Assembly (NCBI GenBank): GCA_020073015.1 | Contig: JAIQFZ010000003.1 | Location: 1-64,000, forward strand | Direction of reading: 5' to 3' | Origin: Terriglobia bacterium | Lineage (GTDB): Bacteria; Acidobacteriota; Terriglobia; Terriglobales; Acidobacteriaceae | Length of the DNA stretch: 64,000 nucleotides | Shown here: positions 1 through 64,000 of the stretch, piece by piece | Position numbering within the stretch: position 1 is the first letter of the stretch | How the letters are laid out: each line of letters starts with the position of its first letter | The notes under the pieces: generated by a model | The model's database searches: none | What the model was told of the DNA's origin: nothing | Seen by the model: only the letters and a program-made list of their open reading frames with translations | Translations under genes and position numbers: made by a program

Positions 1-94
1 TGGCGGATCCACAGCTCAGCAGCGTCAGACTGGCCGCAAGCAGGAGCAACAGTAGGAACAGGGCTCTTTTCAAAACCTGGGACTCCAGGAGCAT
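1..94 (-). CDS. N-terminal fragment of a lipoprotein (cut by window edge)
   Basis: Reading leftwards from an ATG at 94, the first 31 codons encode a charged stretch, a long Leu-rich hydrophobic run and LLSCGS. This is a typical signal peptidase II lipobox, so the product would be a lipid-anchored envelope protein. The rest lies outside the window and the function cannot be told. A TTG eight codons in, preceded by GGAG, is an alternative start. Confidence 0.5.
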   Translation of the reverse strand, partial: MLLESQVLKRALFLLLLLLAASLTLLSCGSA

Positions 95-217
95 GCAGGA
101 TAATCACTTGGATGCAAGCTATGGATTATAGCAAAGCTTAGAACCACCTCTGTTGCCGCGGCCGTGCAGTTCGGCGCATGAGTCTGCGTCCGCGGGAAGG
201 CCGTCATCACCGGACTG

Positions 218-1372
218 TCAGACGAAGAAGTGCTTGAGCAGATCCATCCTAACCTGCTCTTTGGCAACCGCTTGTCCGATGCGCCGGAGGTTGCCGATCT
301 GGTCGGCAGCGTCCATTTCACGTACTCTTTGGGGATCGATGTCGGGAAGATTCAGGTCGTCAAGGCGGTCGCGGGTCAGGTTGATGGTGATGCGCTGGTA
401 GGTCAGGGCCTTGCTGAAACCGAGTCCAGAGCTCATGAGGTCCAGTGCATCGGGGGCCGGGACACCGGCGGCTCGGGCCGCCGCAATTTCGGCCACTGGG
501 ATTGGGTCTTTCCCCCTGGGCGGCTGGCCGATCAGGTGCATCAGCACATTCTGCTGAAGGTTCGCATCCGCCAAGAGTTCCTTGACTGAGTATCGAGCCC
601 AGTCGAGCAGATTGTAATGTTCAGCCTTTCCTTTGGGGACGGTGAGGACGCTAAAGCCGGTTCCGAGCGAAATCAGCAGGAGCTTGTCGACGCCGGTGGG
701 CCATCCAAACCGGTATCTCGGGTCGGTGGCTTCGAGGAAAACCTGCAACGACGGATTGTTGTAACTGCTCACGCCGCCGTCGATGAATTCGAAGTCCTGG
801 AGTTGGCCCTGGTCGTCGGGAACCGAGATGGGCTGCGGCGGGAAGTACGTTGGCGCGGCGGTGCTGGCCCGGACGACCTGCCAGAGCGGCAAACCAGCGT
901 TGTTGGCAAAGTAGCGCCCCTTGGGGTTGTTGGTGAAGAACCAGGTTGTTCCCAGCGTTACGTTCTTCGAAACAATGAGGATGTTGGTGCGCAGCTTCGT
1001 GCTTCCCAGGGTCGCGTCTTCCCCGAAAACATCTTGCAGGTGCTGGGCAAGCGGTCCGCTGGGGTAGAGGTGCCAAAAACGCTCGAGCAGGAAAACCTTG
1101 GTGAAGATTTCCTGTCCGTAGGTGAGGTAGAAGTCGCGAAGCTGGTCTGCCTTCAAGCCCAGGCAGAGACCGGCGGCGAGGATCGCACCGGTGCTGGTGC
1201 CTCCGATCAGGTCGAAGCGGTCACAGAGCGGGGCTTCGTGGCCGGTGATCGTGTTGAGTTGGGCCTCGATTGCGATCAAAGACTCGGCCGGGATCAGACC
1301 GGCGAGACCTCCGCCGTCGATGGAGAGAAGACGCATCGGCCGGGTCGAGGAATTCGAGGTGGTGTTCTCCAT
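218..1372 (-). CDS. Patatin-like phospholipase / acyl hydrolase
   Basis: Patatin-family lipid acyl hydrolase, about 384 aa. The N-terminus carries the glycine-rich oxyanion motif SIDGGGLAG (around residues 18-26). The nucleophile elbow GGTSTG (GxSxG, around residues 57-62) and the catalytic dyad Asp in IDGG (around residue 200) follow in the usual order. These residues define the Ser-Asp dyad that hydrolyses lipid acyl esters. No signal peptide is seen, so a cytoplasmic enzyme is likely. The frame is open to a GTG at 1441; the ATG at 1372 is preferred because it sits just before the conserved region, but the longer form is not excluded. It stands alone, without an obvious operon partner. Confidence 0.85.
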   Translation of the reverse strand: MENTTSNSSTRPMRLLSIDGGGLAGLIPAESLIAIEAQLNTITGHEAPLCDRFDLIGGTSTGAILAAGLCLGLKADQLRDFYLTYGQEIFTKVFLLERFWHLYPSGPLAQHLQDVFGEDATLGSTKLRTNILIVSKNVTLGTTWFFTNNPKGRYFANNAGLPLWQVVRASTAAPTYFPPQPISVPDDQGQLQDFEFIDGGVSSYNNPSLQVFLEATDPRYRFGWPTGVDKLLLISLGTGFSVLTVPKGKAEHYNLLDWARYSVKELLADANLQQNVLMHLIGQPPRGKDPIPVAEIAAARAAGVPAPDALDLMSSGLGFSKALTYQRITINLTRDRLDDLNLPDIDPQRVREMDAADQIGNLRRIGQAVAKEQVRMDLLKHFFV

Positions 1373-1591
1373 AAGACAGGCGCGCCTTTCGACTACGCGA
1401 GATCGGATGGCTTGAGCTTCAGTAAGAATCTCCGGTGTCACAGGAAATTTCGCGCCACGAATCGTAGGTCATACCTGCTTTGCGGGCGGCCAGACTCTGA
1501 TGGGTGTCAGCCACGGGCGATTTTGCCCCGCACATAGCTGATAGCGTCAGGCCATTTCACCACAATCGGGCAAAAAGGCACGAGACTTGAT

Positions 1592-1942
1592 CTAGTCCAC
1601 GCCCAGCATGGCCAGCGACTCTTCCAGAAACGGCAAGTCGACCCGCAACTGACGCCCGTTCGCCGGCATGTCCTCCACTTCGTCGAAGCCGTGGAATAGC
1701 CGCATTTTGACGGCGGCGTATTGTTCAGAGTCAGCCAGGGGGCGTCCGTGAGCCTCGGCCCAAACAGCGACAACCGAGCGCGGCAGAACGACGCTGACCG
1801 CGTAGGTGGTCTTGCGGTCAGAGGTGACGTCGAAGACGTACTCCGTGGCGTCAGGGGCCTGCGCCGGGCGTTTGCCCACGAAGTAGTACTGATACACGTA
1901 CCCTTGCTGCCCGGTATACGTTTTGAGGCGACGGACGGTCAT
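1592..1942 (-). CDS. Conserved hypothetical protein, 116 aa
   Basis: Small soluble protein, function not recognised. It starts MTVRRLKTYTGQQGYVYQYYF and has a mixed alpha/beta look, with no signal peptide or membrane segment. The ATG at 1942 is chosen because upstream codons run into an intergenic inverted repeat (1951-2036) and translate as repetitive peptide. It lies downstream of galT on the same strand, separated only by that repeat, so the two may be co-transcribed. Coding bias and intact length support a real gene. Confidence 0.65.
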   Translation of the reverse strand: MTVRRLKTYTGQQGYVYQYYFVGKRPAQAPDATEYVFDVTSDRKTTYAVSVVLPRSVVAVWAEAHGRPLADSEQYAAVKMRLFHGFDEVEDMPANGRQLRVDLPFLEESLAMLGVD

Positions 1943-1950
1943 GGAACACC

Positions 1951-2036
1951 GTAGCTCGGAGTTCGTAGTTCGTAGTTCGTAGTTTGCCACTCGCCCGGTA
2001 CGAGCTACAAGACGCGAGCTACGAACTCCGAGCTAC
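1951..2036. repeat. Intergenic inverted repeat of the GTAGCTCGGAGTTCGTAG word family
   Basis: The 18-bp arms at 1951-1968 (GTAGCTCGGAGTTCGTAG) and 2019-2036 are perfect reverse complements. The left arm continues as a tandem of GTAGTTC words. The element fills the whole space between the galT stop and the next gene start on the minus strand. Confidence 0.85.
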
Positions 2037-2040
2037 GAAT

Positions 2041-3027
2041 TCAGATCTCCGCCTCCCGCAGGCGTTTCACCGCCGTCTCCGAAGTGACCGGAGAATAATA
2101 AACTTCCTTGAACGTGTAAGACTTCGCCTTGGCTTCCAGCACCGGCAGAATCTCAATGTGCCAGTGGTAGTCGTCGTCCAGAGTCTTCCAATAGCCGAGG
2201 GCCGTAGAAGCGTGCTGGCTGTTCGGCGACGTGTGCAGCACCAGGTGGAAGGCCTCGGTAATGCTGCGGATCCGCTGCAGGGTTCGCCGCAGCAACGCAG
2301 CCAGATCCGTCAGATTCCCGACCCGGGACGAGCTGGTGCGTTCGAAAGAAGCTTCATGGCTGCGCGGCAGGATCCAGGATTCGTAGGGCACGCGCGGAGC
2401 ATAGGGACAGAACGCGGCGTAGTCCCCGCGAATCTCGATGATGCGCGCACCCTGCCGCTCCTCCTGCGCCAGGATGTCACAGAAGACGCACCTTTCTTTG
2501 CTGTCAAAATAGTCGCGGCCGGCGCGCAGTTCGTAGAGCACGCGGCGCGGCACAAACGTGGTCGCCGTCAGTTGCGAGGTGGGATGCTCGAATTCCTGTC
2601 CCGCGCTGACCCCATGATTCTTGAAGATGCTGACGTACTTGAAACGGCTGTCACGCTTCAAGTCCTGAATGCGTTGGGCCACCAACCGCAGAAATTGTTC
2701 GACATCGGCATCGCTCGAGTTCCAGAGATGGCCGTCGTGGCGGGGATTCTCCAGCAGGACTTCGTGCGCTCCCACCGATCCCATGCGGTCGTACAGGCCA
2801 TCGCCGCGACGGCCCGCTTCGCCTTCAATGTGATAGAGCGCGTGGGGATGGACCACGGAGCGCGCCGACCATGCGCCGCCGTCGAGGCCGGGCAGGTTGG
2901 CCACGATCTGGGCAGGTTGGGCCGAAGGACCGCAAAAGCGACAGGGTTCCGAACGCGGGGTAGGCTCGATGACATCGTCGCCCGTAATCACCCACGAGCG
3001 CGTAATGGGATCCTTGCGAAGTTCCAT
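2041..3027 (-). CDS. galT: Galactose-1-phosphate uridylyltransferase
   Basis: GalT of the histidine-triad superfamily, 328 aa, transfers UMP between UDP-glucose and galactose-1-phosphate in the Leloir pathway. The first half has a CRFC zinc pair (residues 29-32) and a second pair CVFC near residue 180. Near the C-terminus, YHWHIEILP carries the paired histidines typical of the family's second domain. Some acidobacterial relatives act on other sugar-1-phosphates, so the exact substrate is inferred. No other galactose genes are nearby. Confidence 0.85.
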   Translation of the reverse strand: MELRKDPITRSWVITGDDVIEPTPRSEPCRFCGPSAQPAQIVANLPGLDGGAWSARSVVHPHALYHIEGEAGRRGDGLYDRMGSVGAHEVLLENPRHDGHLWNSSDADVEQFLRLVAQRIQDLKRDSRFKYVSIFKNHGVSAGQEFEHPTSQLTATTFVPRRVLYELRAGRDYFDSKERCVFCDILAQEERQGARIIEIRGDYAAFCPYAPRVPYESWILPRSHEASFERTSSSRVGNLTDLAALLRRTLQRIRSITEAFHLVLHTSPNSQHASTALGYWKTLDDDYHWHIEILPVLEAKAKSYTFKEVYYSPVTSETAVKRLREAEI

Positions 3028-3068
3028 GCCGTAAGGAAAACAAAACGCCGCAAGCGAGTCAAATGAAT

Positions 3069-3160
3069 TGATAATTTGTGATCTTTAATCTGGTAATTTA
3101 AGGCGGTCGCCATCGAGAGATTGCAAATTACCCGATTACAAATTACAAGATTACCAATTG
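3069..3160. repeat. Intergenic inverted repeat of GGTAATCTGTAATTTG words
   Basis: Between galT and mutS, which are divergent, the left arm (about 3066-3100) is built of TAATTTG/TAATCTGG words. The right arm (3121-3160) is its imperfect reverse complement, GCAAATTACCCGATTACAAA and so on. It is AT-rich compared with its surroundings and has the same architecture as the 1951-2036 element although its words differ. Confidence 0.7.
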
Positions 3161-3164
3161 CCTT

Positions 3165-5843
3165 ATGTCTGAGCCCTCCACGCCGCTGATGAGGCAATAT
3201 GCCGCCATCAAGAAGGAGCATCCCAACGCTCTGTTGTTCTTCCGGCTGGGCGACTTCTACGAGTTGTTCTTCGAGGATGCGGTAGTGGCCGCGCGCGAGT
3301 TGCAGATCACCCTGACCTCGCGCAACAAAGAAAAGGGTGTCGCTATCCCGATGTGCGGGGTGCCCTACCATTCGGCGGAGGGATACATCTCGAAACTGAT
3401 CCGTCGTGGATTCAAGGTCGCCGTCTGCGAGCAGGTGGAGGACCCGCGACTGGCGAAGAAACTGGTGCGGCGGGAAGTGACGCGCGTGGTTACGCCCGGC
3501 ACAGCAGCCGATTCTTCGCTGAGTTCAGAGGAGAACAACTTTCTGGCGGCCGTAGCTTCAGTCGACGACCGGGTGGGATTCGCCGCGCTGGATCTATCGA
3601 CGGGTGAATTTCGGGCGACTGAGTTCGCCGGGGAATCGGCCGAGCGTCGCATTCAAGAAGAACTTGAACAATTGCGGCCAAGAGAGCTGCTTTATGGATC
3701 TTCCGCACCTCTATTTGAAAGAAGAAATAGTGGAGCGACGAGCGCACCCGCCCGTCCTGCAACGGAATCCTCGACGACCATACCCGCAAGGTCTACGAGC
3801 GGCGTGGCCGAGACTCCGCTCGACGACTGGATCTTCGCGCCCGACCACGCCGTCCCACTGCTGGAGAATCACTTCGGCGTGCTCTCGCTGGAAGGCTTCG
3901 GACTGGCCGGCAAGCCAGCGGCGGCGGCGGCGGCGGGAGCGATTTTGTATTACATCCGGTCCACCCAGCGCGGGACGCTCGATCACATCGACCGTATCGG
4001 CTTCTACGAGCGACAGAACTGCTTGGTCCTCGATGCCACGACCGTGCGGAACCTGGAGTTGATGGAGCCGCTATTTGCCGGGACGGATGCGGGCGTAACC
4101 CTGTTCCGCTGTCTCGATGCTACGGTCACGCCCATGGGAAAGCGCCTGCTGCGAGCCTGGATGCTGCGGCCGTCGCTAGACCGAGCCGAGATAGAGGCTC
4201 GGCTGGACGCGGTGGAAGTGCAGGTGAAGGATCTGGTCGGGCGCGAGGAGCTGCGCCGAGCCCTGGATGGGATCCTCGACCTGGAGCGACTGCTGAGCCG
4301 CGTAACGCTGGAGACGGCGAATCCTCGTGATGTTCTGGCGCTGGCGGCCTCGCTGGCGCGCCTTCCCCACGTGCGGAAGGTATTGGCCGGGCTTTCGGCG
4401 GCGCGGCTGAACTCCTTGCACTCGCTGCTGGATGAACTTGGTGATCTACGTCAGAAGATCGAACAAACGATTGTTCCCGAGCCCCCGCTCACGCTGAGCG
4501 ACGGCGGCGTGATCGCTGCGGGAATCGACAAAGATCTCGACGAACTCCGCGACCTGAGCCGGAACTCGAAGCAGTACCTCACCCGGGTTGAGCAGCGCGA
4601 ACGCGAGCGCACCGGCATCGGTTCGCTCAAGGTGAAGTTCAACTCGATCTTCGGTTACTACATCGAGATCTCGAAAGCCAACCTGCATCTGGCTCCCTCG
4701 GACTATGAACGCAAGCAGACCCTGGTCAACGCCGAGCGCTTCACGACTCCGGAGCTGAAGGAATACGAGTCCAAGATTCTGGACGCCCAGGAGAAGATTG
4801 TCGAGATCGAGCGCCGTCTCTTTGCCGAATTACGATCTGCGATTGCCGCCGAAGCGAAACGCATTCGCCAGACCGCGCTGGTCCTGGCCGAAGTGGACGT
4901 GCTGGCCTGCCTGGCCCACATTGCCGCGCTGCGCAATTATTGCCGACCTAGGTTCACTGAGAAGCCCGAAGAATCAAGCGATCTGGAGATTGTCGAAGGA
5001 CGGCATCCGGTGATCGAGCAGCAGGAACTGGCAGCAGGAAGCGAGCGGTTTGTCCCCAACGACCTGTTTCTGAATTCCTCGACGCACAGCATCGTGATCC
5101 TGACCGGCCCGAACATGGGCGGCAAGAGCACCTATCTTCGACAAACCGCGCTGATCGCGATCCTGGCCCAGATGGGATCGTTTGTTCCGGCGCGGTCGGC
5201 GCGGCTGGGAATCGTGGACCGCGTATTCACGCGCATTGGGGCCAGCGACAATCTAGCCCGCGGCCGCTCAACGTTCATGGTTGAGATGACTGAGACTGCG
5301 GCGATTCTGCACACGGCGACGGCGCGCTCGCTGATCCTGCTCGATGAGGTCGGCCGCGGCACCTCCACCTACGACGGGCTCGCGATTGCCTGGGCCGCAA
5401 TCGAATATCTGCATGCGCGGGTGCATGCCAAGACCCTGTTCGCAACCCACTACTTCGAACTGACGGAACTGGCCGAGCAGTTGAGTGGGGTCAAGAATTA
5501 CCACGTGTCGGTCAAGGAAACGGGCGGGAGCGTGGTCTTTCTGCGCAAAGTCGAGCCCGGAGCAGCCGACCGCAGCTACGGCATTGAAGTAGCCAAGCTG
5601 GCTGGACTGCCGCATGAAGTCGTAGTGCGCGCCCGCGAGGTACTGGCCGAGCACGAATCCGCCGAACATCAACTCTCGGGACACCTGACGCCCGGCGCAG
5701 AACCGGAGCGTCCAGCCCAGTTGACTATCTTTACTCCGCTCTCGCAGCCCGTGCTTGAGAAGTTACGCGAAGTAGATTTGAACCGGCTGACGCCGCTGGA
5801 AGCGCTAAACTTGCTGGCGGAGCTGAAGAGGCAGATTGAGTGA
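3165..5843 (+). CDS. mutS: DNA mismatch repair protein MutS
   Basis: MutS, 892 aa, recognises mismatches and starts mismatch repair. The mismatch-binding Phe-x-Glu is visible as GDFYELF (residues 29-35). The ABC-type ATPase has Walker [10 protein letters not shown] (near residue 646) and Walker [14 protein letters not shown] (near residue 722), followed by the HATHYF-like helix and a C-terminal extension. The length fits MutS1 rather than MutS2. A Ser/Thr/Ala-rich segment around residues 185-215 is a poorly conserved linker. The next gene overlaps its stop by 4 bases, so it heads a small operon. Confidence 0.97.
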
Positions 5844-6307
5844 GCCAGAAGTCACAAACGCAGCGGCCCGGAGACGTCACGATTGACAGCAACTGGGTCA
5901 TTGTGATCGGTATGGCTCTGCTTTTTGCGTTTACTGCCTTCCTCTTGGGCTGGAGCATCAGAGACCTTTTGTTCGATAAGGTCGGCCACGGAGTCTTGCA
6001 ACGCGCTCGCAGTGGACGGCTTGATACGCTTACGTACGCGATCGGGGCTGTCTATTTCTTCCTGTTTGCTTACTCGTTCCCAGCAAAAGTTCTAAAGGTT
6101 GCCTTCTTGTTGCTGGGAGCTAAATACTCGGTTCTCGTCGCCCTGGCCTATCTCCATGTTGCGGCCGGCGTGCAGCACTCCGTCGCCGTCGGTGAGTCGA
6201 TTGCCACCCAGATTGCCTACGCGATAATTCTTTTCGCGATGGCCCAGTGGTTCAGGTCTGTGGTCCGCTGGACTCCTCCATCTAATCATGGAGTCGCTGA
6301 CTCCTGA
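5840..6307 (+). CDS. Hypothetical integral membrane protein, 155 aa
   Basis: Small membrane protein with about four hydrophobic segments (near residues 20-42, 65-82, 86-108 and 120-140) and a hydrophilic N-terminus. It starts at a GTG that overlaps the mutS stop (GTGA), so translation is probably coupled. No family is recognised. The arrangement suggests co-transcription with mutS upstream and nagZ-anmK downstream (8-bp gap). Confidence 0.7.
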
Positions 6308-6315
6308 GTATTCAC

Positions 6316-7398
6316 ATGCACATCATCCAACTCCTCATCATCGGCTTCGACGGAACCGAGATGTCCGCGCGCCTCGCTTCCCTGCTCACAAAGATTCAGC
6401 CCGCGGGCGTGATCCTGTTTGCTCGCAACATCACCGGCGCCGAGCAGACGCACGCCCTTCTGCGCGAGTGCCAGAAGTGCGTGGCAACACCGCTCTTCAC
6501 CTGCGTCGACCTGGAGGGCGGCCGCGTAGACCGCTTCCGTAACGTGATCGGATCAGCGCCCTCCGCCGCCGACGTCTTCGCCACCGGCGACCGCCGGCTC
6601 TTCCGCAAGCACGGGCGCGTCATCGGGGAGAACTGCCGCGCGCTCGGTTTCAACCTGGACTTCGCTCCGGCGCTCGACCTGGCGTTTGAGGCTTCGCGGT
6701 CGGTGATGAGTTCCCGATCTGTGTCGGCCGATCCGAAAGAAGTTCTGAAGTACGCGCGCGAATTCCTGCGCGGGTTGGGCGAGGCCGGCATGTTCGGATG
6801 CGGCAAGCATTTTCCCGGACTCGGCGAAGCCAATCTCGACACGCATCACGAACTGCCCAGCGTCCAGAAGCCATTCAAGAAGCTGTGGGAGCAGGATCTG
6901 GTACCGTATCGAATCATGCGGCGCGAACTCCCCTTCGTGATGATCTCGCACGCCGCGTTTCCTGCCGTCACAAAAGACCGCACACCGGCATCGCTTTCGA
7001 AGAAGTGGATCACGGACGTCTTGCGCAAGAAGATCGGCTACCGCGGGGTAATCTGCTCGGATGATCTGGAGATGGGTGGCGTGCTGGCGGCCACTCCGAT
7101 TGAGCAGGCGACGATTGAGCACATTCGCGCCGGGGGCGATCTCGCCCTCATCTGTCACCAGGAAGATTTGATTCTGCGGGCGCACGAGGCGATGATCCGC
7201 GAGGCTGAGCGAGATCGCGGATTTGCGCGGCGGGTTCAGGAGTCGGCGCGGCGCGTGCTGGCATTCAAGAAGAAACATCTGACGCGCTCCCGAACTCCCG
7301 CGCCGACTGCCCGTCGAATTGAGAAACTAACACGCCAACTCTGGGAATTCGCCGAGGAGATCCGGCTGGCCACGCTCGACCGCGAGGAGCAGGCATGA
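6316..7398 (+). CDS. nagZ: Beta-N-acetylhexosaminidase (glycoside hydrolase family 3)
   Basis: NagZ-type GH3 enzyme, 360 aa. In peptidoglycan recycling it removes N-acetylglucosamine from GlcNAc-anhydroMurNAc muropeptides. The family loop is present as KHFPGLGEANLDTHHELP (from about residue 163), keeping the Asp-Thr-His catalytic dyad although the usual HGD becomes LGE. The nucleophile is the Asp of SDDLEMGG (about residue 247). There is no signal peptide, consistent with cytoplasmic recycling. Its stop overlaps the anmK start (ATGA), which supports the assignment because AnmK acts on the sugar that NagZ releases. Confidence 0.92.
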   Translation: MHIIQLLIIGFDGTEMSARLASLLTKIQPAGVILFARNITGAEQTHALLRECQKCVATPLFTCVDLEGGRVDRFRNVIGSAPSAADVFATGDRRLFRKHGRVIGENCRALGFNLDFAPALDLAFEASRSVMSSRSVSADPKEVLKYAREFLRGLGEAGMFGCGKHFPGLGEANLDTHHELPSVQKPFKKLWEQDLVPYRIMRRELPFVMISHAAFPAVTKDRTPASLSKKWITDVLRKKIGYRGVICSDDLEMGGVLAATPIEQATIEHIRAGGDLALICHQEDLILRAHEAMIREAERDRGFARRVQESARRVLAFKKKHLTRSRTPAPTARRIEKLTRQLWEFAEEIRLATLDREEQA

Positions 7399-8582
7399 TT
7401 GTCGCCGGGGTGATGAGCGGCACGTCGGCGGACGGGATTAACGTGGCCGTCGTGCGGATCGAGGGGCCGGATAACCCAAGGAGCCGATCTCGCCGCCAAC
7501 ATTTGCGCGGACAAGAGTGTCCGCGCTACACACTTCTTGCTCACGCGGAGTATCCCTTCCCCGCTGCCGTGCGGCGCACAATCCTGGCAACCATGAACGC
7601 CGAGTTAGCCCGCGTTGCGGACCTGGCGCGCCTGAATTTTCTCCTGGGAGAGCTTTACGCCGACGCCGTGGCGAAGACTGCGCGCAAACACCGCGCAAAG
7701 CTCGACCTAGTTGGCTGTCACGGCCAGACGATCTATCACCAGGGCGTGGCCGCACCGTTCCTCGGACGCAAACTGGCGGTGACTTGGCAAACGGGAGAGG
7801 GCGCGGTGATCGCAGCGCGGCTGGGTGTGCCGGTAATCTCCGATTTTCGTCCGTCGGACATGGCAGCGGGTGGAAAAGGTGCGCCGCTGGTTCCATTCCT
7901 CGATTATTTTCTCTATCGCGACCAGCGCGTAGGGCGGATTGCACAGAACATTGGCGGGATTGCGAATCTAACGGCAATTCCGGCCGGCGCATCCCCGAGG
8001 CAAATCATCGCGTTCGACACAGGCCCGGGCAACATGGTCATCGATGCCGTCATGGAAGAGCTGTTCAGACGGCGCTATGACCGCGACGGCAAAGTCGCAG
8101 CCACGGGACAAATACAGGAAGGCGTAGTCGCACAGCTGATGCGCGAGTCATTCTTCCACCAGAAACCTCCGCGGACAGCCGGCCGCGAAGAATTTGGGCG
8201 GGAGTATGTAGGCCGCTTTCTTCGCCTCTGTCGCGGCGCGAGCAAGCCCGACGTCGTGGCGACAGCGACGGCTTTGACCGCACGATCGATTGCGGATGCA
8301 ATTCAGCGCTTCGTGCTGCGAAGCCGGCAGAACTATCGCGAAATGATTGTCTCCGGCGGCGGCGCCCACAATCCAACACTGATGGCCATGCTACGCAGCG
8401 CACTGGTAAAGCTTGGAATAGAACTGCGCTTTTCCGATGAGTTCGGGGTTCCAACGGAAGCGAAAGAAGCAGTGGCGTTTGCAGTGCTCGCACACGAAAC
8501 TTGGCACCGCCAGCCGTCGAATGTTCCCTCAGCCACGGGGGCGAAGCGGCCAGCGATCCTGGGGAAGATTTCGTATGCGTAA
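7395..8582 (+). CDS. anmK: Anhydro-N-acetylmuramic acid kinase
   Basis: AnmK, 395 aa, phosphorylates and opens 1,6-anhydro-MurNAc to MurNAc-6-phosphate. The N-terminal phosphate-binding motif GVMSGTSADG (residues 4-13) and FDTGPGNMVID (near residue 207) are diagnostic, and SGGGAHN lies near the C-terminus. About residues 30-46 are an insertion encoded by a palindromic repeat (7505-7531) in frame; typical family members go straight from the first strand to the next. Start overlaps nagZ. The following binding-protein gene starts inside its last codons. Confidence 0.95.
   Translation: MIVAGVMSGTSADGINVAVVRIEGPDNPRSRSRRQHLRGQECPRYTLLAHAEYPFPAAVRRTILATMNAELARVADLARLNFLLGELYADAVAKTARKHRAKLDLVGCHGQTIYHQGVAAPFLGRKLAVTWQTGEGAVIAARLGVPVISDFRPSDMAAGGKGAPLVPFLDYFLYRDQRVGRIAQNIGGIANLTAIPAGASPRQIIAFDTGPGNMVIDAVMEELFRRRYDRDGKVAATGQIQEGVVAQLMRESFFHQKPPRTAGREEFGREYVGRFLRLCRGASKPDVVATATALTARSIADAIQRFVLRSRQNYREMIVSGGGAHNPTLMAMLRSALVKLGIELRFSDEFGVPTEAKEAVAFAVLAHETWHRQPSNVPSATGAKRPAILGKISYA
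7505..7531. repeat. GCGGACAAGAGTGTCCGC palindrome inside anmK
   Basis: The hairpin core GCGGACAAGAGTGTCCGC followed by GCTACAC lies inside the anmK reading frame and is translated as LRGQECPRYT. The same sequence with the same GCTACAC flank recurs at 60512-60529 and, with CCTACAC, at 54450-54475, so it is a dispersed repeat. Confidence 0.85.
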
Positions 8583-10149
8583 GTCGGCAGCACGGGAGCA
8601 AGCAAAAAGCAGGTCCTTCGCTCCGCTCAGGATGACAATTCTCTTGGGATTGCTCGGCGGATGGGTGTTCCCTCTCCTCTCCTGCTCCCAAGCTCCCGAC
8701 CCCAACACGTTAGTCATGATCATCGAGAGCAGCCCGACAGACCTCGATCCGAGGGTGGGCCTCGATGCGTATTCGGAGCGGATCGACGAGCTTATCTTTG
8801 ACGCACTGCTGACGCGCGACGAACATCTGAGTGTGCAACCGGGCTTGGCGGAGAAATGGGAGGTCCCGGATGGGCTGACTTACATCTTCCACATCCATCA
8901 TGGAGCCACCTTTCACAACGGCCAGCCACTGACCTCGCGCGATGTGAAATGGACGTTCGATTCGCTGCTCCAAGGCAAGATTCGCAGCACAAAAACCTCG
9001 GCGTACCGGTTCGTGGACCACATCGATGCGCCCGATGATTTCACCGTCGTATTTCACTTGAAGGAGCCCTACGCGACCTTGCTGTGGAATCTTTCGGAAG
9101 GCGCAATCGGCATTGTGCCCTACGGCACACTCGACGAGATGACTCGGAAGCCGGTTGGTTCGGGCCCTTTCAAATTCGTGAGCGCAGAACCGGACAAGGA
9201 AGTCATCCTCGAGCGCAACGATCACTACTGGGGAGCCAAGGCACGACTTTCTCGTGTGCGCTTCACGGTCGTACCCGACCCGACGACGCGGGCGCTCGAA
9301 CTGCGCAAGGGCAGCGCAGATATCGCCATCAATGCGCTGGCGGCTGACACGGTGGTGGCGCTCGAGAGCCAGCCGAATCTGCAGATCGAACGCGCGCCGG
9401 GGACGATCCTTTCGTACATGGGATTCAACACGCGCGACCCGGTTCTCAAGGACGTGCGCGTCCGGCAGGCGATTGCCTGCGCAATCGATCGGCGCCCGCT
9501 TCTTCAGTACATCTGGCGCGGGTTTGCCCAGCCCGCTTCGAGCGTGCTGCCTACTCAGAGCTGGGCGTATAACTCCGATGCGACCGGGTTCGCTTATGAT
9601 CCGGAAAAGGCCAGGCAGATCCTCGACGCAGCTGGTTACAAGGCGCAGAATGGCGTGCGCTTTCACCTGACCATGAAGACTTCGACCGAGGAGAGCACGC
9701 GCTTGCTGGCGGCCGTGCTTCAGCAGCAATTCCGGGATGTGGGGATTGTGCTGGACATTCGCACGTTTGAGTTTGCCACTTTCTTGGCCGATGTGACGAC
9801 CGGATCCTTCCAAGTCTATTCCCTGCGGTGGATCGGTGGAAACGAGGATCCCGACATTTTTGACACGGTCTTTCACTCCCATAACTTTCCTCCAACGGGC
9901 AGAAACCGTGGATATTATTCCAATCCGCGGGTGGATGAATTGATTGACCAGGCGCGGCGCGAGACCAACCAGAGCGTCCGCAAGCGTCTGTACGCCGAAG
10001 TGCAGCAAATCCTGGCGCAGGATGTTCCGTACGTAAACTTGTGGTATTTCGACAACGTCCTGGTGCACACGCGGCGAGTGCGGAACGCCACGCTGAATCC
10101 ATCCGGGAACTACGATTTCCTGAAGACGGCAGAAATCGCGAACCAGTAG
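8575..10149 (+). CDS. Peptide/nickel-type ABC transporter substrate-binding lipoprotein
   Basis: Family 5 extracellular solute-binding protein, about 524 aa, which captures oligopeptides or similar ligands for an ABC importer. After a hydrophobic segment the lipobox LLSC (near residue 38) indicates a lipid anchor. The body shows family signatures such as TYIFHIHHGATFHNGQPLT and SRDVKWTFDS. The start at 8575 has a good upstream GGGGAAG and overlaps the anmK stop; an ATG at 8632 is an alternative. Codons 13-22 are a dispersed repeat (8611-8639). The link to nagZ-anmK suggests cell-wall peptides as ligand, but no permease genes are in the window. Confidence 0.88.
   Translation: MRKSAAREQAKSRSFAPLRMTILLGLLGGWVFPLLSCSQAPDPNTLVMIIESSPTDLDPRVGLDAYSERIDELIFDALLTRDEHLSVQPGLAEKWEVPDGLTYIFHIHHGATFHNGQPLTSRDVKWTFDSLLQGKIRSTKTSAYRFVDHIDAPDDFTVVFHLKEPYATLLWNLSEGAIGIVPYGTLDEMTRKPVGSGPFKFVSAEPDKEVILERNDHYWGAKARLSRVRFTVVPDPTTRALELRKGSADIAINALAADTVVALESQPNLQIERAPGTILSYMGFNTRDPVLKDVRVRQAIACAIDRRPLLQYIWRGFAQPASSVLPTQSWAYNSDATGFAYDPEKARQILDAAGYKAQNGVRFHLTMKTSTEESTRLLAAVLQQQFRDVGIVLDIRTFEFATFLADVTTGSFQVYSLRWIGGNEDPDIFDTVFHSHNFPPTGRNRGYYSNPRVDELIDQARRETNQSVRKRLYAEVQQILAQDVPYVNLWYFDNVLVHTRRVRNATLNPSGNYDFLKTAEIANQ
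8611..8639. repeat. Dispersed repeat AGGTCCTTCGCTCCGCTCAGGATGACA
   Basis: Half of a palindromic repeat family whose other copies are at 14930-15004, 22088-22145 and 55933-56026. Here it forms part of the signal peptide coding region of the binding protein and is translated as SFAPLRMT. Confidence 0.8.
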
Positions 10150-10186
10150 TCGGCAAAACTGGTTTCAAGAAACGGTTTTTGGGAAG

Positions 10187-10232
10187 GGCACGGCTTGAGC
10201 CGTGCCGCTCAGACCCGCACAGCAAATGCGGG
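10187..10232. repeat. Two adjacent hairpins (GGCACGGCTTGAGCCGTGCC type)
   Basis: The stem GGCACGGC/GCCGTGCC around a TTGA tetraloop (10187-10206) is followed by CCCGCA/TGCGGG (10214-10232). They lie in the 274-bp gap after the binding-protein gene. There is no T-run, so a REP-like repeat or Rho-type boundary is more likely than an intrinsic terminator. Nothing else is evident in this gap apart from the word repeat at 10386-10420. Confidence 0.65.
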
Positions 10233-10385
10233 CTTTAGCCCCTGAGGGCCGCGTCCTTGAGCACTCGGAGTGGATTCGAAGCCAGTTCGTTGTCAGGACC
10301 CTGCTCCGGATCCAGCTCGATTTCGCGTGATACCATCGAAGTTTGGTCAGACACCGCAGAAGTCCTTGGGTGCTTGCGCGACAGC

Positions 10386-10420
10386 CCGACTGACGACTGA
10401 CTCCTGACTACCGACTACTG
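10386..10420. repeat. Short-word intergenic repeat (GACTGACGACTGACTC type)
   Basis: A run of GACTGAC, GACTAC and CGACTACTG words directly upstream of the ymdB-like start. It is complementary in style to the GGTAGTCGGTAG words at 28191-28224. Confidence 0.6.
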
Positions 10421-10423
10421 ATC

Positions 10424-11215
10424 TTGAACATTCTCTTCATTGGTGACATCTTCGGCCGCCCCGGGCGACTCATCGTCAAAGACCGGCTCCCGGAAATCGT
10501 AAAGCAGCACTCCGTTGACTTGGTCATCGCCAACAGCGAAAATGCCGCCGCCGGGTTCGGCATCACGCCTCCTCTCGCCGAAGAGCTTTTCGATCTCGGA
10601 ATCGACGTGATGACCACCGGGAACCACGTCTGGGACAAGCGCGAGATCATCGAATACTTCCAGATGGCCGACGGCAACCCGCACAGTCCGGCGCGGCGGC
10701 TGCTGCGCCCGGCGAATTTTCCGGCGGGCCTGCCGGGTTGGGGCATCTATGAAGGCCAGAAAAACGGTGTCGGCTACGCCGTCCTGAACCTCCAGGGACG
10801 TGTGTTCATGGGCTCCAGCGACGACCCGTTTCGCTTCGCCGATCGATTACTCGAACAGATCAAATCAAAGATCGTGTTTGTCGATTTCCACGCGGAAGCC
10901 ACGTCAGAAAAAATCGCGTTCGGCTGGTATCTCGACGGACGGGTGACCGCGGTGGTAGGCACACATACTCACATTCCCACCGCCGATGAAACCATTCTGT
11001 CCAAAGGCACGGCCTACATCACCGACGTCGGCATGACCGGCCCCTACGACAGCGTGATCGGAGTGAAGAAAGAATTAGTGGTAGAGAAGTTTCTAAACGG
11101 CATGCCCGCGCGCTTCGAAGCAGCCTCTGGCGACGTTCGCCTGTGCGCCGTCCTGGTCGAGTGCGATGACAGCACCGGCCGGGCCACCCGCATCGAGCGG
11201 CTGATGCTGAGATGA
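10424..11215 (+). CDS. YmdB-type metallophosphoesterase (TIGR00282 family)
   Basis: Calcineurin-like phosphodiesterase, 263 aa, of the YmdB family; Bacillus YmdB hydrolyses 2',3'-cyclic nucleotides and affects biofilm and motility decisions. Metal ligands are visible in order: GDIFGRPG (residue 7 on), ANSENAAAGFG, TTGNHVWDKRE and GTHTHIPTAD. The start is a TTG directly before NILFIGDIFG, as no ATG precedes the first strand. Its stop overlaps the next gene by 4 bases (ATGA), which suggests an operon with the HAD phosphatase. Confidence 0.9.
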   Translation: MNILFIGDIFGRPGRLIVKDRLPEIVKQHSVDLVIANSENAAAGFGITPPLAEELFDLGIDVMTTGNHVWDKREIIEYFQMADGNPHSPARRLLRPANFPAGLPGWGIYEGQKNGVGYAVLNLQGRVFMGSSDDPFRFADRLLEQIKSKIVFVDFHAEATSEKIAFGWYLDGRVTAVVGTHTHIPTADETILSKGTAYITDVGMTGPYDSVIGVKKELVVEKFLNGMPARFEAASGDVRLCAVLVECDDSTGRATRIERLMLR

Positions 11216-11967
11216 GGCGGGGGCTCCGCACCATGTCTGTGAACTCGCTAACCAAAGCACCCAACTCCCACTGGATGAGTTACGACGCCTACCTGTTCGA
11301 TATTGACGGGACCATTCTGCGTTCACGCGATCGCGTTCATTACAACGCGATGAACCGGGCCATGCTCGAGGTCTACGGAAAAGACACGACCATCGCCAGC
11401 GTCCGATATCACGGCATGACCGACCTCGGCATTCTGCGAGCGTCTCTGGCCCTGGTTGGCATCGGCGTTGAAGAGTTCGAACGTGAACTCCCGCGTGCGC
11501 TGGAGTGGATTCGACAGGACGTGGCCAAGAATGTCGCACACCTGAATCCCCTGGTCTTTGAGGGGATTCCGGAGACAATCGAAAGACTCGACCGATCCGG
11601 CAGACTTCTGGGTGTGGCTTCCGGCAATCTGGAATCGGTCGGCTGGCACAAGGTCCAAGCCACCGGATTGCGTCACTACTTCCGCTTCGGCGTGTTCAGC
11701 GACGCCCACGAGCAACGTGCCCAAGTGTTCGCACGTGGTGTAGAAGAAGCAACCCAGCGACTCGGCTCCGATGCGACGGTCTGTTTCGTCGGCGACACTC
11801 CCGAAGATGTCCTCGCCGCACGTAGGGTTGGGGGGCACATCATCTCAGTGTGTACGGGAGTCTATAAACGTGAAGACCTGGAGCCGCTCGCGCCCGACGC
11901 CTGTATTCAGTCCTGCTCGGAACTGTTGAACGATGTCCCAACGGACAGCTTCCCGTTACGACCGTAG
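11212..11967 (+). CDS. HAD-superfamily hydrolase (phosphoglycolate phosphatase-like)
   Basis: HAD phosphatase, 251 aa. Motif I is FDIDGTIL (about residues 28-35), with an alpha-helical cap next, the motif II region in LLGVASGN, and motif IV in CFVGDTPEDVLAAR. This order matches subfamily IA phosphatases such as phosphoglycolate phosphatases; the substrate cannot be fixed from sequence. About 20 residues precede the first strand, so the true start may be the ATG at 11233 or later. Coupled to the upstream phosphoesterase. Confidence 0.85.
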   Translation: MRRGLRTMSVNSLTKAPNSHWMSYDAYLFDIDGTILRSRDRVHYNAMNRAMLEVYGKDTTIASVRYHGMTDLGILRASLALVGIGVEEFERELPRALEWIRQDVAKNVAHLNPLVFEGIPETIERLDRSGRLLGVASGNLESVGWHKVQATGLRHYFRFGVFSDAHEQRAQVFARGVEEATQRLGSDATVCFVGDTPEDVLAARRVGGHIISVCTGVYKREDLEPLAPDACIQSCSELLNDVPTDSFPLRP

Positions 11968-12026
11968 TTCCCTACCGGGTATTTCTCTTGCAAGACATCA
12001 GTGGCCGGACATTCTATAGTAAGAAT

Positions 12027-13877
12027 ATGCGATGGATGTTAGCGGGAGCGCTCGGCATGGTCGCTGCGCTGTGTGTGGCCGCGGATACGCCCGCGCCCAC
12101 GGATTCCCCCGCTGTTCTAGCGCTCTGCTCCGAGTCTCCGGGTGCGCCCGCCTGCCAAGCTCCCGCCAAAGATCTCAAAGCCGCCCGCCAGGCCTTCGCC
12201 CGTGGTTTGAAGCTTCAGCGATCGAAGAACCTGGACGAAGCCTTCAGCCAATTTCAGGAAGCTGCCCGCCTGGTTCCGCAAAACGTGGAGTACCTGACCG
12301 CTCGCGAATTGGTGCGGCAGCAACTGGCGGCCATGCACCTGGAACGTGGCAACGATCACCTTCTCGGCGGACGGCAGGTCGAGGCGCTGGCTGAATTCCG
12401 CACGGCGCAAACCCTCGATCCCGAGAACGAATTCGCGCAGCAGCGCCTGCGTGATGCCCTGGGCCCCCTGCCGGTGCGTACCGCGGGCCCCCTGCAAATC
12501 GTCGCCAGTGAGGACGCCCTCGCAGCGAAGCCCCTCGACGGCCGTCATGACTTTCACTTTCACGGGGATTCGCGCGGGCTGATCACGGCCGTCGCATCGA
12601 GCTACGGCTTGACGGTCATCCTGGACGATAACTTCCCGAACCGGCGTGTGCGTTTCGACCTGGAAGGCGCAGACTTCGCCACCGCCATCCAAGCGGCGTC
12701 TCAGGTGACCAAGAGTTTCAGCGTCGCTCTCGAAGACAAGGTTCTGTATTCGACCATCGACACCCCCGAAAATCATCGCCTGTACGATCGCATGGGCCTG
12801 CGCTCGTTTTATATTCCCGGCGGCAGTACCCCGCAGGAACTGAACGATCTGATGAACACGCTGCGGACGCTCTTCGAGTTCCGATTTGTCAGCCTCAATG
12901 CCGCGTCCAGCACCATCACCGTGCGTGGACAGCAGCCCGCTCTGGCCGCGGCCACGCAGTTTCTCGGGCAACTGGATTCCTCCCGCCCCGAGGTGATGCT
13001 CGACCTGAAAGTCTTTCAAGTCGATCACAGCTACGCGCGCAACATCGGCTTACACATTCCAAACCAGTTCAATCTTTTCAATATTCCAGCCGCCGCGCTG
13101 GTCGCACTAGGCGGACAAAACATCCAGGATCTCATCAACCAGTTGATTGCCTCGGGCGGCATCAACCAGGCCGGCAATGAAAGCATCGCCGCCCTGCTGG
13201 CGCAGCTGCAGGGCCAGCAGAATTCGATCTTCAGCCAGCCCCTGGCAACCTTCGGCGGCGGGCTCACCTTCATGGGCCTCAGCCTCGACCAGTTGAGCGC
13301 CGCACTTTCCATGAATGAAAGCTCCGTCCGGTCGCTCGAGCACGTCACCCTGCGTGCATCCCAGGCAAGAGAAGCGACCTTCAAACTCGGCTCGCGTTAC
13401 CCCATCCTCAACGCCAGCTTCGCGCCCATCTACAACAACGCGGCCATCTCGCAGGTGATCCAGAACCAGTCCTTCACCGCAGCCTTCCCTTCCTTCAACT
13501 ACGAGGACGTCGGGCTCACCCTCAAAGCCAAGCCGGTCGTTCACGGCAATTCGGACGTCGCCATCGAGTTGGAATTGCAATTCCGCACGTTGGGTGGCAC
13601 CAGCGTGAATGGTGTGCCGATCATCTCCAATCGTGAATTCAAAGGTGGAATCCTGCTGAAGGAAGGCGAGCCTGCCGTGGTAGCGGGAATGATTACCCAG
13701 TCCGATCAGAAGAGCCTGAGCGGACTGCCTGCCGTCAGCCATATTCCGGGTCTCCGGCTGCTGAGTTCGGAAAGTTCGAAGCAGGAAGAAGACGACGAAC
13801 TGTTGATCCTGATCACACCTTACGTCGTGCGCGGACCCGACCGGAAAGAGGCCCCGGAAATCTGGCTGACCAGATAA
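12027..13877 (+). CDS. Secretin-like outer-membrane protein with N-terminal TPRs
   Basis: About 616 aa. A signal peptide (MRWMLAGALGMVAALCVAA) is followed by helical TPR-like repeats (about residues 45-150), a STN/N-domain-like segment, and a C-terminal secretin (GspD/PilQ) domain with VGLTLKAKPVV and LKEGEPAVVAGMI. Secretins form the outer-membrane gate of type II secretion or type IV pili. The ATG at 12027 is chosen for the signal peptide; the frame opens earlier at a TTG. No other secretion genes adjoin it, although a prepilin peptidase lies at 37.6 kb. Solitary TPR-secretins of this type are known in acidobacteria, but the exact role is unclear. Confidence 0.82.
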   Translation: MRWMLAGALGMVAALCVAADTPAPTDSPAVLALCSESPGAPACQAPAKDLKAARQAFARGLKLQRSKNLDEAFSQFQEAARLVPQNVEYLTARELVRQQLAAMHLERGNDHLLGGRQVEALAEFRTAQTLDPENEFAQQRLRDALGPLPVRTAGPLQIVASEDALAAKPLDGRHDFHFHGDSRGLITAVASSYGLTVILDDNFPNRRVRFDLEGADFATAIQAASQVTKSFSVALEDKVLYSTIDTPENHRLYDRMGLRSFYIPGGSTPQELNDLMNTLRTLFEFRFVSLNAASSTITVRGQQPALAAATQFLGQLDSSRPEVMLDLKVFQVDHSYARNIGLHIPNQFNLFNIPAAALVALGGQNIQDLINQLIASGGINQAGNESIAALLAQLQGQQNSIFSQPLATFGGGLTFMGLSLDQLSAALSMNESSVRSLEHVTLRASQAREATFKLGSRYPILNASFAPIYNNAAISQVIQNQSFTAAFPSFNYEDVGLTLKAKPVVHGNSDVAIELELQFRTLGGTSVNGVPIISNREFKGGILLKEGEPAVVAGMITQSDQKSLSGLPAVSHIPGLRLLSSESSKQEEDDELLILITPYVVRGPDRKEAPEIWLTR

Positions 13878-13893
13878 ATCGGCGGCCAGCAAG

Positions 13894-14838
13894 CTAATTT
13901 GCGGTCCCTGCCTCCAGCTTGAGTTCTTTCCCCTGACTCGCCTGGAAATCCACCACCTTCTTGAGCAGATCGACCGGAGCGGCTCCGCTGAGCGCGCGGC
14001 CATTGATGAACAATGCCGGCGTCCCAGTCACTCCCACCGACTTGCCCAGCGCGACCGAGGCTTCGACCCTGGCTTTTGTTTCTGGCTTGGCAGCGCAGGC
14101 GGCGATCTCGTCCGCCTTGACCCCGGAGTCCCCGGCGATGGTTTTCAGTTTTTCCTCGGCATTGGCTTCCGTGATATTGTTCTGCTCGTCAAACGTCTTC
14201 TGAATGAACTTCCACACCGCGTCATTCGACGCCCGCCCCACACAATCGACGTAGTCCGCCGCCTTTTCCGCCCAGTTGTGCAGCGCCGGCAGCGGAAAAT
14301 TCTGGAATACGAAACGAGCGTCCGGCTCCTGCGCTAGCAGTTGCTCGATGTTAGGCGCGGCGTTCTTGCAGTGCGGACATTGCATATCGCTGAACTCGAC
14401 GATGGTCACCGCGGCGTTCGCCGGTCCTTTGGCTGGCCCATTGATCCCTTTCTCCAGCTTGGCCCGCGCATCGTCGAACGGCTTCGCGCCGAAGGGCAGA
14501 ACTTCTCCCGAGATCGCGTGCTTGCCGTCGGCGGTCACATAGAGCTTGTTCGAGTTCGAGCCCTGCGGGTTGGTGATGATCACCGTCACCTCCGCCAAGC
14601 CGGGCGCCGCGGAGGGCCGAATCTCCGCAATCTTCCACGTGATCGTCACCTCGTACCCGAACATCTGGTAGAGGAACGAATTCACCGTATCTTCACTCGG
14701 CAGGACCGTCTGAGGGGCGGTCACCGATGTCGGTGCCGGCTTGGCCTGCTCCTTCGCTGCGGGCGTAGGCTTAGTTTGAGCAAGAGCGCTCGCGGTTAGA
14801 ACTGCGGCAACGATCAGGGCGCGAAAGTTGTGGGTCAT
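13894..14838 (-). CDS. DsbA-like thioredoxin-fold oxidoreductase, secreted
   Basis: About 314 aa. A signal peptide (ending ...ASALAQT) and an Ala/Pro linker precede a domain of unknown function, then a DsbA/DSBA-like thioredoxin domain with active site CPHC (near residue 153) and cis-proline loop GTPALFING. It probably oxidises or isomerises disulfides in exported proteins. The N-terminal domain, about 110 residues before the thioredoxin fold, resembles that of other acidobacterial thioredoxin lipoproteins. The ATG at 14838 is preferred because the signal peptide starts there. It converges on the secretin gene with only 16 bp between stops. Confidence 0.87.
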   Translation of the reverse strand: MTHNFRALIVAAVLTASALAQTKPTPAAKEQAKPAPTSVTAPQTVLPSEDTVNSFLYQMFGYEVTITWKIAEIRPSAAPGLAEVTVIITNPQGSNSNKLYVTADGKHAISGEVLPFGAKPFDDARAKLEKGINGPAKGPANAAVTIVEFSDMQCPHCKNAAPNIEQLLAQEPDARFVFQNFPLPALHNWAEKAADYVDCVGRASNDAVWKFIQKTFDEQNNITEANAEEKLKTIAGDSGVKADEIAACAAKPETKARVEASVALGKSVGVTGTPALFINGRALSGAAPVDLLKKVVDFQASQGKELKLEAGTAN

Positions 14839-14929
14839 AAATTGAGACTTGATTGTTGCAAAACCTGAGCGAATTGTCATTCCACGGCTAGGGTAGTGTT
14901 CAGCAAGTTCGGCACGTAAATTTGCACTG

Positions 14930-15004
14930 TCATCCTGAGCGGTGCGAAGGACCTATGGATTTGAATCCGCGACGCCCAGGTCTTCCGCTTCGCTCCAGAT
15001 GACC
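14930..15004. repeat. Paired palindromic repeat (CATCCTGAGCGG ... CCGCTTCGCTCCAGATGAC)
   Basis: Two inward copies of the CTTCGCTTCGCTCAGGATGAC family are separated by about 25 bp. The pair fills the space between the nadE 3' end and the DsbA-like gene's upstream region. A closely similar pair lies at 55933-56026. Confidence 0.75.
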
Positions 15005-15041
15005 ACCCAAACGTGTGAACACGAACGTCCGGTACACGACA

Positions 15042-16700
15042 TTAAATTTCCGACTTCACCGCGATCGGGAACCGCCGGCCATACCCAAACGCCTTTTCCG
15101 AGATCTTGATCCCCGGCGCTGCCTGCTGCCGTTTGTATTCGCTGCGCTCCACCATCCGAATCACGCGCCTCACCAGGTTCAGATCATAATTGCGGGTCCG
15201 TGCAATCTCCTCTGCCGAGCGCGACTCTTCCACGTAGTCTTCCAGAATTGCATCCAGCACGTCGTAAGGCGGCAGCGAATCCAAGTCTTTTTGATCCGGG
15301 CGCAACTCCGCCGACGGAGCCTTCTCGATCGTCGCCCGCGGAATGATCGCGCGGCGCGAGTTCACGTACTCACTCAGCCGGTACACCAGCGTCTTCGGCA
15401 CATCGGAGATCACGGCCAACCCGCCCACCATGTCGCCATAGAGCGTGCAATAGCCCACCCCCAATTCGCTCTTGTTGCCCGTAGAAAGCACCAGCGCCCC
15501 GAACTTGTTGGAGAGCGCCATCAGCACCATGCCCCGGCAGCGCGACTGGATGTTTTCCTCGGTAACATCCTCAGCCATGCCCGCAAACACGCCCGTCAGC
15601 GCCTTGCGGCACGCCTCATACACTTCGTTGATCGAGAGCAATTCAAAGCGAATGCCAAGGTTCTTGGCTAGTTGCCGGGCGTCGTCAATCGATCCCGACG
15701 AAGAATATGGCCCCGGCATGCCGACGCCGATCACGTTCTCCGCGCCCAACGCGTCCACCGCAATCGCGGCAGTAAGCGCGGAGTCGATGCCACCGCTCAG
15801 CCCGATGATGGCCCGCCCGAAGCCGCATTTGTGGACATAGTCGCGCGTCCCCAGCACCAGGGCGGCGTATGCGCTGGCGTCGTCGCTCTCGATCTGCGCG
15901 TGCATTTCGCCCGTCAGGCTCTGCGAATCGAAATAAACCAGATCTTCCTCAAACGACTTCCCCTGCGCGATCACCTGCCCGGTGGGCGAAATCACCAGGC
16001 TCGATCCGTCGAACACCAGGCTGTCATTCCCTCCGACCTGGTTCACCATCGCGACCGGCACGTTCCGATTTCGGGCGATGGCCGCCAGCATGTTGCGGCG
16101 GAGTTCGCGCTTCCCCATCCAGAACGGCGAGGCGGAAATGTTCAGCACGAAATTGCCGCCCGCCCGCACCAACTCCTCGACCGGATCGACGCGGTAGAGC
16201 CGCTTGTTCCAGAAGTGTTTGTCGTTCCACGCGTCTTCGCAGATCGTCAAAGCCATCTGCTTCCCGCAAAAACTGAACAACTGCTGCGCCCGCGCCGGAG
16301 CAAAATTCCGCCACTCATCGAAGACGTCATACGTAGGCAGCAGCATCTTCGACTGGATAAAGTCAATGCGCCCGTCGCGCAACAGCGCCGCCGAGTTCAT
16401 CACCGATTTCCCGGTCTCGGCTTCGGCAGGCGTGACCATCCCGCAGATCACCGCGATGCCCTGCGTTTCCAAAGCAATCTTCTCGGCCGCTTCGCGATTG
16501 CGGGCGACAAACGATGGCCGCTCCACCAGATCGCGAGGCGGATATCCGCAGACGGCAAGTTCCGGAAAAAGAATCAGCACAGCCCCGGCCGTGCGTGCCT
16601 GCCCGGCAAACTGGATGATCTTGGCAGCGTTGCCAGAGAAATCCCCCACGGTGGGGTTGATCTGGCCGAGGGCAATCTTCACAACACCAGTGTAAGCCAT
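15042..16700 (-). CDS. nadE: Glutamine-dependent NAD+ synthetase
   Basis: NadE, 552 aa, makes NAD+ from deamido-NAD+ using glutamine. The N-terminal nitrilase-type glutaminase has its Glu in FPELAVCGYPP (near residue 46), Lys in SKMLLPTYDVFDE (near 117) and nucleophile Cys in TICEDAWN (near 152). The C-terminal synthetase has the ATP pyrophosphatase P-loop LSGGIDSAL (near residue 300). The length is usual for the two-domain bacterial form. No operon partner is seen. Confidence 0.95.
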   Translation of the reverse strand: MAYTGVVKIALGQINPTVGDFSGNAAKIIQFAGQARTAGAVLILFPELAVCGYPPRDLVERPSFVARNREAAEKIALETQGIAVICGMVTPAEAETGKSVMNSAALLRDGRIDFIQSKMLLPTYDVFDEWRNFAPARAQQLFSFCGKQMALTICEDAWNDKHFWNKRLYRVDPVEELVRAGGNFVLNISASPFWMGKRELRRNMLAAIARNRNVPVAMVNQVGGNDSLVFDGSSLVISPTGQVIAQGKSFEEDLVYFDSQSLTGEMHAQIESDDASAYAALVLGTRDYVHKCGFGRAIIGLSGGIDSALTAAIAVDALGAENVIGVGMPGPYSSSGSIDDARQLAKNLGIRFELLSINEVYEACRKALTGVFAGMAEDVTEENIQSRCRGMVLMALSNKFGALVLSTGNKSELGVGYCTLYGDMVGGLAVISDVPKTLVYRLSEYVNSRRAIIPRATIEKAPSAELRPDQKDLDSLPPYDVLDAILEDYVEESRSAEEIARTRNYDLNLVRRVIRMVERSEYKRQQAAPGIKISEKAFGYGRRFPIAVKSEI

Positions 16701-16950
16701 CAGCCCTCAGCCAGAATATCGAGGGACGGGCGTCCTCGCGAAGCTCCGCAGCTGTCTATCCGACTGGTTACTCCTGATGTGTTAACCAGTCAGCGCTTCT
16801 GCTTCTCGCCTCCCCCCGCGTTGATGGCACCCTGCCCTGTGACTCAAGTCACCGACGGCTGCTTCTCCTCTACATGAGAATAATTGCGCGCCCTGAGACC
16901 TGAGTTTCCCCCCTGGGTTTCCGCGCACAGCCCCCCGAGTCTTGGCTGAG

Positions 16951-17139
16951 ATGAAACCCAACTTTAAGGCGGTACCGTGTCCCAAGTGCGGAGCGACCGC
17001 GGGGTCGCCCTGCCGGTCTGCAGCCGGGCGCCAGATGGCGGCTGCGTATCCCCACATGGACCGCGTCCGCGCCTTCGCTGAGAAGGAACAAGCGTCCGTG
17101 CCCGCAAGACGGACACTCCGAGCGGCAGGTGGTTTGTGA
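16951..17139 (+). CDS. Small zinc-ribbon-like protein
   Basis: 62 aa. Begins MKPNFKAVPCPKCGATAGSP and continues with CR, a Gly-Arg pair and a conserved-looking HMDRVRAF segment. This resembles small zinc-finger proteins and domains of the CPxCGAxxGxPC type found in phages and actinobacteria, thought to bind nucleic acid. The ATG at 16951 is chosen; a TTG at 16942 is possible. Its stop overlaps the GTG of the next gene by 4 bases. The 250 bp upstream hold no recognisable gene. Confidence 0.55.
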   Translation: MKPNFKAVPCPKCGATAGSPCRSAAGRQMAAAYPHMDRVRAFAEKEQASVPARRTLRAAGGL

Positions 17140-17336
17140 GCGTGAGAGGTCGAATCTGTTACCTGTTGGCCCGCCTGAGAATCCACAACCCCGACTGTGA
17201 ACATTGCAATGCTCGCGAAGTGTGTGGGAGTGAGTTGCTAAAGCGGCTCGAAGAGTTGAACTGGCGAACGCTGAAGACTGAAGAGGTCCAAGATTCCGAG
17301 GAGCCGAGGGCAAAGGAGCCGCGGAAAGCTTCGTGA
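17136..17336 (+). CDS. Small Cys-containing protein, unknown
   Basis: 66 aa starting at a GTG that overlaps the preceding zinc-ribbon gene (GTGA). It contains CEHCNAREVC, a possible metal-binding cluster, then a highly charged tail. No family is recognised. Translational coupling to the upstream gene is the main reason to believe it. Confidence 0.45.
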   Translation: MSVRGRICYLLARLRIHNPDCEHCNAREVCGSELLKRLEELNWRTLKTEEVQDSEEPRAKEPRKAS

Positions 17337-17408
17337 CGAAAAGACACCCACTTCCCAAAAACCGCGAGAAGTGGCCACCCGCCCAGAACTGGCTCGGCCA
17401 AGCCGCCC

Positions 17409-17819
17409 TCAAGGGGCGAAGTTCTCGTCGTCTCCTTCTTCGTCGTACGCATCCGGATTGCTGAGGTCGACCTTCACCTTTTTGAGGACTTCGGCCAGCT
17501 CCTTGCGCGACAGAGGTGAGATGTCGTCGCAAACCGTCCACTTCTCACGGTTCCACATCTCCTGGTCCGCCCAATCCTCCACGTACTTCTCAAGCCTCAA
17601 GGCGACCTTGCCGTCTGTGCGCACGGGACGAATGAAGGCCTTCTCCGGAAAGTAGAGGCCCGGCTTGTTGCCGAGCTGCCACATGTAGGTTGCCAGAGCC
17701 ACCGCCGGGTGTTTCTTGAGAAACGCAGCGAGGGCCTTGAGGATGTCCATCCGACGCCCGAGGGCGTTCAGCTTTTGGTCCAGGCCTGGTCGTCTTTTGC
17801 CCTCATGAGCCAGAATCAT
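17409..17819 (-). CDS. Conserved hypothetical protein, 136 aa
   Basis: Soluble acidic-tailed protein of unknown function; the C-terminus is rich in Asp/Glu (DAYDEEGDDENFAP). The ATG at 17819 (MILAHEGKRRPG) is preferred; upstream codons to 17921 look like noncoding sequence with many Ser/Arg. It is convergent with the small gene pair at 16951-17336 and divergent from the universal stress protein gene. Confidence 0.55.
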   Translation of the reverse strand: MILAHEGKRRPGLDQKLNALGRRMDILKALAAFLKKHPAVALATYMWQLGNKPGLYFPEKAFIRPVRTDGKVALRLEKYVEDWADQEMWNREKWTVCDDISPLSRKELAEVLKKVKVDLSNPDAYDEEGDDENFAP

Positions 17820-18048
17820 ACGCCTCCCGAGATAGTTGTCGTAATATCGCGATTTCACCAACGACCGTGATTGTTGGGTAGACGCCTGGTGTCTCGATGC
17901 GACACACCAGGGAAGCCGCATCGCTATGTGATAGGAATCACAGCCTCACGCAACCCCCTGCTATTAAGCTGGGAGGCGCCTTCTATCCCAGGTCTGCGCA
18001 CTAGTGGCAGTCGCGCATGTGGCGTGGGCCAGCACAAAGCAGGAAGTC

Positions 18049-18480
18049 ATGAAGATCCTACTGGCAATTGATGATTCTGAGTTCTCAGAAGCTGCGGCGA
18101 AGAGCCTTGCCGGGCAGTTCCGGCCTCAGGATACCGAGGTCCGGGTTTTGCACGTCGTTGAGCCGACTGTGATCTCAGTGCCTCCACAGATGTCTCGAGG
18201 ATACTATCCGGAACTGGAAGATCGGCTCCCGCAAGCACGCGAACTCGTAGATCGGGTGGCCAAAACGCTCTCCTCCGCTGGCTTCAGAGTGATCACGTCG
18301 GTCGTGACAGGCGACGCGAGGAGCGTCATTTTGGATGAGGCAGCGGAATGGCATGCCGACTTGATTGTTCTGGGCTCTCACGGACGCAAGGGGCTCGGAC
18401 GCTTCTTCCTCGGCAGCGTTTCAGAAGCTGTAGCTCGCCACGCGGGCTGCTCTGTGCAGATTGTGCGGATTCCATCATAA
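18049..18480 (+). CDS. Universal stress protein (UspA family)
   Basis: 143 aa single-domain Usp. It begins MKILLAIDDSEFSEAA and has the ATP-binding signature GSHGRKGLGRFFLGSVS (GxxGx9GS) near the C-terminus, so it belongs to the ATP-binding class. The ATG at 18049, preceded by AGGAAG, is the natural start; an in-frame GTG at 18004 adds only a non-family extension. Usp proteins help cells survive stress or growth arrest. It is followed by a long noncoding stretch. Confidence 0.92.
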   Translation: MKILLAIDDSEFSEAAAKSLAGQFRPQDTEVRVLHVVEPTVISVPPQMSRGYYPELEDRLPQARELVDRVAKTLSSAGFRVITSVVTGDARSVILDEAAEWHADLIVLGSHGRKGLGRFFLGSVSEAVARHAGCSVQIVRIPS

Positions 18481-18617
18481 GCGCCGCCACTCATCTTGCC
18501 GTCGCTGAATTTCTTGAACCCGTTCACGCGAACTGAATGTGCCACCTCCCGATGGATCGTTGGCGTAACATCCCCCATAACGCTCACAACCCCGTTCCCT
18601 GGGGTTCTGAGTGCAAT

Positions 18618-18756
18618 CGCCTGTGGCTGTTGAAAAACTCTTTTCAGGGAATTTCAACAACGACATTCGTTCGTAAGTTATTGAATGTTCGTTTGCGGTA
18701 GACGCTAGAATTCGCTGAAATTACTGCTTTGGCTCCTTTTTCAACAGCCACGCCTG
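18618..18756. mobile_element. MITE-like element with 14-bp TIRs and 6-bp target duplication
   Basis: The 127-bp element at 18624-18750 is bounded by perfect 14-bp terminal inverted repeats, TGGCTGTTGAAAAA (18624-18637) and TTTTTCAACAGCCA (18737-18750). It is flanked on both sides by the direct repeat CGCCTG (18618-18623 and 18751-18756). It has no coding capacity, so it would have to be moved by a transposase encoded elsewhere. The TIR resembles ends of some insertion sequences, but I cannot name the family. Confidence 0.8.
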
Positions 18757-18922
18757 TTTACAACAAACTATCTCGAAAGATTCTCTCCAGACCGAGCCAT
18801 TCCAGAGCTGATAGGCCGGCATGATACCACGAGGCCCAGAAAACTTTGGACACGTTACCACCGTGCCACCACGGTCGAGCCATTATCAAGACGGCTTTCT
18901 TATTGGAAACTGAACACACACC

Positions 18923-19039
18923 ATGGGAGCCGAATCAACCACGCGAAAAGACAACTTAAAATTCGAGAAGCTGTCACTCCTCGTGCTGACTCTCTGCATA
19001 GTTGTGCTGGTCTACCTGCTAGTCTCCCGGCCTTTCTAG
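18923..19039 (+). CDS. Possible small single-pass membrane peptide, 38 aa
   Basis: An ATG frame encodes a basic/polar N-terminus (MGAESTTRKDNLKFEKL) followed by a 17-residue hydrophobic helix rich in Leu and Val and a short Ser-Arg-Pro-Phe tail. The layout fits a small bacterial membrane peptide. The ribosome-binding site is weak, and no homolog is recalled, so the call is tentative. Confidence 0.35.
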   Translation: MGAESTTRKDNLKFEKLSLLVLTLCIVVLVYLLVSRPF

Positions 19040-19654
19040 CAACGCTCCTGAAAACCTCCGACGTGCGAATCGTAGCCCATGCCGCGACGGGGCACTTTTG
19101 GGGTATGGGCCGGGTGGCGCACGTCTCGCGGTTTTCGAGGCGTGGGAAGCTGCGCGCTGTGCTGGAATTTGGGTCCCGCGACGACGGTTTGACGGGGATA
19201 GCTATTGGCGCCGGCATAATTCCTACCCCCCACCACAGGCTTGGACTCAGGGGCCGGAGCGCGCTCGCTAGCAATTCTCAGTTAGTGTAAACGGCTTACA
19301 CCAACAATCATCTCTACTGCGGTAACCCCACTATAAACAAGTACATAACGCCAACGAGCTGCGCCAGCGTCAGCCAATGCCTCGGATATGCGGACAGGAG
19401 AACACGATTCAGCTGGCCGTTCCGACAAATCGGTTTGCGTTTCAGTGTTCCACGGCTAGATACGAATCGCGTCGCGCCGAATTCCCACCAATCACTCGCA
19501 AGCCAACTCCAGCACGTCAACTGCCCGAGCACGGTGATACTGGTCACAGACAATTCCTCCCGCCAAGGACAAAATTCTGAGCCTTGTCGCTTACCGCGTT
19601 CCTGCTGCGACAAGTTTTCGGCCTACAAGAAAACCCACCAAGGAGGAAAGAATC

Positions 19655-20134
19655 ATGTGCACCAAGATGCCAAGCCGGTCGCAATGCCTTGTCTTGCTTG
19701 CGATCTTCTCTGTCCTGCTTCTTGCGGCCAGCACTGCCACGGCCCAGACAGCTCAGGCTAATACCACCGACTCTGGCCAGCAGGTCAGCGTCGATCCCCA
19801 AACTCACAAACTGAGAGCGCCCACTGCCGAGGAATCCAAGAAGCTTTCCGAAGGCATGAATTTCAATCGCGCCCCGGAGGCCGTCCCGGTTACGCGACTA
19901 CCGAACGGCGCCACCATGGCGGAATTGCCCGAGGAATTCATGGATGCAACGGTCGTCACCAAGGCTCCCGACGGCACGCTCCACATGCAGTGCGTGCGCG
20001 GCATGAACCATGCCAACGATCTGGTCAACGCCCCTATGGCCCAGCGCTCAGCCAAGCCGCACTCCACACGCAAGTCCCCAGTTGCTAACCAGTCATCGCA
20101 GAAGCCAGTCTCTGCCACCAAAGGAAAGGAGTAG
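19655..20134 (+). CDS. Secreted protein of unknown function, 159 aa
   Basis: Signal peptide (LVLLAIFSVLLLAASTATAQT) followed by a soluble domain with VDPQTHKLRAPTAEE and LPNGATMAELPEEFMDATVV, and a basic Ser/Lys-rich tail. The pattern 'Asp-Pro-x-Thr-x-Lys-Leu-Arg...Leu-Pro/Asp-Asn-Gly' recurs in small secreted proteins near exported proteases, but I do not know a function. A strong AAGGAGG lies upstream. It is six bases from the metalloprotease gene, almost certainly one operon. Confidence 0.75.
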   Translation: MCTKMPSRSQCLVLLAIFSVLLLAASTATAQTAQANTTDSGQQVSVDPQTHKLRAPTAEESKKLSEGMNFNRAPEAVPVTRLPNGATMAELPEEFMDATVVTKAPDGTLHMQCVRGMNHANDLVNAPMAQRSAKPHSTRKSPVANQSSQKPVSATKGKE

Positions 20135-20140
20135 CCGGTC

Positions 20141-21862
20141 ATGCGCACTCGAACCTCCGCAGTACGTGTCCTGCTCATCCTTCTGGCAGGGCTTCTTCTA
20201 GCAGGTCCCGGGTTCGGCCAATCCACCGTCACCATTGTCAACGGGAATGCGCCTGGGGTTGGCTTCAATGATCCGACTCCCGCCGCACCTGTGGGCGGCA
20301 ACAACGGAACCACTCTCGGTCAACAGCGGCTCATCGCCTTTCAAACCGCTGCCACGATTTGGGGCGGCAACCTAGCCAGCAATGTCGAGATCAAAATCCT
20401 GGCCACTTTCGAACCCCTGAGTTGCACCGCCAGTTCGGCTGTGCTGGGCTCGGCCGGCACGATCTACATCTTTTCGGACTTTCCCAGCAATCCACCCTTC
20501 CCCGGACCGGAATTCCCCTTCACCTGGTACCACTCCGCTCTCGCGAAAAAGCGCGCGGGATTTGACTTGAATCCTGGCCAACCTGACATCCGCGCCCGTT
20601 TCAACGTCAGTCTGGGGGCTCCCGGCTGCCTGACCGGAACCTTCTGGTACCTGGGCCTGGACAACAATCATGGCAACAACATTGATCTCGTGACCGTACT
20701 GCTCCACGAGTTCGCCCATGGCCTTGGCTTCTCACAATTCGCCAGTGTTTCTACCGGTAGTGAAATCGGTGGCCAAACCGATATCTACGGCAGACTGTTG
20801 CTGGACAAGAGTCTGAGCAAGACCTGGGACCAGATGACCGATGCCGAACGCGCTGCCTCGGCCATCAACACCCGCAAGGTAGTCTGGGTTGGATCCCACG
20901 TCACCAATGCGGTTCCGGGAGTGCTCGCCCCCGGCACCCCGCTGCTCAGGGTGAATTCTCCGCCCGCCATCCAGGGGAACTATGACGTGGGCACGGCGTC
21001 TTTCGGTCCTCTTCTCAACTCCTCTGGTGTGACTGGCGCGGTCGTGCTAGCTCTCGATCCGGCCGATGCCTCAGGGCCCAGCCTGACCGACGCCTGTTCT
21101 CCGCTGACCAACGCAGCAGCGGTTGCCGGTAACATCGCCTTGCTGGACCGCGGTACTTGCACCTTTGTGGTCAAGGCGAAAAATGCCCAGGACGCGGGCG
21201 CGATTGCAGTGCTGGTGGCAGACAATGCTGCCGGCAGTCCGCCGGCCGGCCTGGGTGGCTCCGATCCGACCATCACCATCCCCGCCGTCCGAATTACCTT
21301 GGCAGATGGCGCCACCATCAAGGGCCAGCTGGCCTCTGGTGTGAATGCCACTCTAACCGTGGACCTCTCTGTCCTCGCCGGCGCCGATACTGACGGCAAG
21401 GCCTTGTTGAACACTCCCAATCCCGTGCAACCGGGCTCCTCCATCTCTCACTGGGACCCGATTGCGTTCCCCAATCAGTTAATGGAGCCTGCCATCAACT
21501 CGGATCTCACTCACAGTGTGTCCGAGCCTCAGGATTTGACTTTGGCAGAACTCAGAGACGTGGGCTGGTTCCCCGATGCGGACGTGGACGGCGTGCCCGA
21601 TGACTCCGATTGCGAACCTCATTCCGACTTCAGCCCCAGCGTGGTGATCGCGGGATGTAACTCGGGTGTCCCTAACACGTTTTTCCTGAGTGGCTGCACC
21701 ATCAAGGACCTGATCAATCACGCCGCAGCCGCCGCCACAAACCATGGCGCCTTCGTCAGCGATGTCGCCCAACTCACCAACTCCCTGAAGAAGCAGGGAA
21801 TCATCACAGGAGCACAGAAGGGAGCCATCCAGAGCTGCGCTGCACATGCCCCGATTCCCTGA
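20141..21862 (+). CDS. Secreted PA-domain zinc metalloprotease-like protein
   Basis: 573 aa. A signal peptide (ends AGPGFGQS) precedes a catalytic-looking region with LLHEFAHGLGF (near residue 187-197), the HExxHxxGx zinc motif of metzincin-like peptidases. About residues 295-410 form a protease-associated (PA) domain (GNIALLDRGTCTFVVKAKNA), inserted before the end of the peptidase region (DLTLAELRDVGWF). An Asp-rich DVDGVPDDSDCEP stretch resembles a calcium-binding type 3 repeat, followed by a small helical tail. It would act outside the cell. Co-transcribed with the preceding secreted protein. Confidence 0.87.
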   Translation: MRTRTSAVRVLLILLAGLLLAGPGFGQSTVTIVNGNAPGVGFNDPTPAAPVGGNNGTTLGQQRLIAFQTAATIWGGNLASNVEIKILATFEPLSCTASSAVLGSAGTIYIFSDFPSNPPFPGPEFPFTWYHSALAKKRAGFDLNPGQPDIRARFNVSLGAPGCLTGTFWYLGLDNNHGNNIDLVTVLLHEFAHGLGFSQFASVSTGSEIGGQTDIYGRLLLDKSLSKTWDQMTDAERAASAINTRKVVWVGSHVTNAVPGVLAPGTPLLRVNSPPAIQGNYDVGTASFGPLLNSSGVTGAVVLALDPADASGPSLTDACSPLTNAAAVAGNIALLDRGTCTFVVKAKNAQDAGAIAVLVADNAAGSPPAGLGGSDPTITIPAVRITLADGATIKGQLASGVNATLTVDLSVLAGADTDGKALLNTPNPVQPGSSISHWDPIAFPNQLMEPAINSDLTHSVSEPQDLTLAELRDVGWFPDADVDGVPDDSDCEPHSDFSPSVVIAGCNSGVPNTFFLSGCTIKDLINHAAAAATNHGAFVSDVAQLTNSLKKQGIITGAQKGAIQSCAAHAPIP

Positions 21863-22087
21863 GAGTAAGAGAACTCGTGGCTGCGACGGTGGGGAGGCTG
21901 GTCGAGCCGGCCTCTCCACCTAGTTTCTGGGCCCTGGTCAGTCTGAGTACCCGGCCCCGGCATTATGTTTCCGGGCAGACTGGACAGGAGGCGAATTCCG
22001 AGTATCTACCGATAGCTGGCGTAACATCGCCTTGACAGGGAACGGGCAGAATTCCCTGAGGCGTCCGGGTACGGAGAAGGGTCAGGG

Positions 22088-22145
22088 GTCCTTCGACTCC
22101 CCAGGAACTTCACTTCGTGAAGTCCCTGCTCCGCTCGGAATGACA
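22088..22145. repeat. Palindromic dispersed repeat (GGTCCTTCGACTC ... CGGAATGACA)
   Basis: It belongs to the CCTTCGCTTCGCTCAGGATGACA family and contains the extra hairpin ACTTCACTTCGTGAAGT. It lies in the 318-bp gap between the metalloprotease gene and the convergent gene at 22181; nothing else is evident there. Confidence 0.7.
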
Positions 22146-22180
22146 GAGTGGCGGGACTACGGGATGACTCGGGGTGAGGG

Positions 22181-23176
22181 TTATCCAACTAAGTTCGGGG
22201 CTGGATCCTTAACGACCGGTGGGGGCGGAACCCGGGAAGGGTTCTGCGGATGGGCATCCGGCATTTCTTCTCCCGGGCGCCGCAACGTGGGCGCGGTGGC
22301 TGGACGCTCCGGCTGCTTGGCCGCGAGCGCGGGCTTGGCCAGGTCCACTTCCTTCTCGGTGCGCACGATTTTCTGGCCGTCCACTTTCATGGTTTCAACG
22401 CGCACGACTTCGTCGCCCACGAAGCGCACGAAATCCACGTCCTGGGGCGGAGTGCCGTAGATCCATTCTTCGTACTCGACTTCGTCAGCGTGCTCGCGCA
22501 CCTTCTTGGCTGGACGTCCCTTGGCGTAGATCACCATGTCGTGGTTCATGCCGACCAGCACCTGATGCTTCTGAATGGCGTTCTTCACCTTGGGCGGAAC
22601 GGTTTCCAGGTAGGCGTTGAGCGGCGTCTTGGAGTCGAAGTCGAATACGGGACGCAGCGCCTCCTTCAGTTCGGGCCCGGTTATCTCGGGGACGTACTTG
22701 TCAAAATAAAGGTCAACGAACGAGCCACGCGCGTTGGCCCTCGAATCGGACGGTGAGATTGGAGCAGAACCTCCGGCACCCTGAATCTCGATGTGCTGAT
22801 ACCACTTCTTCTTCTTGATCGGACCGCCATTGATTTCGAAGTGGATGTGGTCGTCTTTGAACACTATGTCGGTGATCCGGGCCTGATCGCCAGGCTTGGC
22901 GGCCGGTCCCCAGAGGGCCATGAGTTGCTGCAACTCCGGGCCGCTGGGGGTCAGGGTACCGTCCTTGAGTTTCAGGCCCACTTTCCCCATCGGGAAATTT
23001 GTCCGGATGTAGACCAGGTCATAGGCGAAAACGTGGACGATCTGCTCGCGGGTTTGTTTGGTGATACGCGGAGGTGGAGTGGCCTGGGCCGCGCCCAGAG
23101 CGGAACCGATCAACAGAACCAGGAACAGCAGAACAGCGCGGCGGCACGGCATGCAGCACCCCGGGGATAGGTTCAT
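22181..23176 (-). CDS. Secreted protein of unknown function, 331 aa
   Basis: Signal peptide (RAVLLFLVLLIGSALGAAQA) then a largely hydrophilic protein with IVFKDDHIHFEINGGP and the segment GVDFVRF/GDEVVRVETMK, and a Pro-rich C-terminus. Repeated beta-strand patterning suggests an envelope or periplasmic protein. No family is recognised. An internal ATG at 23152 is an alternative start. It is divergent from the cupin-like gene at 23315. Confidence 0.65.
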   Translation of the reverse strand: MNLSPGCCMPCRRAVLLFLVLLIGSALGAAQATPPPRITKQTREQIVHVFAYDLVYIRTNFPMGKVGLKLKDGTLTPSGPELQQLMALWGPAAKPGDQARITDIVFKDDHIHFEINGGPIKKKKWYQHIEIQGAGGSAPISPSDSRANARGSFVDLYFDKYVPEITGPELKEALRPVFDFDSKTPLNAYLETVPPKVKNAIQKHQVLVGMNHDMVIYAKGRPAKKVREHADEVEYEEWIYGTPPQDVDFVRFVGDEVVRVETMKVDGQKIVRTEKEVDLAKPALAAKQPERPATAPTLRRPGEEMPDAHPQNPSRVPPPPVVKDPAPNLVG

Positions 23177-23314
23177 TATAGACCACCCAAAGTAAGCGGG
23201 TTATAGCGTCGGGAGCAGGATTTTCAGTCCGGTAACCAACGGTGCTGCGCACGGAAATGCGAGTCTTGTACGACTCGCAACCCGGCGTACACTGGGCACA
23301 TTGAAGGAGGCGAA

Positions 23315-24040
23315 ATGAATCGCATCGGCGTGTGGGTTTTTTCGATGATCGTGTGTGTCAGTGCACGCGCCGTTGCGCAGGATGCGATCGTCAGCATGGA
23401 CGACGAGCCGCACTATGCGCGCGTGTTCAGCAACCAGTACTGCCGCGCGTACACGGTCGATCTGGGCCGTTTGGAGCAGACCAAACCGGTTGTGCACGAG
23501 CACGACTGGGTGCGGATGACCCTGGGCGGCACTGTAGAAACAGCCTGGGGCGGAACGCTGTTTTCGAGCAAAGGCTTTGAAGATCCCGAAGGTTATTACA
23601 TTTCATTCAATTTTCCGGTCGACCGGCTGTCTCTGCGGAATCCGCACAATGACCCCTACCGGGAACTGATTGTTGAGATCATGCAAGCGGATCAGAGCCG
23701 GAGCCGTGCCAACGATCCGTCGCTCGCCCCCTTCGCCTTAAAACTGGGGCCAGGAGTGGATCCGCACGTCTCCTACGTGACGAATTTAACGAAGACGTCG
23801 GTCGAGATTGTGCACGTGCAGCTGCTGAGCGGCGACTCGAAGGAAATCCGATCGAACGGCGTGGGCGCGCTGTTCGTGGCGATGACGGACGTCGAACTGC
23901 AGCGCAAACTGAAGGATCAGGAGCCGAAGGATCTACAGCTCACGAAGGGCGATGTAAAGTGGCTTCCGGGGGACGCGTCGGCCACGTTCAAGAATGTGGG
24001 CAAAGAGCCGGCGCGATTTGTCATTCTGGATATGAAGTAA
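23315..24040 (+). CDS. Secreted cupin-like protein, unknown
   Basis: 241 aa with a signal peptide (VWVFSMIVCVSARAVAQD) and a strong GAAGGAGG 10 bp before the ATG. Two similar beta-rich halves are visible: one with VVHEHDWVRMTLGGTVETAW, the other with LTKGDVKWLPGDASATFKN, like the two halves of bicupin proteins that bind metals or sugars. Metal ligands are not complete (His-x-His in the first half only), so an enzymatic role is uncertain. Confidence 0.65.
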   Translation: MNRIGVWVFSMIVCVSARAVAQDAIVSMDDEPHYARVFSNQYCRAYTVDLGRLEQTKPVVHEHDWVRMTLGGTVETAWGGTLFSSKGFEDPEGYYISFNFPVDRLSLRNPHNDPYRELIVEIMQADQSRSRANDPSLAPFALKLGPGVDPHVSYVTNLTKTSVEIVHVQLLSGDSKEIRSNGVGALFVAMTDVELQRKLKDQEPKDLQLTKGDVKWLPGDASATFKNVGKEPARFVILDMK

Positions 24041-24072
24041 GGGTTGCGCGGAAGGCCGGCGGGGCGCCGGCG

Positions 24073-25110
24073 CTACGTCTCCGTCGTGATCCGCAGCCCT
24101 TCGCGGGCGACTTTCAGAGGCAGGATTCGTCCTCCGGCCTCGGCGACGGCGTGGGCCACCGATTCTTTTGCACCCTCTTCCACCATGAACAGAACGCAGC
24201 CACCGCCTCCGGCACCGCAAACTTTGGCGGCGCGGCCACCATGCTTGCTGGCGACCGCAATCAACTGGTCGATCAGCGGCGTGGTAATTCCTTCGGCATT
24301 GGTCCGACGCAGTTCCCACTCCTCGCGGAGCAGGCGAGCGACATCTTCCCAGTCGTGACGCAGAAAGGCCTGGTGCATGTCGCGCGCGATGGCTGCAATC
24401 TTCTCGAAGTTGCGGAAGACATGTTTGTCGCCGTTGATGTGCGCCTTGAAGACTTCCCAGTTGTTGATGCCGGACTGACGAGGCGCGCCCGTATAGGCCA
24501 GAAGAAAGCGCATCTCGATCTCCTCGGGCGCCACCGGGACAGCGGCACGGCGGATTCCGTCGGGATCGAGGTGAATGGCGCTGACGCCCCCGTAGAGCGC
24601 CGGGTAGTAATCCTGGCACCCGGTGGGGACGCGGATGATCTGCGCCTCAACATTCTGGGCGATGACTCGCAATTTTTCGGGATCCAGGTCGCGGCCGGTA
24701 AAGCGGGCAAGAGCCGCCGTGGTAGCGATCATGAGCGCCGACGAACCGGAGATCCCGGCTCCGGCGGGGGATTGCGAGTCGGTTTCGACGCGCAGGCCTC
24801 GCTCGGGCGCAAAAAAGCGCACCAGGTATGCCGCCAGAACGTGGCGATGATTGTCGGCTGCGACTAGCTCCTCAAGGCTGGCGAAACTCTCCTGCTGGCC
24901 GGTATCGAAGGAATGCAACTCGATGCGCGATCCCTTCAGCGCGGTGACGCGGCAGGTGGTGAGAATCTCAACCGCAAAGTTCAGGGTCAGGGCGCCGGGA
25001 TGAAACAGGTACAGCGGCCAGAGGTCGATGGTGCCTCCGGCCAGGTCGGCCCGGCAGGGGGCTTGAGCGGTGGTGGCTGGTTGCGTAGAACTGGGAGACT
25101 TCCCGGCCAT
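24073..25110 (-). CDS. GHMP kinase (heptose-7-phosphate kinase / fucokinase-like)
   Basis: 345 aa small-molecule kinase of the GHMP superfamily. The N-terminus APCRADLAGGTID matches the sugar-binding strand of D-glycero-D-manno-heptose-7-phosphate kinase and related sugar kinases. The ATP-binding loop is PAGAGISGSSALM (near residue 118) and the C-terminal glycine motif is CGAGGGGCVLFM. It would phosphorylate a sugar or sugar phosphate for envelope glycan precursors. It stands without the other heptose genes, so the substrate is not certain. Confidence 0.85.
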   Translation of the reverse strand: MAGKSPSSTQPATTAQAPCRADLAGGTIDLWPLYLFHPGALTLNFAVEILTTCRVTALKGSRIELHSFDTGQQESFASLEELVAADNHRHVLAAYLVRFFAPERGLRVETDSQSPAGAGISGSSALMIATTAALARFTGRDLDPEKLRVIAQNVEAQIIRVPTGCQDYYPALYGGVSAIHLDPDGIRRAAVPVAPEEIEMRFLLAYTGAPRQSGINNWEVFKAHINGDKHVFRNFEKIAAIARDMHQAFLRHDWEDVARLLREEWELRRTNAEGITTPLIDQLIAVASKHGGRAAKVCGAGGGGCVLFMVEEGAKESVAHAVAEAGGRILPLKVAREGLRITTET

Positions 25111-25342
25111 GCAGACGTTGTATCACGCCGGGAATGGGAATGTGGTGATGGAACGCACCCGGCATAGGGCAAGGAATCACACCAGTGACGGTCAAGCCCG
25201 GCCCGGCCGAGGGTACCTCGGACTGAGTACTTCTGTAACGGTAGCTGTACCACAAACACGGCGGGTCACGGAGCCGATCGATCTTAGAATGGATTAGAAA
25301 CGGACCAGCTCATTCCCCCGCTCGGGCCGACAGGATTGCCTT

Positions 25343-27157
25343 TTGCCGCTGAAGCTGCCGATTCCCGCGCGCATCCCGCTCTTGTACGTCATCCTCGGCG
25401 TGCTGCTCGCCATCAGTGTGCTTCCGATGTACTTTTACTCGGCCCAGATAGAGACCCTGAACCGGGAGCGGCTGAAGACCAACGAAATGCTGCTGCAGAA
25501 CACGGTCACGCGCTCGCTGGCCGACGACATTTCCCAGCATCAGGAAACGCTGCGCATGATGCTGGCCAATTTGTCGTCTTCAATTCAGGTGACCAGTGGA
25601 AACGACATCGGCGCGCAAAACATTCAGGCGCCGGAGTTGCGTGCGCTGCTGGAAAACTTCGTTTCGTCGTCGAATGACATCGCATACGCCACACTGCTGA
25701 ACGCCGACGCCAAGGGAGTTTCTGCCGGAAGGATCGAGCCCGACGCCTTTCTGCAACGCGAACTGGAACGCGCCTACGGGGCCGCCCGCCAAGGGAGAAT
25801 CTACAGCGGACAGCCGCTGATGGTGGGAAGCGGGAAGTCGGCGCGGACGGTGATGCTGGTCAGCACCCCGATCATGTATGGTGGGCGGTTTCTGGGAATG
25901 ATCGGATCGGTGGAGGATCTACAGTTTTTGATCCGGCGGCTGCAGGAAGTCAGCCGTACCGGGTTGATGCCGTACGTGGTGGATAGCGAGGGAAGGCTGG
26001 TAACGGCCGCGACTTCGGAATACGCCACCGGGCAGGACATGACGCACTTCGACATCGTGCGCAGCTTTGTGGACGAAGGCGCGAAGGCGCAATTGGCAGC
26101 GACTCGTGAATTCGCCATTCACGATGGCAAGAGCAATACCGAGATGCTGGGCACGTACAGTCCGGTGGCGGCTCTGGATTGGGCGGTGGTGGTGCAGAAG
26201 CCACAGGAGGAAGCGTACCGCGGCATTTTTGAGATGCAGCGCACGGGCCGCCTGCTGGCCTGGCTGGCGGTATTTGTAAGCGTGGGTTTGAGTATTTTCT
26301 CGGCGCGGCGGATCACGAGCCCGCTGGAGGTGCTGGCGCAGTCCAGCCGGGCCATCGCGCGCGGCGATTTTACGAAACGGGTGCATCTGAAAACGCGCAC
26401 GGAAATCGGCGAGCTGGCGACCACGTTCAACACCATGTCGGAAGAACTGGAGCAGTTCGTTGAAGACCTGAAGCGCGCCGCCGAAGAGAACAAGGCGCTG
26501 TTCATGGGGTCGATCCAGATGCTGGCCGGCGCGGTCGACGAAAAGGATCCCTACACGCGCGGCCACTCCGACCGCGTCACCCGGTACTCGCTGATGATCG
26601 CGCGGGAAATGGGGCTGGATCCCGGCTTCCTCGAGATCCTGCGCGTGTCCGCGCAATTGCACGACGTCGGCAAAATCGGCATTGAGGACCGGATCCTGAA
26701 AAAGCCGGGCGCGTTGACGCCGGAAGAATTCGAAATCATGAAGACACATACAACCAAGGGCGCCAACATCCTGCGTCCGGTGCCGCAGTTGCGGGAAATG
26801 CTGCCGGGAATCGAACTGCACCACGAGGCACTCAACGGACGCGGGTATCCGTATGGTCTGAAGGGCGACGACATTCCTCTGCTGGCGCGCGTGATCGCCG
26901 TGGCTGACACGTTTGATGCGCTGACCACGAACCGTCCTTACCAGCAGGCGCACGATCCGGTGGAAGCGCTGCGGATCATTCAGAATCTTTCCGGGCAGCG
27001 GCTCGACCCGAAAGCAGTGGCCGCACTGATCGCTGTGTATCAGCGCGGCGAGATTCGCATTCAGAAACACCTGACGCAGCCGATGGAGCAGGTTCCTGTC
27101 GCAGCGCTCCCGCTCGTACCTGCCGATCCTCTGACGGTAGAAACTACGCGTACCTGA
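25343..27157 (+). CDS. Cache-HAMP-HD-GYP sensor phosphodiesterase
   Basis: 604 aa membrane sensor. A first transmembrane segment (residues about 10-28) is followed by a periplasmic Cache-like domain (to about 300), a second membrane segment, a HAMP domain with RRITSPLEVLAQSSRAIARG, and an HD-GYP domain. The latter has HDVGKIGIED (near residue 439), HHEALNGRGYPYGLKG and FDALTTNRPY, the residues expected in active cyclic-di-GMP phosphodiesterases. It should degrade cyclic-di-GMP or cGAMP-like signals in response to an external ligand. Start is a TTG. Confidence 0.92.
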   Translation: MPLKLPIPARIPLLYVILGVLLAISVLPMYFYSAQIETLNRERLKTNEMLLQNTVTRSLADDISQHQETLRMMLANLSSSIQVTSGNDIGAQNIQAPELRALLENFVSSSNDIAYATLLNADAKGVSAGRIEPDAFLQRELERAYGAARQGRIYSGQPLMVGSGKSARTVMLVSTPIMYGGRFLGMIGSVEDLQFLIRRLQEVSRTGLMPYVVDSEGRLVTAATSEYATGQDMTHFDIVRSFVDEGAKAQLAATREFAIHDGKSNTEMLGTYSPVAALDWAVVVQKPQEEAYRGIFEMQRTGRLLAWLAVFVSVGLSIFSARRITSPLEVLAQSSRAIARGDFTKRVHLKTRTEIGELATTFNTMSEELEQFVEDLKRAAEENKALFMGSIQMLAGAVDEKDPYTRGHSDRVTRYSLMIAREMGLDPGFLEILRVSAQLHDVGKIGIEDRILKKPGALTPEEFEIMKTHTTKGANILRPVPQLREMLPGIELHHEALNGRGYPYGLKGDDIPLLARVIAVADTFDALTTNRPYQQAHDPVEALRIIQNLSGQRLDPKAVAALIAVYQRGEIRIQKHLTQPMEQVPVAALPLVPADPLTVETTRT

Positions 27158-27209
27158 ACGAGCCTTCTCGCGACGCAGCCCGCCAAGCCTGAGTTCCCTT
27201 CCCGCCTTA

Positions 27210-27215
27210 TATAAT
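27210..27215 (+). promoter_or_regulatory. Candidate -10 element of ftsY
   Basis: TATAAT lies 17 bp before the ftsY start region in the context TTATATAATCGGC. Nearly the same context, CATATAATCGGC, precedes the prepilin peptidase gene (37583). The -35 is weak. Confidence 0.4.
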
Positions 27216-27232
27216 CGGCTTGCGGATTCCTC

Positions 27233-28189
27233 ATGATTCAAACCCTGTTTGGCAGCCTGGACGAAGAGCAGAAACCGAGTTTTCTGGAGCGGATGAAAGA
27301 GGCCGTCTCGCGCACGCGCGAGAACCTGGCCGAGCGCATCGAGGATGTGGTCTCGATCGGCAAAGAGATTGACCGCTCTACGCTGGACGATCTGGAAGCA
27401 ACCCTCATCGGCGCCGATCTGGGCACGACCACCACGCACGAAGTCCTGGAGAAGCTTCGGGAGAAAGCTGACCGGAAGCAGATCAAAGATGCGAGTGAAC
27501 TGAAGCGGCTGCTGAAAGAAGAGCTGCTGGCGATCCTGACCTCGACCACCTCGCGGCCGGTGACGAAAGTCGACGGCACACCGGAGGTGATCCTGGTGGT
27601 CGGGGTGAATGGGACGGGCAAGACGACCACCATCGGAAAGCTGGCGCAGGTGTTTCGTTCGCAGGGCAAGACGGTGCTGATGTGTGCAGCGGATACGTTT
27701 CGGGCGGCGGCCATTGAGCAACTGGAGATCTGGGGACAGCGCACCGGGACGGAAGTGATCAAGACCAAAGCTGGCGGGGATCCGTCGGCGGTGCTGTTTG
27801 ACGCGCTGCAGTCGGCGAGCGCGCGCAAGACGGATTATGTGATCGTGGATACGGCGGGGCGCTTGCACACCAAGCAGAACCTGATGCAGGAACTGGAAAA
27901 GATGACGCGGACGGCGCAACGCATTGTGCCGGGTGCTCCGCACGAGACTCTCCTGGTGATGGACGCCACCACAGGCCAGAATGGGCTGCAGCAGGCGCGG
28001 TTGTTCACCCAATCGGCGGGAGTGACGGGGATTGTGCTGACCAAACTCGACGGCACCGCGAAGGGTGGAGTGGTGGTTGCGATTTCACGCGAATTGGGAT
28101 TGCCGGTGCGATTTGTAGGCGTGGGCGAGAAGGCGGGGGATTTGTTGCCGTTCGATGCGAAGGAGTTTGTGGAGTCGCTGTTTGCGTGA
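27233..28189 (+). CDS. ftsY: Signal recognition particle receptor FtsY
   Basis: 318 aa SRP-receptor GTPase that docks ribosome-SRP complexes at the membrane. The N-terminal four-helix N-domain starts at about residue 15; the G domain has GVNGTGKTTT (near 123), DTAGRLHTK (near 205) and TKLDGTAKGG (near 265). The absence of a long acidic A-domain is usual for many bacteria outside the enterics. It stands between the HD-GYP sensor and ribD and seems to have its own promoter. Confidence 0.96.
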   Translation: MIQTLFGSLDEEQKPSFLERMKEAVSRTRENLAERIEDVVSIGKEIDRSTLDDLEATLIGADLGTTTTHEVLEKLREKADRKQIKDASELKRLLKEELLAILTSTTSRPVTKVDGTPEVILVVGVNGTGKTTTIGKLAQVFRSQGKTVLMCAADTFRAAAIEQLEIWGQRTGTEVIKTKAGGDPSAVLFDALQSASARKTDYVIVDTAGRLHTKQNLMQELEKMTRTAQRIVPGAPHETLLVMDATTGQNGLQQARLFTQSAGVTGIVLTKLDGTAKGGVVVAISRELGLPVRFVGVGEKAGDLLPFDAKEFVESLFA

Positions 28190-28190
28190 A

Positions 28191-28224
28191 GCGGTAGTCG
28201 GTAGCCAGTAGGCGGTAGTCAGTT
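28191..28224. repeat. Short-word intergenic repeat (GGTAGTCGGTAGCC type)
   Basis: Directly after the ftsY stop, words of GGTAGTC, GGTAGCC and GGCGGTAGTC repeat. The style is the reverse complement of the words at 10386-10420. Confidence 0.6.
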
Positions 28225-28250
28225 TTCTTCGCCGGGCGCTTCTTCAATCT

Positions 28251-28292
28251 CGTTTCTGATTTCCTCCGTGACTCTGTGTCTCTGTGGTGAAA
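28251..28292. repeat. Short-word intergenic repeat (CCTCCGTGACTCTGTGTCTCTGTGG type)
   Basis: A run of CTCTGTG words upstream of ribD, related in style to the CCGCAGAGGACGCAGAG-type words at 50234-50325. No second arm is present here. Confidence 0.55.
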
Positions 28293-28307
28293 TAGGGTCT
28301 GATCTTC

Positions 28308-29456
28308 ATGACAGCTGACGAACAATCCATGCGGCAGGTGCTGGAGCTGGCGCGCGCGGGTATCGGGCTGGTTTCGCCAAATCCGGCGGTGGGGGCGGTG
28401 GTGGTCGACGCCTCTGGGAACGAAGCCGGCGCTGGCACGCACACTTACGACGGCGTCAAGCATGCTGAAATTCTGGCGCTGGAGCAGGCGGGCGGACGTG
28501 CGCGCGGCGGGACGCTCTATCTGAATCTGGAGCCCTGCTCGCATCAGGGACGAACGGGACCGTGCGCGGAGTCGGTCGTTGCGGCCGGAATTCAGCGGGT
28601 GGTTTGCTCGATGCAGGATCCGAATCCGCTGGTGGCCGGGCAGGGATTTGCCACGCTTCGTGCCGCCGGTATTCGCGTAGAAATTGGAGCGTTCGAGGCG
28701 GAAGCGAAAAAGCTGAATGAGAGTTTCGCCAAGTACATCCGGCACCGCATCCCGCTGGTCACGCTGAAGGGGGCGATGACGCTGGATGGCAAGATTGCGC
28801 CGCCTCCTTCGGGAACGCGGCACCCGACGGATGTCGCAGCGGGCGGCTCGACCGGCGGGTGGATCACGGGCGAAATCGCGCGCCAGCATGTTCATCAGTT
28901 GCGGCACCAGCATGATGCCATCATGGCCGGCGTGGGCACGGTCATTGCCGACGATCCGCTGCTGACCGACCGCAGCGGGTTGGCGCGACGGCGGCCGCTG
29001 CTGCGAGTCATCCTCGATTCCTGGTTGCGACTGCCGCAGGCGTCGCGGCTGGTCAAGACGGCGAAGGACGACGTGCTGGTGCTTTGTTCGTCGGCGGACG
29101 AAAGCAAGCAGCGAGAGATCGAGAAACTCGGCGTCCGGGTGGAGCGGATTGCTCCCATGCCCGATGGACGGCCCGACTTGGCCGATGTCATGCGCCATCT
29201 CGGGAAACACGAAATCACCAGCCTGCTGATTGAGGGCGGGGCGACGCTGAACTGGTCGGCGCTGTCGTCGGGAGTGGTGGACAAGCTGTTTCTCTACTAC
29301 GCGCCGAAGATCTTGGGCGAGGGTTCAGTTCCGTTTACGGCCAGCCAGGGCGCGGGAATTCATCATGGAGCGATTCAGGCGCGGCACCTGCAACTGCATC
29401 AGTTTGGGGAGGACTTTGCGGTGGAGGGGTATTTGAGGGATCCGTATCAGGGGTGA
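28308..29456 (+). CDS. ribD: Bifunctional riboflavin biosynthesis deaminase/reductase
   Basis: 382 aa RibD. The N-terminal deaminase has zinc ligands in HAEILAL (His about residue 51) and PCSHQGRTGPC. The C-terminal reductase begins around residue 150 (LKGAMTLDGKIA) and ends with the dehydrogenase fold LIEGGATLNWS. It deaminates and then reduces the first pyrimidine intermediates of riboflavin synthesis. The ribE gene lies 1.6 kb downstream, separated by an unknown gene and a transposase, so the riboflavin cluster has been interrupted. Confidence 0.96.
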   Translation: MTADEQSMRQVLELARAGIGLVSPNPAVGAVVVDASGNEAGAGTHTYDGVKHAEILALEQAGGRARGGTLYLNLEPCSHQGRTGPCAESVVAAGIQRVVCSMQDPNPLVAGQGFATLRAAGIRVEIGAFEAEAKKLNESFAKYIRHRIPLVTLKGAMTLDGKIAPPPSGTRHPTDVAAGGSTGGWITGEIARQHVHQLRHQHDAIMAGVGTVIADDPLLTDRSGLARRRPLLRVILDSWLRLPQASRLVKTAKDDVLVLCSSADESKQREIEKLGVRVERIAPMPDGRPDLADVMRHLGKHEITSLLIEGGATLNWSALSSGVVDKLFLYYAPKILGEGSVPFTASQGAGIHHGAIQARHLQLHQFGEDFAVEGYLRDPYQG

Positions 29457-29560
29457 GATCTAAGGAAGATCAAGGCGTCTCGCAGAAGTGCCATCCAGCG
29501 GTTGTTGGTGCTATGGCGATATTTCGCCAATCATCGTGGTTGGTGGTACGCTGCTTGGCG

Positions 29561-30061
29561 ATGAAACCCCTGATGTGGCTGGCCTTGTTGAGTTGTGTGG
29601 GCTTGCTGTTTGGCCAGTCTGCTCACGAGGCTGCGCCTGATCCCAAGTTCTCGGAGCCTTCACGCGAGGATAGTGAACGCCTCGACCAACAGAGAGCCGT
29701 TGTTGCGGCTGCCGTAAGACGAAGATATGGCACAGCAGCGCTTACCAGAACGAAGATAGATCTGCCGATTCTGCAGAGGCTGCTTGATGACAAGGCGTTC
29801 AAGAAGTCTCAGACGTACGAGTTGCAGAGTCTGGGCGTGGTGTTCGGCGATGTACTGACCAGCGAATTCTCTTTGCGATGGGTAATGATTACAGATGAGT
29901 ACGGTACTGATCCGACACTGCGCTTCAAGAATACGAGCATAAATATCAACGCGCTCACGATGATCTCCAAGCGCGTCGAAAGGGATGAGACTGTAGATGT
30001 CTTCGAGCTACTGCGAAAAACTCGCGAGGCGCTGGCAGACGCTGAGAGAACGTTCCGCTAA
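29561..30061 (+). CDS. Exported protein of unknown function, about 166 aa
   Basis: The ATG at 29561 starts a signal peptide (MKPLMWLALLSCVGLLFGQS) followed by a soluble domain with many charged residues and no recognisable family. The frame is open from a GTG at 29453 that overlaps the ribD stop, but the added residues look noncoding. If the longer start is used, translation would be coupled to ribD. Confidence 0.5.
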   Translation: MKPLMWLALLSCVGLLFGQSAHEAAPDPKFSEPSREDSERLDQQRAVVAAAVRRRYGTAALTRTKIDLPILQRLLDDKAFKKSQTYELQSLGVVFGDVLTSEFSLRWVMITDEYGTDPTLRFKNTSININALTMISKRVERDETVDVFELLRKTREALADAERTFR

Positions 30062-30115
30062 GCACAAGTCCCTGGGAGGCTGGCCCACCTTTTCCGGATC
30101 ATATTGACTCCAAGG

Positions 30116-30160
30116 GGTGCCCCGTCCTTGTCGCGTTCTGTGCGACAGGGCGGGGACTTT
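30116..30160. repeat. REP palindrome (inverted copy) upstream of RAYT
   Basis: GGTGCCCCGTCCTTGTCGCG followed by TTCTGTGCGACAGGGCGGGG is the reverse complement of the two REPs at 30319-30360 and 30979-31020, and even carries the matching flank AGTCAAAGTCCC. It marks the left edge of the transposase region. Confidence 0.85.
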
Positions 30161-30197
30161 GACTTCTGATTCCCGGCCCCGACTTTGAGAGTGACCT

Positions 30198-30318
30198 GCG
30201 GCAGTTTCCGCCACTATGCCACCCCCGTCGACGGCACCGTCTAGATTGAGTCGCACTGGACTGCTGGAACACGTGAGGAACTGGGACTCGCGGCTACGAT
30301 TCAAAGTCGAAGTCAAGA
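30198..30318 (+). pseudogene. Decayed 3' end of a second RAYT transposase
   Basis: This stretch matches the last part of the intact transposase gene (30862-30980): TTCCGCCACTATG, GATTGAGTCGCACTGGACTG and the GTCGAAGTCAA flank before the REP are shared. In the frame of the intact copy the codon after ACCGTC is TAG, where the intact gene has GAG. No 5' part is present, so it is a 3' remnant. Confidence 0.8.
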
Positions 30319-30362
30319 ACCCCACCCTGTCGCACAGAACGCGACAAGGGTGGGGCACCCCT
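30319..30362. repeat. REP palindrome, middle copy
   Basis: ACCCCACCCTGTCGCACAGA followed by ACGCGACAAGGGTGGGGCACC forms a long imperfect hairpin. It directly follows the decayed RAYT 3' end, with the same orientation and flank as the copy after the intact gene. Confidence 0.88.
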
Positions 30363-30447
30363 AGGCGTCAAGTTGATTGGGAAAATCGAACCAAAATGAC
30401 GTTCGCCGATCACATTCACGGCTCCGGAATGGACTTACGATTCTCAC

Positions 30448-31074
30448 ATGCCTTGGAGTCTCCAGCGCTTCCAGCAAGCCGGCTGTCTCCATTTCATCAC
30501 CTTCAGCTGCCATCACCGCGATCCTCTCTTAGCCGAAGCTCACGCTCGCAACGTCTTCGAGCAGACCCTTGAGCGGGTACGCCAATGGTACGGGTTCTTC
30601 GTCTCCGGGTATGTGGTCATGCCCGAACACGTGCACCTGCTGATCAGTGAACCGGAACGCGGGCAGCTGTCTCTCGCGCTGCAGATGCTCAAGCAGAACA
30701 GCGCGCGCCAGCTCCGTGGTCCGGAGGGCGCGCCTTTCTGGCTGCCGCGCTACTACGATTTCAATGTGTGGAGTAACGCGAAGCGTGTCGAGAAGCTACG
30801 CTACATCCACCGCAATCCGGTGAAGCGAGGCTTGGTCGAGCGTCCTGAAGACTGGGCCTGGAGCAGCTTCCGCCACTATGCAACCGGGGTCGAGGGCACA
30901 GTCGAGATTGAGTCGCACTGGACTGCCCGAAAGCGGGAGCAGTTGGGAATCGTGCCGACGATTCAACGTCGAAGTCAAAAGCCCACCCTGTCGCACAAAA
31001 CGCGACAAGGGTGGGGCACCCTCAGGAGTAGGATGATCCTTCTGGAGGACGGCCATGTTTACCGGAATCGTTGA
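30448..31074 (+). CDS. REP-associated tyrosine transposase (RAYT)
   Basis: 208 aa Y1 transposase-like protein (IS200/IS605 superfamily, RAYT branch). It has the HUH metal motif in PEHVHLLI (near residue 60), an RLQ/Tyr region with YYDFNVWS (near residue 107) and IHRNPVKRGLV (near 124), matching known RAYTs, which nick single-stranded REP hairpins. A REP copy lies on each side of it, as expected. The last 30 residues are translated from the downstream REP and overlap the ribE start by 20 bp, so the functional protein probably ends near residue 172. Confidence 0.9.
   Translation: MPWSLQRFQQAGCLHFITFSCHHRDPLLAEAHARNVFEQTLERVRQWYGFFVSGYVVMPEHVHLLISEPERGQLSLALQMLKQNSARQLRGPEGAPFWLPRYYDFNVWSNAKRVEKLRYIHRNPVKRGLVERPEDWAWSSFRHYATGVEGTVEIESHWTARKREQLGIVPTIQRRSQKPTLSHKTRQGWGTLRSRMILLEDGHVYRNR
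30979..31022. repeat. REP palindrome, downstream copy
   Basis: GCCCACCCTGTCGCACAAAA followed by CGCGACAAGGGTGGGGCACC is nearly identical to the middle copy. It is read through in frame by the RAYT gene and lies just ahead of ribE. Confidence 0.9.
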
Positions 31075-31714
31075 AGAAGTTGGGAAGGTCGCGAAGATTG
31101 AGCAGCGGGGAGAGAATCGCCGGATTACCGTCGAAGCGACGAACACTCCGAAGGAACTGGGAACCGGGCAGAGTGTTGCGGTCAGCGGAGTCTGCCTGAC
31201 TGCCCTCGACATAAAACCGCGGTCATTCTGCGCGGACTTGGCGCCGGAAACCTGGGAGCGGACTTCGTTCTCGCGCATTCACGAAGGGGCGCTGGTCAAC
31301 CTGGAGTTGCCGATGAAGGCCGATGGGCGCTTTGGCGGGCACATCGTGCAGGGGCACGTGGACGGCGTTGGCCGGCTGATTGAGTTCGAGCGCATCCTGG
31401 ATTCGGAAGGCCGGGATTCCGAGAACTGGTGGCTGCACATCGAAATTCCATCCGAGGTCGAGAAGTACACGGTGTTTAAGGGATCGATCTCGATTGAAGG
31501 GATCAGCCTGACGGTCGCAAAATTGGAGAAGAACCGCTGCACGATTGCCATCATCCCGCACACGGTGGAGCTGACCAATCTCGGTTCACTCAAGCCGGGC
31601 GATCCGGTCAATCTGGAAGCTGACGTGATTGCGAAGTACGTCGAGAAGATGATGAAGAGCGAACCGGCACAGAGTCCCCTTACGGTGGAAGACCTGGTGG
31701 GGCAAGGGTTTTAG
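31055..31714 (+). CDS. ribE: Riboflavin synthase, alpha subunit
   Basis: 219 aa; two lumazine-binding halves. The N-terminal MFTGIVEEVGKV and the second-half strand near MFTGI-equivalent positions (GISLTVAKLEKN, EVDVIAKYVEKM) are typical. It dismutates two 6,7-dimethyl-8-ribityllumazine molecules into riboflavin. The C-terminus ends PLTVEDLVGQGF. The start lies within the end of the RAYT reading frame. Gene order ribD - unknown - RAYT - ribE suggests the transposase entered an older rib cluster. Confidence 0.94.
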   Translation: MFTGIVEEVGKVAKIEQRGENRRITVEATNTPKELGTGQSVAVSGVCLTALDIKPRSFCADLAPETWERTSFSRIHEGALVNLELPMKADGRFGGHIVQGHVDGVGRLIEFERILDSEGRDSENWWLHIEIPSEVEKYTVFKGSISIEGISLTVAKLEKNRCTIAIIPHTVELTNLGSLKPGDPVNLEADVIAKYVEKMMKSEPAQSPLTVEDLVGQGF

Positions 31715-31787
31715 AGACAGTGGGTAGTGGTCAGTTATCGGACACGTGGGTCGTCCCTCCGGGACTTCACTGATTTTTCCCATCCTA

Positions 31788-31807
31788 CCCCGCGCTGAAG
31801 CGCGGGG
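31788..31807. repeat. Hairpin CCCCGCGCTGAAGCGCGGGG
   Basis: A perfect 8-bp stem with a TGAA loop between the convergent ribE and ABC ATPase genes. No T-run follows, so it could be a REP-like palindrome or part of a bidirectional boundary. Confidence 0.6.
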
Positions 31808-31856
31808 CTAAGCTGGCTCGCCCCCCGGGGCTGGATCGTCCAGCGACAGCCTGCTC

Positions 31857-32633
31857 TTACGCTTCCAGCGTCAGTTCGTCCAACTCGAGAAACTCCTTGA
31901 CGATGGGTTCGGTGGATTTCTCCATCTCCTTGTAGGGGCCGAAGAAGATGACTCGTGCTTCGTGCAGGAACACAATGCGGTCGGCGAGTTTCTTGGCCAG
32001 GCGCATGTCGTGGGTGACGACGACGGAGGTCAGGTGGAGATGCAGTTTGAGGCGCGCGATGAGGTCGCCGAGCAGGTTGCCCATGAGCGGGTCAACCATG
32101 GTGGTGGGCTCATCGTACAGAACGCACTCGGGCTGTGCCGCCAGAGCACGCGCGATCGCGACCGAGCGCTTCATTCCGGTGGAGAGGTCGGAGGGCAGTA
32201 ACTCGCGCATCTCTTTGACGCCGACCATTTCGAGCAGGCCATCGACGACCTGGTAGATCTGCTCTTCGGAAAGCTCTCCTTTTTCGCGCAACGGAAAGGC
32301 AACATTTTCGCCGACGCTCAGGGAGTCGAAGAGCGCGCCGTTCTGGAACACCATGGTCACTTTCTTGCGAATTTCTTCCAGTTGCACTTCGTTGTAATCG
32401 GTAATGTCGCGGCTGGCGACGATGACCCGTCCGGAATCCGGTTTGAGAAAACCCATAATGTGATGCAGTGCGACGGACTTGCCCACGCCGCTTCGTCCCA
32501 GGATACAGACCATCTCTCCGGGCAGAACGTCGAAGCTGACGTCCTGCAAAACCACGCTGTCCCCGAATGCCTTGGAGACGTTCTTGAACTCGATGTAGGG
32601 AGGTTGAGCGTCCGCAGCCATTGGCATCAGCAT
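31857..32633 (-). CDS. ABC transporter ATP-binding protein (MlaF-like)
   Basis: 258 aa ATPase. Walker A GRSGVGKS (near residue 46), signature LSTGMKR, Walker B VLYDEPTTMVDP and the switch His in VVVTHDM are all present. The LSTGM signature and helix pattern match MlaF-type ATPases that move phospholipids between the membranes to keep outer-membrane asymmetry. No MlaE permease or MlaD partner adjoins it; they would be elsewhere. It follows mobA by 28 bp on the same strand. Confidence 0.88.
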   Translation of the reverse strand: MLMPMAADAQPPYIEFKNVSKAFGDSVVLQDVSFDVLPGEMVCILGRSGVGKSVALHHIMGFLKPDSGRVIVASRDITDYNEVQLEEIRKKVTMVFQNGALFDSLSVGENVAFPLREKGELSEEQIYQVVDGLLEMVGVKEMRELLPSDLSTGMKRSVAIARALAAQPECVLYDEPTTMVDPLMGNLLGDLIARLKLHLHLTSVVVTHDMRLAKKLADRIVFLHEARVIFFGPYKEMEKSTEPIVKEFLELDELTLEA

Positions 32634-32661
32634 GGCATGAGAGGCGGGTGGGGCTCAAGGG

Positions 32662-33261
32662 CTAGAACGAGTCCTCGGCCCGGTGCCGGTCTTCTGGAGT
32701 GTTGACGTTGAAAAAGTTGCGCTCGGAAAAACCCGCCTTCTTCAGTTCGCCTTCTTCGATGATGCGGATGGCGAGGCCGGCGAACACTGCGTCGATCTTG
32801 TACTTTCCTGCTCGCAAGGCGCGGTCGGCCGCACCGGCGAACTCGCGGCGGTACACGGCACAGAGCGGCTGGAAACCGTTTCCCGTCCGCGGGACAGTGA
32901 CGACCGCACCGCTTTCCTCGGCCGCTGAGAACAGGCAGGAGAGCAGGTCTTCGGACACGAACGGCATGTCCACCGCCAGCATCAGGTTCCATTCCGCAGA
33001 CGAACGCACGAGAGCCGCATGGATTCCAGCCAGCGGACCACAGCCGGAGTAGACGTCTTCGACCACGGATCCGTAGTTGGAGAAACGGACGGGGTCGCCG
33101 ACAATCGCCACGCTGGGGCACACGTGGCCGATCACAGCCAGAGCGCGCTCCAGCAGAGTCCGGCCCTGAAATTCCAGGAAAGCCTTGTCGGCTCCCATGC
33201 GAGAGCTCTGGCCTCCTGCCAGGAGGAACCCCATGCGCGAAAGCTGGGTTGGTAGTTTCAT
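32662..33261 (-). CDS. mobA: Molybdenum cofactor guanylyltransferase
   Basis: 199 aa. Nucleotidyltransferase start GFLLAGGQSSRMGADK (residues 11-26) binds GTP, followed by VAIVGDPVRF and MLAVDMPFVS, as in MobA. It attaches GMP to molybdopterin to make the bis-MGD cofactor for molybdoenzymes. A second member of the broad family (MocA-like) lies at 52979. It is upstream of the ABC ATPase and divergent from the PilZ gene. Confidence 0.9.
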   Translation of the reverse strand: MKLPTQLSRMGFLLAGGQSSRMGADKAFLEFQGRTLLERALAVIGHVCPSVAIVGDPVRFSNYGSVVEDVYSGCGPLAGIHAALVRSSAEWNLMLAVDMPFVSEDLLSCLFSAAEESGAVVTVPRTGNGFQPLCAVYRREFAGAADRALRAGKYKIDAVFAGLAIRIIEEGELKKAGFSERNFFNVNTPEDRHRAEDSF

Positions 33262-33407
33262 GTGAGGATCCTGGTCCGCACCGGATGGATCACGCTGTTA
33301 TGGAAAAGCATAAGTCCTGTCCCGCAGTACACGAAAGTAACCTACCCAGAAACGACAAGGCGACGGATGATGGAGTGGTTCCGCCGGTTCTGGAGCCATT
33401 CGTCATC

Positions 33408-33941
33408 ATGCCGCAAAAACTCATGGATGTTCTCATGCTGGGACGCTGCTCGCACGAGTTTTCCTGGCCGCGGCGTGCGGCCAGTGGAGAGTACTACCAA
33501 GTGTGCCTGCTGTGCGCGGCCGCCTATCAGTATGACTGGAAGACGATGCGGCGAGGCAGCCGAGTGGACAATCCGGTGGCGGAAACGACCGCCGGCCGCC
33601 GTCGATCGGGCCAGAAGAAGCCGACCTGGATGCCGCGCGCGCGCCGCCTGAAGCTGAACACCCCGATTCGATATCGCGGAAAGAACTTGAGCACGTGGTA
33701 CGAGGGCGTCATCCAGAACATCAGCCAGTCGGGCGTGATGTTCCACGGTCCGCAGCAACTGCCAGCGAATGCGCTGGTAGAGCTGATTTTTGAGATGCCG
33801 GAAGAAATCTCTGGACAGAAAAACAGCGGCGTTCTGTGCCAGGGACGACTGATTCGCATCAAGGACGCAGTGGACAATACGGAAGACGCTTTCGGGTTGG
33901 CGGCCTCAATTCTGGACTACAAGTTTCTGCACCATAAGTGA
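33408..33941 (+). CDS. PilZ-domain protein
   Basis: About 177 aa. An N-terminal Cys/His part (CSHEFSW ... CLLCAAAYQYDW) is followed by a PilZ domain with RRLKLNTPIRYRG and NISQSGVMF, the RxxxR and NxSxxG motifs that bind cyclic-di-GMP. PilZ proteins carry that signal to motility, pili or polysaccharide export. The frame is open upstream, with ATGs at 33300 and 33408; the latter fits the conserved N-terminus and has GGAG 12 bp before it. Confidence 0.85.
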   Translation: MPQKLMDVLMLGRCSHEFSWPRRAASGEYYQVCLLCAAAYQYDWKTMRRGSRVDNPVAETTAGRRRSGQKKPTWMPRARRLKLNTPIRYRGKNLSTWYEGVIQNISQSGVMFHGPQQLPANALVELIFEMPEEISGQKNSGVLCQGRLIRIKDAVDNTEDAFGLAASILDYKFLHHK

Positions 33942-34129
33942 ACTGGAGCCAGGATCGCTTCCCAGCCACACCGGGATCCTCCACCCGACGGCCTACTTCC
34001 CAGTTGAGTGTTGCCCATCAGTGATGGTGTCCATCTGATCACTTCCCCCAAGAAATTTCGCTGTGACCAGCCGCTCGCATGCATCTAAACTGGTATAGAA
34101 ATTTCCCTTTCTTCACTCAGGAGTGATCT

Positions 34130-35230
34130 ATGAGACACAGGGCAGGAACGCATCTTTGGGTCGTTTTGCTGGTTGGCATTCTCGGCGTGGGCGCGGCGTG
34201 CACGAAGGCGCCCGATGACAGCCAGTTGACCGGGCAGATCCAATCCAAGCTCAACGAGGATTCCGGGCTCCAGGGGAAGTCCATCACGGTGCAGACTTCG
34301 GGCGGAACGGTTACGCTTTCGGGGACCGTGGACAATGATGCCCAGCGCACGGCGGCGGCCCGTTATGCTTCGGGAATCCCTGGCATCAAGCAAGTGGTGA
34401 ACAATCTGCAAACGACGCCGACGGCAGCAACTGTGCCTGCGGAACCCGCGCCGGACCAAGCGGCACAGACGCCTGCGCCGGAACCCGCGAGACCAGCAAC
34501 CAAATCAAAACCAAGTGCAACGCACCGGCGGACCCAGCGCAGCACTCCGGTCGAGGAAGTGGCGGCTGCGCCAGCGGCTGCGGCCAGAGAAGCCATGGCT
34601 CAGGAACAATCGGCACCCGCTCCCGTCGCTGCGTCAACTCCGCCGCCTCCGCCAGCCCCACCGGCACCGAAGAAGGTCACGATTCCTTCGGGCACCACGA
34701 TGGCCATTCGGCTGGTGGATGCGATCAACTCAGAAACGGCGCAGCCTGGGGAAACCTTCCGGGCAACTTTGGACTCGCCCCTATCGAGCGAGGGTGACGT
34801 GGCGATTCCTTCCGGATATGACGTGCAAGGGCACGTGGTGGAGGTGAAGAGCGCGGGAAAATTTGCAGGCAAGTCGGAACTGGTGCTGCAGTTGGACCGG
34901 ATCACAGTGGGCGGGAAGTCGTATAGCATCCAGACTGACCAATACCGTCGGCAGGGCAGCTCACGGACTACCAACACCGCGGAAAAGGTCGGGGCGGGCG
35001 CTGCGATCGGGGCCATCATTGGCGGAATTGCTGGGGGCGGCAAAGGCGCAGGCATTGGCGCTGCCGCGGGCGGCGGATTGGGCGGAGGCGTGCAGGCAGC
35101 CACCAAAGGACAGCAGATCAAGCTGCCGACCGAGACTGTGCTGAACTTCACCCTGCAGTCACCGTTGACTGTGACACAGGTTGAGGAAGGTCCGAACTCC
35201 AGTCGCAGGAAGATGGACGTCCCGCAATAG
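34130..35230 (+). CDS. BON-domain lipoprotein with glycine-zipper
   Basis: 366 aa. The signal peptide ends in a lipobox (GVGAAC). Residues about 30-92 form a BON domain (GKSITVQTSGGTVTLSG ... YASGIPGIKQVVNNLQT), thought to bind phospholipids. A long Pro/Ala/Gln linker leads to a second domain around residues 180-275 (AIRLVDAINSETAQPGETFRA) and a glycine zipper (GAAIGAIIGGIAGGGKGAGIG) near residue 290. It is probably an envelope-stabilising protein. A clear intrinsic terminator follows at 35251. Confidence 0.85.
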   Translation: MRHRAGTHLWVVLLVGILGVGAACTKAPDDSQLTGQIQSKLNEDSGLQGKSITVQTSGGTVTLSGTVDNDAQRTAAARYASGIPGIKQVVNNLQTTPTAATVPAEPAPDQAAQTPAPEPARPATKSKPSATHRRTQRSTPVEEVAAAPAAAAREAMAQEQSAPAPVAASTPPPPPAPPAPKKVTIPSGTTMAIRLVDAINSETAQPGETFRATLDSPLSSEGDVAIPSGYDVQGHVVEVKSAGKFAGKSELVLQLDRITVGGKSYSIQTDQYRRQGSSRTTNTAEKVGAGAAIGAIIGGIAGGGKGAGIGAAAGGGLGGGVQAATKGQQIKLPTETVLNFTLQSPLTVTQVEEGPNSSRRKMDVPQ

Positions 35231-35250
35231 GCAAGGCTAGCGCCTCAGCC

Positions 35251-35280
35251 AGGGCACCCGTAGGGTGCCCTTTATTTTTT
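35251..35280 (+). terminator. Intrinsic terminator after the BON lipoprotein gene
   Basis: Stem AGGGCACCC (35251-35259), loop GTA, stem GGGTGCCCT (35263-35271), followed by TTATTTTTT. Strong, well-positioned Rho-independent terminator. Confidence 0.9.
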
Positions 35281-35434
35281 GCGGGTTCCGGCCGACGATG
35301 GCTGCGAGTCACCGTTGCGTTTCTAATCACCCAACGATGTGACGGTCCTCACCGTCGGGAGTTTGCCACGCTACTACACTGACCTGTTGTACGCAGTGCA
35401 AGACGAGGGAGCGTTGACTCCCGTGGAGGAAATC

Positions 35435-35872
35435 ATGCGTGCTTGCAGGAGTCTTTGGATTAGTCTCGCGGTAGTCATCGCCGTAGTGATGATGGCGTCG
35501 GCCCAGGAGCCAAAGAAAGAAATCAAACATGTCCCGATCAAACCTACTTCCGCAGCATCGGGGCAGGAGATGTACAAGACTTATTGCGCTGTCTGCCACG
35601 GGACCGACGGCAAAGGGAGCGGCCCGGCTGCGGATGCCTTGAAGGTGCCGCCGCCCGATCTGACGGCGTTGGCAGGCAAGAACGGTGGCAAGTATCCGGC
35701 ATTAAAGGTTTCTGCGATCATTAGCGGAGAAGAAGTACTGGCTGCCCACGGGAGCAAGGACATGCCGATCTGGGGGCACCTGTTTTGGAGTATGAGCGGC
35801 GGACATGAAGGCGAAGTGCAGCAGCGTATCGCGAATCTTAATAAGTACATCGAGTCGCTGCAGAAGAAGTAA
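35435..35872 (+). CDS. Monoheme cytochrome c
   Basis: About 145 aa. The ATG at 35435 is preceded by GTGGAGGA and starts a signal peptide ending VMMASAQ. The heme motif YCAVCHG (CxxCH, near residue 52) and a C-terminal Met ligand region around MPIWGHLFW make a class I-type cytochrome c acting in the periplasm. The upstream open frame to 35339 is not needed. No oxidase or dehydrogenase partner is adjacent. Confidence 0.9.
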   Translation: MRACRSLWISLAVVIAVVMMASAQEPKKEIKHVPIKPTSAASGQEMYKTYCAVCHGTDGKGSGPAADALKVPPPDLTALAGKNGGKYPALKVSAIISGEEVLAAHGSKDMPIWGHLFWSMSGGHEGEVQQRIANLNKYIESLQKK

Positions 35873-36046
35873 CGTCCCGCGGGAGCGCCGGGATGCGCGA
35901 GGTAATGATCGCATTCCGGCGCTCGATGCCCGCGGTTGCCCCTTGCCCTTAGTGCTGGTACAGTGCTTTCAGACGCCGATCTTCGTCGGGCCCCCCTCTG
36001 TCGTCCTCGTTGGATCGCGCCTTGGCGTGCCCCGGCCGCTTAAGAA

Positions 36047-37495
36047 ATGTCAGAACTTGGCGCCAATCAGGAGAGATGGACAGCGGCCAAGCGCTATCTG
36101 GCCTTCATACGTTATGGAGGGGCTGCGCTGGCAGTGTGGCTGGCGCTCAGTCTGTGGAGCCTCTCGTCGGTATTTCATCGCCACTCCTTCGCTCTTTTTC
36201 TGGCGGCGGTACTGCTGACGGCGCGCTTTCTGGGATTCGGTCCGGCCTTGTTCTCGTCTCTGTTGTCCACCGCCTGCCTGGACTTCTTCGTATTTGTGCC
36301 TCGCGTTAGTTTCGCCCTCGGCACCGGAGACCTGGAGCAACTGGGGGTGTTCCTAGCCATCTCGGTATTTGCGGGCAGTATGGCGCGTCAGAAATCACGC
36401 GCCGAATTGCGAGCGGAACGAACCACGCGCGAGATGGCCGCGATCGTGGAATACTCCGACGACGCAATTTTCAGCAAGAGTCCGGACGGGACGGTCACCA
36501 GCTGGAATCGCGGGGCCGAACGTCTCTACGGTTTTAGCGCACAGGAGGCGGTGGGAGCATCCGTCTATCAACTGGCGCCGATCGAGAGGCGAGAGGAAGT
36601 CGAGCGGATCATCCAGGTCGTCAACCGCGGCGAACACGTCGAGCCTTACCAGACAGAACGCATGCGTAAAGATGGTGCGCGCTTCCCGGTGATCCTGACA
36701 GTTTCGCCATTGCGGAACACTAAGGGAGAGATTGTGGGCGCTTCGGTCATCACCCGTGACATCTCCGCGCAAAAGCAATCGGAGGAAGCGGTTCGGCGCA
36801 GCGAGAAGCTGGCGACGGCAGGTCGACTGGCCGCCTCGATTGCCCACGAAATCAATAATCCCCTCGAAGCCGTCGTCAATCTGCTCTACCTGGCGCGTCA
36901 CGACTCCGCCAATGCCCACCAATATCTGACCATGGCCGAGCAAGAAGTCGGCCGGATCGCACGCCTGGCGCAGCAGACCTTGGGCTTCGTTCGGGACACA
37001 GGCTCCCCGGGTTCGATGGATCCCGCCGTCATCATGGATGAGATCCTGCAACTGTATTCCCGCAAGCTGGAAGGCAGAAGGATCCGGGTCATCCGCCGCT
37101 ATCGAAACAGCAGCCAGATCAGCGGTTATTCCGGCGAATTGCGGCAGTTGCTGGCTAACCTGCTGGTGAATGCGGTCGATGCCATGGCGCAGGGTGGGAC
37201 CTTGCAGGTCCGGGTCGCGGCCGGCAGGCAGTGGTCCGATGGCCGGGAAGGAATTCGAATCACGGTCGCGGACAATGGCAGCGGCGTTCCGCGGGAGAAC
37301 CTTCGTCGAATTTTCGAGCCCTTCTATACCACCAAGAAAGATGCCGGAACCGGCTTGGGACTCTGGGTGTCGCGCGGAATCGTGCAGAAGCATGGGGGAT
37401 CGATCCGCGTGCGTAGCCGCTCCGAAGGGCCAGCGACCGGAACCGTGTTCACGGTCTTCCTGCCCTATGGTTACGAAGTAAGCCAGGTTGCTTGA
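36047..37495 (+). CDS. Sensor histidine kinase (DUF4118-like membrane domain, PAS)
   Basis: 482 aa. The N-terminus has three to four membrane helices (to about residue 118), as in DUF4118 sensor kinases. A PAS domain (about 128-240, with IFSKSPDGTVTSWNRGAERLYG) precedes the HisKA domain with phospho-acceptor His in IAHEINNPLEA (near residue 267), and the HATPase domain with NLLVNAVDAM, DNGSGVP and GTGLGLW. All catalytic motifs are intact. It lacks an adjacent response regulator, so the partner is unknown. Confidence 0.93.
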   Translation: MSELGANQERWTAAKRYLAFIRYGGAALAVWLALSLWSLSSVFHRHSFALFLAAVLLTARFLGFGPALFSSLLSTACLDFFVFVPRVSFALGTGDLEQLGVFLAISVFAGSMARQKSRAELRAERTTREMAAIVEYSDDAIFSKSPDGTVTSWNRGAERLYGFSAQEAVGASVYQLAPIERREEVERIIQVVNRGEHVEPYQTERMRKDGARFPVILTVSPLRNTKGEIVGASVITRDISAQKQSEEAVRRSEKLATAGRLAASIAHEINNPLEAVVNLLYLARHDSANAHQYLTMAEQEVGRIARLAQQTLGFVRDTGSPGSMDPAVIMDEILQLYSRKLEGRRIRVIRRYRNSSQISGYSGELRQLLANLLVNAVDAMAQGGTLQVRVAAGRQWSDGREGIRITVADNGSGVPRENLRRIFEPFYTTKKDAGTGLGLWVSRGIVQKHGGSIRVRSRSEGPATGTVFTVFLPYGYEVSQVA

Positions 37496-37582
37496 GACAC
37501 CTTTCTGCTTTGTTGGCAAAGACTTACAAAGGGCGAAGGGACAATGACCTTCGTACCTTAGTAGCGCCCCGCTCTGCCGTCA

Positions 37583-37588
37583 TATAAT
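37583..37588 (+). promoter_or_regulatory. Candidate -10 element of the prepilin peptidase gene
   Basis: TATAAT in CATATAATCGGC, 37 bp before the GTG start; the same 11-base context as the ftsY candidate. The -35 is not obvious. Confidence 0.4.
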
Positions 37589-37624
37589 CGGCCTAAATCC
37601 AGAGAAACTGGGCACTTAGAAAAC

Positions 37625-38545
37625 GTGGACCCTCTTTTTGCAGCAGCGATCTTCGCTCTGGGGCTGTGCTTTGGCAGCTTCCTGAATGTGTGCATCTACC
37701 GGCTGCCACGGGACAAGTCGGTGGTGACGCCACGCTCGGCGTGTCCGCACTGCGGAGACCTGATTCCGCTCTATCACAATCTGCCCGTCCTGAGCTGGCT
37801 GGTTCTGCGGGGAAGATGCCGGGCCTGTAAGCAACCGATTTCGCCCCGCTACCTGGTGGTCGAACTGCTCACGGGTTTTCTGTTCGTTGCCTGCTACGCT
37901 CATTTCGGTTTGAGCCTGGCGATGCTGAAGTGCGCCGTGCTGGGCTACCTGCTGCTGGGGCTGATCTTCACCGACGCCGAAACCAAGTTACTGCCCGACG
38001 CGATGACCTTGCCGGGACTGTTGCTCGGGATTGCGTTCAGCCTGGTGGTCCCGGTGAATGACCTGGCTTCTCGCATCATGCCCGGCTTGGTATCGATTTC
38101 GCTCCGGCACCAGATTCCGTGGCGGTGGTGGTCGCTCTCGGACTCTCTGCTCGGAGCAGCGGTGGGCGCGTCGTTTCTGTACGGCGCAGCCGCGATTTAT
38201 TTGCGGGCCCGTGGGGTGGAAGGCATGGGGTTCGGCGACGTGAAGCTGATGGCGATGATCGGAGCCTTCCTCGGAACCAAGCTGACCGTGCTGACCATTT
38301 TTGCAGCTTCTTTGGCGGGTTCGCTGTTTGGGATGAGCACCGTTCTCGCGGTCTGGCTCAAGCGCGCACGCCGGAATGCGGCTCGCGGCACCGCGTCCAG
38401 CGAAGCACACCGGCGGGCATGGCAGTCGGCGCGCCTGGCTTTGCGCTACTACGAGATGCCGTTTGGGGTGTTCCTGGGCGCCATGGCCCTTCTAGCTTTC
38501 ATCTTTGGCGATCAGCTTCTGCACTGGTACTGGAGGGCGCTGTGA
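37625..38545 (+). CDS. pilD: Type IV prepilin peptidase / leader methylase
   Basis: 306 aa membrane aspartyl protease that cuts the leader of type IV pilins and type II pseudopilins and methylates the new N-terminus. The zinc motif has CPHC (about residue 39-42) and CRAC (about 63-66). The catalytic aspartates lie in FTDAETK (near residue 117) and GFGDVKLM (near 203). Eight hydrophobic segments are visible. It starts at GTG. The following gene overlaps it by 4 bases. Confidence 0.95.
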   Translation: MDPLFAAAIFALGLCFGSFLNVCIYRLPRDKSVVTPRSACPHCGDLIPLYHNLPVLSWLVLRGRCRACKQPISPRYLVVELLTGFLFVACYAHFGLSLAMLKCAVLGYLLLGLIFTDAETKLLPDAMTLPGLLLGIAFSLVVPVNDLASRIMPGLVSISLRHQIPWRWWSLSDSLLGAAVGASFLYGAAAIYLRARGVEGMGFGDVKLMAMIGAFLGTKLTVLTIFAASLAGSLFGMSTVLAVWLKRARRNAARGTASSEAHRRAWQSARLALRYYEMPFGVFLGAMALLAFIFGDQLLHWYWRAL

Positions 38546-39408
38546 AGCTCCTGCTGAATCCGATGGTCCTGCGCATGGGCTTGCTCTTGCTGGCAGGCGC
38601 CGCGGCTTTCCTGTTGGGCGCGATCGTGATTCGCGGGCTGCGCAAGAATCTGGTGACAGAGCAGGAGTCAGTAACCCAGATGCCTATGCCAAGTGACGGG
38701 CTGCCCGTCCACGCTTATCACGCCGTCATTCAGCAACTGAAGCAGCAGAAACACGAACTCACCGCGCAGCAACTCGCCGAACGCAGACGCGCCAAAGCAT
38801 CCGACACGCTCAGCGCCACGGTACTGGCGAACCTCTCCTGCGGCGTGCTGTTTTTCAATACCAGCGGACTGGTGCGGCAAGCCAATTCCGCGGCGCGCAA
38901 GCTTTTGGGTTTTGCCTCGCCCGTCGGCATGAATGTTGGCGAGCTTTTTCGCAACGCAACGATTCGGCCGGAAACCAGCGTCGCGGGTGACCCGGCCAGC
39001 ATCGAGGAAACTCTGGCACCGGCCCTCTCGGGCCAATCGGCCGTCCGCGGACTGCTCCTGGAGTGCGCTACACGCGAGGGCGGGAGCCTGGTGCTGGAAC
39101 TGACCGCTTCTCCAGTCCTTGCCGACGACGCGAGCTTGCTCGGGACGACTTTCCTCATCAACGATAAGACCGAGCTTGAGCGGATCCGGCACGAAGGGCA
39201 GATGCATCAGGAAATTTCTTCGGAGATGGCGCTCGGACTCAGAAACTCTCTGACCACGATCGCGGGCTACGCACAGCAGTTGGCGCAAAGCCGGGATCCG
39301 GAACTGGCGCGCCAGTTGGCGGACGACATCGCGGAAGAGACGGCCCGGCTGGACCGGACCACGGTACCTTTTTTGGCGGGCGCAAAGACAGCAACCGCAG
39401 GTTTCTAA
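38542..39408 (+). CDS. PAS protein with degenerate kinase dimerisation region, no ATPase
   Basis: 288 aa. The GTG start overlaps the pilD stop (GTGA). One membrane helix (residues about 10-33) leads into a coiled region, a PAS-like domain (about 85-210: LANLSCGVLFFNTSGLVRQAN) and a helical pair resembling a HisKA dimerisation domain. In that pair ALGLRNSLTTIAGYAQQLA takes the place of the usual acceptor His helix, and there is no ATPase domain. It may act as an adapter or ligand sensor rather than a kinase. The linkage with pilD suggests a type IV pilus connection. Confidence 0.75.
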   Translation: MKLLLNPMVLRMGLLLLAGAAAFLLGAIVIRGLRKNLVTEQESVTQMPMPSDGLPVHAYHAVIQQLKQQKHELTAQQLAERRRAKASDTLSATVLANLSCGVLFFNTSGLVRQANSAARKLLGFASPVGMNVGELFRNATIRPETSVAGDPASIEETLAPALSGQSAVRGLLLECATREGGSLVLELTASPVLADDASLLGTTFLINDKTELERIRHEGQMHQEISSEMALGLRNSLTTIAGYAQQLAQSRDPELARQLADDIAEETARLDRTTVPFLAGAKTATAGF

Positions 39409-39461
39409 AATCAAGCAAAGCGAGTCTGGCTGGAACAGTGGACTCGCGGAAGGGTGATCAC

Positions 39462-40049
39462 ATGAAGCGGATGGCATGCATGGCAGCGGCGGTTCTGATC
39501 CTTTTGGGGGCGAGTGTCGCGACCGCGCAGTCCCTGGGAGACTATGCGCGGGCAGCTCGCAAAACGAAGCTGCAAACGGCGTCGACCAGCCACCACTACG
39601 ACAACGATAACCTCCCCAAAACCGAACATCTGAGCGTCGTGGGCCCGGAGTCGAGCGGGAATGCAAACAGTCCGCAGTCCGCGACGGCGACCATCGCGCC
39701 AACCGACGCCTCCAAAGCCGCCAGCAAGGATCCTAAGGCCGACGCTGCCGCCGACCGTCAGAAAGCCTCAGAAGAGCTGCAGAAAAAGATCGACGATCAA
39801 CAACAGAAGGTCGATGACTTGAACCGCGAATTGGATCTTGCGCAGCGGGAATACCGACTGCGCGCGGTCGCCATGTACTCCGACGCCGGCAACCGTCTGC
39901 GGAACTCCGCCAGCTGGGATAAAGAAGACGCGCAGTATCACCAGGAACTCGCCGACAAGCAGAAGGCCATTGAAGCTGCCAAGCAGGAGCTTGAGGCCGC
40001 GCAGGAAGAAGCAAGGAAGGCTGGGCTGCAGCAGAAGGATCAGCAGTAG
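39462..40049 (+). CDS. Exported coiled-coil protein, unknown
   Basis: About 195 aa. A signal peptide (MKRMACMAAAVLILLGASVA) precedes a low-complexity linker and a long helix-forming region rich in Lys, Glu, Gln and Asp (about residues 95-195), predicted coiled coil. No family is recognised. The ATG at 39462 with AAGGGTGA upstream is preferred over the GTG at 39438. Confidence 0.75.
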   Translation: MKRMACMAAAVLILLGASVATAQSLGDYARAARKTKLQTASTSHHYDNDNLPKTEHLSVVGPESSGNANSPQSATATIAPTDASKAASKDPKADAAADRQKASEELQKKIDDQQQKVDDLNRELDLAQREYRLRAVAMYSDAGNRLRNSASWDKEDAQYHQELADKQKAIEAAKQELEAAQEEARKAGLQQKDQQ

Positions 40050-40124
40050 TTTGCGGCCGTTGATGAGGGCGCCGATCTGGCTGCCTCCTCATCGCGGGTC
40101 CGCCCAATCTGGCAGCAGGTCTTC

Positions 40125-40628
40125 TCAGGAACTACCGAGCCGCTGGCGAATCTGCCGGGCGTGATGCTGCCCATGAACCCAATGAAATTTTCGCCATTCC
40201 TCCGCCGTCAAGGGCCCCAGGATCGGGTGGTCCATGATCCTGGTTCCCGGACCGAACTTGGTTTCGCAATCGCGAAGGCCGGACTCCATCAACTGAATTT
40301 CAGGAAGGATGGCTTGCCGTACTTCTTCCGCCGCCATTCCCCGCGGGGTTGCGCGTTCGGGCGCTTTCCGGCCGCTTGGAAGATATCCGAACCGGACCAC
40401 CAGCAGCGTCTTGATCCGGTGCCGGAACGTGGCGCCCGTGGCCAGCGGCGCACCGTTCTCCAGGCACTTGCTGATTCCCTTGTTGGTGTTCTTGTAGGTG
40501 AGAAAGAGATGCTCCAGAACCTGGGCGGCATTCCACTTCCCCGCGGGAGCCTGTTCGAGGCCGGCGGCCGTCGCACCCTGGGTTGCGCTTTCAAGTTCCC
40601 GTTGCAGACGTTCGAGATAGGAATCCAT
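40125..40628 (-). CDS. DinB-family protein
   Basis: About 167 aa. Four-helix DinB-like fold with KWNAAQVLEHLFLTYKNT and, near the C-terminus, FHWVHGQHHARQIRQRL. The three spaced His residues (EHL, HWVH, HxxQI) match the metal site of DinB proteins, which can act as thiol-dependent transferases. It is convergent with the coiled-coil gene and its 5' end overlaps the 5' region of the divergent lipoprotein gene. A second DinB-type gene begins at the right edge of the window. Confidence 0.85.
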   Translation of the reverse strand: MDSYLERLQRELESATQGATAAGLEQAPAGKWNAAQVLEHLFLTYKNTNKGISKCLENGAPLATGATFRHRIKTLLVVRFGYLPSGRKAPERATPRGMAAEEVRQAILPEIQLMESGLRDCETKFGPGTRIMDHPILGPLTAEEWRKFHWVHGQHHARQIRQRLGSS

Positions 40629-40690
40629 GGTCAAGGTTCAGTACAATAGCGTCGCGAATTCGTCCCACAAAGCTACTACAGGAAAACTCG

Positions 40691-41290
40691 ATGAGGAAAC
40701 TGTTTGTTGCGATTCTCGCGCTTGTATTTTTGGCGGGATGCTCTTCTGCGCCCACTAAACCTGCGCCAACTGAGAAGCCGCAGCCGAAAGCGCCGGAGGC
40801 GATCACGGGAACCAGCGCGTTCTACAAGTGCTACATCGCGGCCCGCGGGTGGGCTCCGGATGCCCAGCCTTTCCGGCTTGAATCGCAGATCACCGGGGCT
40901 TTCAAAGGCCGCGACGGCAAGGCCGGATCGTGGCGTGCCGGATTCGCGTCGCCCGCGGCGCAACATGGCACCAAACCGTACACGTGGGAAAACGGCGAGG
41001 TTTCGCCCGGCGTCGAGGACATCTACAGTCCGACCAATTCCAGCACCCAGGTTTTCAACATTCAGTTTCTGAAGGTGGACTCGGACAAGGCGCTGGAGAC
41101 CGCGCAAAAACATGGCGGCGACAAACTCCTCGAAAAGGAACCCGACACGCCCATTCTTTACCTGCTGGACTGGAACCGGCAAAAGAACGAACTCACCTGG
41201 CACGTGATCTACGGCACCGACCGCGACAGTGCCAAGCTGCGCGTGGCCGTGAATGCCTCGACGGGAGAGTTTCTGCGGGTGGAGAAGTAG
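40691..41290 (+). CDS. Lipoprotein of unknown function
   Basis: About 199 aa. The ATG at 40691 starts a signal peptide with lipobox LAGC (residues 14-18) and a Pro-rich linker. The mature domain shows YKCYIAARGWAPDAQPF and GRDGKAGSWRAGFASP. A similar domain is seen in other acidobacterial lipoproteins, function unknown. The start upstream at 40583 is unlikely. Confidence 0.78.
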   Translation: MRKLFVAILALVFLAGCSSAPTKPAPTEKPQPKAPEAITGTSAFYKCYIAARGWAPDAQPFRLESQITGAFKGRDGKAGSWRAGFASPAAQHGTKPYTWENGEVSPGVEDIYSPTNSSTQVFNIQFLKVDSDKALETAQKHGGDKLLEKEPDTPILYLLDWNRQKNELTWHVIYGTDRDSAKLRVAVNASTGEFLRVEK

Positions 41291-41325
41291 GCTCGTAGTT
41301 CGGAGTTCGTAGGTAGCAGTTCGCG
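41290..41325. repeat. Short-word intergenic repeat (GTAGTTCGGAGTTCGTAG type)
   Basis: Starts at the lipoprotein's stop codon and repeats GTAGTTCG/GAGTTCGTAGG words like the element at 1951-2036. Confidence 0.6.
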
Positions 41326-41351
41326 CTTGCGACCCGATCTGCCCTACGACG

Positions 41352-41861
41352 CTATTGCGCTTTCGCGAGGCGATCGAGCGAGGAATGGGCGTCTTTGGCG
41401 AATGGGCCTTCCGGCAGGATCTTCAAATACTGCTCGTAATACTTTCGCGCTTCAGCCTTGTCGCCTAGTTTCTCCTGGCAGACGGCGAGGCGGAAGCTGG
41501 CGATGGCATCGTTATCTTTCCAGTAGAGCGCTTCCTTGTAGCGATCGAGCGCGGCGCGATAGTTCTTGCGCTTGAAGTAGTAATCCCCAACCTCAACGTC
41601 CTTCATCGCCTTCATGGGGTTCCAGGGATGGAACTCCTGCACATCCGAAGGGTTGTCGGAGTGTGCCAGGTCCGTCACGGCGCCCTTGCTATCGGGGTGA
41701 TTCTTCGCGTCACCCTTAGGCGGGCTGATGTCCACTCGGGTATCGCGGCTGGAACTTTCCTGCGCCTCGCGGTTGCGCTCGGAAGTCTTGTCCGAAGAGT
41801 CCTGCGTCCAGAGCGCCGGTGTGACCAGCAACGCGGCCAGCATGACAAAGGCGATTCGCAC
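41352..41861 (-). CDS. TPR-containing exported protein (BamD/YbgF-like)
   Basis: 169 aa. A signal peptide (RIAFVMLAALLVTPALWTQD) precedes a polar linker and two or three tetratricopeptide repeats in the last 90 residues (AMKDVEVGDYYFKRKNYRAAL, ALYWKDNDAIASFRLAVC). Such proteins support outer-membrane protein assembly. It is divergent from the terminator at 41938, and the OmpA gene lies downstream of that terminator on the same strand. Confidence 0.8.
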   Translation of the reverse strand: MRIAFVMLAALLVTPALWTQDSSDKTSERNREAQESSSRDTRVDISPPKGDAKNHPDSKGAVTDLAHSDNPSDVQEFHPWNPMKAMKDVEVGDYYFKRKNYRAALDRYKEALYWKDNDAIASFRLAVCQEKLGDKAEARKYYEQYLKILPEGPFAKDAHSSLDRLAKAQ

Positions 41862-41937
41862 AACGCTATTTTAGCGCGGAAATGATCGCAGCTCCGGTTT
41901 CAGAGGATCGCCTGCGGGCGGCGGCAGCCGGGCTCAC

Positions 41938-41971
41938 AAAAAAACAGGCCGTCCACAAATGGGACGGCCTG
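41938..41971 (-). terminator. Intrinsic terminator of the OmpA-like gene
   Basis: On the minus strand, stem CAGGCCGTCC and GGACGGCCTG (plus-strand 41945-41954 and 41962-41971) followed by at least seven T. It sits 40 bp after the ompA-like stop. Confidence 0.9.
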
Positions 41972-42009
41972 GTTTGGCGAAGTCCTCCGGGGAGGAGGGG
42001 AAAAACTGT

Positions 42010-42762
42010 TTACATCGACGACGGATTCGCCTTCGCCGTCGGGGCCGGATTGGTGCTCGGGGCCTGGGCCGGCGCCGCTCCCGCACCGGTGTTGGTCATC
42101 AGGCGAATGTCCACGCGGCGGTTCTTCGCGCGGCCTTCCCTGGTGTTGTTCGATTCAACCGGCTTATCTTTGCCAAGCCCGATCAGATAAATCTTGTAGG
42201 CGGGAATACTCTTCTCCGCCGCCAGGTACTGAATGACCGCGTTGGCGCGGCGCTGGCTCAGATCGTAGTTGTAGTCGGAGCTGCCCACCGCATCGGTTCC
42301 GCCTTCGACCGTGATGATGTAGCCCTTGGTGCCGGCAACGCTGGTGGCGAGCTGGTCGATCGCTTCCCTCGCCTCCTTGGTCAGGTTGTCTTTGTTGAAT
42401 CCGAAATGCACCGAGGTTTCCACGACTGGCCGATAGTTATCCAGGTTGACGACGGCGTTCGTCAGGGTGTCCACTCGCTGGGTGGCGCTGTTGGCTGTGA
42501 GCTGAGCCTTGTCGGCACTGCTGCCAGCGGCCAGAGCCTTCTGATCGATCTCGGCGGCGCGAGCTTGCACGGCCTGGATTCCAGCCTGAGCGCGCTGATC
42601 GACGTCCTTGATGTCGCGCGAATTCTTTGCGGTCAGGTCGTCGAGTTCATTGGTCTTGTTGATGAGAGGGGTGGTTTGCTGGCGCACGTAATTCTTGCTC
42701 GAACAGCCAATCGTAGCTACGAGCGCGGCCGCCAGCATCAGGGTCAACGAAGTGCGATTCAT
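42010..42762 (-). CDS. OmpA-family lipoprotein (Pal-like)
   Basis: 250 aa. Signal peptide with lipobox TIGC (residues 17-20), then a long coiled-coil region with QARAAEIDQKALAAG-type repeats, and a C-terminal OmpA domain (about 135-235: FGFNKDNLTKEAREAID, YDLSQRRANAVIQYL, NRRVDIRL), which binds peptidoglycan. The Lpp-like coil joined to an OmpA domain is common in acidobacteria. It anchors the outer membrane to the wall. A terminator lies downstream. Confidence 0.92.
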   Translation of the reverse strand: MNRTSLTLMLAAALVATIGCSSKNYVRQQTTPLINKTNELDDLTAKNSRDIKDVDQRAQAGIQAVQARAAEIDQKALAAGSSADKAQLTANSATQRVDTLTNAVVNLDNYRPVVETSVHFGFNKDNLTKEAREAIDQLATSVAGTKGYIITVEGGTDAVGSSDYNYDLSQRRANAVIQYLAAEKSIPAYKIYLIGLGKDKPVESNNTREGRAKNRRVDIRLMTNTGAGAAPAQAPSTNPAPTAKANPSSM

Positions 42763-43132
42763 TATCTTGAGGGCTCCTTACCCCGATAAAGCTTCTATTT
42801 CTTATGTCCTATTTGAGAGATCTTTGAACTGCGTCCGCCTTGTACTCAAGCACGGGGGATGCCATTCAATTTTCGCGGGAAATCCACATAACTCCATTCA
42901 TTTCAATGCCCTGGGAGTTGTCTCTTGGAAATACACAGAACCCGACCCCAGGCAATCGCGATATGGACCGTAGAAATTTTATATGGTCTGGGTTCGCGCA
43001 CAAGATTATAGACGCTGGAAATCGTTTGCGCTAGCGGATCGAAGGTCCCGGTGCTGAAGCCATTCCAGATTAGCTACGCAGTGTTGCTTCTTAACCACGA
43101 AGGACAGGAAGGTACCCGAGGAAGCCCTTGAA
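42763..43132. other. 370-bp intergenic stretch
   Basis: Between the ompA-like gene and argS no gene is convincing. The last part (43091-43124) holds a TTAACCACGAAGGACAGGAAGG-type word repeat just before the argS stop. No clear promoter or terminator is seen. Confidence 0.5.
43091..43124. repeat. Short-word repeat (ACCACGAAGGACAGGAAGG type)
   Basis: Tandem CGAAGGAC/AGGAAGG words next to the argS stop codon; a widespread style in bacterial spacer repeats. Confidence 0.5.
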
Positions 43133-45142
43133 TCACATCACGGCCGGCACGGTGATGCCCATGGCCGCTAGAATGCGCATCAACTCGCGGCGCACAACGG
43201 CCACCGTGGTCAATAGAAACTTCTTTCTGCCCTCGTCTGCTTCACTCAAGATTGGGAAGCGGTGGTAAAAGGTGTTGAACAGCTGGGCCAATTGGAAGGT
43301 GTGCTTGGCCAAATAGGCAGGCTCGGTAGTCGCGATGCATTGCCCCACGACGTAGGACGTTTTGGCAGCGGCGATCCAGAGTCCCCAGATTTCGTCCCCT
43401 TCCGGGCCAGCGAGATACTTCGCAAAGTCCTCCGTGGAGACGGGGCTTGCCGCACAAAAGCTGTCTGGATCGAACCCACCTTTGCGGAAAATGTTCGTGG
43501 CGCGAACCACTGCGTACTGGGTATAGGGTCCGGTTTCTCCCTCGAAGCTAAGCGCATCTTCGAAATCAAACGCGATCACGGAAGGCTTCGTGTACTTCAA
43601 CATGAAGTAACGCAGCGCGCCGATGGCGATCTGCGCCGCGGTCGATGCCCGCTCCGCTTCGCTCAACTCTGGATGCCTGGAATCGACTTCCTTGCGGGCG
43701 GATGCGATCAGCGCGTCGAGCAAGTCGTCGGCCTTCACACCGAAACCCTTGCGGCCGGAGACCTCGATCCACGATCGCGCCTTGTCTTCTTCGCTCAGGT
43801 CATAGCCCAGTTCCGCGGCACAGCGGGGCGTGAGCGCGACCATCTCGTAGGAAAAGTGCGTGTAGCGGTCGGCGGCTTCTCCATGGCCGAGCCCGCGCAG
43901 CGCCTCGACCACCGTGTTCTGCGCTTCGGCTTGGCGGGCGTCAATCACGTTGTAGATCTCGGCCACATCGCCAAAATGCGGATGCTCTTTCTCGCCGTCG
44001 GTGGTCGAGATCCAGCAATCATGCTGGTTGGGATAGCGGAAGAACTTGAGATAGCCGAAGTCCCGCCCCAGCAAACCGAACTTCCACATGTGGTAGGCGA
44101 TGTCTTTGCCGACGTAACCGACGGTGCCGTTCGAGCGGACGATGACTTTCTGATCTTCTTCGCTGATCTTGGTTTCCTCTGTGTCCCCGGAGCCTGCCCT
44201 GAGCGAAGCCGAAGGGCCCTCTGTGGTTAAAGCAGTTCCCGCTCGCCGCATGATCCAGCAGCCTTTGTTCTTACCCTCGGTCTCATACGTAAGCACGCCG
44301 GCTTCTTTCAGCTTGGTGAAGGCAGCGTCCCAAAAATGCAAATGGAGAATCTCGCTCTCGCGAGGCAAAAAGTCGTATTCAATGTCCAGCCGGTCCATGG
44401 TCTCGAGGTGACGTTTCAGCACAGCCGTCGAGATCAGGTCAGCGATCGCAGCGATCTCGTTGTTCCCTTCCTCGATTGCATGCAGCACAGCGGCTCGGGT
44501 CTGCAGATTCTGCTTGTCCTGCTCGTACCATTGTGAGACGCGCGCATACAGGTCCCAGCAGTAAAAGTCAAAACGTGGAGCGGCCGCGAGCGCTTCAATT
44601 TGGCCGCGGGACTTCTCTTCCAGATACAGAAAACCCACCACCACGTCGGCCACCTGCACGCCCGTGTTGTCGATGTAATTCTGGATGTCCACTTCCCTGC
44701 CCGCGAAACGCAGCAGACGGACGAACGTGTCGCCCAGGATCGCGTTGCGCAGATGTCCAATGTGGGCAGCCTTGTTGGGATTGATGCTGGAGTGCTCGAC
44801 CAGCACTTTGCCAGGCGGGACGGCGGCGGCCGGGGCTTGATCGGCAGCGAGCGCCGCGGCTATCTCAGCGCGCTTTACCCGAACATTGATGTAGCCCGCG
44901 CCGGCGATCTCGAACTTCTCGATTCCCGCCACCGGCCCAATTCCAGCTACGATCTCTTCGGCGATCTTGCGCGGCGGCTTGCGCAGCTTGCGGGCAAGTT
45001 CGAAGGCAATCGGCAGAGCGTACTCCCCGAATTCGATTTTCGGAGGCTGTTCGATGACGACGGCCGCAATTTCGAGCTGATAGGTTCGGCGCAGGAAATC
45101 GCGCACGGATTCGGCCAGCCGGCTTTCCAGGTGTCGGTACAA
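43133..45142 (-). CDS. argS: Arginyl-tRNA synthetase
   Basis: 669 aa class I tRNA synthetase. N-terminal ArgS additional domain, then the HIGH motif as HIGHLRNAILGD (near residue 127), the connective part, and the anticodon-binding helices at the C-terminus. About residues 305-325 (EGPSASLRAGSGDTEE) are a repeat-derived insert (plus-strand 44185-44217) not found in typical ArgS. It attaches arginine to tRNA-Arg. The gene is divergent from larC. Confidence 0.95.
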   Translation of the reverse strand: MYRHLESRLAESVRDFLRRTYQLEIAAVVIEQPPKIEFGEYALPIAFELARKLRKPPRKIAEEIVAGIGPVAGIEKFEIAGAGYINVRVKRAEIAAALAADQAPAAAVPPGKVLVEHSSINPNKAAHIGHLRNAILGDTFVRLLRFAGREVDIQNYIDNTGVQVADVVVGFLYLEEKSRGQIEALAAAPRFDFYCWDLYARVSQWYEQDKQNLQTRAAVLHAIEEGNNEIAAIADLISTAVLKRHLETMDRLDIEYDFLPRESEILHLHFWDAAFTKLKEAGVLTYETEGKNKGCWIMRRAGTALTTEGPSASLRAGSGDTEETKISEEDQKVIVRSNGTVGYVGKDIAYHMWKFGLLGRDFGYLKFFRYPNQHDCWISTTDGEKEHPHFGDVAEIYNVIDARQAEAQNTVVEALRGLGHGEAADRYTHFSYEMVALTPRCAAELGYDLSEEDKARSWIEVSGRKGFGVKADDLLDALIASARKEVDSRHPELSEAERASTAAQIAIGALRYFMLKYTKPSVIAFDFEDALSFEGETGPYTQYAVVRATNIFRKGGFDPDSFCAASPVSTEDFAKYLAGPEGDEIWGLWIAAAKTSYVVGQCIATTEPAYLAKHTFQLAQLFNTFYHRFPILSEADEGRKKFLLTTVAVVRRELMRILAAMGITVPAVM
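44185..44220. repeat. Dispersed repeat within argS (CCTGCCCTGAGCGAAGCCGAAGGG)
   Basis: Contains CCCTGAGCGAAGCCGAAGGG, related to the GAGCGAAGCGAAAGACCT family. It is translated in frame inside argS as the non-conserved EGPSASLRAGSG segment. Confidence 0.7.
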
Positions 45143-45248
45143 GAAGTCCTCTAAATGATTGAATAAACTAGTGATTCTAACAAACTTGTGATGGGCCGCG
45201 GGTTTGACGGTGATGGCGCGGCAACCTATGATGAAAAATTGTCTTCTG

Positions 45249-45324
45249 GTCGTTGGTCGTCAGTCGCTAGTCGCTGGCGAACTCGGGCTCGACACCGGGT
45301 TGTGAACGACCGACGACCAACGAC
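45249..45324. repeat. Intergenic inverted repeat (GTCGTTGGTCGTC arms)
   Basis: Perfect 13-bp arms GTCGTTGGTCGTC (45249-45261) and GACGACCAACGAC (45312-45324), the left one extended by CAGTCGCTAGTCGC words. It ends seven bases before the larC start. Confidence 0.8.
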
Positions 45325-45330
45325 TGTTCT

Positions 45331-46665
45331 ATGCGCATTGCCTACCTCGATTGTTTTTCCGGCATTAGCGGCGACATGTTCCTGGGCGCGCTGGTGGATG
45401 CCGGGGTGTCTCCGGAACTGCTCGAAGCCACGGTGGCAGCGCTCGATATTGGGGCACGGCTGCAAGTCTCACGCGTGATGCGGGGTGGAGTCTCCGCGAC
45501 GAAAGTCGATGTGTATTCCCACGGGGAGAAGGATTTGCCGCGCGAAGTATTTTGGGCGCAGCAGGGACACCGTTCTAGAGCATACGCTCACTCTCATGGA
45601 GATATGCAGCACGAGCGTCATGAGTCTGACGCGCGGCAGCACGACCCAGGCAAACAGTCTTCGCGGGCAGGAATGCCCGCGCCACACGAGCATAGCCGCG
45701 GACTGAACGAAATTCGCGGGATCATCGCGAAGGCCGCGATCAGCAGCACCGTGAAAGGCACCGCGATTCGCATATTCGAGGCGCTGGGCGCAGCCGAGGC
45801 CGAGATCCACAATACTTCTATTGAGAAGGTTCACTTTCACGAGGTCGGCGCCGTGGATGCGATGGTTGACATCGTCTGCGCGGCGGTCGGAGCCGAGGCC
45901 CTCGGTGTGGATGAATGGGTTTGCTCACCGCTGAACGTGGGTGGAGGAACTGTAGAGTGTGCCCATGGCACGCTTCCGGTGCCTGCTCCGGCGACCCTGA
46001 AGTTGCTGAAAAATGCGCCGGTGTATTCGTCCGGACCTCAGGTGGAATTGGTAACGCCGACGGGTGCCGCGATCGTGAAAGAGTTGGCTGCGCGTTTTGG
46101 CTCTTTCCCGTCGATGAAGATCGAAAAGGCCGGTTATGGCGCGGGCAGCCGTGATATTCCCAACCATCCCAACCTGCTGCGTTTGAGCATCGGCGAAGCG
46201 ACGGCAACGCTCAGCGCTCCCTCCGAAACCATCACCGTGCTCGAGGCGAATCTTGACGATCTCAGCCCGCAGGTCCTCGCGTACGCCATGGAACGCTTGC
46301 TGGGAGAAGGCGCGCTCGATGTATTCAGTGCTCCCGTGCAGATGAAGAAGAACCGTCCGGGCGCGCTGCTGACCGTGCTCGCGAAACCGGAAGACGCCGA
46401 TCGACTCGCGAAACTGATCTTTGCGGAGACCACAACCCTGGGAATCCGCCGGCGCGAAGAGCGCCGCTACACGCTGCCTCGGCGCTGGGAAAACGTACAG
46501 ACGAATTGGGGACCGGTGCGAATCAAAATCGCCAGCATGAACGGCACAATCTCGAATTACGCACCGGAATACGAAGACTGCCGGGCGTTGGCGGAAGCAC
46601 ATCACGTCCCGCTGAAGACCGTCATCGAAGACGCCATGCGAAAATATGTAGCTGCTGGCTTCTAG
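45331..46665 (+). CDS. larC: Nickel-pincer cofactor biosynthesis protein LarC
   Basis: 444 aa; DUF111 family. LarC inserts nickel into the pyridinium-dithiocarboxylate pincer cofactor used by lactate racemase and relatives. N-terminal MRIAYLDCFSGISGDMFLGAL and PEYEDC near the C-terminus are diagnostic. The central His-rich linker (AYAHSHGDM ... HEHSRG, residues about 85-130) contains a palindromic repeat encoded at 45662-45690. It is full length in one frame; in some species larC is split by a frameshift. LarB and LarE are not in the window. Confidence 0.92.
   Translation: MRIAYLDCFSGISGDMFLGALVDAGVSPELLEATVAALDIGARLQVSRVMRGGVSATKVDVYSHGEKDLPREVFWAQQGHRSRAYAHSHGDMQHERHESDARQHDPGKQSSRAGMPAPHEHSRGLNEIRGIIAKAAISSTVKGTAIRIFEALGAAEAEIHNTSIEKVHFHEVGAVDAMVDIVCAAVGAEALGVDEWVCSPLNVGGGTVECAHGTLPVPAPATLKLLKNAPVYSSGPQVELVTPTGAAIVKELAARFGSFPSMKIEKAGYGAGSRDIPNHPNLLRLSIGEATATLSAPSETITVLEANLDDLSPQVLAYAMERLLGEGALDVFSAPVQMKKNRPGALLTVLAKPEDADRLAKLIFAETTTLGIRRREERRYTLPRRWENVQTNWGPVRIKIASMNGTISNYAPEYEDCRALAEAHHVPLKTVIEDAMRKYVAAGF
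45662..45690. repeat. GCGGGCAGGAATGCCCGC palindrome inside larC
   Basis: Variant of the GCGGACAAGAGTGTCCGC family (same GCCACAC flank as 61441-61457), in frame in the larC His-rich linker and read as SRAGMPAPHE. Confidence 0.75.
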
Positions 46666-46711
46666 CAACCCTTTGACGAGCCCTGGTTGCTGGAAGCTAG
46701 AAGCCAGCAGC
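46651..46711. repeat. Inverted repeat (GCTGCTGGCTTCTAG arms) at the larC stop
   Basis: Perfect 15-bp arms at 46651-46665 and 46697-46711. The left arm is coding and provides the last residues and TAG stop of larC; the right arm continues as AGCCAGCAGCAGCC words up to the metG start region. Confidence 0.85.
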
Positions 46712-46728
46712 AGCCAGCAGTCTAACTC

Positions 46729-48711
46729 ATGAGCAAAAAGTTCTACATCACGACTCCGATTTACTACGTGAATGCGCGTCCGCACATTGGACACGCCTAC
46801 ACCACCATTGCCTGCGACACGATCGCCCGCCGCCACCGCCTGCTCGGCGATGACACCTTTTTCCTCACCGGAACCGACGAGCACGGGCAGAAGATCGAGC
46901 GCGCCGCCCAGGCGGCCGGGAAGACGCCGCAGGAGTTTGCCGATGAAGTATCGAATGCCTTCCGCGCCAGCTGGGATCGTCTCGGACTTTCCTACGACGA
47001 CTTCATCCGCACCACGTCGGATCGTCACAAGCAGGGCGTGCAGGCGCTGTGGCGAAGGATTCGAGACAATGGCTATATCTACAAGGGCACCTATACCGGC
47101 CAGTACTGCGTTTTCGATGAACTGTATGTCGATGCAGTCGGGCCGGGCGCTCCCTGCCCGGACTGCGGACGGCCCACCGAGACCGTTCACGAAGAGAACT
47201 ACTACTTCAAGCTCTCCGCCTTCCAGGACAAGCTGATCCAGCTTTATACGGAACAGCCGAACTTCATTCGCCCGGAAACGCGCCGGAATGAAGTGCTGTC
47301 GTTCGTTCGCTCAGGTCTGCGCGATCTGTCCATCAGTCGCTCGACGTTTTCGTGGGGGATCCCAGTACCTGACGATCCGAAGCACGTGACCTACGTCTGG
47401 CTGGACGCGCTCGCCAACTACATCACCGCGCTCGGCTTTGGCTCGAACGACACGAGCAAATTCGAGAAATATTGGCCCGCCGACGTGCACATGATCGGCA
47501 AAGAGATCGTGCGCTTTCACTGCGTCTACTGGCCGGCGTTCCTGATGGCTGCGGGACTGTCTCTCCCCAAGGGCATCACCGCGCACGGCTGGCTGCTGTT
47601 TGAAGAAAACAAGATGTCGAAGTCGCGCGGAAATATCGTGCGCGCCGAGACCATCGTCGATGTGCTCGGTATCGACGCGCTGCGCTACTTCCTGCTGAGA
47701 GAGATCGTCTTTGGACAGGACGGATCGTTCAGCTTCGACGCGCTGGTACAGCGCTACAACGCCGATCTGGCAAACGGCCTGGGTAACCTGGCGAGCCGTA
47801 CGCTCACGATGATTACCCGCTACTTCAAGGGCGAAGTTCCGTACCCGTCACACACCGCGCGCACCCCGGCCGACGAAGCGATTGTGGACGCGGCCGGAAA
47901 GGCCATCACGGAATACGGCGCTCTGTTCGACCAATACCAGTTTTCACGAGCGCTGGAAACAGCGTGGGGATTGGTTGCCGCTGTCGACAAGTACATCGTC
48001 GAAAACGAGCCCTGGTCGCTCGGTGAAAAACAGGATGAAGAAAGCCGCAGGCGGCTGGCAACTGTCCTCTACACCAGTGCGGAGGCTTTGCGCATTGTGA
48101 CTGCGCTGGCGCATCCGGTCATGCCCGACGCCACCGCGAAGATCTGGGCGCAGTTGGGTCTTGGAGATATCAGGAAGTTCGATCTGTCGCAGTTGCAGTG
48201 GGGACAACTGCATCTGGGCACGAAGCTGGGCGAGGTGCAAGCCGTGTTCCCGCGCGCGGACAAATCAGCTATCGAAAGGATGCAGAAAATGGAAGAACAG
48301 AGTGGAGGGACGGGCGTCTCGCCCGTCCAGCCGAGCGAAGCTCAGCCAGTTGCTGGTGCTAAGCCAGCGGCCGCGATTCCCGAGGGCAAGATTAGCATCG
48401 ACGATTTCGCCAAGGTCGAATTGCGTGTGGCCCAGGTGAAGACGGCCGAGCGCGTCAAAGGCGCGGATAAACTGCTGCGGATCGAAGTCGATCTCGGCAC
48501 GGAAGTCCGCCAACTTGTCGCTGGCATCGCCGAAGCGTACGCGCCTGAGTCCCTAATCGGGCGAAAGGTGGTGATCGTGGCCAATCTCGCACCTCGCAAA
48601 TTGCGCGGATTGGAGTCGAACGGCATGATTGTGGCCGCGTCGCCCGAGGGCGGGAAACCGGTGCTGGCTAGCTTTCTGGAAGATGTGCCGGTGGGCACTC
48701 GACTGAAATAG
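46729..48711 (+). CDS. metG: Methionyl-tRNA synthetase with C-terminal tRNA-binding domain
   Basis: 660 aa. Class I synthetase with HIGH as PHIGHAYTT (residues 18-26), zinc knuckle CPDC, and KMSKSRG (near residue 295). Residues about 555-660 are an EMAPII/Trbp111-type tRNA-binding OB fold (FAKVELRVAQVKTAERV) used for dimerisation and tRNA binding. The linker (about 525-550) is encoded by a palindromic repeat at 48307-48328. It charges initiator and elongator tRNA-Met. Confidence 0.96.
   Translation: MSKKFYITTPIYYVNARPHIGHAYTTIACDTIARRHRLLGDDTFFLTGTDEHGQKIERAAQAAGKTPQEFADEVSNAFRASWDRLGLSYDDFIRTTSDRHKQGVQALWRRIRDNGYIYKGTYTGQYCVFDELYVDAVGPGAPCPDCGRPTETVHEENYYFKLSAFQDKLIQLYTEQPNFIRPETRRNEVLSFVRSGLRDLSISRSTFSWGIPVPDDPKHVTYVWLDALANYITALGFGSNDTSKFEKYWPADVHMIGKEIVRFHCVYWPAFLMAAGLSLPKGITAHGWLLFEENKMSKSRGNIVRAETIVDVLGIDALRYFLLREIVFGQDGSFSFDALVQRYNADLANGLGNLASRTLTMITRYFKGEVPYPSHTARTPADEAIVDAAGKAITEYGALFDQYQFSRALETAWGLVAAVDKYIVENEPWSLGEKQDEESRRRLATVLYTSAEALRIVTALAHPVMPDATAKIWAQLGLGDIRKFDLSQLQWGQLHLGTKLGEVQAVFPRADKSAIERMQKMEEQSGGTGVSPVQPSEAQPVAGAKPAAAIPEGKISIDDFAKVELRVAQVKTAERVKGADKLLRIEVDLGTEVRQLVAGIAEAYAPESLIGRKVVIVANLAPRKLRGLESNGMIVAASPEGGKPVLASFLEDVPVGTRLK
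48307..48345. repeat. GGACGGGCGTCTCGCCCGTCC palindrome in the metG linker
   Basis: Hairpin GGACGGGCGTCTCGCCCGTCC followed by AGCCGAGCGAAGCTCAGC; read in frame as the GGTGVSPVQPSEAQP linker between catalytic and tRNA-binding domains. The element after the metG stop (48722-48761) contains the same GCCGAGC-AGCTTCG words. Confidence 0.75.
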
Positions 48712-48721
48712 TCCCCGCGCT

Positions 48722-48761
48722 GCCGAGCTTCGCTCGGCTGGACAGCCGGGGGCGGCTGTCC
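48722..48761. repeat. Two hairpins between metG and tatD
   Basis: GCCGAGCTTCGCTCGGC (48722-48738) and GGACAGCC-GGGGGC-GGCTGTCC (48740-48761) fill the metG-tatD spacer. The GTG of tatD lies five bases beyond, so they may affect its ribosome access. Confidence 0.7.
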
Positions 48762-48765
48762 CTAC

Positions 48766-49596
48766 GTGAACATGTTCATCGACTCCCACGCTCATCTCGA
48801 GGGCAAGCGCTACGACGCGGACCGGGACCAGGTGCTGGCTCGGGCGAAACAGAGCGGCATTGTTGCCTATCTCGCTATCGGCAACGGCAACGGCCCTGAC
48901 ACTGCCGACTGCGGAATCCAACTCGCCGAACAATACAACGGGAAGCCAGAGTACCCGCAAATCTGGACGAGCGTCGGTATTCATCCCCACGAAGCTAGTC
49001 TCGCAAACGACACCGCATACGCCCGACTGGAGCAGTGGGCCCGCCATCCCCGGGTCATCGCCTGGGGTGAAATGGGCCTGGATTACTTTTACGATCACTC
49101 ACCGCGGGAGGTACAGAAAGCCGTCTTCCGACAGCAGACGGAACTGGCAAGAGCGGCCAAGCTGCCGATCATCATTCACTGCCGTCCATCCGACAACAGC
49201 GAGAACGCCTGGGACGATTGCCTGGCGCTGATCGGCCAGCATTGGACTTCCAGCGGATTGGGCGGCATTCTGCACTGCTTCACGGGCACGGTCGAGCATG
49301 CCCGGCGTGGCCTGGACCTGGGCTTCATGATTTCCTTCGCCGGCAACATCACATTCCCCAAAGCGCAGAATATTCGCGATGCGGCGCAGATGGTGCCGCT
49401 CGACCGCATGCTGATCGAGACCGATTCTCCCTATCTGGCGCCGATTCCGCATCGCGGACAGCGCAACGAGCCCGCATTCGTGAAAGAAGTTGCGGCGCAG
49501 ATCGGAGCCTTGCGCGATCAGACAATGGAGGAAATCGGTCGGCAAACCACGGCGAACTTTTGCAGATTCTTTGCTCTGGGCGAAATGACCTCCTGA
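48766..49596 (+). CDS. tatD: TatD-family metal-dependent hydrolase
   Basis: 276 aa, TIM-barrel amidohydrolase-like nuclease. Metal-ligand motifs IDSHAHLEG (residue 5 on), GEMGLDYFYDHSPREVQ, IIHCRPS, LHCFTGT and IETDSPYLAP are in the usual order. TatD enzymes act as DNA exonucleases or D-aminoacyl-tRNA deacylases in different hosts. Start GTG at 48766 or ATG at 48772. It follows metG, a common gene order. Confidence 0.93.
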   Translation: MNMFIDSHAHLEGKRYDADRDQVLARAKQSGIVAYLAIGNGNGPDTADCGIQLAEQYNGKPEYPQIWTSVGIHPHEASLANDTAYARLEQWARHPRVIAWGEMGLDYFYDHSPREVQKAVFRQQTELARAAKLPIIIHCRPSDNSENAWDDCLALIGQHWTSSGLGGILHCFTGTVEHARRGLDLGFMISFAGNITFPKAQNIRDAAQMVPLDRMLIETDSPYLAPIPHRGQRNEPAFVKEVAAQIGALRDQTMEEIGRQTTANFCRFFALGEMTS

Positions 49597-49664
49597 ACTG
49601 TCGTTCGTGTGCCCATAGAACGATACTTCTGATACCCTCAAGAGTTAAGTGGGGGAGATGTTTG

Positions 49665-49690
49665 CTCGAAGCTCGTGGCTCGTGGCCAAA
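49665..49690. repeat. Short-word intergenic repeat (GAAGCTCGTGGCTCGTGG)
   Basis: Words of GCTCGTGG in the gap between tatD and yajQ, in the style of the other spacer word repeats. Confidence 0.5.
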
Positions 49691-49728
49691 GCAGCAGCAT
49701 GACAATCTAAGAGCGTAAGCACTAGCAC

Positions 49729-50226
49729 ATGCCCGACAACACATTCGATATCGTCAGCAAGATCGACCTGCAGGAAGTTTCAAACGCGATCCAGCAGGCG
49801 ATGAAGGAAATTACAACTCGCTTCGATTTGAAGGACTCCAAGTCGCAAATCGCGCTGGAGGGTAAGGATGCGATCATTCTCCACTCGGCCGACGAGTACA
49901 AGATGAAGGCGGTCAATGACGTTTTCCAGCAGAAACTGGTGAAACGCGGCGTACCGCTCAAAGGGCTGACCTACGGGGCGCTTGAGCCCGCGGCGAGCAG
50001 TACCGTGAAGCAGAAGATCACGATGCAGCAAGGCATTCCGATCGAAAAAGCGCGCGAGATCGTGAAGGTGATCAAAGAGTCCAAGAAGAAGGTGCAAGCA
50101 TCGATCCAGGGCGACCTGGTGCGTGTCAGCGGCAAAGACCGCGATACACTGCAGGAGATCATCGCACTCTTGCGGCAAAAAGACTTCGGCATCGATATGC
50201 AGTTCACGAATTATCGTACGAACTGA
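49729..50226 (+). CDS. yajQ: YajQ-family nucleotide-binding protein
   Basis: 165 aa. Begins MPDNTFDIVSKIDLQEVSNA and ends DFGIDMQFTNYR, both diagnostic of YajQ. Family members bind nucleotides, and some bind cyclic-di-GMP and act as transcriptional coregulators. The full length is normal. It fits with the other cyclic-di-GMP genes in the window, but direct c-di-GMP binding here is inference. Confidence 0.93.
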   Translation: MPDNTFDIVSKIDLQEVSNAIQQAMKEITTRFDLKDSKSQIALEGKDAIILHSADEYKMKAVNDVFQQKLVKRGVPLKGLTYGALEPAASSTVKQKITMQQGIPIEKAREIVKVIKESKKKVQASIQGDLVRVSGKDRDTLQEIIALLRQKDFGIDMQFTNYRTN

Positions 50227-50233
50227 ACGCTTG

Positions 50234-50325
50234 AACCGCAGAGCACGCGGAGGACGCAGAGTTTCCTGGATGGAAGCGCATCGTGTTAGCAATCAGCTAC
50301 TCTGCGTGCTTGCGTTCTCCGGTTA
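50234..50325. repeat. Intergenic inverted word repeat (CCGCAGAG ... CTCTGCG)
   Basis: Left arm AACCGCAGAGCACGCGGAGG (50234 on) and right arm ending GCGTTCTCCGGTT (50300-50325) are imperfect reverse complements. It lies between yajQ and the polyprenyl synthase gene. Confidence 0.65.
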
Positions 50326-50351
50326 GAGATTTTTGGCGATCGGATCCCTAG

Positions 50352-51341
50352 TTGAGTGCAACCACGGCCATTAACGGGAAAGAGATCTTCGATTTGCTGC
50401 GCGACGACATTGTCGCCATTGAGGAACAGTTCGGACGCGACACGGTCTCGAACGTAGCAGCGATCACGGAGATCGGCGAGTACTTGCGTGCTGGCGGCGG
50501 CAAGCGGATCCGGCCCGCGCTACTGCTGCTGTCCGCCAAGCTGTTCCACTACAAAGGGACCGGCGCGGTCAAGCTCGCCTCGGTCGTGGAAATCATCCAC
50601 ACCGCCACGCTGGTTCATGACGACATCATCGACGAAGCCCAGACGCGCCGCGGACGGCCCGCTGCCAACACGCGATGGGGCAACTCAAAATGCGTGCTGG
50701 CCGGGGACTGGCTCTACATGCAGGCCTTCAAGATCGCCGTCCAGGAGCGCAACTTCCGCATCCTCGACGTGCTGATTGAATTGACCCAGCAGATGGTCGA
50801 GGGTGAACTGCTGCAGATGGAAAAACTGGGCAAGCTCATCTCGCCGCAGGAGTATCTCGACCTGATCTACCGCAAGACGGCCTGCCTGTTCTCGGTGTGC
50901 ATGCGGGTAGGAAGCATCCTCGGGGGCGCGAACGCCGAACAGGAACAGCGCCTGGGGCAGTACGGCCATGACCTTGGGATGGCCTTTCAGATCGTCGACG
51001 ATGTCCTCGACCTCACCGCATCCGAGAGTGTGCTGGGAAAGCCGGTAGCCAGTGACCTGCGCGAAGGCAAAGTCACCATGGCGGTGATTCATGCGCTCGA
51101 GCGCTGCACTCCCGAGGAACGAAAGCAGATTGAAACCGTCTTGCGCGACCGCGCTTTCAACGGTGTCACGCACGCCGACATTCTGTCGATCCTGAACCGC
51201 TACGGCTCGCTCGAGTTTGCTTCCAAAGAAGCCTCGCGTTATGCCGAATCGGCGCGCAACGCAATTTGTGTGTTCCCCGACTCGGAAATCAAGCGCGCGC
51301 TGCTGTGGGCGCCGGAGTTCGTGGTGGTGAGAGAAAAGTAG
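50352..51341 (+). CDS. Polyprenyl diphosphate synthase
   Basis: 329 aa trans-prenyltransferase. First aspartate-rich motif VHDDIIDEAQTRRG (near residue 89), second IVDDVLDLT (near residue 214) and GKPVASDLREGK support chain elongation of allylic diphosphates, for quinone side chains (octaprenyl/solanesyl type) or, less likely, farnesyl. The start is TTG, because the family motif order begins right away. It stands alone. Confidence 0.92.
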   Translation: MSATTAINGKEIFDLLRDDIVAIEEQFGRDTVSNVAAITEIGEYLRAGGGKRIRPALLLLSAKLFHYKGTGAVKLASVVEIIHTATLVHDDIIDEAQTRRGRPAANTRWGNSKCVLAGDWLYMQAFKIAVQERNFRILDVLIELTQQMVEGELLQMEKLGKLISPQEYLDLIYRKTACLFSVCMRVGSILGGANAEQEQRLGQYGHDLGMAFQIVDDVLDLTASESVLGKPVASDLREGKVTMAVIHALERCTPEERKQIETVLRDRAFNGVTHADILSILNRYGSLEFASKEASRYAESARNAICVFPDSEIKRALLWAPEFVVVREK

Positions 51342-51437
51342 CTGCTAGCTACTAGCTGTTGGCTTCTGGCAAGCGAGTCGGAATGCTCAGGGGATGTCGA
51401 TTCGAGGTTTGCTAGAAGCTAGCAGCCAGAAGCTAGC
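51340..51437. repeat. Intergenic word inverted repeat (AGCTGCTAGCTAC ... AGAAGCTAGCGAC)
   Basis: Left arm GTAGCTGCTAGCTACTAGCT starts at the polyprenyl synthase stop codon; right arm (51411-51437) of GCTAGAAGCTAGCAGCCAGA words is its imperfect reverse complement. It reaches the stop of the convergent ridA gene. Confidence 0.75.
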
Positions 51438-51825
51438 GACTTTCTTTCACCGCCATCCCCAGCATCTCAAACCGCCCGTTCTTCAGCAGCGGCCCCGACC
51501 CTAAGAATGCCCTCGCCGGAAATTCGCGCGAGAAAAACTTTACGTAGGCCGCGTTAAACCGCTCCCACAAAGAAACGTCCGGGCAGTGAACCTGCACCCA
51601 GACCAGGCTGTCCATCGACATGCCGGCTTCTCGCAACACCGCCTGGAAGCCATCGAACAATAGGGCTAGTTCGGCATCGACATCTTCTGGGGCCAGGCCC
51701 GTCACTGGATCGATGCCAATCCGCCCCGACAGATACAACGTGTCTCCAATCAGAACGCCGTCGCTGAAAGGCAATCCGGCGGGACGGTTCGGCAGATTGA
51801 TATATCGGCGGTTCTGAGCTGACAT
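51433..51825 (-). CDS. RidA-family protein
   Basis: 130 aa, Rid/YjgF superfamily. Conserved features are FSDGVLIGDTLYLSGRIGIDP, a central VWVQVHCPD helix/strand and PARAFLGSG, where the Arg occupies the position that binds the imine substrate in active RidA. Family members hydrolyse reactive enamines/imines made by PLP enzymes. The end is missing the usual second conserved Glu motif, so activity is not certain. It is convergent with the prenyl synthase gene. Confidence 0.85.
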   Translation of the reverse strand: MSAQNRRYINLPNRPAGLPFSDGVLIGDTLYLSGRIGIDPVTGLAPEDVDAELALLFDGFQAVLREAGMSMDSLVWVQVHCPDVSLWERFNAAYVKFFSREFPARAFLGSGPLLKNGRFEMLGMAVKESR

Positions 51826-51933
51826 GTACCCTCCTGAAGTCGTACCAATTTATCAGGCTTTCTCCGCGAAGAACCATGGCAGCCGGACCGCCGGGAGTTT
51901 TGCGATTGTTATACTGAGTGAACCATTTTCTCC

Positions 51934-52905
51934 ATGGAAGACCTGCTTCCTCTCATCTCGCGCCACGGTTACAGCCTGCTGGCGGCGGTCTGCCTCGCCG
52001 AAGCCGTCGGGTTTCCCTTGCCGGCGGCCCTGGCCATCGTGACGGCGGGTGCCGTGGCCGCCTATGGAAACATGCACTTCTATTCCGTATTCGGCGTGGC
52101 ATTCCTGGCGATGCTGTCGGGCGATGTGCTCCTGTATTTCCTGGGGCGGGTCAGCGGATGGGCACTGCTCGGATTCTTGTGCCGTTTGTCTGCCAATCCT
52201 GAGAGTTGCATCCTTCGCTCGGCAGAGTACTTCTACCGGCGCGGCAAGCAGACGCTGCTGTTTGCGAAGTTCATTCCCGGTATCAACACTATGTCGCCGC
52301 CGCTCGCCGGCAGTATGAAGATGCGGGTCGAGGATTTCTTGCAGTTCGATGCCGCCGGCGCCGCGCTTTACGTTGGCGTTTACTCGGCTGCCGGCTACTT
52401 CTTCAGCGACGCCTTGCGCGCCATCACGCGGGGCCTGCGCTCGGCTGGGTTTGCGGCTGAGGTGGTGTTCGGAGTCGGGCTCGCCGCGTACGTGATCTAT
52501 CGCATCTGGGTGTACCGCAAATACCGCTTGCTCGACGTAGTTCCGCGCATTCCGGTCGAGGAATTGGCGCAGCGTCTGGCATCCGACGAACGCCACGCAA
52601 TCCTGATTGCCGACGTGCGCAGCCACGGTTACTACGACGCGGACTCGGACCGCATTGCGGGATCCATTCGCATCGAACCCAACAACCTCGAAGAGGAGAT
52701 CAAGAACCTGCCCAAGGAGCGAGAGATTTATCTCTACTGTACTTGAGCGCGCGAAGCGACTAGCGCCCGGGTGGCGCATCTCTTGCAGGAGCAGGGATTC
52801 AAGGCGTTTGTCATCGCCGGCGGTCTGCGGGCGTGGCGTAAGGCTGGACATCCGCTCGAATCCGTGCCGCACGACGACCTGGTCAAGCTTCCCATGTTCA
52901 CTTGA
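51934..52905 (+). CDS. DedA-rhodanese fusion with in-frame TGA: candidate selenoprotein
   Basis: If the TGA at 52744-52746 is read as selenocysteine (Sec), the product is 323 aa. Residues 1-195 form a DedA/VTT membrane domain (HGYSLLAAVCLAEAVGFPLP, GRVSGWALLG, FIPGINTMSPPLAGS). Residues about 205-315 form a rhodanese domain: IADVRSHGYYDADSDRIAGS, then the catalytic loop EIYLYCT-Sec-AREATSARVAHL, and FVIAGGLRAWRKAGHPLE, which ends at a normal TGA (52903). Many relatives have Cys at this second position, so the TGA sits exactly where a redox residue belongs. A SECIS-like hairpin follows at 52751-52786. If TGA is a stop, the protein ends inside the rhodanese active-site loop. Sequencing error or recent mutation is possible; SelB/tRNA-Sec genes are not in the window. 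Confidence 0.8.
52751..52786 (+). promoter_or_regulatory. Candidate bacterial SECIS hairpin
   Basis: Starting five bases after the in-frame TGA: an outer stem GC(G)AAG (52751-52756) with CTTGC (52782-52786), an internal loop, and an apical 5-bp stem GCGCC (52763-52767) with GGCGC (52773-52777) around loop CGGGT. The apical loop starts 21 nt after the TGA and has G among its first two bases, in line with the known bacterial SECIS model (loop 3-14 nt, spacing about 16-37 nt). Confidence 0.6.
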
Positions 52906-52978
52906 GACGCGCCCCCGGAGACGCCTGCCCGTGATGCGCGCCCTTGGCAGGGGCTGAGCAGCCTGTTATCGTGCCCTT

Positions 52979-53623
52979 ATGGGATATGCGTCCAACCTTT
53001 GCGGAGTGATCCTGGCCGCCGGTGAGTCCTCCCGCATGGGACGCGACAAGGCCTTGCTACCCTGGCCACCGCCCGGAGCCGCCTCGACCGCAAGTGAAAC
53101 GTTTCTCTCCGCTACCATTCGGCTCTTTGCTCCCTACGTTGACGTCGTGCTGGTGGTCGTCGGCAAGAATGAAGGGGACCTGGCTCCCATCGTGTATGCG
53201 AAGGGCGCGTCCCTGGTTGTCAATCCCGATCCGGATCGGGGGCAGTTCAGTTCGCTGCAGGCCGGCTTGCAGGAGGTTCTCAGCCGGGGCCGCGATGCGG
53301 CGATGATTACTCTCGTGGATCGCCCGCCCGTGCAGCCGGAAACGATTCAAACACTCGCGACCGCGTTCGAAAAAGCTTTACATGATCGGAAATGGGCGGT
53401 GGTTCCCGAATACCAGGGGAAGCATGGACATCCGATCCTCGCCGGTCGCGAGATGATCGAAGCATTTCTCCGAGCGCCGGCTACGTCGAATGCCCGCGAA
53501 GTCGAGCACGCCCACCAAGCCGCGATCGAGTACCTGCCGGTGGCCGATCCGCTGGTGGCGGTCAACGTCGATACGCCGGAACAGTATGCCGCTTTGTCGG
53601 CAGGCGTCTTGCACGCGAGTTGA
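52979..53623 (+). CDS. MocA-like nucleotidyltransferase
   Basis: 214 aa. Glycosyltransferase-A fold with GVILAAGESSRMGRDKALLPW at the N-terminus, PDPDRGQFSSLQAGL and TLVDRPPVQPETI, as in MocA/CoxI-type molybdenum cofactor cytidylyltransferases. It probably makes the cytosine dinucleotide form of molybdopterin for xanthine-oxidase-family enzymes, although other sugar-nucleotide roles are possible. It is 22 bp from the HAD gene. Confidence 0.83.
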   Translation: MGYASNLCGVILAAGESSRMGRDKALLPWPPPGAASTASETFLSATIRLFAPYVDVVLVVVGKNEGDLAPIVYAKGASLVVNPDPDRGQFSSLQAGLQEVLSRGRDAAMITLVDRPPVQPETIQTLATAFEKALHDRKWAVVPEYQGKHGHPILAGREMIEAFLRAPATSNAREVEHAHQAAIEYLPVADPLVAVNVDTPEQYAALSAGVLHAS

Positions 53624-53644
53624 TCCCGCCAAGGTCCCCCATTC

Positions 53645-54358
53645 ATGACCAGCCTCACACCTGCTCAAGCCGAATTCGTCGACAGCGTGGTTCGCCTGCG
53701 ACCCCGGGTCGCTACCTTTGACTGTGACGGCACGCTCTGGTCGGGCGATGCCGGCGAGGGATTCTTCTCCTGGGAGCTCGAACAGGGTCTGGTGTCGAAG
53801 GAGATCCAGCGTTGGGCGCGTTCCCGCTACGCCGATTACCGGGCCGGCAATGTTCCCGAAGAAATCATGTGCGGCGGGATGGTCACCATGCATCGTGGAC
53901 TGCGCGAAGAAGTGGTTCAGCAGGCGGCTGACGACTACTTCCCCAAGGGCATCGCCACTAACATCTTCCCGGAGATGCTCGCACTGGTGCGGCGTCTGCG
54001 CGGCGACGGATGCGACGTCTGGGCGGTCTCTTCTTCGAACCTGTGGATCATTCGCGCGGGCATGCGCTATTTCGACATTCCGCCGGATCGGATCCTGGCC
54101 GCTGAAACCGCGGTTGAAAATGGGACCATCCTCGACCGGCTCACCCGCGTGCCGAGCGGGCCCGGCAAGTCAGAAGCCATTCGGGAAGCGATCCGTGGCG
54201 CACCCGACTGTGCCTTCGGCAATTCCATCTGGGACCGCGAGATGCTGGCCATGTCGAAGCACCCGTTCGCCATCAACCCGAATCTGAATCTGAAGGAGAT
54301 TGCGATCACGAACGGCTGGAAGGTCTATGAGCCGGACACGAACCACTCTGGCCGATAG
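53645..54358 (+). CDS. HAD-superfamily phosphatase (phosphoserine phosphatase-like)
   Basis: 237 aa HAD IB-type phosphatase. Motif I TFDCDGTLWSGD (about residues 24-35), motif II with WAVSSSNLWI, and motif IV FGNSIWDREML. The set fits the phosphoserine phosphatase/HisB-like group, but the substrate cannot be fixed. The alpha-helical insertion after motif I (FFSWELEQGLVSKEIQRWAR) is as in that group. Confidence 0.85.
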   Translation: MTSLTPAQAEFVDSVVRLRPRVATFDCDGTLWSGDAGEGFFSWELEQGLVSKEIQRWARSRYADYRAGNVPEEIMCGGMVTMHRGLREEVVQQAADDYFPKGIATNIFPEMLALVRRLRGDGCDVWAVSSSNLWIIRAGMRYFDIPPDRILAAETAVENGTILDRLTRVPSGPGKSEAIREAIRGAPDCAFGNSIWDREMLAMSKHPFAINPNLNLKEIAITNGWKVYEPDTNHSGR

Positions 54359-54447
54359 CTCCGCCATCTTTGATTCCTTGGTGCCCGCAGGTGCATTCGC
54401 GAGTGGGTCGTGGTCGTGAATCCCACTCAGCTACATCTCTAGGCACA

Positions 54448-54480
54448 GGGGGCGGACAAGAGTGTCCGCCCTACACGAGC
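54448..54480. repeat. GGCGGACAAGAGTGTCCGCC palindrome at the iscU-like stop
   Basis: Copy of the GCGGACAAGAGTGTCCGC family. The adjacent CTACAC gives the TAG stop of the minus-strand iscU-like gene, just as at the glycosyltransferase end (60524). Confidence 0.85.
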
Positions 54481-54827
54481 TTGCGCAAGAGCGCTTCGAG
54501 CGTTTCCATCGCCAGGTGGCTGGCATGTGCGGAAGCTTCTGGTACGCCACCCACCTTGCAAACCAACTCTTCCCTGCTCACCTGCTGCGCTTCTTCGACG
54601 GTCTTGCCTTTGATCAATTCGGTGAGGGCCGACCCACATGCCATTGCCGCCACGCATCCCTTGGCGCGAAAACGGATGTCCGCGATCTGCCTCCCTGCCA
54701 GCTTGGCCGTAAGTTTCAGAACATCTCCACAGGCAGGATTTTCCATCTGCGTAGAGGCGTCCGGAGTTTCGACGTCGCCTGCGTTGCGCGGGTTCTGAAA
54801 ATGATCCAGCAGTTCCGGAGAATACAC
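54471..54827 (-). CDS. IscU/NifU-N-like iron-sulfur scaffold variant
   Basis: About 118 aa. Starts (GTG at 54827) MYSPELLDHFQNPRN, the classical IscU opening, with NPACGDVLKL (Cys 1) and a GC...CGSALTELIKGK region (Cys 2 with an extra Cys, KGCVAAMACGS). At the third cluster position, HASHLA, Ala replaces the Cys of the usual HCS. It may be a degenerate scaffold or one that uses other ligands, e.g. an extra Cys in EELVCKVGG. The longer open frame to 55454 runs antisense through the GAF gene and is rejected. Confidence 0.75.
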   Translation of the reverse strand: MYSPELLDHFQNPRNAGDVETPDASTQMENPACGDVLKLTAKLAGRQIADIRFRAKGCVAAMACGSALTELIKGKTVEEAQQVSREELVCKVGGVPEASAHASHLAMETLEALLRKLV

Positions 54828-54899
54828 AGCCGTGATTGTAATGCGGCGGCCTTCCGATTTCGCCCCTACAGATGAACGACCGCACCGAGTTGGTTTAGG

Positions 54900-55418
54900 A
54901 TGAATAGCATGGCCAAGACCGCGAATCCTTCCAAGATCGAAGAAGTCCGCAAAGAAGCGGACCGGCTGAATGCCGCGGCGGGCACGGCAGAGCAGCTGAT
55001 GAAAGACATCACGCTTCTGCTGCACGAAAAAATGTTGAAGTACAACTGGGTTGGTTTCTACCTGCTGGAGCCGGGAGCGAATCCGCCGGTGCTGGTACTG
55101 GGACATTTCCGTGGAGCGATGACGCCGCATACTCGGATTCCCCTGAATCAAGGAATCTGTGGAGCAGCGGCCTCGTCGGGCAAAACCGTGGTCGTGGATG
55201 ACGTGCAGAGCGATCCACGCTATCTTGCCTGCTCGCTGGAAACGAAGTCGGAGATCGTCGTTCCCGTTTTCGCGAGCGGCAAGGTGGTGGGTGAACTCGA
55301 CATCGACAGCCACTTCCCGGCTGCGTTTGGCGCGCAAGACCGTGAACTGGTCGAATATTGTGCACAACTCGTCGGTCGGCGCCTGGAAACGCCTGAAACG
55401 AATCCTGCCCGCTTCTAG
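54900..55418 (+). CDS. GAF-domain protein, free methionine-(R)-sulfoxide reductase-like
   Basis: 172 aa single GAF domain. The segment NQGICGAAASSGKTVVVDDV followed by RYLACSLETKSEIVVPVF matches the fRMsr family (MsrC), including Cys in GICG and the Cys before SLETKSEIVVP that is catalytic in that family. It likely reduces free Met-R-sulfoxide, a repair or recycling role against oxidation. Its stop codon lies in the word repeat at 55410-55493. An ATG at 54909 is an alternative start. Confidence 0.82.
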   Translation: MNSMAKTANPSKIEEVRKEADRLNAAAGTAEQLMKDITLLLHEKMLKYNWVGFYLLEPGANPPVLVLGHFRGAMTPHTRIPLNQGICGAAASSGKTVVVDDVQSDPRYLACSLETKSEIVVPVFASGKVVGELDIDSHFPAAFGAQDRELVEYCAQLVGRRLETPETNPARF

Positions 55419-55493
55419 CTCCTGGCTACTAGCTGCTGGCAATCCTCTGCTCAAGACTGCTTGCTAGAAGCCAGAAGCTAGCAGCCAGAAGCG
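55410..55493. repeat. Intergenic inverted repeat (CGCTTCTAGCTCCTGG ... GCCAGAAGCG)
   Basis: Imperfect arms of about 33 bp, at 55410-55442 and 55461-55493, built of GCTAG/GCCAGAAG words. The left arm contains the TAG stop of the GAF gene, like the element at larC; the right arm ends 12 bp before the Nudix start. Confidence 0.8.
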
Positions 55494-55504
55494 GTATTTC
55501 ATCC

Positions 55505-55897
55505 ATGAAACGTGTCGTTGCCGCGCTGATTCTTAAAGACGACCAGATCCTCGCTTGCCAGAGGACGCGGCACCAGCCTATGCCTCTTAAATGGGAGTTT
55601 CCCGGGGGCAAGATTGAAGAGGGCGAGCAGCCGCGCGACGCCTTACGCCGCGAACTGGAGGAGGAACTTGGGATTGAGGCCACCATCGGCAACGAGGTCG
55701 CCAGAATCGTTCATGAATATCCCAGTGGCGGCGCGGTCGAACTGCGTTTCTTCGAGGTGCACAGCTACCTGGGCGAAGTCGAAAACAGAATCTTTCGCGA
55801 AATCCGCTGGGTCGACCGCAGCGAACTGCCAAACCTGGATTTTCTTGAAGCCGACCGCCAGTTGGTGAAGGACTTGGCGGCGGGAAAAATCATCTAG
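55505..55897 (+). CDS. Nudix hydrolase (MutT-like)
   Basis: 130 aa. Starts MKRVVAALILKDDQILACQR and has the Nudix box GGKIEEGEQPRDALRRELEEEL (GX5EX7REUXEEXGU; residues about 36-57), then EVHSYLGEVENRIFREIRWVD. The length and N-terminus fit MutT-type 8-oxo-dGTP pyrophosphohydrolases that clean oxidised nucleotides. It follows the GAF gene, so the two may share an oxidative-damage context. Confidence 0.92.
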   Translation: MKRVVAALILKDDQILACQRTRHQPMPLKWEFPGGKIEEGEQPRDALRRELEEELGIEATIGNEVARIVHEYPSGGAVELRFFEVHSYLGEVENRIFREIRWVDRSELPNLDFLEADRQLVKDLAAGKII

Positions 55898-55932
55898 TCT
55901 CGTGTCCAGAGATTCGCGACATAAGCTTGGGT

Positions 55933-56026
55933 TGTCATCTTGAGCGAAGCGAAAGACCTGTGTATTTCGCTGCGTGGAGCACAGTGCCGAACAATCCATA
56001 GGTCCTTCGCTTCGCTCAGGATGACA
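55933..56026. repeat. Paired palindromic repeat (TGTCATCTTGAGCGAAGCGA ... CTTCGCTCAGGATGACA)
   Basis: Two inward units of the CTTCGCTTCGCTCAGGATGAC family, about 40 bp apart, between the Nudix and Nramp genes. Closely related to the pair at 14930-15004. Confidence 0.8.
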
Positions 56027-56062
56027 GCGTGAATTTATACTGGAAACACCCGCATTTCCGCG

Positions 56063-57322
56063 CTAGCCCGATCCCCCGTGTAGGGTGCCCCAAACCAGCA
56101 GCGCCGTTAGCCCAATCATGATCACGGTGGTGGCCCAGGCGATCACATTGAACGTGCGCTTGTTCGCATGCTCACCCATCAATTCCTTCTTGTTGATCAG
56201 CAGGAGCATGAAAATGAGCACGAAGGGCAGGACCGCGCCATTGACCACCTGCGAGAGTATGGAAATCTTCACCAGTGGAAGGTTGGGTATCAGGATGACT
56301 CCGCCGCCAACGGCAATCAGCAGCGTGTACAGCCAGTAGAAAAACGGTGCTTCGCTGAATTTTCTGTCCAGGCCCGATTCGAACCCTAAACCCTCACAGA
56401 CCGTGTAGGCGGTCGAGAGCGGCAGGATCGACGCCGCAAAAAGCGAGGCATTGAGCAGGCCCATGGCAAACAGGATGTAAGCGTAATCTCCGGCCAGCGG
56501 GCGCAGAGCTTGGGCGGCATCCGCAGCGTCGCGTACGTCGTGATGCCCGTGGGTGTACAACGTCGCCGCGCAGGCCACGACGATGAACCACGCCACCAGC
56601 ACAGCAAAGACGCAGCCCACGATGACGTCGAGCCGCGAAGCCGAATAACTCCGCCTCGTCACGCCCTTCTCCACAATCGAAGCCTGCAGGTAGAACTGCA
56701 TCCAGGGAGCAATGGTGGTTCCGACCAGTCCAACCACCAGGTACAGGTAACCGGGAGCAGCCAGCATTTCCCGCTTCGGGGGAGCGGCCGTCGAGCGCAG
56801 AGCATGGGCCCAGTCAGGATGCGCCAGGATCCCGGCTAGAAGGTAGGTAATGTAGAAGAAGGACGCAACGATGAACACCTTCTCCACACTCTTGTATTGG
56901 CCTTTGACCACGATCAGCCACGCAATAACGGCGCCAATCGGCACGGAGATGTACTTGGAAACGCCGAAGAGTTCAAGACCGCCCGCAATGCCGGCAAACT
57001 CACCCACTACATTGCCAAAGTTGGTCAGGACCAGTGCGACCATCATCAGGAATGTGATGCGGATTCCGTATTCTTCGCGGATCAGGTCGCTCAAGCCTTT
57101 GCCAGTGACCGCGCCCATGCGCGCCGACATCTCCTGAATCACGATCAGCGCGATGATCGTCGGCAGCATGGTCCACAGCAGCAGATACCCGAACTGCGCT
57201 CCGGCGGCCGAGTAGGTCCAGATGCCGTTGGCGTCGTTGTCGACATTCGCGGTGATGAAGCCCGGACCTACCACGGCGAAAAACAGCAGGATCTGGGTCT
57301 TCCAGCGTCTTAGAAATCTCAT
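56063..57322 (-). CDS. Nramp-family divalent metal transporter, probably Mg2+ type
   Basis: 419 aa, about 11 membrane segments. The first helix has NVDNDANG in place of the common DPGN, and the helix-6 motif usually MPH is APWM (near residue 205). Loss of the metal-binding Met is seen in the Nramp-related magnesium transporters, which have lost transition-metal selectivity. The neighbour at 57422 carries an MgtE N-domain, which points the same way. Proton coupling and substrate remain inference. Both are on the minus strand, 99 bp apart. Confidence 0.85.
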   Translation of the reverse strand: MRFLRRWKTQILLFFAVVGPGFITANVDNDANGIWTYSAAGAQFGYLLLWTMLPTIIALIVIQEMSARMGAVTGKGLSDLIREEYGIRITFLMMVALVLTNFGNVVGEFAGIAGGLELFGVSKYISVPIGAVIAWLIVVKGQYKSVEKVFIVASFFYITYLLAGILAHPDWAHALRSTAAPPKREMLAAPGYLYLVVGLVGTTIAPWMQFYLQASIVEKGVTRRSYSASRLDVIVGCVFAVLVAWFIVVACAATLYTHGHHDVRDAADAAQALRPLAGDYAYILFAMGLLNASLFAASILPLSTAYTVCEGLGFESGLDRKFSEAPFFYWLYTLLIAVGGGVILIPNLPLVKISILSQVVNGAVLPFVLIFMLLLINKKELMGEHANKRTFNVIAWATTVIMIGLTALLVWGTLHGGSG

Positions 57323-57421
57323 GCGCGCAGTTCACAGGGTTCAAAATTGCCAAACAGAACGATCAGAATAAATGCAACCTAGCTTTTCTGAACAGGTGAA
57401 AGTGGAAGGGGAGGAGAAAAA

Positions 57422-58681
57422 CTACAGTTTGCCGCGCAGCATATTGATCACGTCATCCGGGGTGATCACGCCGGTCAGATGATTCTTTTCGTCGATGACC
57501 GGCAGGGTCAGCAGATTGTATTTATCGAACAGCTCGGCGAATTCCTTCTCTTTCGCGTCCTCATGGCAGGAAACGAGAGGCTCTTGCGCCAGCGCCAGCA
57601 GAGGAGTGGAACTAGGCGCCAGCACGATCTTTACCAGCGGCACCGCACCCGCCAATGTCCCGTGGGAATCGATCAGAAAGATGGTGCTCATGCTCTCCAT
57701 GCGGCCTTCGAAGGTTCGCATGGCTTCAACCGAATCGTGGGCGGTGGCCGTGACCGGCAGAGCGATGTACTCCGTCGTCATCCGGCCGGCCGCCGTGTTT
57801 TCTTCGAATTCGAGCAGTTCGGTAACTTCCTGGCGCTCTTCGGGCTGCATCTGCACCAGGATTTCCTCGGTGCGCTCCTGCGGGAGGTCGGCCAGCAGAT
57901 CGGCCGCCGCGTCGGGTTCCATCTCCTCGACGATGTCCGCCGCTCGATCGGAATCGAGCGATTCCACGACCGACTTCTGCACCTTGGGTTCGAGCTCTTC
58001 CATCGCCCCGGCAGCGACTTCTTCGTCCAGGGTCTCGAACACAGCTTCGCGCTCGTCCGGCGCCAGATCCTCCACAATGTCGGCGATGTCGGCCGGGTGC
58101 AGCTTGGCGAGGCGCTCGTGGGAAATCTTCAACTTCACGCGCCGCGCCGGATCTGTTTCGATCAGATCCACGAACTCCCAGGGAATCTCGCGCGGGGGAA
58201 TGCGCTGTAGCAGAAGGCGAAGAGCGGCGAGAGGCACCACGCCCTTGAGCAGGCGGCGAATCGCGCCCCGTGCCCCTACGTCCACACCCTCAATCTTCAG
58301 AACGAGGCGGTTCTGAGCCGTCTCCTGGTAAAAGTCGACGTCATTGACCCGGACCACTTTGCGCCCGTGCACATCAATGACCTGCTGGTCGAGCAGATCG
58401 CGGCCCAGCAGGAACAGCCCTTCGGCGCCGTTGGCGGGAGTCCACTCGGCGACGGTAGTGGAGGCCCGAATGCCGCTGACCATCTGCGCCACCGCGCTGA
58501 ACGGCAACACGCGATTTCCGGACGCAGTCTTCACGATGAAGGAAGCAACGCGGGAACGATCCTCTTGCGGGGCCAAAGCCACCTCGCGCACACGGCCGCA
58601 CACGGCCCCGGTCGCGTCATAAACCGTCGAGCCCAGCAGTTCGCTCAGTGCGAGAGTTGCCATTGTCATGAGAATACTCAA
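57422..58681 (-). CDS. PRC-barrel / MgtE-N / CBS-domain protein
   Basis: 419 aa soluble protein. An N-terminal PRC-barrel region (about residues 8-80) precedes an MgtE N-domain with EDLAPDEREAVFETLDEE and the RADIVEEMEP/DLLADLPQE repeats (about 195-290), then a CBS pair (about 300-415). The MgtE membrane domain is missing. In MgtE, this cytoplasmic part senses Mg2+ and shuts the pore. Here it probably regulates the adjacent Nramp-type transporter. An internal ATG at 58675 and others are alternative starts. Confidence 0.85.
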   Translation of the reverse strand: MSILMTMATLALSELLGSTVYDATGAVCGRVREVALAPQEDRSRVASFIVKTASGNRVLPFSAVAQMVSGIRASTTVAEWTPANGAEGLFLLGRDLLDQQVIDVHGRKVVRVNDVDFYQETAQNRLVLKIEGVDVGARGAIRRLLKGVVPLAALRLLLQRIPPREIPWEFVDLIETDPARRVKLKISHERLAKLHPADIADIVEDLAPDEREAVFETLDEEVAAGAMEELEPKVQKSVVESLDSDRAADIVEEMEPDAAADLLADLPQERTEEILVQMQPEERQEVTELLEFEENTAAGRMTTEYIALPVTATAHDSVEAMRTFEGRMESMSTIFLIDSHGTLAGAVPLVKIVLAPSSTPLLALAQEPLVSCHEDAKEKEFAELFDKYNLLTLPVIDEKNHLTGVITPDDVINMLRGKL

Positions 58682-58924
58682 GGGCCAGCGTGGAATCCAG
58701 ATTTTTGCTCACTTTTCGAAGGGCCGGCCCAGATCAGGGGCGTTACCGCGGGAAATGGTGCACGAACGTCTCCCCTCATGCCGCCGCGGAGCAACTGCGT
58801 TGACATTTCCCCCACCTACAGGCAAACTGCTCCATTCGCCCGCTATCCGCTCCCCGGCCAGCAGGATGGGTCCCGTGGTCACCATTGTATGCAGGCGATA
58901 GCTGGCTCAGGAACCGTTCGCTCT

Positions 58925-59371
58925 ATGTCCGCAAACCGGGTCTCCTATACACTCGATTCGACGCTGGAAACGGTGAACAGCGCCGAAGAGACTGCTGGCC
59001 GCATGGCGGCCGAGGCCGGCTTCGACGACGAGGAGGTCATGAAGATCTCCATGGCGGTGCGAGAGGCCGCAGTAAACGCAGTTTTGCACGGCAATGCCTA
59101 TGACCCAACCAAGAAGGTTACGCTCGCGTTTGAGCGCACGGCCCGCGACCTGATCATCGTGATTCGCGATCAGGGCAAGGGGCTCGATGCCAGCCGGATT
59201 CCGGATCCTCTGGCGCCGGAGAATCTGCTGAAAACCTCGGGCCGGGGAATTTTTCTGATCCGCTCGTTCATGGATGTGGTGGAAATTCACCCCTCCAAAA
59301 CGGGCACTGAATTTAGAATGATTAAGCACGTCCACGGCAGCGCCGCGGACTCCAAGGAGGCTTCCCAGTGA
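58925..59371 (+). CDS. Anti-sigma factor-like serine kinase (RsbW type)
   Basis: About 148 aa HATPase domain: [16 protein letters not shown] (N box), [11 protein letters not shown] (G1) and [13 protein letters not shown] (G2). This is the small RsbW/SpoIIAB group that phosphorylates an anti-anti-sigma partner and binds an alternative sigma factor. The stop overlaps the start of the STAS gene (GTGA), a classical partner pair. The start is ATG at 58925; the frame continues upstream without support. Confidence 0.9.
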
Positions 59372-59715
59372 CCATGAAGTCCAGTACTCGTCAGGTGGAT
59401 GGTGTGACCATCGTTGACCTCAGCGGCCGAATCACACTCGGCGAAGGCAGCGTCGTGCTGCGCGATGTGGTGCGCGATCTGCTTTCCAAGGGGCAAAAGA
59501 AAATCCTTTTGAACCTAGGCGACGTCAACTACATCGACAGCTCCGGCATCGGTGAACTCGTCAGCGCCTATACCACGTGCAAGAACCAGGGCGGCGAACT
59601 GAAACTGCTGAATCTGACCAAGAAAGTCCACGACCTGCTTCAGATCACGAAGCTCTACACCGTCTTCGATGTGAAAGACGATGAAGCAGCCGGCGTGAAG
59701 GCGTTCGGCCAGTAG
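59368..59715 (+). CDS. STAS-domain anti-anti-sigma factor (RsbV/SpoIIAA-like)
   Basis: 115 aa single STAS domain. The phosphorylatable Ser lies in [14 protein letters not shown] (near residue 57), and [10 protein letters not shown] forms the first strand. It should be the substrate of the kinase encoded just upstream, releasing an alternative sigma factor when unphosphorylated. Start at GTG 59368 (overlap) or ATG 59374. No sigma factor gene adjoins them. Confidence 0.93.
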
Positions 59716-59892
59716 CGGGGCGCCGCTCCAGCAAACTGGAAGACTCGTACCAAGGCCGGGGACTCGCTCCGGCCTTGCGCTTCCCGTTTTGGGAAGCCCT
59801 TCGCGAATTTCATCTCGGCTCGGCTCGAAACCTCTCCTGCGTCCGTACAATGAAAGATGGAAGGCGCGATTGACCCTGCGCTTGTTCGTCTG

Positions 59893-60444
59893 ATGCATCT
59901 CTCTTGTCTGCGGTCTCTGTTGAAAGCGGCTCTGCTGGCGGCTGCAATTTCCACCGCAAGCCACGCCTCTGCCACCGACTGTGTGCCCTTCGCGGAAGCC
60001 CGCCACCACCTCGGAAAAACCCAATGCGTCACCGGAACCGTCGTGCACGTGAAAGAGGGGAACAGCGGTGTAACGTTCCTTGACTTCTGCGAGAACTACG
60101 AAACCTGCCCCTTCGTCGTGGTCGTTTTCCAAGGCGACCTCAGAAGAGTAGGCGACGTTCGCCGGCTCACAGGGCGAGCCATTGAGATCAAGGGCACCGT
60201 GGAAGAGTATGACGGTCGAGCAGAAATCATCCTGCGCCATCCCCAGCAATTAGGCGACAGTGCTTCCCTGCTATCTCCGCTGTCCAAGGACGCTGCCCTC
60301 GCGCCCTCCTTGCCCGGAGATTACGACGTGGAACGCCGGGGGCACTACAGCGCGGGGAAGCTCAAACACCCCAAGAAGACCAAGGCTACGGCGAAGAAGA
60401 AGCAGGGAGCGCCCGTATCCGTTGAAGACCCGAATCAGCCGTAA
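59893..60444 (+). CDS. Exported OB-fold-like protein, unknown
   Basis: About 183 aa. Signal peptide (LLKAALLAAAISTASHASA), then a beta-rich domain (HLGKTQCVTGTVVHVKE, TFLDFCENYETCPFVVVVF, EIKGTVEEYDGRAEIIL) resembling secreted nucleic-acid-binding-like OB folds that carry conserved Cys. The C-terminus is Lys/Pro-rich. The ATG at 59893 suits the signal peptide. Function is unknown. Confidence 0.75.
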   Translation: MHLSCLRSLLKAALLAAAISTASHASATDCVPFAEARHHLGKTQCVTGTVVHVKEGNSGVTFLDFCENYETCPFVVVVFQGDLRRVGDVRRLTGRAIEIKGTVEEYDGRAEIILRHPQQLGDSASLLSPLSKDAALAPSLPGDYDVERRGHYSAGKLKHPKKTKATAKKKQGAPVSVEDPNQP

Positions 60445-60451
60445 ATCCCCT

Positions 60452-60529
60452 GTGGCGCGAACATTCTTGTCCGCGTGTCGGCAGCACCCGCCCTGCATGC
60501 TGGCGCGGACAAGAGTGTCCGCGCTACAC
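60452..60529. repeat. Paired palindromes (GCGGACAAGAGTGTCCGC type, BIME-like)
   Basis: One unit near 60452-60475 and an inverted unit at 60510-60529 are separated by GTCGGCAGCACCCGCCCTGC... spacer. The right unit supplies the TAG stop of the glycosyltransferase gene. The same paired structure with related spacer occurs within that gene at 61379-61458. Confidence 0.8.
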
Positions 60530-61774
60530 CATTCCATTTCTCAGGTCTTCCAGCGCGTACTTGGTCCCCCGCCACACTATGCCGTCGTTGCGAATCGTAA
60601 CGAACATCGACCGCAGGAGCGTGTACATGAACAGGGTGGTGCTGATGGGGTGCAAGAAAAAGTAATACGGCGGCACGGCAGAACGGGCCGACATGCCGCA
60701 ATAGATTACGAAAATCGAGCCCAGGGCCACCGCGTACGGAACACGCACCCACCCATGCGCCAGCCAAACCCCGAGAAACGGCCCGAGATTCAGAAAAGCC
60801 AATCCCACGAGGGACACCAGCGTCCGCCACCACTGAAACGACAGCACGGCAAAGAAATTCTTGGTCAGATTATTGACCACGCCGAAGGCGCCCTGCGCCC
60901 AGTGGATCGAGATCAGGTCCTCCCCGAACACGTTGCGCTGCGCGAATCCCGCGTTCTTCACCACTTTGCCCAGCTTCATGTCATCGAGCACTTCCATGCG
61001 TAATGCCTTGTACGTGCCCACGGCGTCATACACCGAGCGCCGCACCATGTTGAACGCGCCCACTCCCATGTGATCGCGGGCCTCCGGATCGGCCACCTTC
61101 CACGGACGATGGCCAAACACAAATAGCGCCTGGAAGAACGCGATCATCATCCTCTCGCCCGGACGCTTCATGATCATGCGCGGGAACAACACCACGTGAT
61201 CGGCTTTTTCTGTCTCTGCGTATGCGACGGCCCGGCGCAGGGAATCGGGCTTGAACAGCACGTCGGCATCTGTGAATAGCAACCAGTCTCCGGTGGCCTG
61301 CTGGGCCGCAGTCCACATGGCATGCGTCTTCCCCAGCCACCCAGTGGGAAGGTCTGCAATGTGGATCACCTTCAGCCGTGTGGGGCGGACATTCCTGTCC
61401 GCCCCGGCATGCAGTGTGGGTGCTGCCGACACGCGGACAGGAATGTCCGCGCCACACGAACTCTCGGTGGCAACCTCATCCATGATCTGCCCGGTGCGGT
61501 CCGTCGAGCGGTCATTGACGGCCATGATTTCGTAGTTGGAATAGTCAAGCGCCATCAGTCGAGTCAGGGTCTCGCGGATGTGCTCTTCTTCGTTGCGAGC
61601 GGGAACGATGATGGTAACGCGCGGCTCGCCGTCCGAAGCGGGGGGCCGGCGGTCCCACTCGGGCAGCGCGATGTCCGCGATGCGGGGCATGCCGAAGGCA
61701 GCCTCCACGATCCGCGAAAACCAGGCCAGCGCCAGAATGCTGCCCACGATCCAGTTCACAATGTGCCAAGTCAT
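60524..61774 (-). CDS. Glycosyltransferase, family 2-like membrane protein
   Basis: 416 aa. An N-terminal membrane helix precedes a GT2 catalytic domain (VTIVPARNEEEHIRETL, VNDRSTDRTGQIMDE, LLFTDADVLFKP) and C-terminal membrane helices. It probably adds sugars to a lipid-linked or exported glycan. About residues 105-135 (SCGADIPVRVSAAPTLHAG...) are an insert encoded by a paired palindrome within the gene. The gene overlaps the MFS transporter gene by 4 bases (ATGA), so they are co-transcribed. Confidence 0.88.
   Translation of the reverse strand: MTWHIVNWIVGSILALAWFSRIVEAAFGMPRIADIALPEWDRRPPASDGEPRVTIIVPARNEEEHIRETLTRLMALDYSNYEIMAVNDRSTDRTGQIMDEVATESSCGADIPVRVSAAPTLHAGADRNVRPTRLKVIHIADLPTGWLGKTHAMWTAAQQATGDWLLFTDADVLFKPDSLRRAVAYAETEKADHVVLFPRMIMKRPGERMMIAFFQALFVFGHRPWKVADPEARDHMGVGAFNMVRRSVYDAVGTYKALRMEVLDDMKLGKVVKNAGFAQRNVFGEDLISIHWAQGAFGVVNNLTKNFFAVLSFQWWRTLVSLVGLAFLNLGPFLGVWLAHGWVRVPYAVALGSIFVIYCGMSARSAVPPYYFFLHPISTTLFMYTLLRSMFVTIRNDGIVWRGTKYALEDLRNGMV
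61379..61458. repeat. Paired palindromes inside the glycosyltransferase gene
   Basis: GGGGCGGACATTCCTGTCCGC and an inverted ACGCGGACAGGAATGTCCGC unit flank a spacer with GGCATGCAGTGTGGGTGCTG. The whole pair is in frame, translated as about 28 extra residues. It is a counterpart of the pair at 60452-60529. Confidence 0.82.
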
Positions 61775-63102
61775 TCTGCTAAGGAAGATGCTCCGGAGAG
61801 TTCTGGAGATGCTGCCGGGCCGCCATCCACTCTAAGCGCCGGTGCAAATCGCATTCCGTAAAACAGGATCGCCGAGGAAATCACCATGGCAATCACGGGT
61901 AACACAAACGCGGCTTGCAGGGAATGCCGGTCCGCCACCCATCCCATCATGGTTGGCGAAGGCACATCGCCCAGAATGTGGATGATGAAAATGTTCGCTG
62001 CGATGGCAGTGGCTCGAATATGCGGGCCCACCGAATTGATCAACGCCGCGTTCAGCGGGGAGGTATTCAGCAGCAGGAAGAAAGCCGCCGCCGCAATTGC
62101 AGGCGCCATGGCGTGCCCCTTCGCAAACAGCGCCACAATCATCACGGGCACCCCGAGCGCCATGCTGGCGGCAGAAACCAGGTAGTAGGAACTCTTCATC
62201 CGCGGCAACAGGTAGTCGCCCAACCATCCGCCGGCGAGCGCTGCCACAACCCCATCCACCACGATGATGATGCCAAAAACAAAATTCGCGCGCGCGAGGG
62301 AGTAGTGACGTTCACTGTAAAGAAATTGCGGCATCCAGACCTGAATGCCACCCAGCGAAAACGTCATCGCCGCCATGCCCAGAGTCGCCGTCAAAAATGC
62401 TGGATTGCGCAAAACACTGACATATATTCTTTTCAAGTCCAAGTACACCGTCATGTACAACCTTGTAAGGCGGCTACCCGTGAGAACTTTTTTCGGTAAG
62501 TCTTCGGGAGGTTCTTTGAGCGAGTCGAATTGCCCGCGCTCCGGTTCCTTTAGGAACAATACCGCAATCGCCAGCAGGAATCCCGGCGCCGCCGCAATGT
62601 AGAATGGAAATCGCCAGCCGTAGTGCGCGCCTAGATTGCCGCCCAGCAAGTAGCCCGCCGCCGATCCCACCGGAATCGCCAGGTAAAACACACCCAGGAT
62701 ACGTCCCCGCTTTTCTTCCCCAAACAGATCCGCCACAAAGGTCGGCGCGATGGTAACGAACGTTGCCTCACCAATCCCAACCAGCGTGTGCCGAATCAGC
62801 AGTTCGGCGTAGGTGTGGGTTACCGCCGTGAGCAGCGTAAGCGCGCTCCAGAAGATCGCCCCGAGCCCAATGATGAGTTTGCGCGAGTACCGGTCCGCGA
62901 GCGGCCCAACAAAGGGCGCAGCCACCATATAGAAACCAAGAAACGCGCTCGTCAGATAGCCGATCTGCGCCTTGCTTACGTGAAACTCAACCTGAACCAG
63001 CGGCTGCACCGCAAACAGCACATTGCGGTCCGCATAGTTGAGCAGGTTGAGCGCCGTGAGCACGAGCAGCGCGGTGCGGGCATGGAGCTTGGGCTGGGTC
63101 AC
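61771..63102 (-). CDS. MFS transporter
   Basis: 443 aa with 12 predicted membrane segments. The signature loop GPLADRYSRKLIIGLG after helix 2, and the second-half loop GGWLGDYLLPRMKSS, are typical of the major facilitator superfamily; the overall look is of the sugar/phthalate-type (spinster-like) groups. Substrate cannot be told. It overlaps the glycosyltransferase start by 4 bases, which may point to export of a glycan or lipid product. Confidence 0.88.
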   Translation of the reverse strand: MTQPKLHARTALLVLTALNLLNYADRNVLFAVQPLVQVEFHVSKAQIGYLTSAFLGFYMVAAPFVGPLADRYSRKLIIGLGAIFWSALTLLTAVTHTYAELLIRHTLVGIGEATFVTIAPTFVADLFGEEKRGRILGVFYLAIPVGSAAGYLLGGNLGAHYGWRFPFYIAAAPGFLLAIAVLFLKEPERGQFDSLKEPPEDLPKKVLTGSRLTRLYMTVYLDLKRIYVSVLRNPAFLTATLGMAAMTFSLGGIQVWMPQFLYSERHYSLARANFVFGIIIVVDGVVAALAGGWLGDYLLPRMKSSYYLVSAASMALGVPVMIVALFAKGHAMAPAIAAAAFFLLLNTSPLNAALINSVGPHIRATAIAANIFIIHILGDVPSPTMMGWVADRHSLQAAFVLPVIAMVISSAILFYGMRFAPALRVDGGPAASPELSGASSLAE

Positions 63103-63149
63103 GGTCGAGCGAATATAGCATGGCCCATGGCTGACACGCTGGCTTGAGG

Positions 63150-63182
63150 TTAACGATTGACATTATTAACGTGTTGCGTTAA
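63150..63182 (+). promoter_or_regulatory. Candidate higBA promoter/operator
   Basis: TTGACA at 63157-63162 lies upstream of the toxin gene. TTAACG (63166-63171) and CGTTAA (63177-63182) form an inverted repeat around TGTTG, with a further TTAACG at 63150-63155. Such palindromes near the promoter are usual HigA binding sites (autoregulation). The -10 is not strong. Confidence 0.45.
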
Positions 63183-63191
63183 GCTAGCCGG

Positions 63192-63467
63192 GTGATCAAG
63201 ACTTTCGCCAACAAGGAGACGGCGGAAATCTGGAGGACCGGCAGAACACGGGGCGCACTGCCAGCCAGTGTGACGAAACGGAAATTGGCGATGCTAGATG
63301 GCGCCCAGCTGCTGGACGACTTAAAGGTCCCTCCCGGAAACCGGCTGGAGAAGCTCCACGGGGACCGCCGGGGACAGCACAGCAAAGGGATCAACGATCA
63401 GTACAGAATCTGCTTCGTATGGCGCGGACCCGATGCCTACGATGTGGAGATCACAGATTACCATTAG
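63192..63467 (+). CDS. higB: HigB-type toxin (RelE-like)
   Basis: 91 aa, GTG start. HigB/RelE-like fold with MIKTFANKETAEIW, LHGDRRGQHSKGINDQYRICF and DVEITDYH, the family's C-terminal strand. Such toxins cut mRNA on the ribosome. Toxin first, antitoxin second is the usual HigBA order. An 11-bp gap separates it from higA. Confidence 0.93.
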   Translation: MIKTFANKETAEIWRTGRTRGALPASVTKRKLAMLDGAQLLDDLKVPPGNRLEKLHGDRRGQHSKGINDQYRICFVWRGPDAYDVEITDYH

Positions 63468-63478
63468 GGCCAATCAGC

Positions 63479-63799
63479 ATGAGCATTGTCAGAAAAAGCA
63501 CACCCAACTGGAGAGTTCACCCGGGCGAGATCCTGCGCGAGGAATTCCTGAAGCCCCTCGGCATGTCGGTCTATGCACTGGCGAAGCGACTTCGCGTCCC
63601 CGCGCCTAGGATCAATGACATCGTTCTCGAACGTCGCGGCATCAGCGCCGACACAGCCGTCCGCCTGTCCCGCTTCTTTGGAACGACCGAACACTTCTGG
63701 CTGAACCTACAGGTCGCGTACGAAATAAGCCGCGCAAAAGACGAGCACGCGGCAGAGATTCAACTCATCCAGCCGCGAGCGGCAGCCGCATCACGTTAA
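63479..63799 (+). CDS. higA: HigA-type antitoxin (XRE family)
   Basis: 106 aa. XRE helix-turn-helix with VHPGEILREEFLKPLGMSVYALAKRLRV and PAPRINDIVLERRGISADTAVRLSRFFG, as in HigA antitoxins that neutralise HigB and repress the operon. It starts at ATG 63479 right after higB. The upstream palindrome at 63166-63182 is a likely binding site. Confidence 0.94.
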   Translation: MSIVRKSTPNWRVHPGEILREEFLKPLGMSVYALAKRLRVPAPRINDIVLERRGISADTAVRLSRFFGTTEHFWLNLQVAYEISRAKDEHAAEIQLIQPRAAAASR

Positions 63800-63814
63800 C
63801 CGTACGGAGCCCTT

Positions 63815-64000
63815 GTGCCGCGCCATGCCCTGGCTGAGTCAACCATTCGCGAGGTTCTGCTCGAAACCTACGCTGCCAATGACCGCATGAACCAGCTTCT
63901 CTTCGAGCACCTGGATGCGCGCGCGGGGCGCGCCAAACCTCCCGGCTTGAGCCGGCAGGAGGGCCGTACCATCGCCGCCATCCTTGCGCACGTCCACAAC
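63815..64000 (+). CDS. DinB-family protein, N-terminal part (cut by window edge)
   Basis: An open frame from GTG 63815 to the end of the window, 62 codons, with STIREVLLETYAANDRMNQLL and REGRTIAAILAHVHN-like features of a DinB four-helix protein (first His helix). The rest is outside the window. An upstream TTG (63813) is out of frame with this reading. Confidence 0.6.
   Translation, partial: MPRHALAESTIREVLLETYAANDRMNQLLFEHLDARAGRAKPPGLSRQEGRTIAAILAHVHN

Follow-up and report, generated by a model that had tools for sequence, protein, structure and literature searches.

The window, by which the whole analysed stretch of 64,000 nucleotides is meant, carries on its forward strand a reading frame at 51934-52905, which starts with ATG at 51934, meets an in-frame TGA at 52744-52746 (residue 271) and continues for 52 codons more up to a terminal stop TGA at 52903-52905. 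The product has 323 residues if the UGA is read as selenocysteine (Sec). A DedA/VTT membrane domain has been identified at residues 31-155 (52024-52398, forward strand; Pfam PF09335 VTT_dom, 44 bits against a gathering cut-off of 33.9), and it is followed by a rhodanese domain at residues 209-303 (52558-52842, forward strand; PF00581, 43.1 bits against a gathering cut-off of 22.2), the match of which spans the in-frame TGA. The codon of Cys269 (52738-52740, forward strand), which occupies the position of the rhodanese active-loop Cys, was found to be invariant in the alignments A1 (12 rows) and A2 (42 rows). The TGA lies two codons past this Cys, and the active loop is C269-T-U271, i.e. a C-x-U motif. 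In the DedA part, the forward-strand codons of Cys83 (52180-52182) and Cys92 (52207-52209) form a CX8C pair; Cys is present at the first position in 47 of 47 usable fusion rows and at the second in 46 of 47, with Ser in L215, and E. coli YghB has Gly and Tyr, respectively, at these sites. An antisense ORF of 339 aa (51853-52872) overlaps the gene on the opposite strand.

The AlphaFold model of the window protein has a mean pLDDT of 79.5 and a pTM of 0.60. The best Foldseek matches of this model are mainly rhodanese-domain entries, which supports the rhodanese fold, and no entry titled DedA was seen among the 50 Foldseek rows shown. The initial annotation had described a DedA-rhodanese frame with an in-frame TGA two codons past the loop Cys, and this was borne out by the coordinates, the Pfam matches and the motif. 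Its statement that the frame stays open for 52 codons more, to the stop at 52903, also held. On its own the open frame is weak evidence, because a 52-codon open stretch is expected by chance in about 18% of random stretches at 59.7% GC, and the case rests on comparison. Among the TGA-ended ORFs of at least 200 aa in the window, 9 of 35 are open for 52 codons afterwards.

The gene neighbourhood was compared over 100 loci, comprising 80 named GTDB loci (the best 80 of 197 relatives, all with acidobacterial titles) and 20 distant loci. The 16 largest flanking-ORF clusters of these 100 loci, read by eye, showed no sel gene, and only the gene itself and its antisense shadow recur in the distant loci among these clusters. 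Upstream and on the same strand (46729-51341 in the window; loci L100-L179) there are often genes resembling polyprenyl synthase (58 of the 80 named loci), tatD (53), metG (42) and yajQ (39), the gene names being assigned by our own reading; none of them was met in the 20 distant loci, several flanks being short. A dispersed repeat with a length of at least 42 bases, whose copies share 92.9-97.6% identity, is present at 48720-48761 of the window, at 1075-1116 of L051 and at 1-42 of L011. The window copy lies between the two genes taken as metG and tatD, and the other copies lie inside selA, on two contigs.

Conservation of the TGA and its exchange with Cys

Among 398 genomes of the same family, the TGA form was found in 101 genomes (104 rows), always with a single TGA per match and with identities reaching down to 53-55%. 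Only matches down to E 8e-80 enter into the 101 TGA and 45 non-TGA genomes, which are lower bounds, and G381, where a cut non-TGA copy stands beside two TGA copies, has been counted as a TGA genome. Two TGA-bearing copies of the gene are found in each of G276, G329 and G381. C-x-TGA is present at the same residue in all 48 loci of same-family relatives which were read besides the window's own. In the 80 named loci, position 271 is TGA in 78 and TGC in 2; their titles name Acidobacteria, Acidobacteriaceae, Terriglobia, Terriglobales and Ca. Sulfotelmatobacter, many of them from fen, bog, palsa and soil. A phylum-level sample of 247 genomes gave 47 genomes with a match at E 1e-30, 23 of which hold 24 TGA rows with identities down to 30%, and in this sample the TGA form is spread over 11 family codes, the own family included. 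In the 20 distant TGA loci read, two of them from the family code of the window, the TGA directly follows C-T in 19 and C-A in one, and Pro comes next in 19. Position 271 was never TAA or TAG in the rows read.

The frame behind the TGA is under strong purifying selection, as pN (0.017-0.235) lies far below pS (0.20-0.77) after the TGA in 13 pairs of the window gene with an ortholog. Conservation across the TGA is thus beyond chance, because of this low pN and the recurrence of the TGA in 101 same-family genomes.

The initial annotation had further claimed that many relatives carry a second Cys at the TGA site, and this also held. All 19 close non-TGA fusion rows (43-60% identity) have Cys, as TGC or TGT, at residue 271; they are the ones read out of the 45 non-TGA genomes, the other 26 being known only as stop-free within the match. 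In the wider set, 21 of 23 usable non-TGA rows have Cys, the exceptions being L215 with Ser and L217 with Arg. These two represent a divergent DedA-rhodanese paralog with its own group in the tree, and they have been kept in the counts. In the 48-row set, L216 leaves the frame before residue 269 and L209 is mis-cut; L209 was not used for C83, C92 and residue 118, and neither row was used for residue 271. In a plasmid collection 46 records match, and the one which was read, from Xanthomonas sacchari, has Cys.

A quick tree of 78 rows, made without L201, L209, L216 and YghB, took in 39 of the 66 rows of the codon alignment, from which L007 and L081 had been dropped as duplicates and L045, L050 and L068 as partial. 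The U/C labels need 6 changes on this tree against shuffled means of about 24, and the starred branches force at least 4 of them. Support is weak on many branches of the tree, which does not test the direction of change. The two TGC genomes G056 and G100 (59-60% identical) are nested among Sec forms. They may represent one switch or two, because both share an unresolved fork with one TGA row. It is possible that Sec is the older state in the phylum, which is our reading and has not been shown, the direction of the tree being untested.

The SECIS-like hairpin and the selenocysteine machinery

A SECIS-like hairpin, which the initial annotation had not mentioned, was found in our study at 52763-52777 on the forward strand, with a 5-bp stem GCGCC/GGCGC and the loop CGGGT at 52768-52772. 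It occupies nt 17-31 after the TGA. The bacterial SECIS model, as quoted in PMC13188914, demands a stem of 4-16 bp, a loop of 3-9 nt located 16-37 nt from the UGA and a G within the first two loop positions; all of these criteria are met, with a 5-bp stem and a 5-nt loop starting at nt 22, and each of the 104 distinct sequences has G as its second loop base. The 47 TGA rows yield 117 conserved columns with degenerate codons, in which the commonest codon has a mean share of 0.65, and the only invariant ones are TGA271, AGC277, GCC278, GTG280 and GCG281. Codon 282 encodes H, R, Q or L by codons which all begin with C, the base which closes the stem, and C stands at this first position in each of the 77 complete TGA loci of the named set. 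The same codons vary in 19 Cys rows, where AGC is used in 15 of 19 for Ser, GTG in 4 of 13 for Val (GTC in 8) and GCG in 8 of 19 for Ala.

The 16-base core AGCGCCCG[GT]GTGGCGC is exact in 76 of the 77 complete named TGA loci, the remaining one having A in the loop. In 104 distinct 48-mers the five stem pairs form in 98, 102, 104, 104 and 104 sequences. For the 19 distinct distant TGA sequences, 87 of 95 stem cells pair against 25-66 if the stem is slid by 1-3 bases; 6 of the 19 lack the outermost pair, and 2 lack the one next to it. Double changes are seen at pair 18-30, from C-G to T-A in L193 and from C-G to G-C in L187, the latter losing the outer pair. In L197, Arg279 is changed to Ser and Val280 to Leu and the stem is still kept. 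In minimum free energy folds of a wider 45-nt stretch, several family members choose another fold.

The initial annotation had named selA, selB, selD and a tRNA-Sec as genes to be looked for, and all were found, so that selA, selB, selC and selD are present in the window genome (5.50 Mb, 99.18% complete, 245 contigs), with selA in two contig pieces. The tRNA-Sec scores 71 bits against a cut-off of 47 and is reported by ARAGORN as tRNA-SeC with anticodon tca (UCA); selB is found with 374 bits, and selD is over its cut-off. The selD frame (L095, 2095-2097, minus strand) holds a TGA of its own, in the context KAAG-U-ASKLSP and with a predicted stem-loop right behind it, which provides independent support for UGA recoding in this organism. 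The two selA pieces cover model positions 1-135 on contig C189 and 137-451 on C136. At the break both pieces carry one and the same dispersed repeat of 42 bases (97.6% identical), through which either frame stays open; on this basis selA is likely, though not proven, to be intact and split by an in-frame insertion together with an assembly break.

Across the same-family genomes, selB (scored as present at a best E under about 1e-70) is over the cut-off in 88 of 101 TGA genomes and in none of 45 non-TGA genomes (Fisher p 3e-26, a test which ignores relatedness). Among the 13 TGA genomes without selB over the cut-off, 11 are at most 85% complete and 12 have selA over the cut-off; G288 (82% complete) has the TGA, yet neither selA nor selB over the cut-off. 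In the distant TGA genomes selB is over the cut-off in 18 of 19, with G448 as the exception. In G448 (99% complete) and in G077 and G092 (97-99%) the TGA is present although no single selB match exceeds the cut-off; G077 and G092 hold selB-like fragments and selA. G056 (100% complete) and G100 (90%) have TGC and neither selA nor selB over the cut-off. Among the sequence-based observations, this natural experiment makes the clearest case for a dependence of the codon on the machinery. Sec is not enforced by the machinery, because G460 and G437 have the Cys form despite retaining selA and selB.

Taken together, the pairing with Cys, the conserved UGA, the SECIS-type hairpin at a fixed distance and the occurrence mostly in genomes with Sec machinery point to a conserved selenoprotein family. 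It is very likely that the gene encodes a selenoprotein with Sec at UGA 271; this is based on sequence evidence only, without protein, 75Se or read data. The selenoprotein candidacy put forward in the initial annotation is supported, and none of the outcomes named there as refuting it, such as a genome without selA, selB and selC or homologs with a non-redox residue at this position, came true at the sequence level.

Related proteins and rival explanations

The best NCBIfam match of the window protein is NF041203, rhodanese_LYCAU ('rhodanese-like domain-containing protein form 3', CxU), with 83.7 bits and E 8e-24, and it has the same Sec position, two residues past the loop Cys. This CxU rhodanese form 3 is included in selenoproteome reviews (PMC13188914, PMC9312934). 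The curated cut-off of 115 is not reached by the window protein, nor by any of the 9 relatives scanned (73.5-94.7 bits), and the NF041203 profile, with 126 positions, is single-domain and too short for a DedA domain, unlike the window protein. DedA-rhodanese fusions are already in print (PMC10127716, PMC12893004), and P. aeruginosa PA1209 has been named as one (PMC12893004). The Cys-type 'DedA family protein/thiosulfate sulfurtransferase GlpE' fusion of X. sacchari (WP_043095768.1) has the same two domains in the same order as well as C83, C92 and C269, with Cys (YCACPNE) where the window protein has Sec. TsoB, a rhodanese/DsbD fusion-like selenoprotein (NF045694; PMC13188914), also joins, by its name, a Sec rhodanese to a membrane-protein-like part; it differs in its partner and in its motif UxxxxU, and NF045694 is not among the NCBIfam matches of the window protein.

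A Sec-type DedA-rhodanese fusion was not found in the literature searched, from which most subscription papers and all supplements were left out, and databases may hold unpublished annotations. The terms 'DedA' and 'VTT' are absent from the main text of PMC13188914 and from the searched passages of PMC12013277. The earlier statement that no described example of this exact fusion is known is consistent with this. Hence the domain, the Sec position and the fusion are each known, and the combination is new as far as the literature was searched.

The DedA half shares the common VTT family with the COG0586 DedA flippases YghB and UptA. In YghB, residues E39, D51, R130 and R136 are held to be essential for undecaprenyl-phosphate (UndP) flipping (PMC10127716), and these align with E23, A32, K112 and N118 of the window protein. 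E23 and K112 correspond, whereas D51 and R136 are replaced, and the extra CX8C pair and the rhodanese domain are further differences from these flippases. The COG0586 UndP flippase test of two acidic and two basic tip residues is not met, Arg at 118 occurs in 0 of 47 usable fusion rows, and the UptA models match the window protein far below the cut-off. Because the equivalents of D51 and R136 are replaced and no Arg is found at 118 in the 47 rows, it is likely, as inferred from the sequence, that the DedA half is not a standard UndP flippase.

It may be argued that the TGA is a real stop, in which case the product would be a DedA protein with a truncated rhodanese, the frame behind it being in decay or translated on its own. 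In favour of this explanation, TGA serves as a normal stop in the window genome and terminates the gene itself, and 52 codons stay open behind the TGA in 9 of the 35 TGA-ended ORFs mentioned above. It is nevertheless left with hardly any room by the single TGA within the match, at the same place, in 101 same-family genomes and never as TAA or TAG in the rows read, by the low pN relative to pS behind it and by the Cys in close orthologs without TGA. Another possibility is that a suppressor tRNA or a reassigned one reads the UGA as Cys or Trp and not as Sec; Cys is indeed the replacement residue, and readthrough alone would account for the open frame. This too can be set aside almost completely, as the genome has the sel genes and a UCA tRNA-Sec (further UCA tRNAs remain possible, ARAGORN having covered only four loci), a SECIS-type hairpin constrained at silent sites lies behind the TGA, and selB co-occurs with the TGA.

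The two other rivals accept a selenoprotein and differ on its role. The DedA half could be an ordinary UndP flippase and the Sec-rhodanese a mere regulatory or detoxifying add-on. In support of this, rhodanese fusions occur in COG0586, the subfamily regarded as the putative UndP flippases (PMC10127716), and two of the four essential residues correspond. This is judged unlikely in view of the changes of D51 to A32 and R136 to N118, the missing Arg at 118 in all usable fusion rows and the poor match of the UptA models. Alternatively, Sec271 could mainly handle selenium, with the domain binding or delivering reduced selenium, e.g. toward SelD. Rhodaneses are able to carry selenium, and genomes with the Sec form mostly hold selB; on the other hand, Cys forms persist in G056 and G100 without selA or selB, and no sel gene was seen beside the gene, the commonest neighbours resembling metG, tatD, yajQ and polyprenyl synthase. 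There is very little to recommend this last explanation.

Proposed function and significance

According to the preferred reading, SelB and the Sec-tRNA would read the UGA and give a single protein of 323 residues, in which a DedA membrane domain is joined to a rhodanese domain that probably faces the cytosol; this orientation is inferred from an Arg/Lys-rich segment just before the rhodanese domain. C269 would take up sulfane sulfur as a persulfide, and U271 would attack this persulfide, resolve it via a Se-S bond or pass the sulfur on, with C83 and C92 of the CX8C pair acting as redox partner at the membrane. The proposed chemistry of Sec271 is drawn from selenoenzymes at large. That the domain is not a plain sulfurtransferase but reduces persulfides or carries sulfur, with C83/C92 as its redox partner, is inferred without any direct evidence or activity data, and we hold it to be slightly more doubtful than probable. 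The AlphaFold confidence near C83 and C92 is low (block means 57-63), and the model gives no support for the geometry of C83, C92, C269 and U271. The membrane-tethered selenium or sulfur redox enzyme suggested in the initial annotation hence remains an inference.

A bolder reading may also be entertained as a possibility. The proteins would then belong to one selenoprotein family that extends across the phylum Acidobacteriota, and their DedA domain, not being a flippase, would exchange electrons or sulfane sulfur through C83/C92 with a Cys-x-Sec rhodanese, as an undescribed membrane sulfur relay or persulfide reductase. Sec would be the older state in this phylum and would have given way to Cys repeatedly, in some cases in lineages that lack the Sec machinery.

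Our study has revealed an apparently unrecorded membrane selenoprotein family which is common among uncultured acidobacteria, and whose protein an ordinary gene finder would truncate at residue 270. The link of the DedA-rhodanese fusion to UndP has been termed 'unclear' (PMC10127716), and a chemistry favoured by selenium is a strong clue to this unexplained fusion. Nature also provides a clean comparison here, through Cys and Sec orthologs of one protein in relatives that have the machinery and in relatives that lack it.
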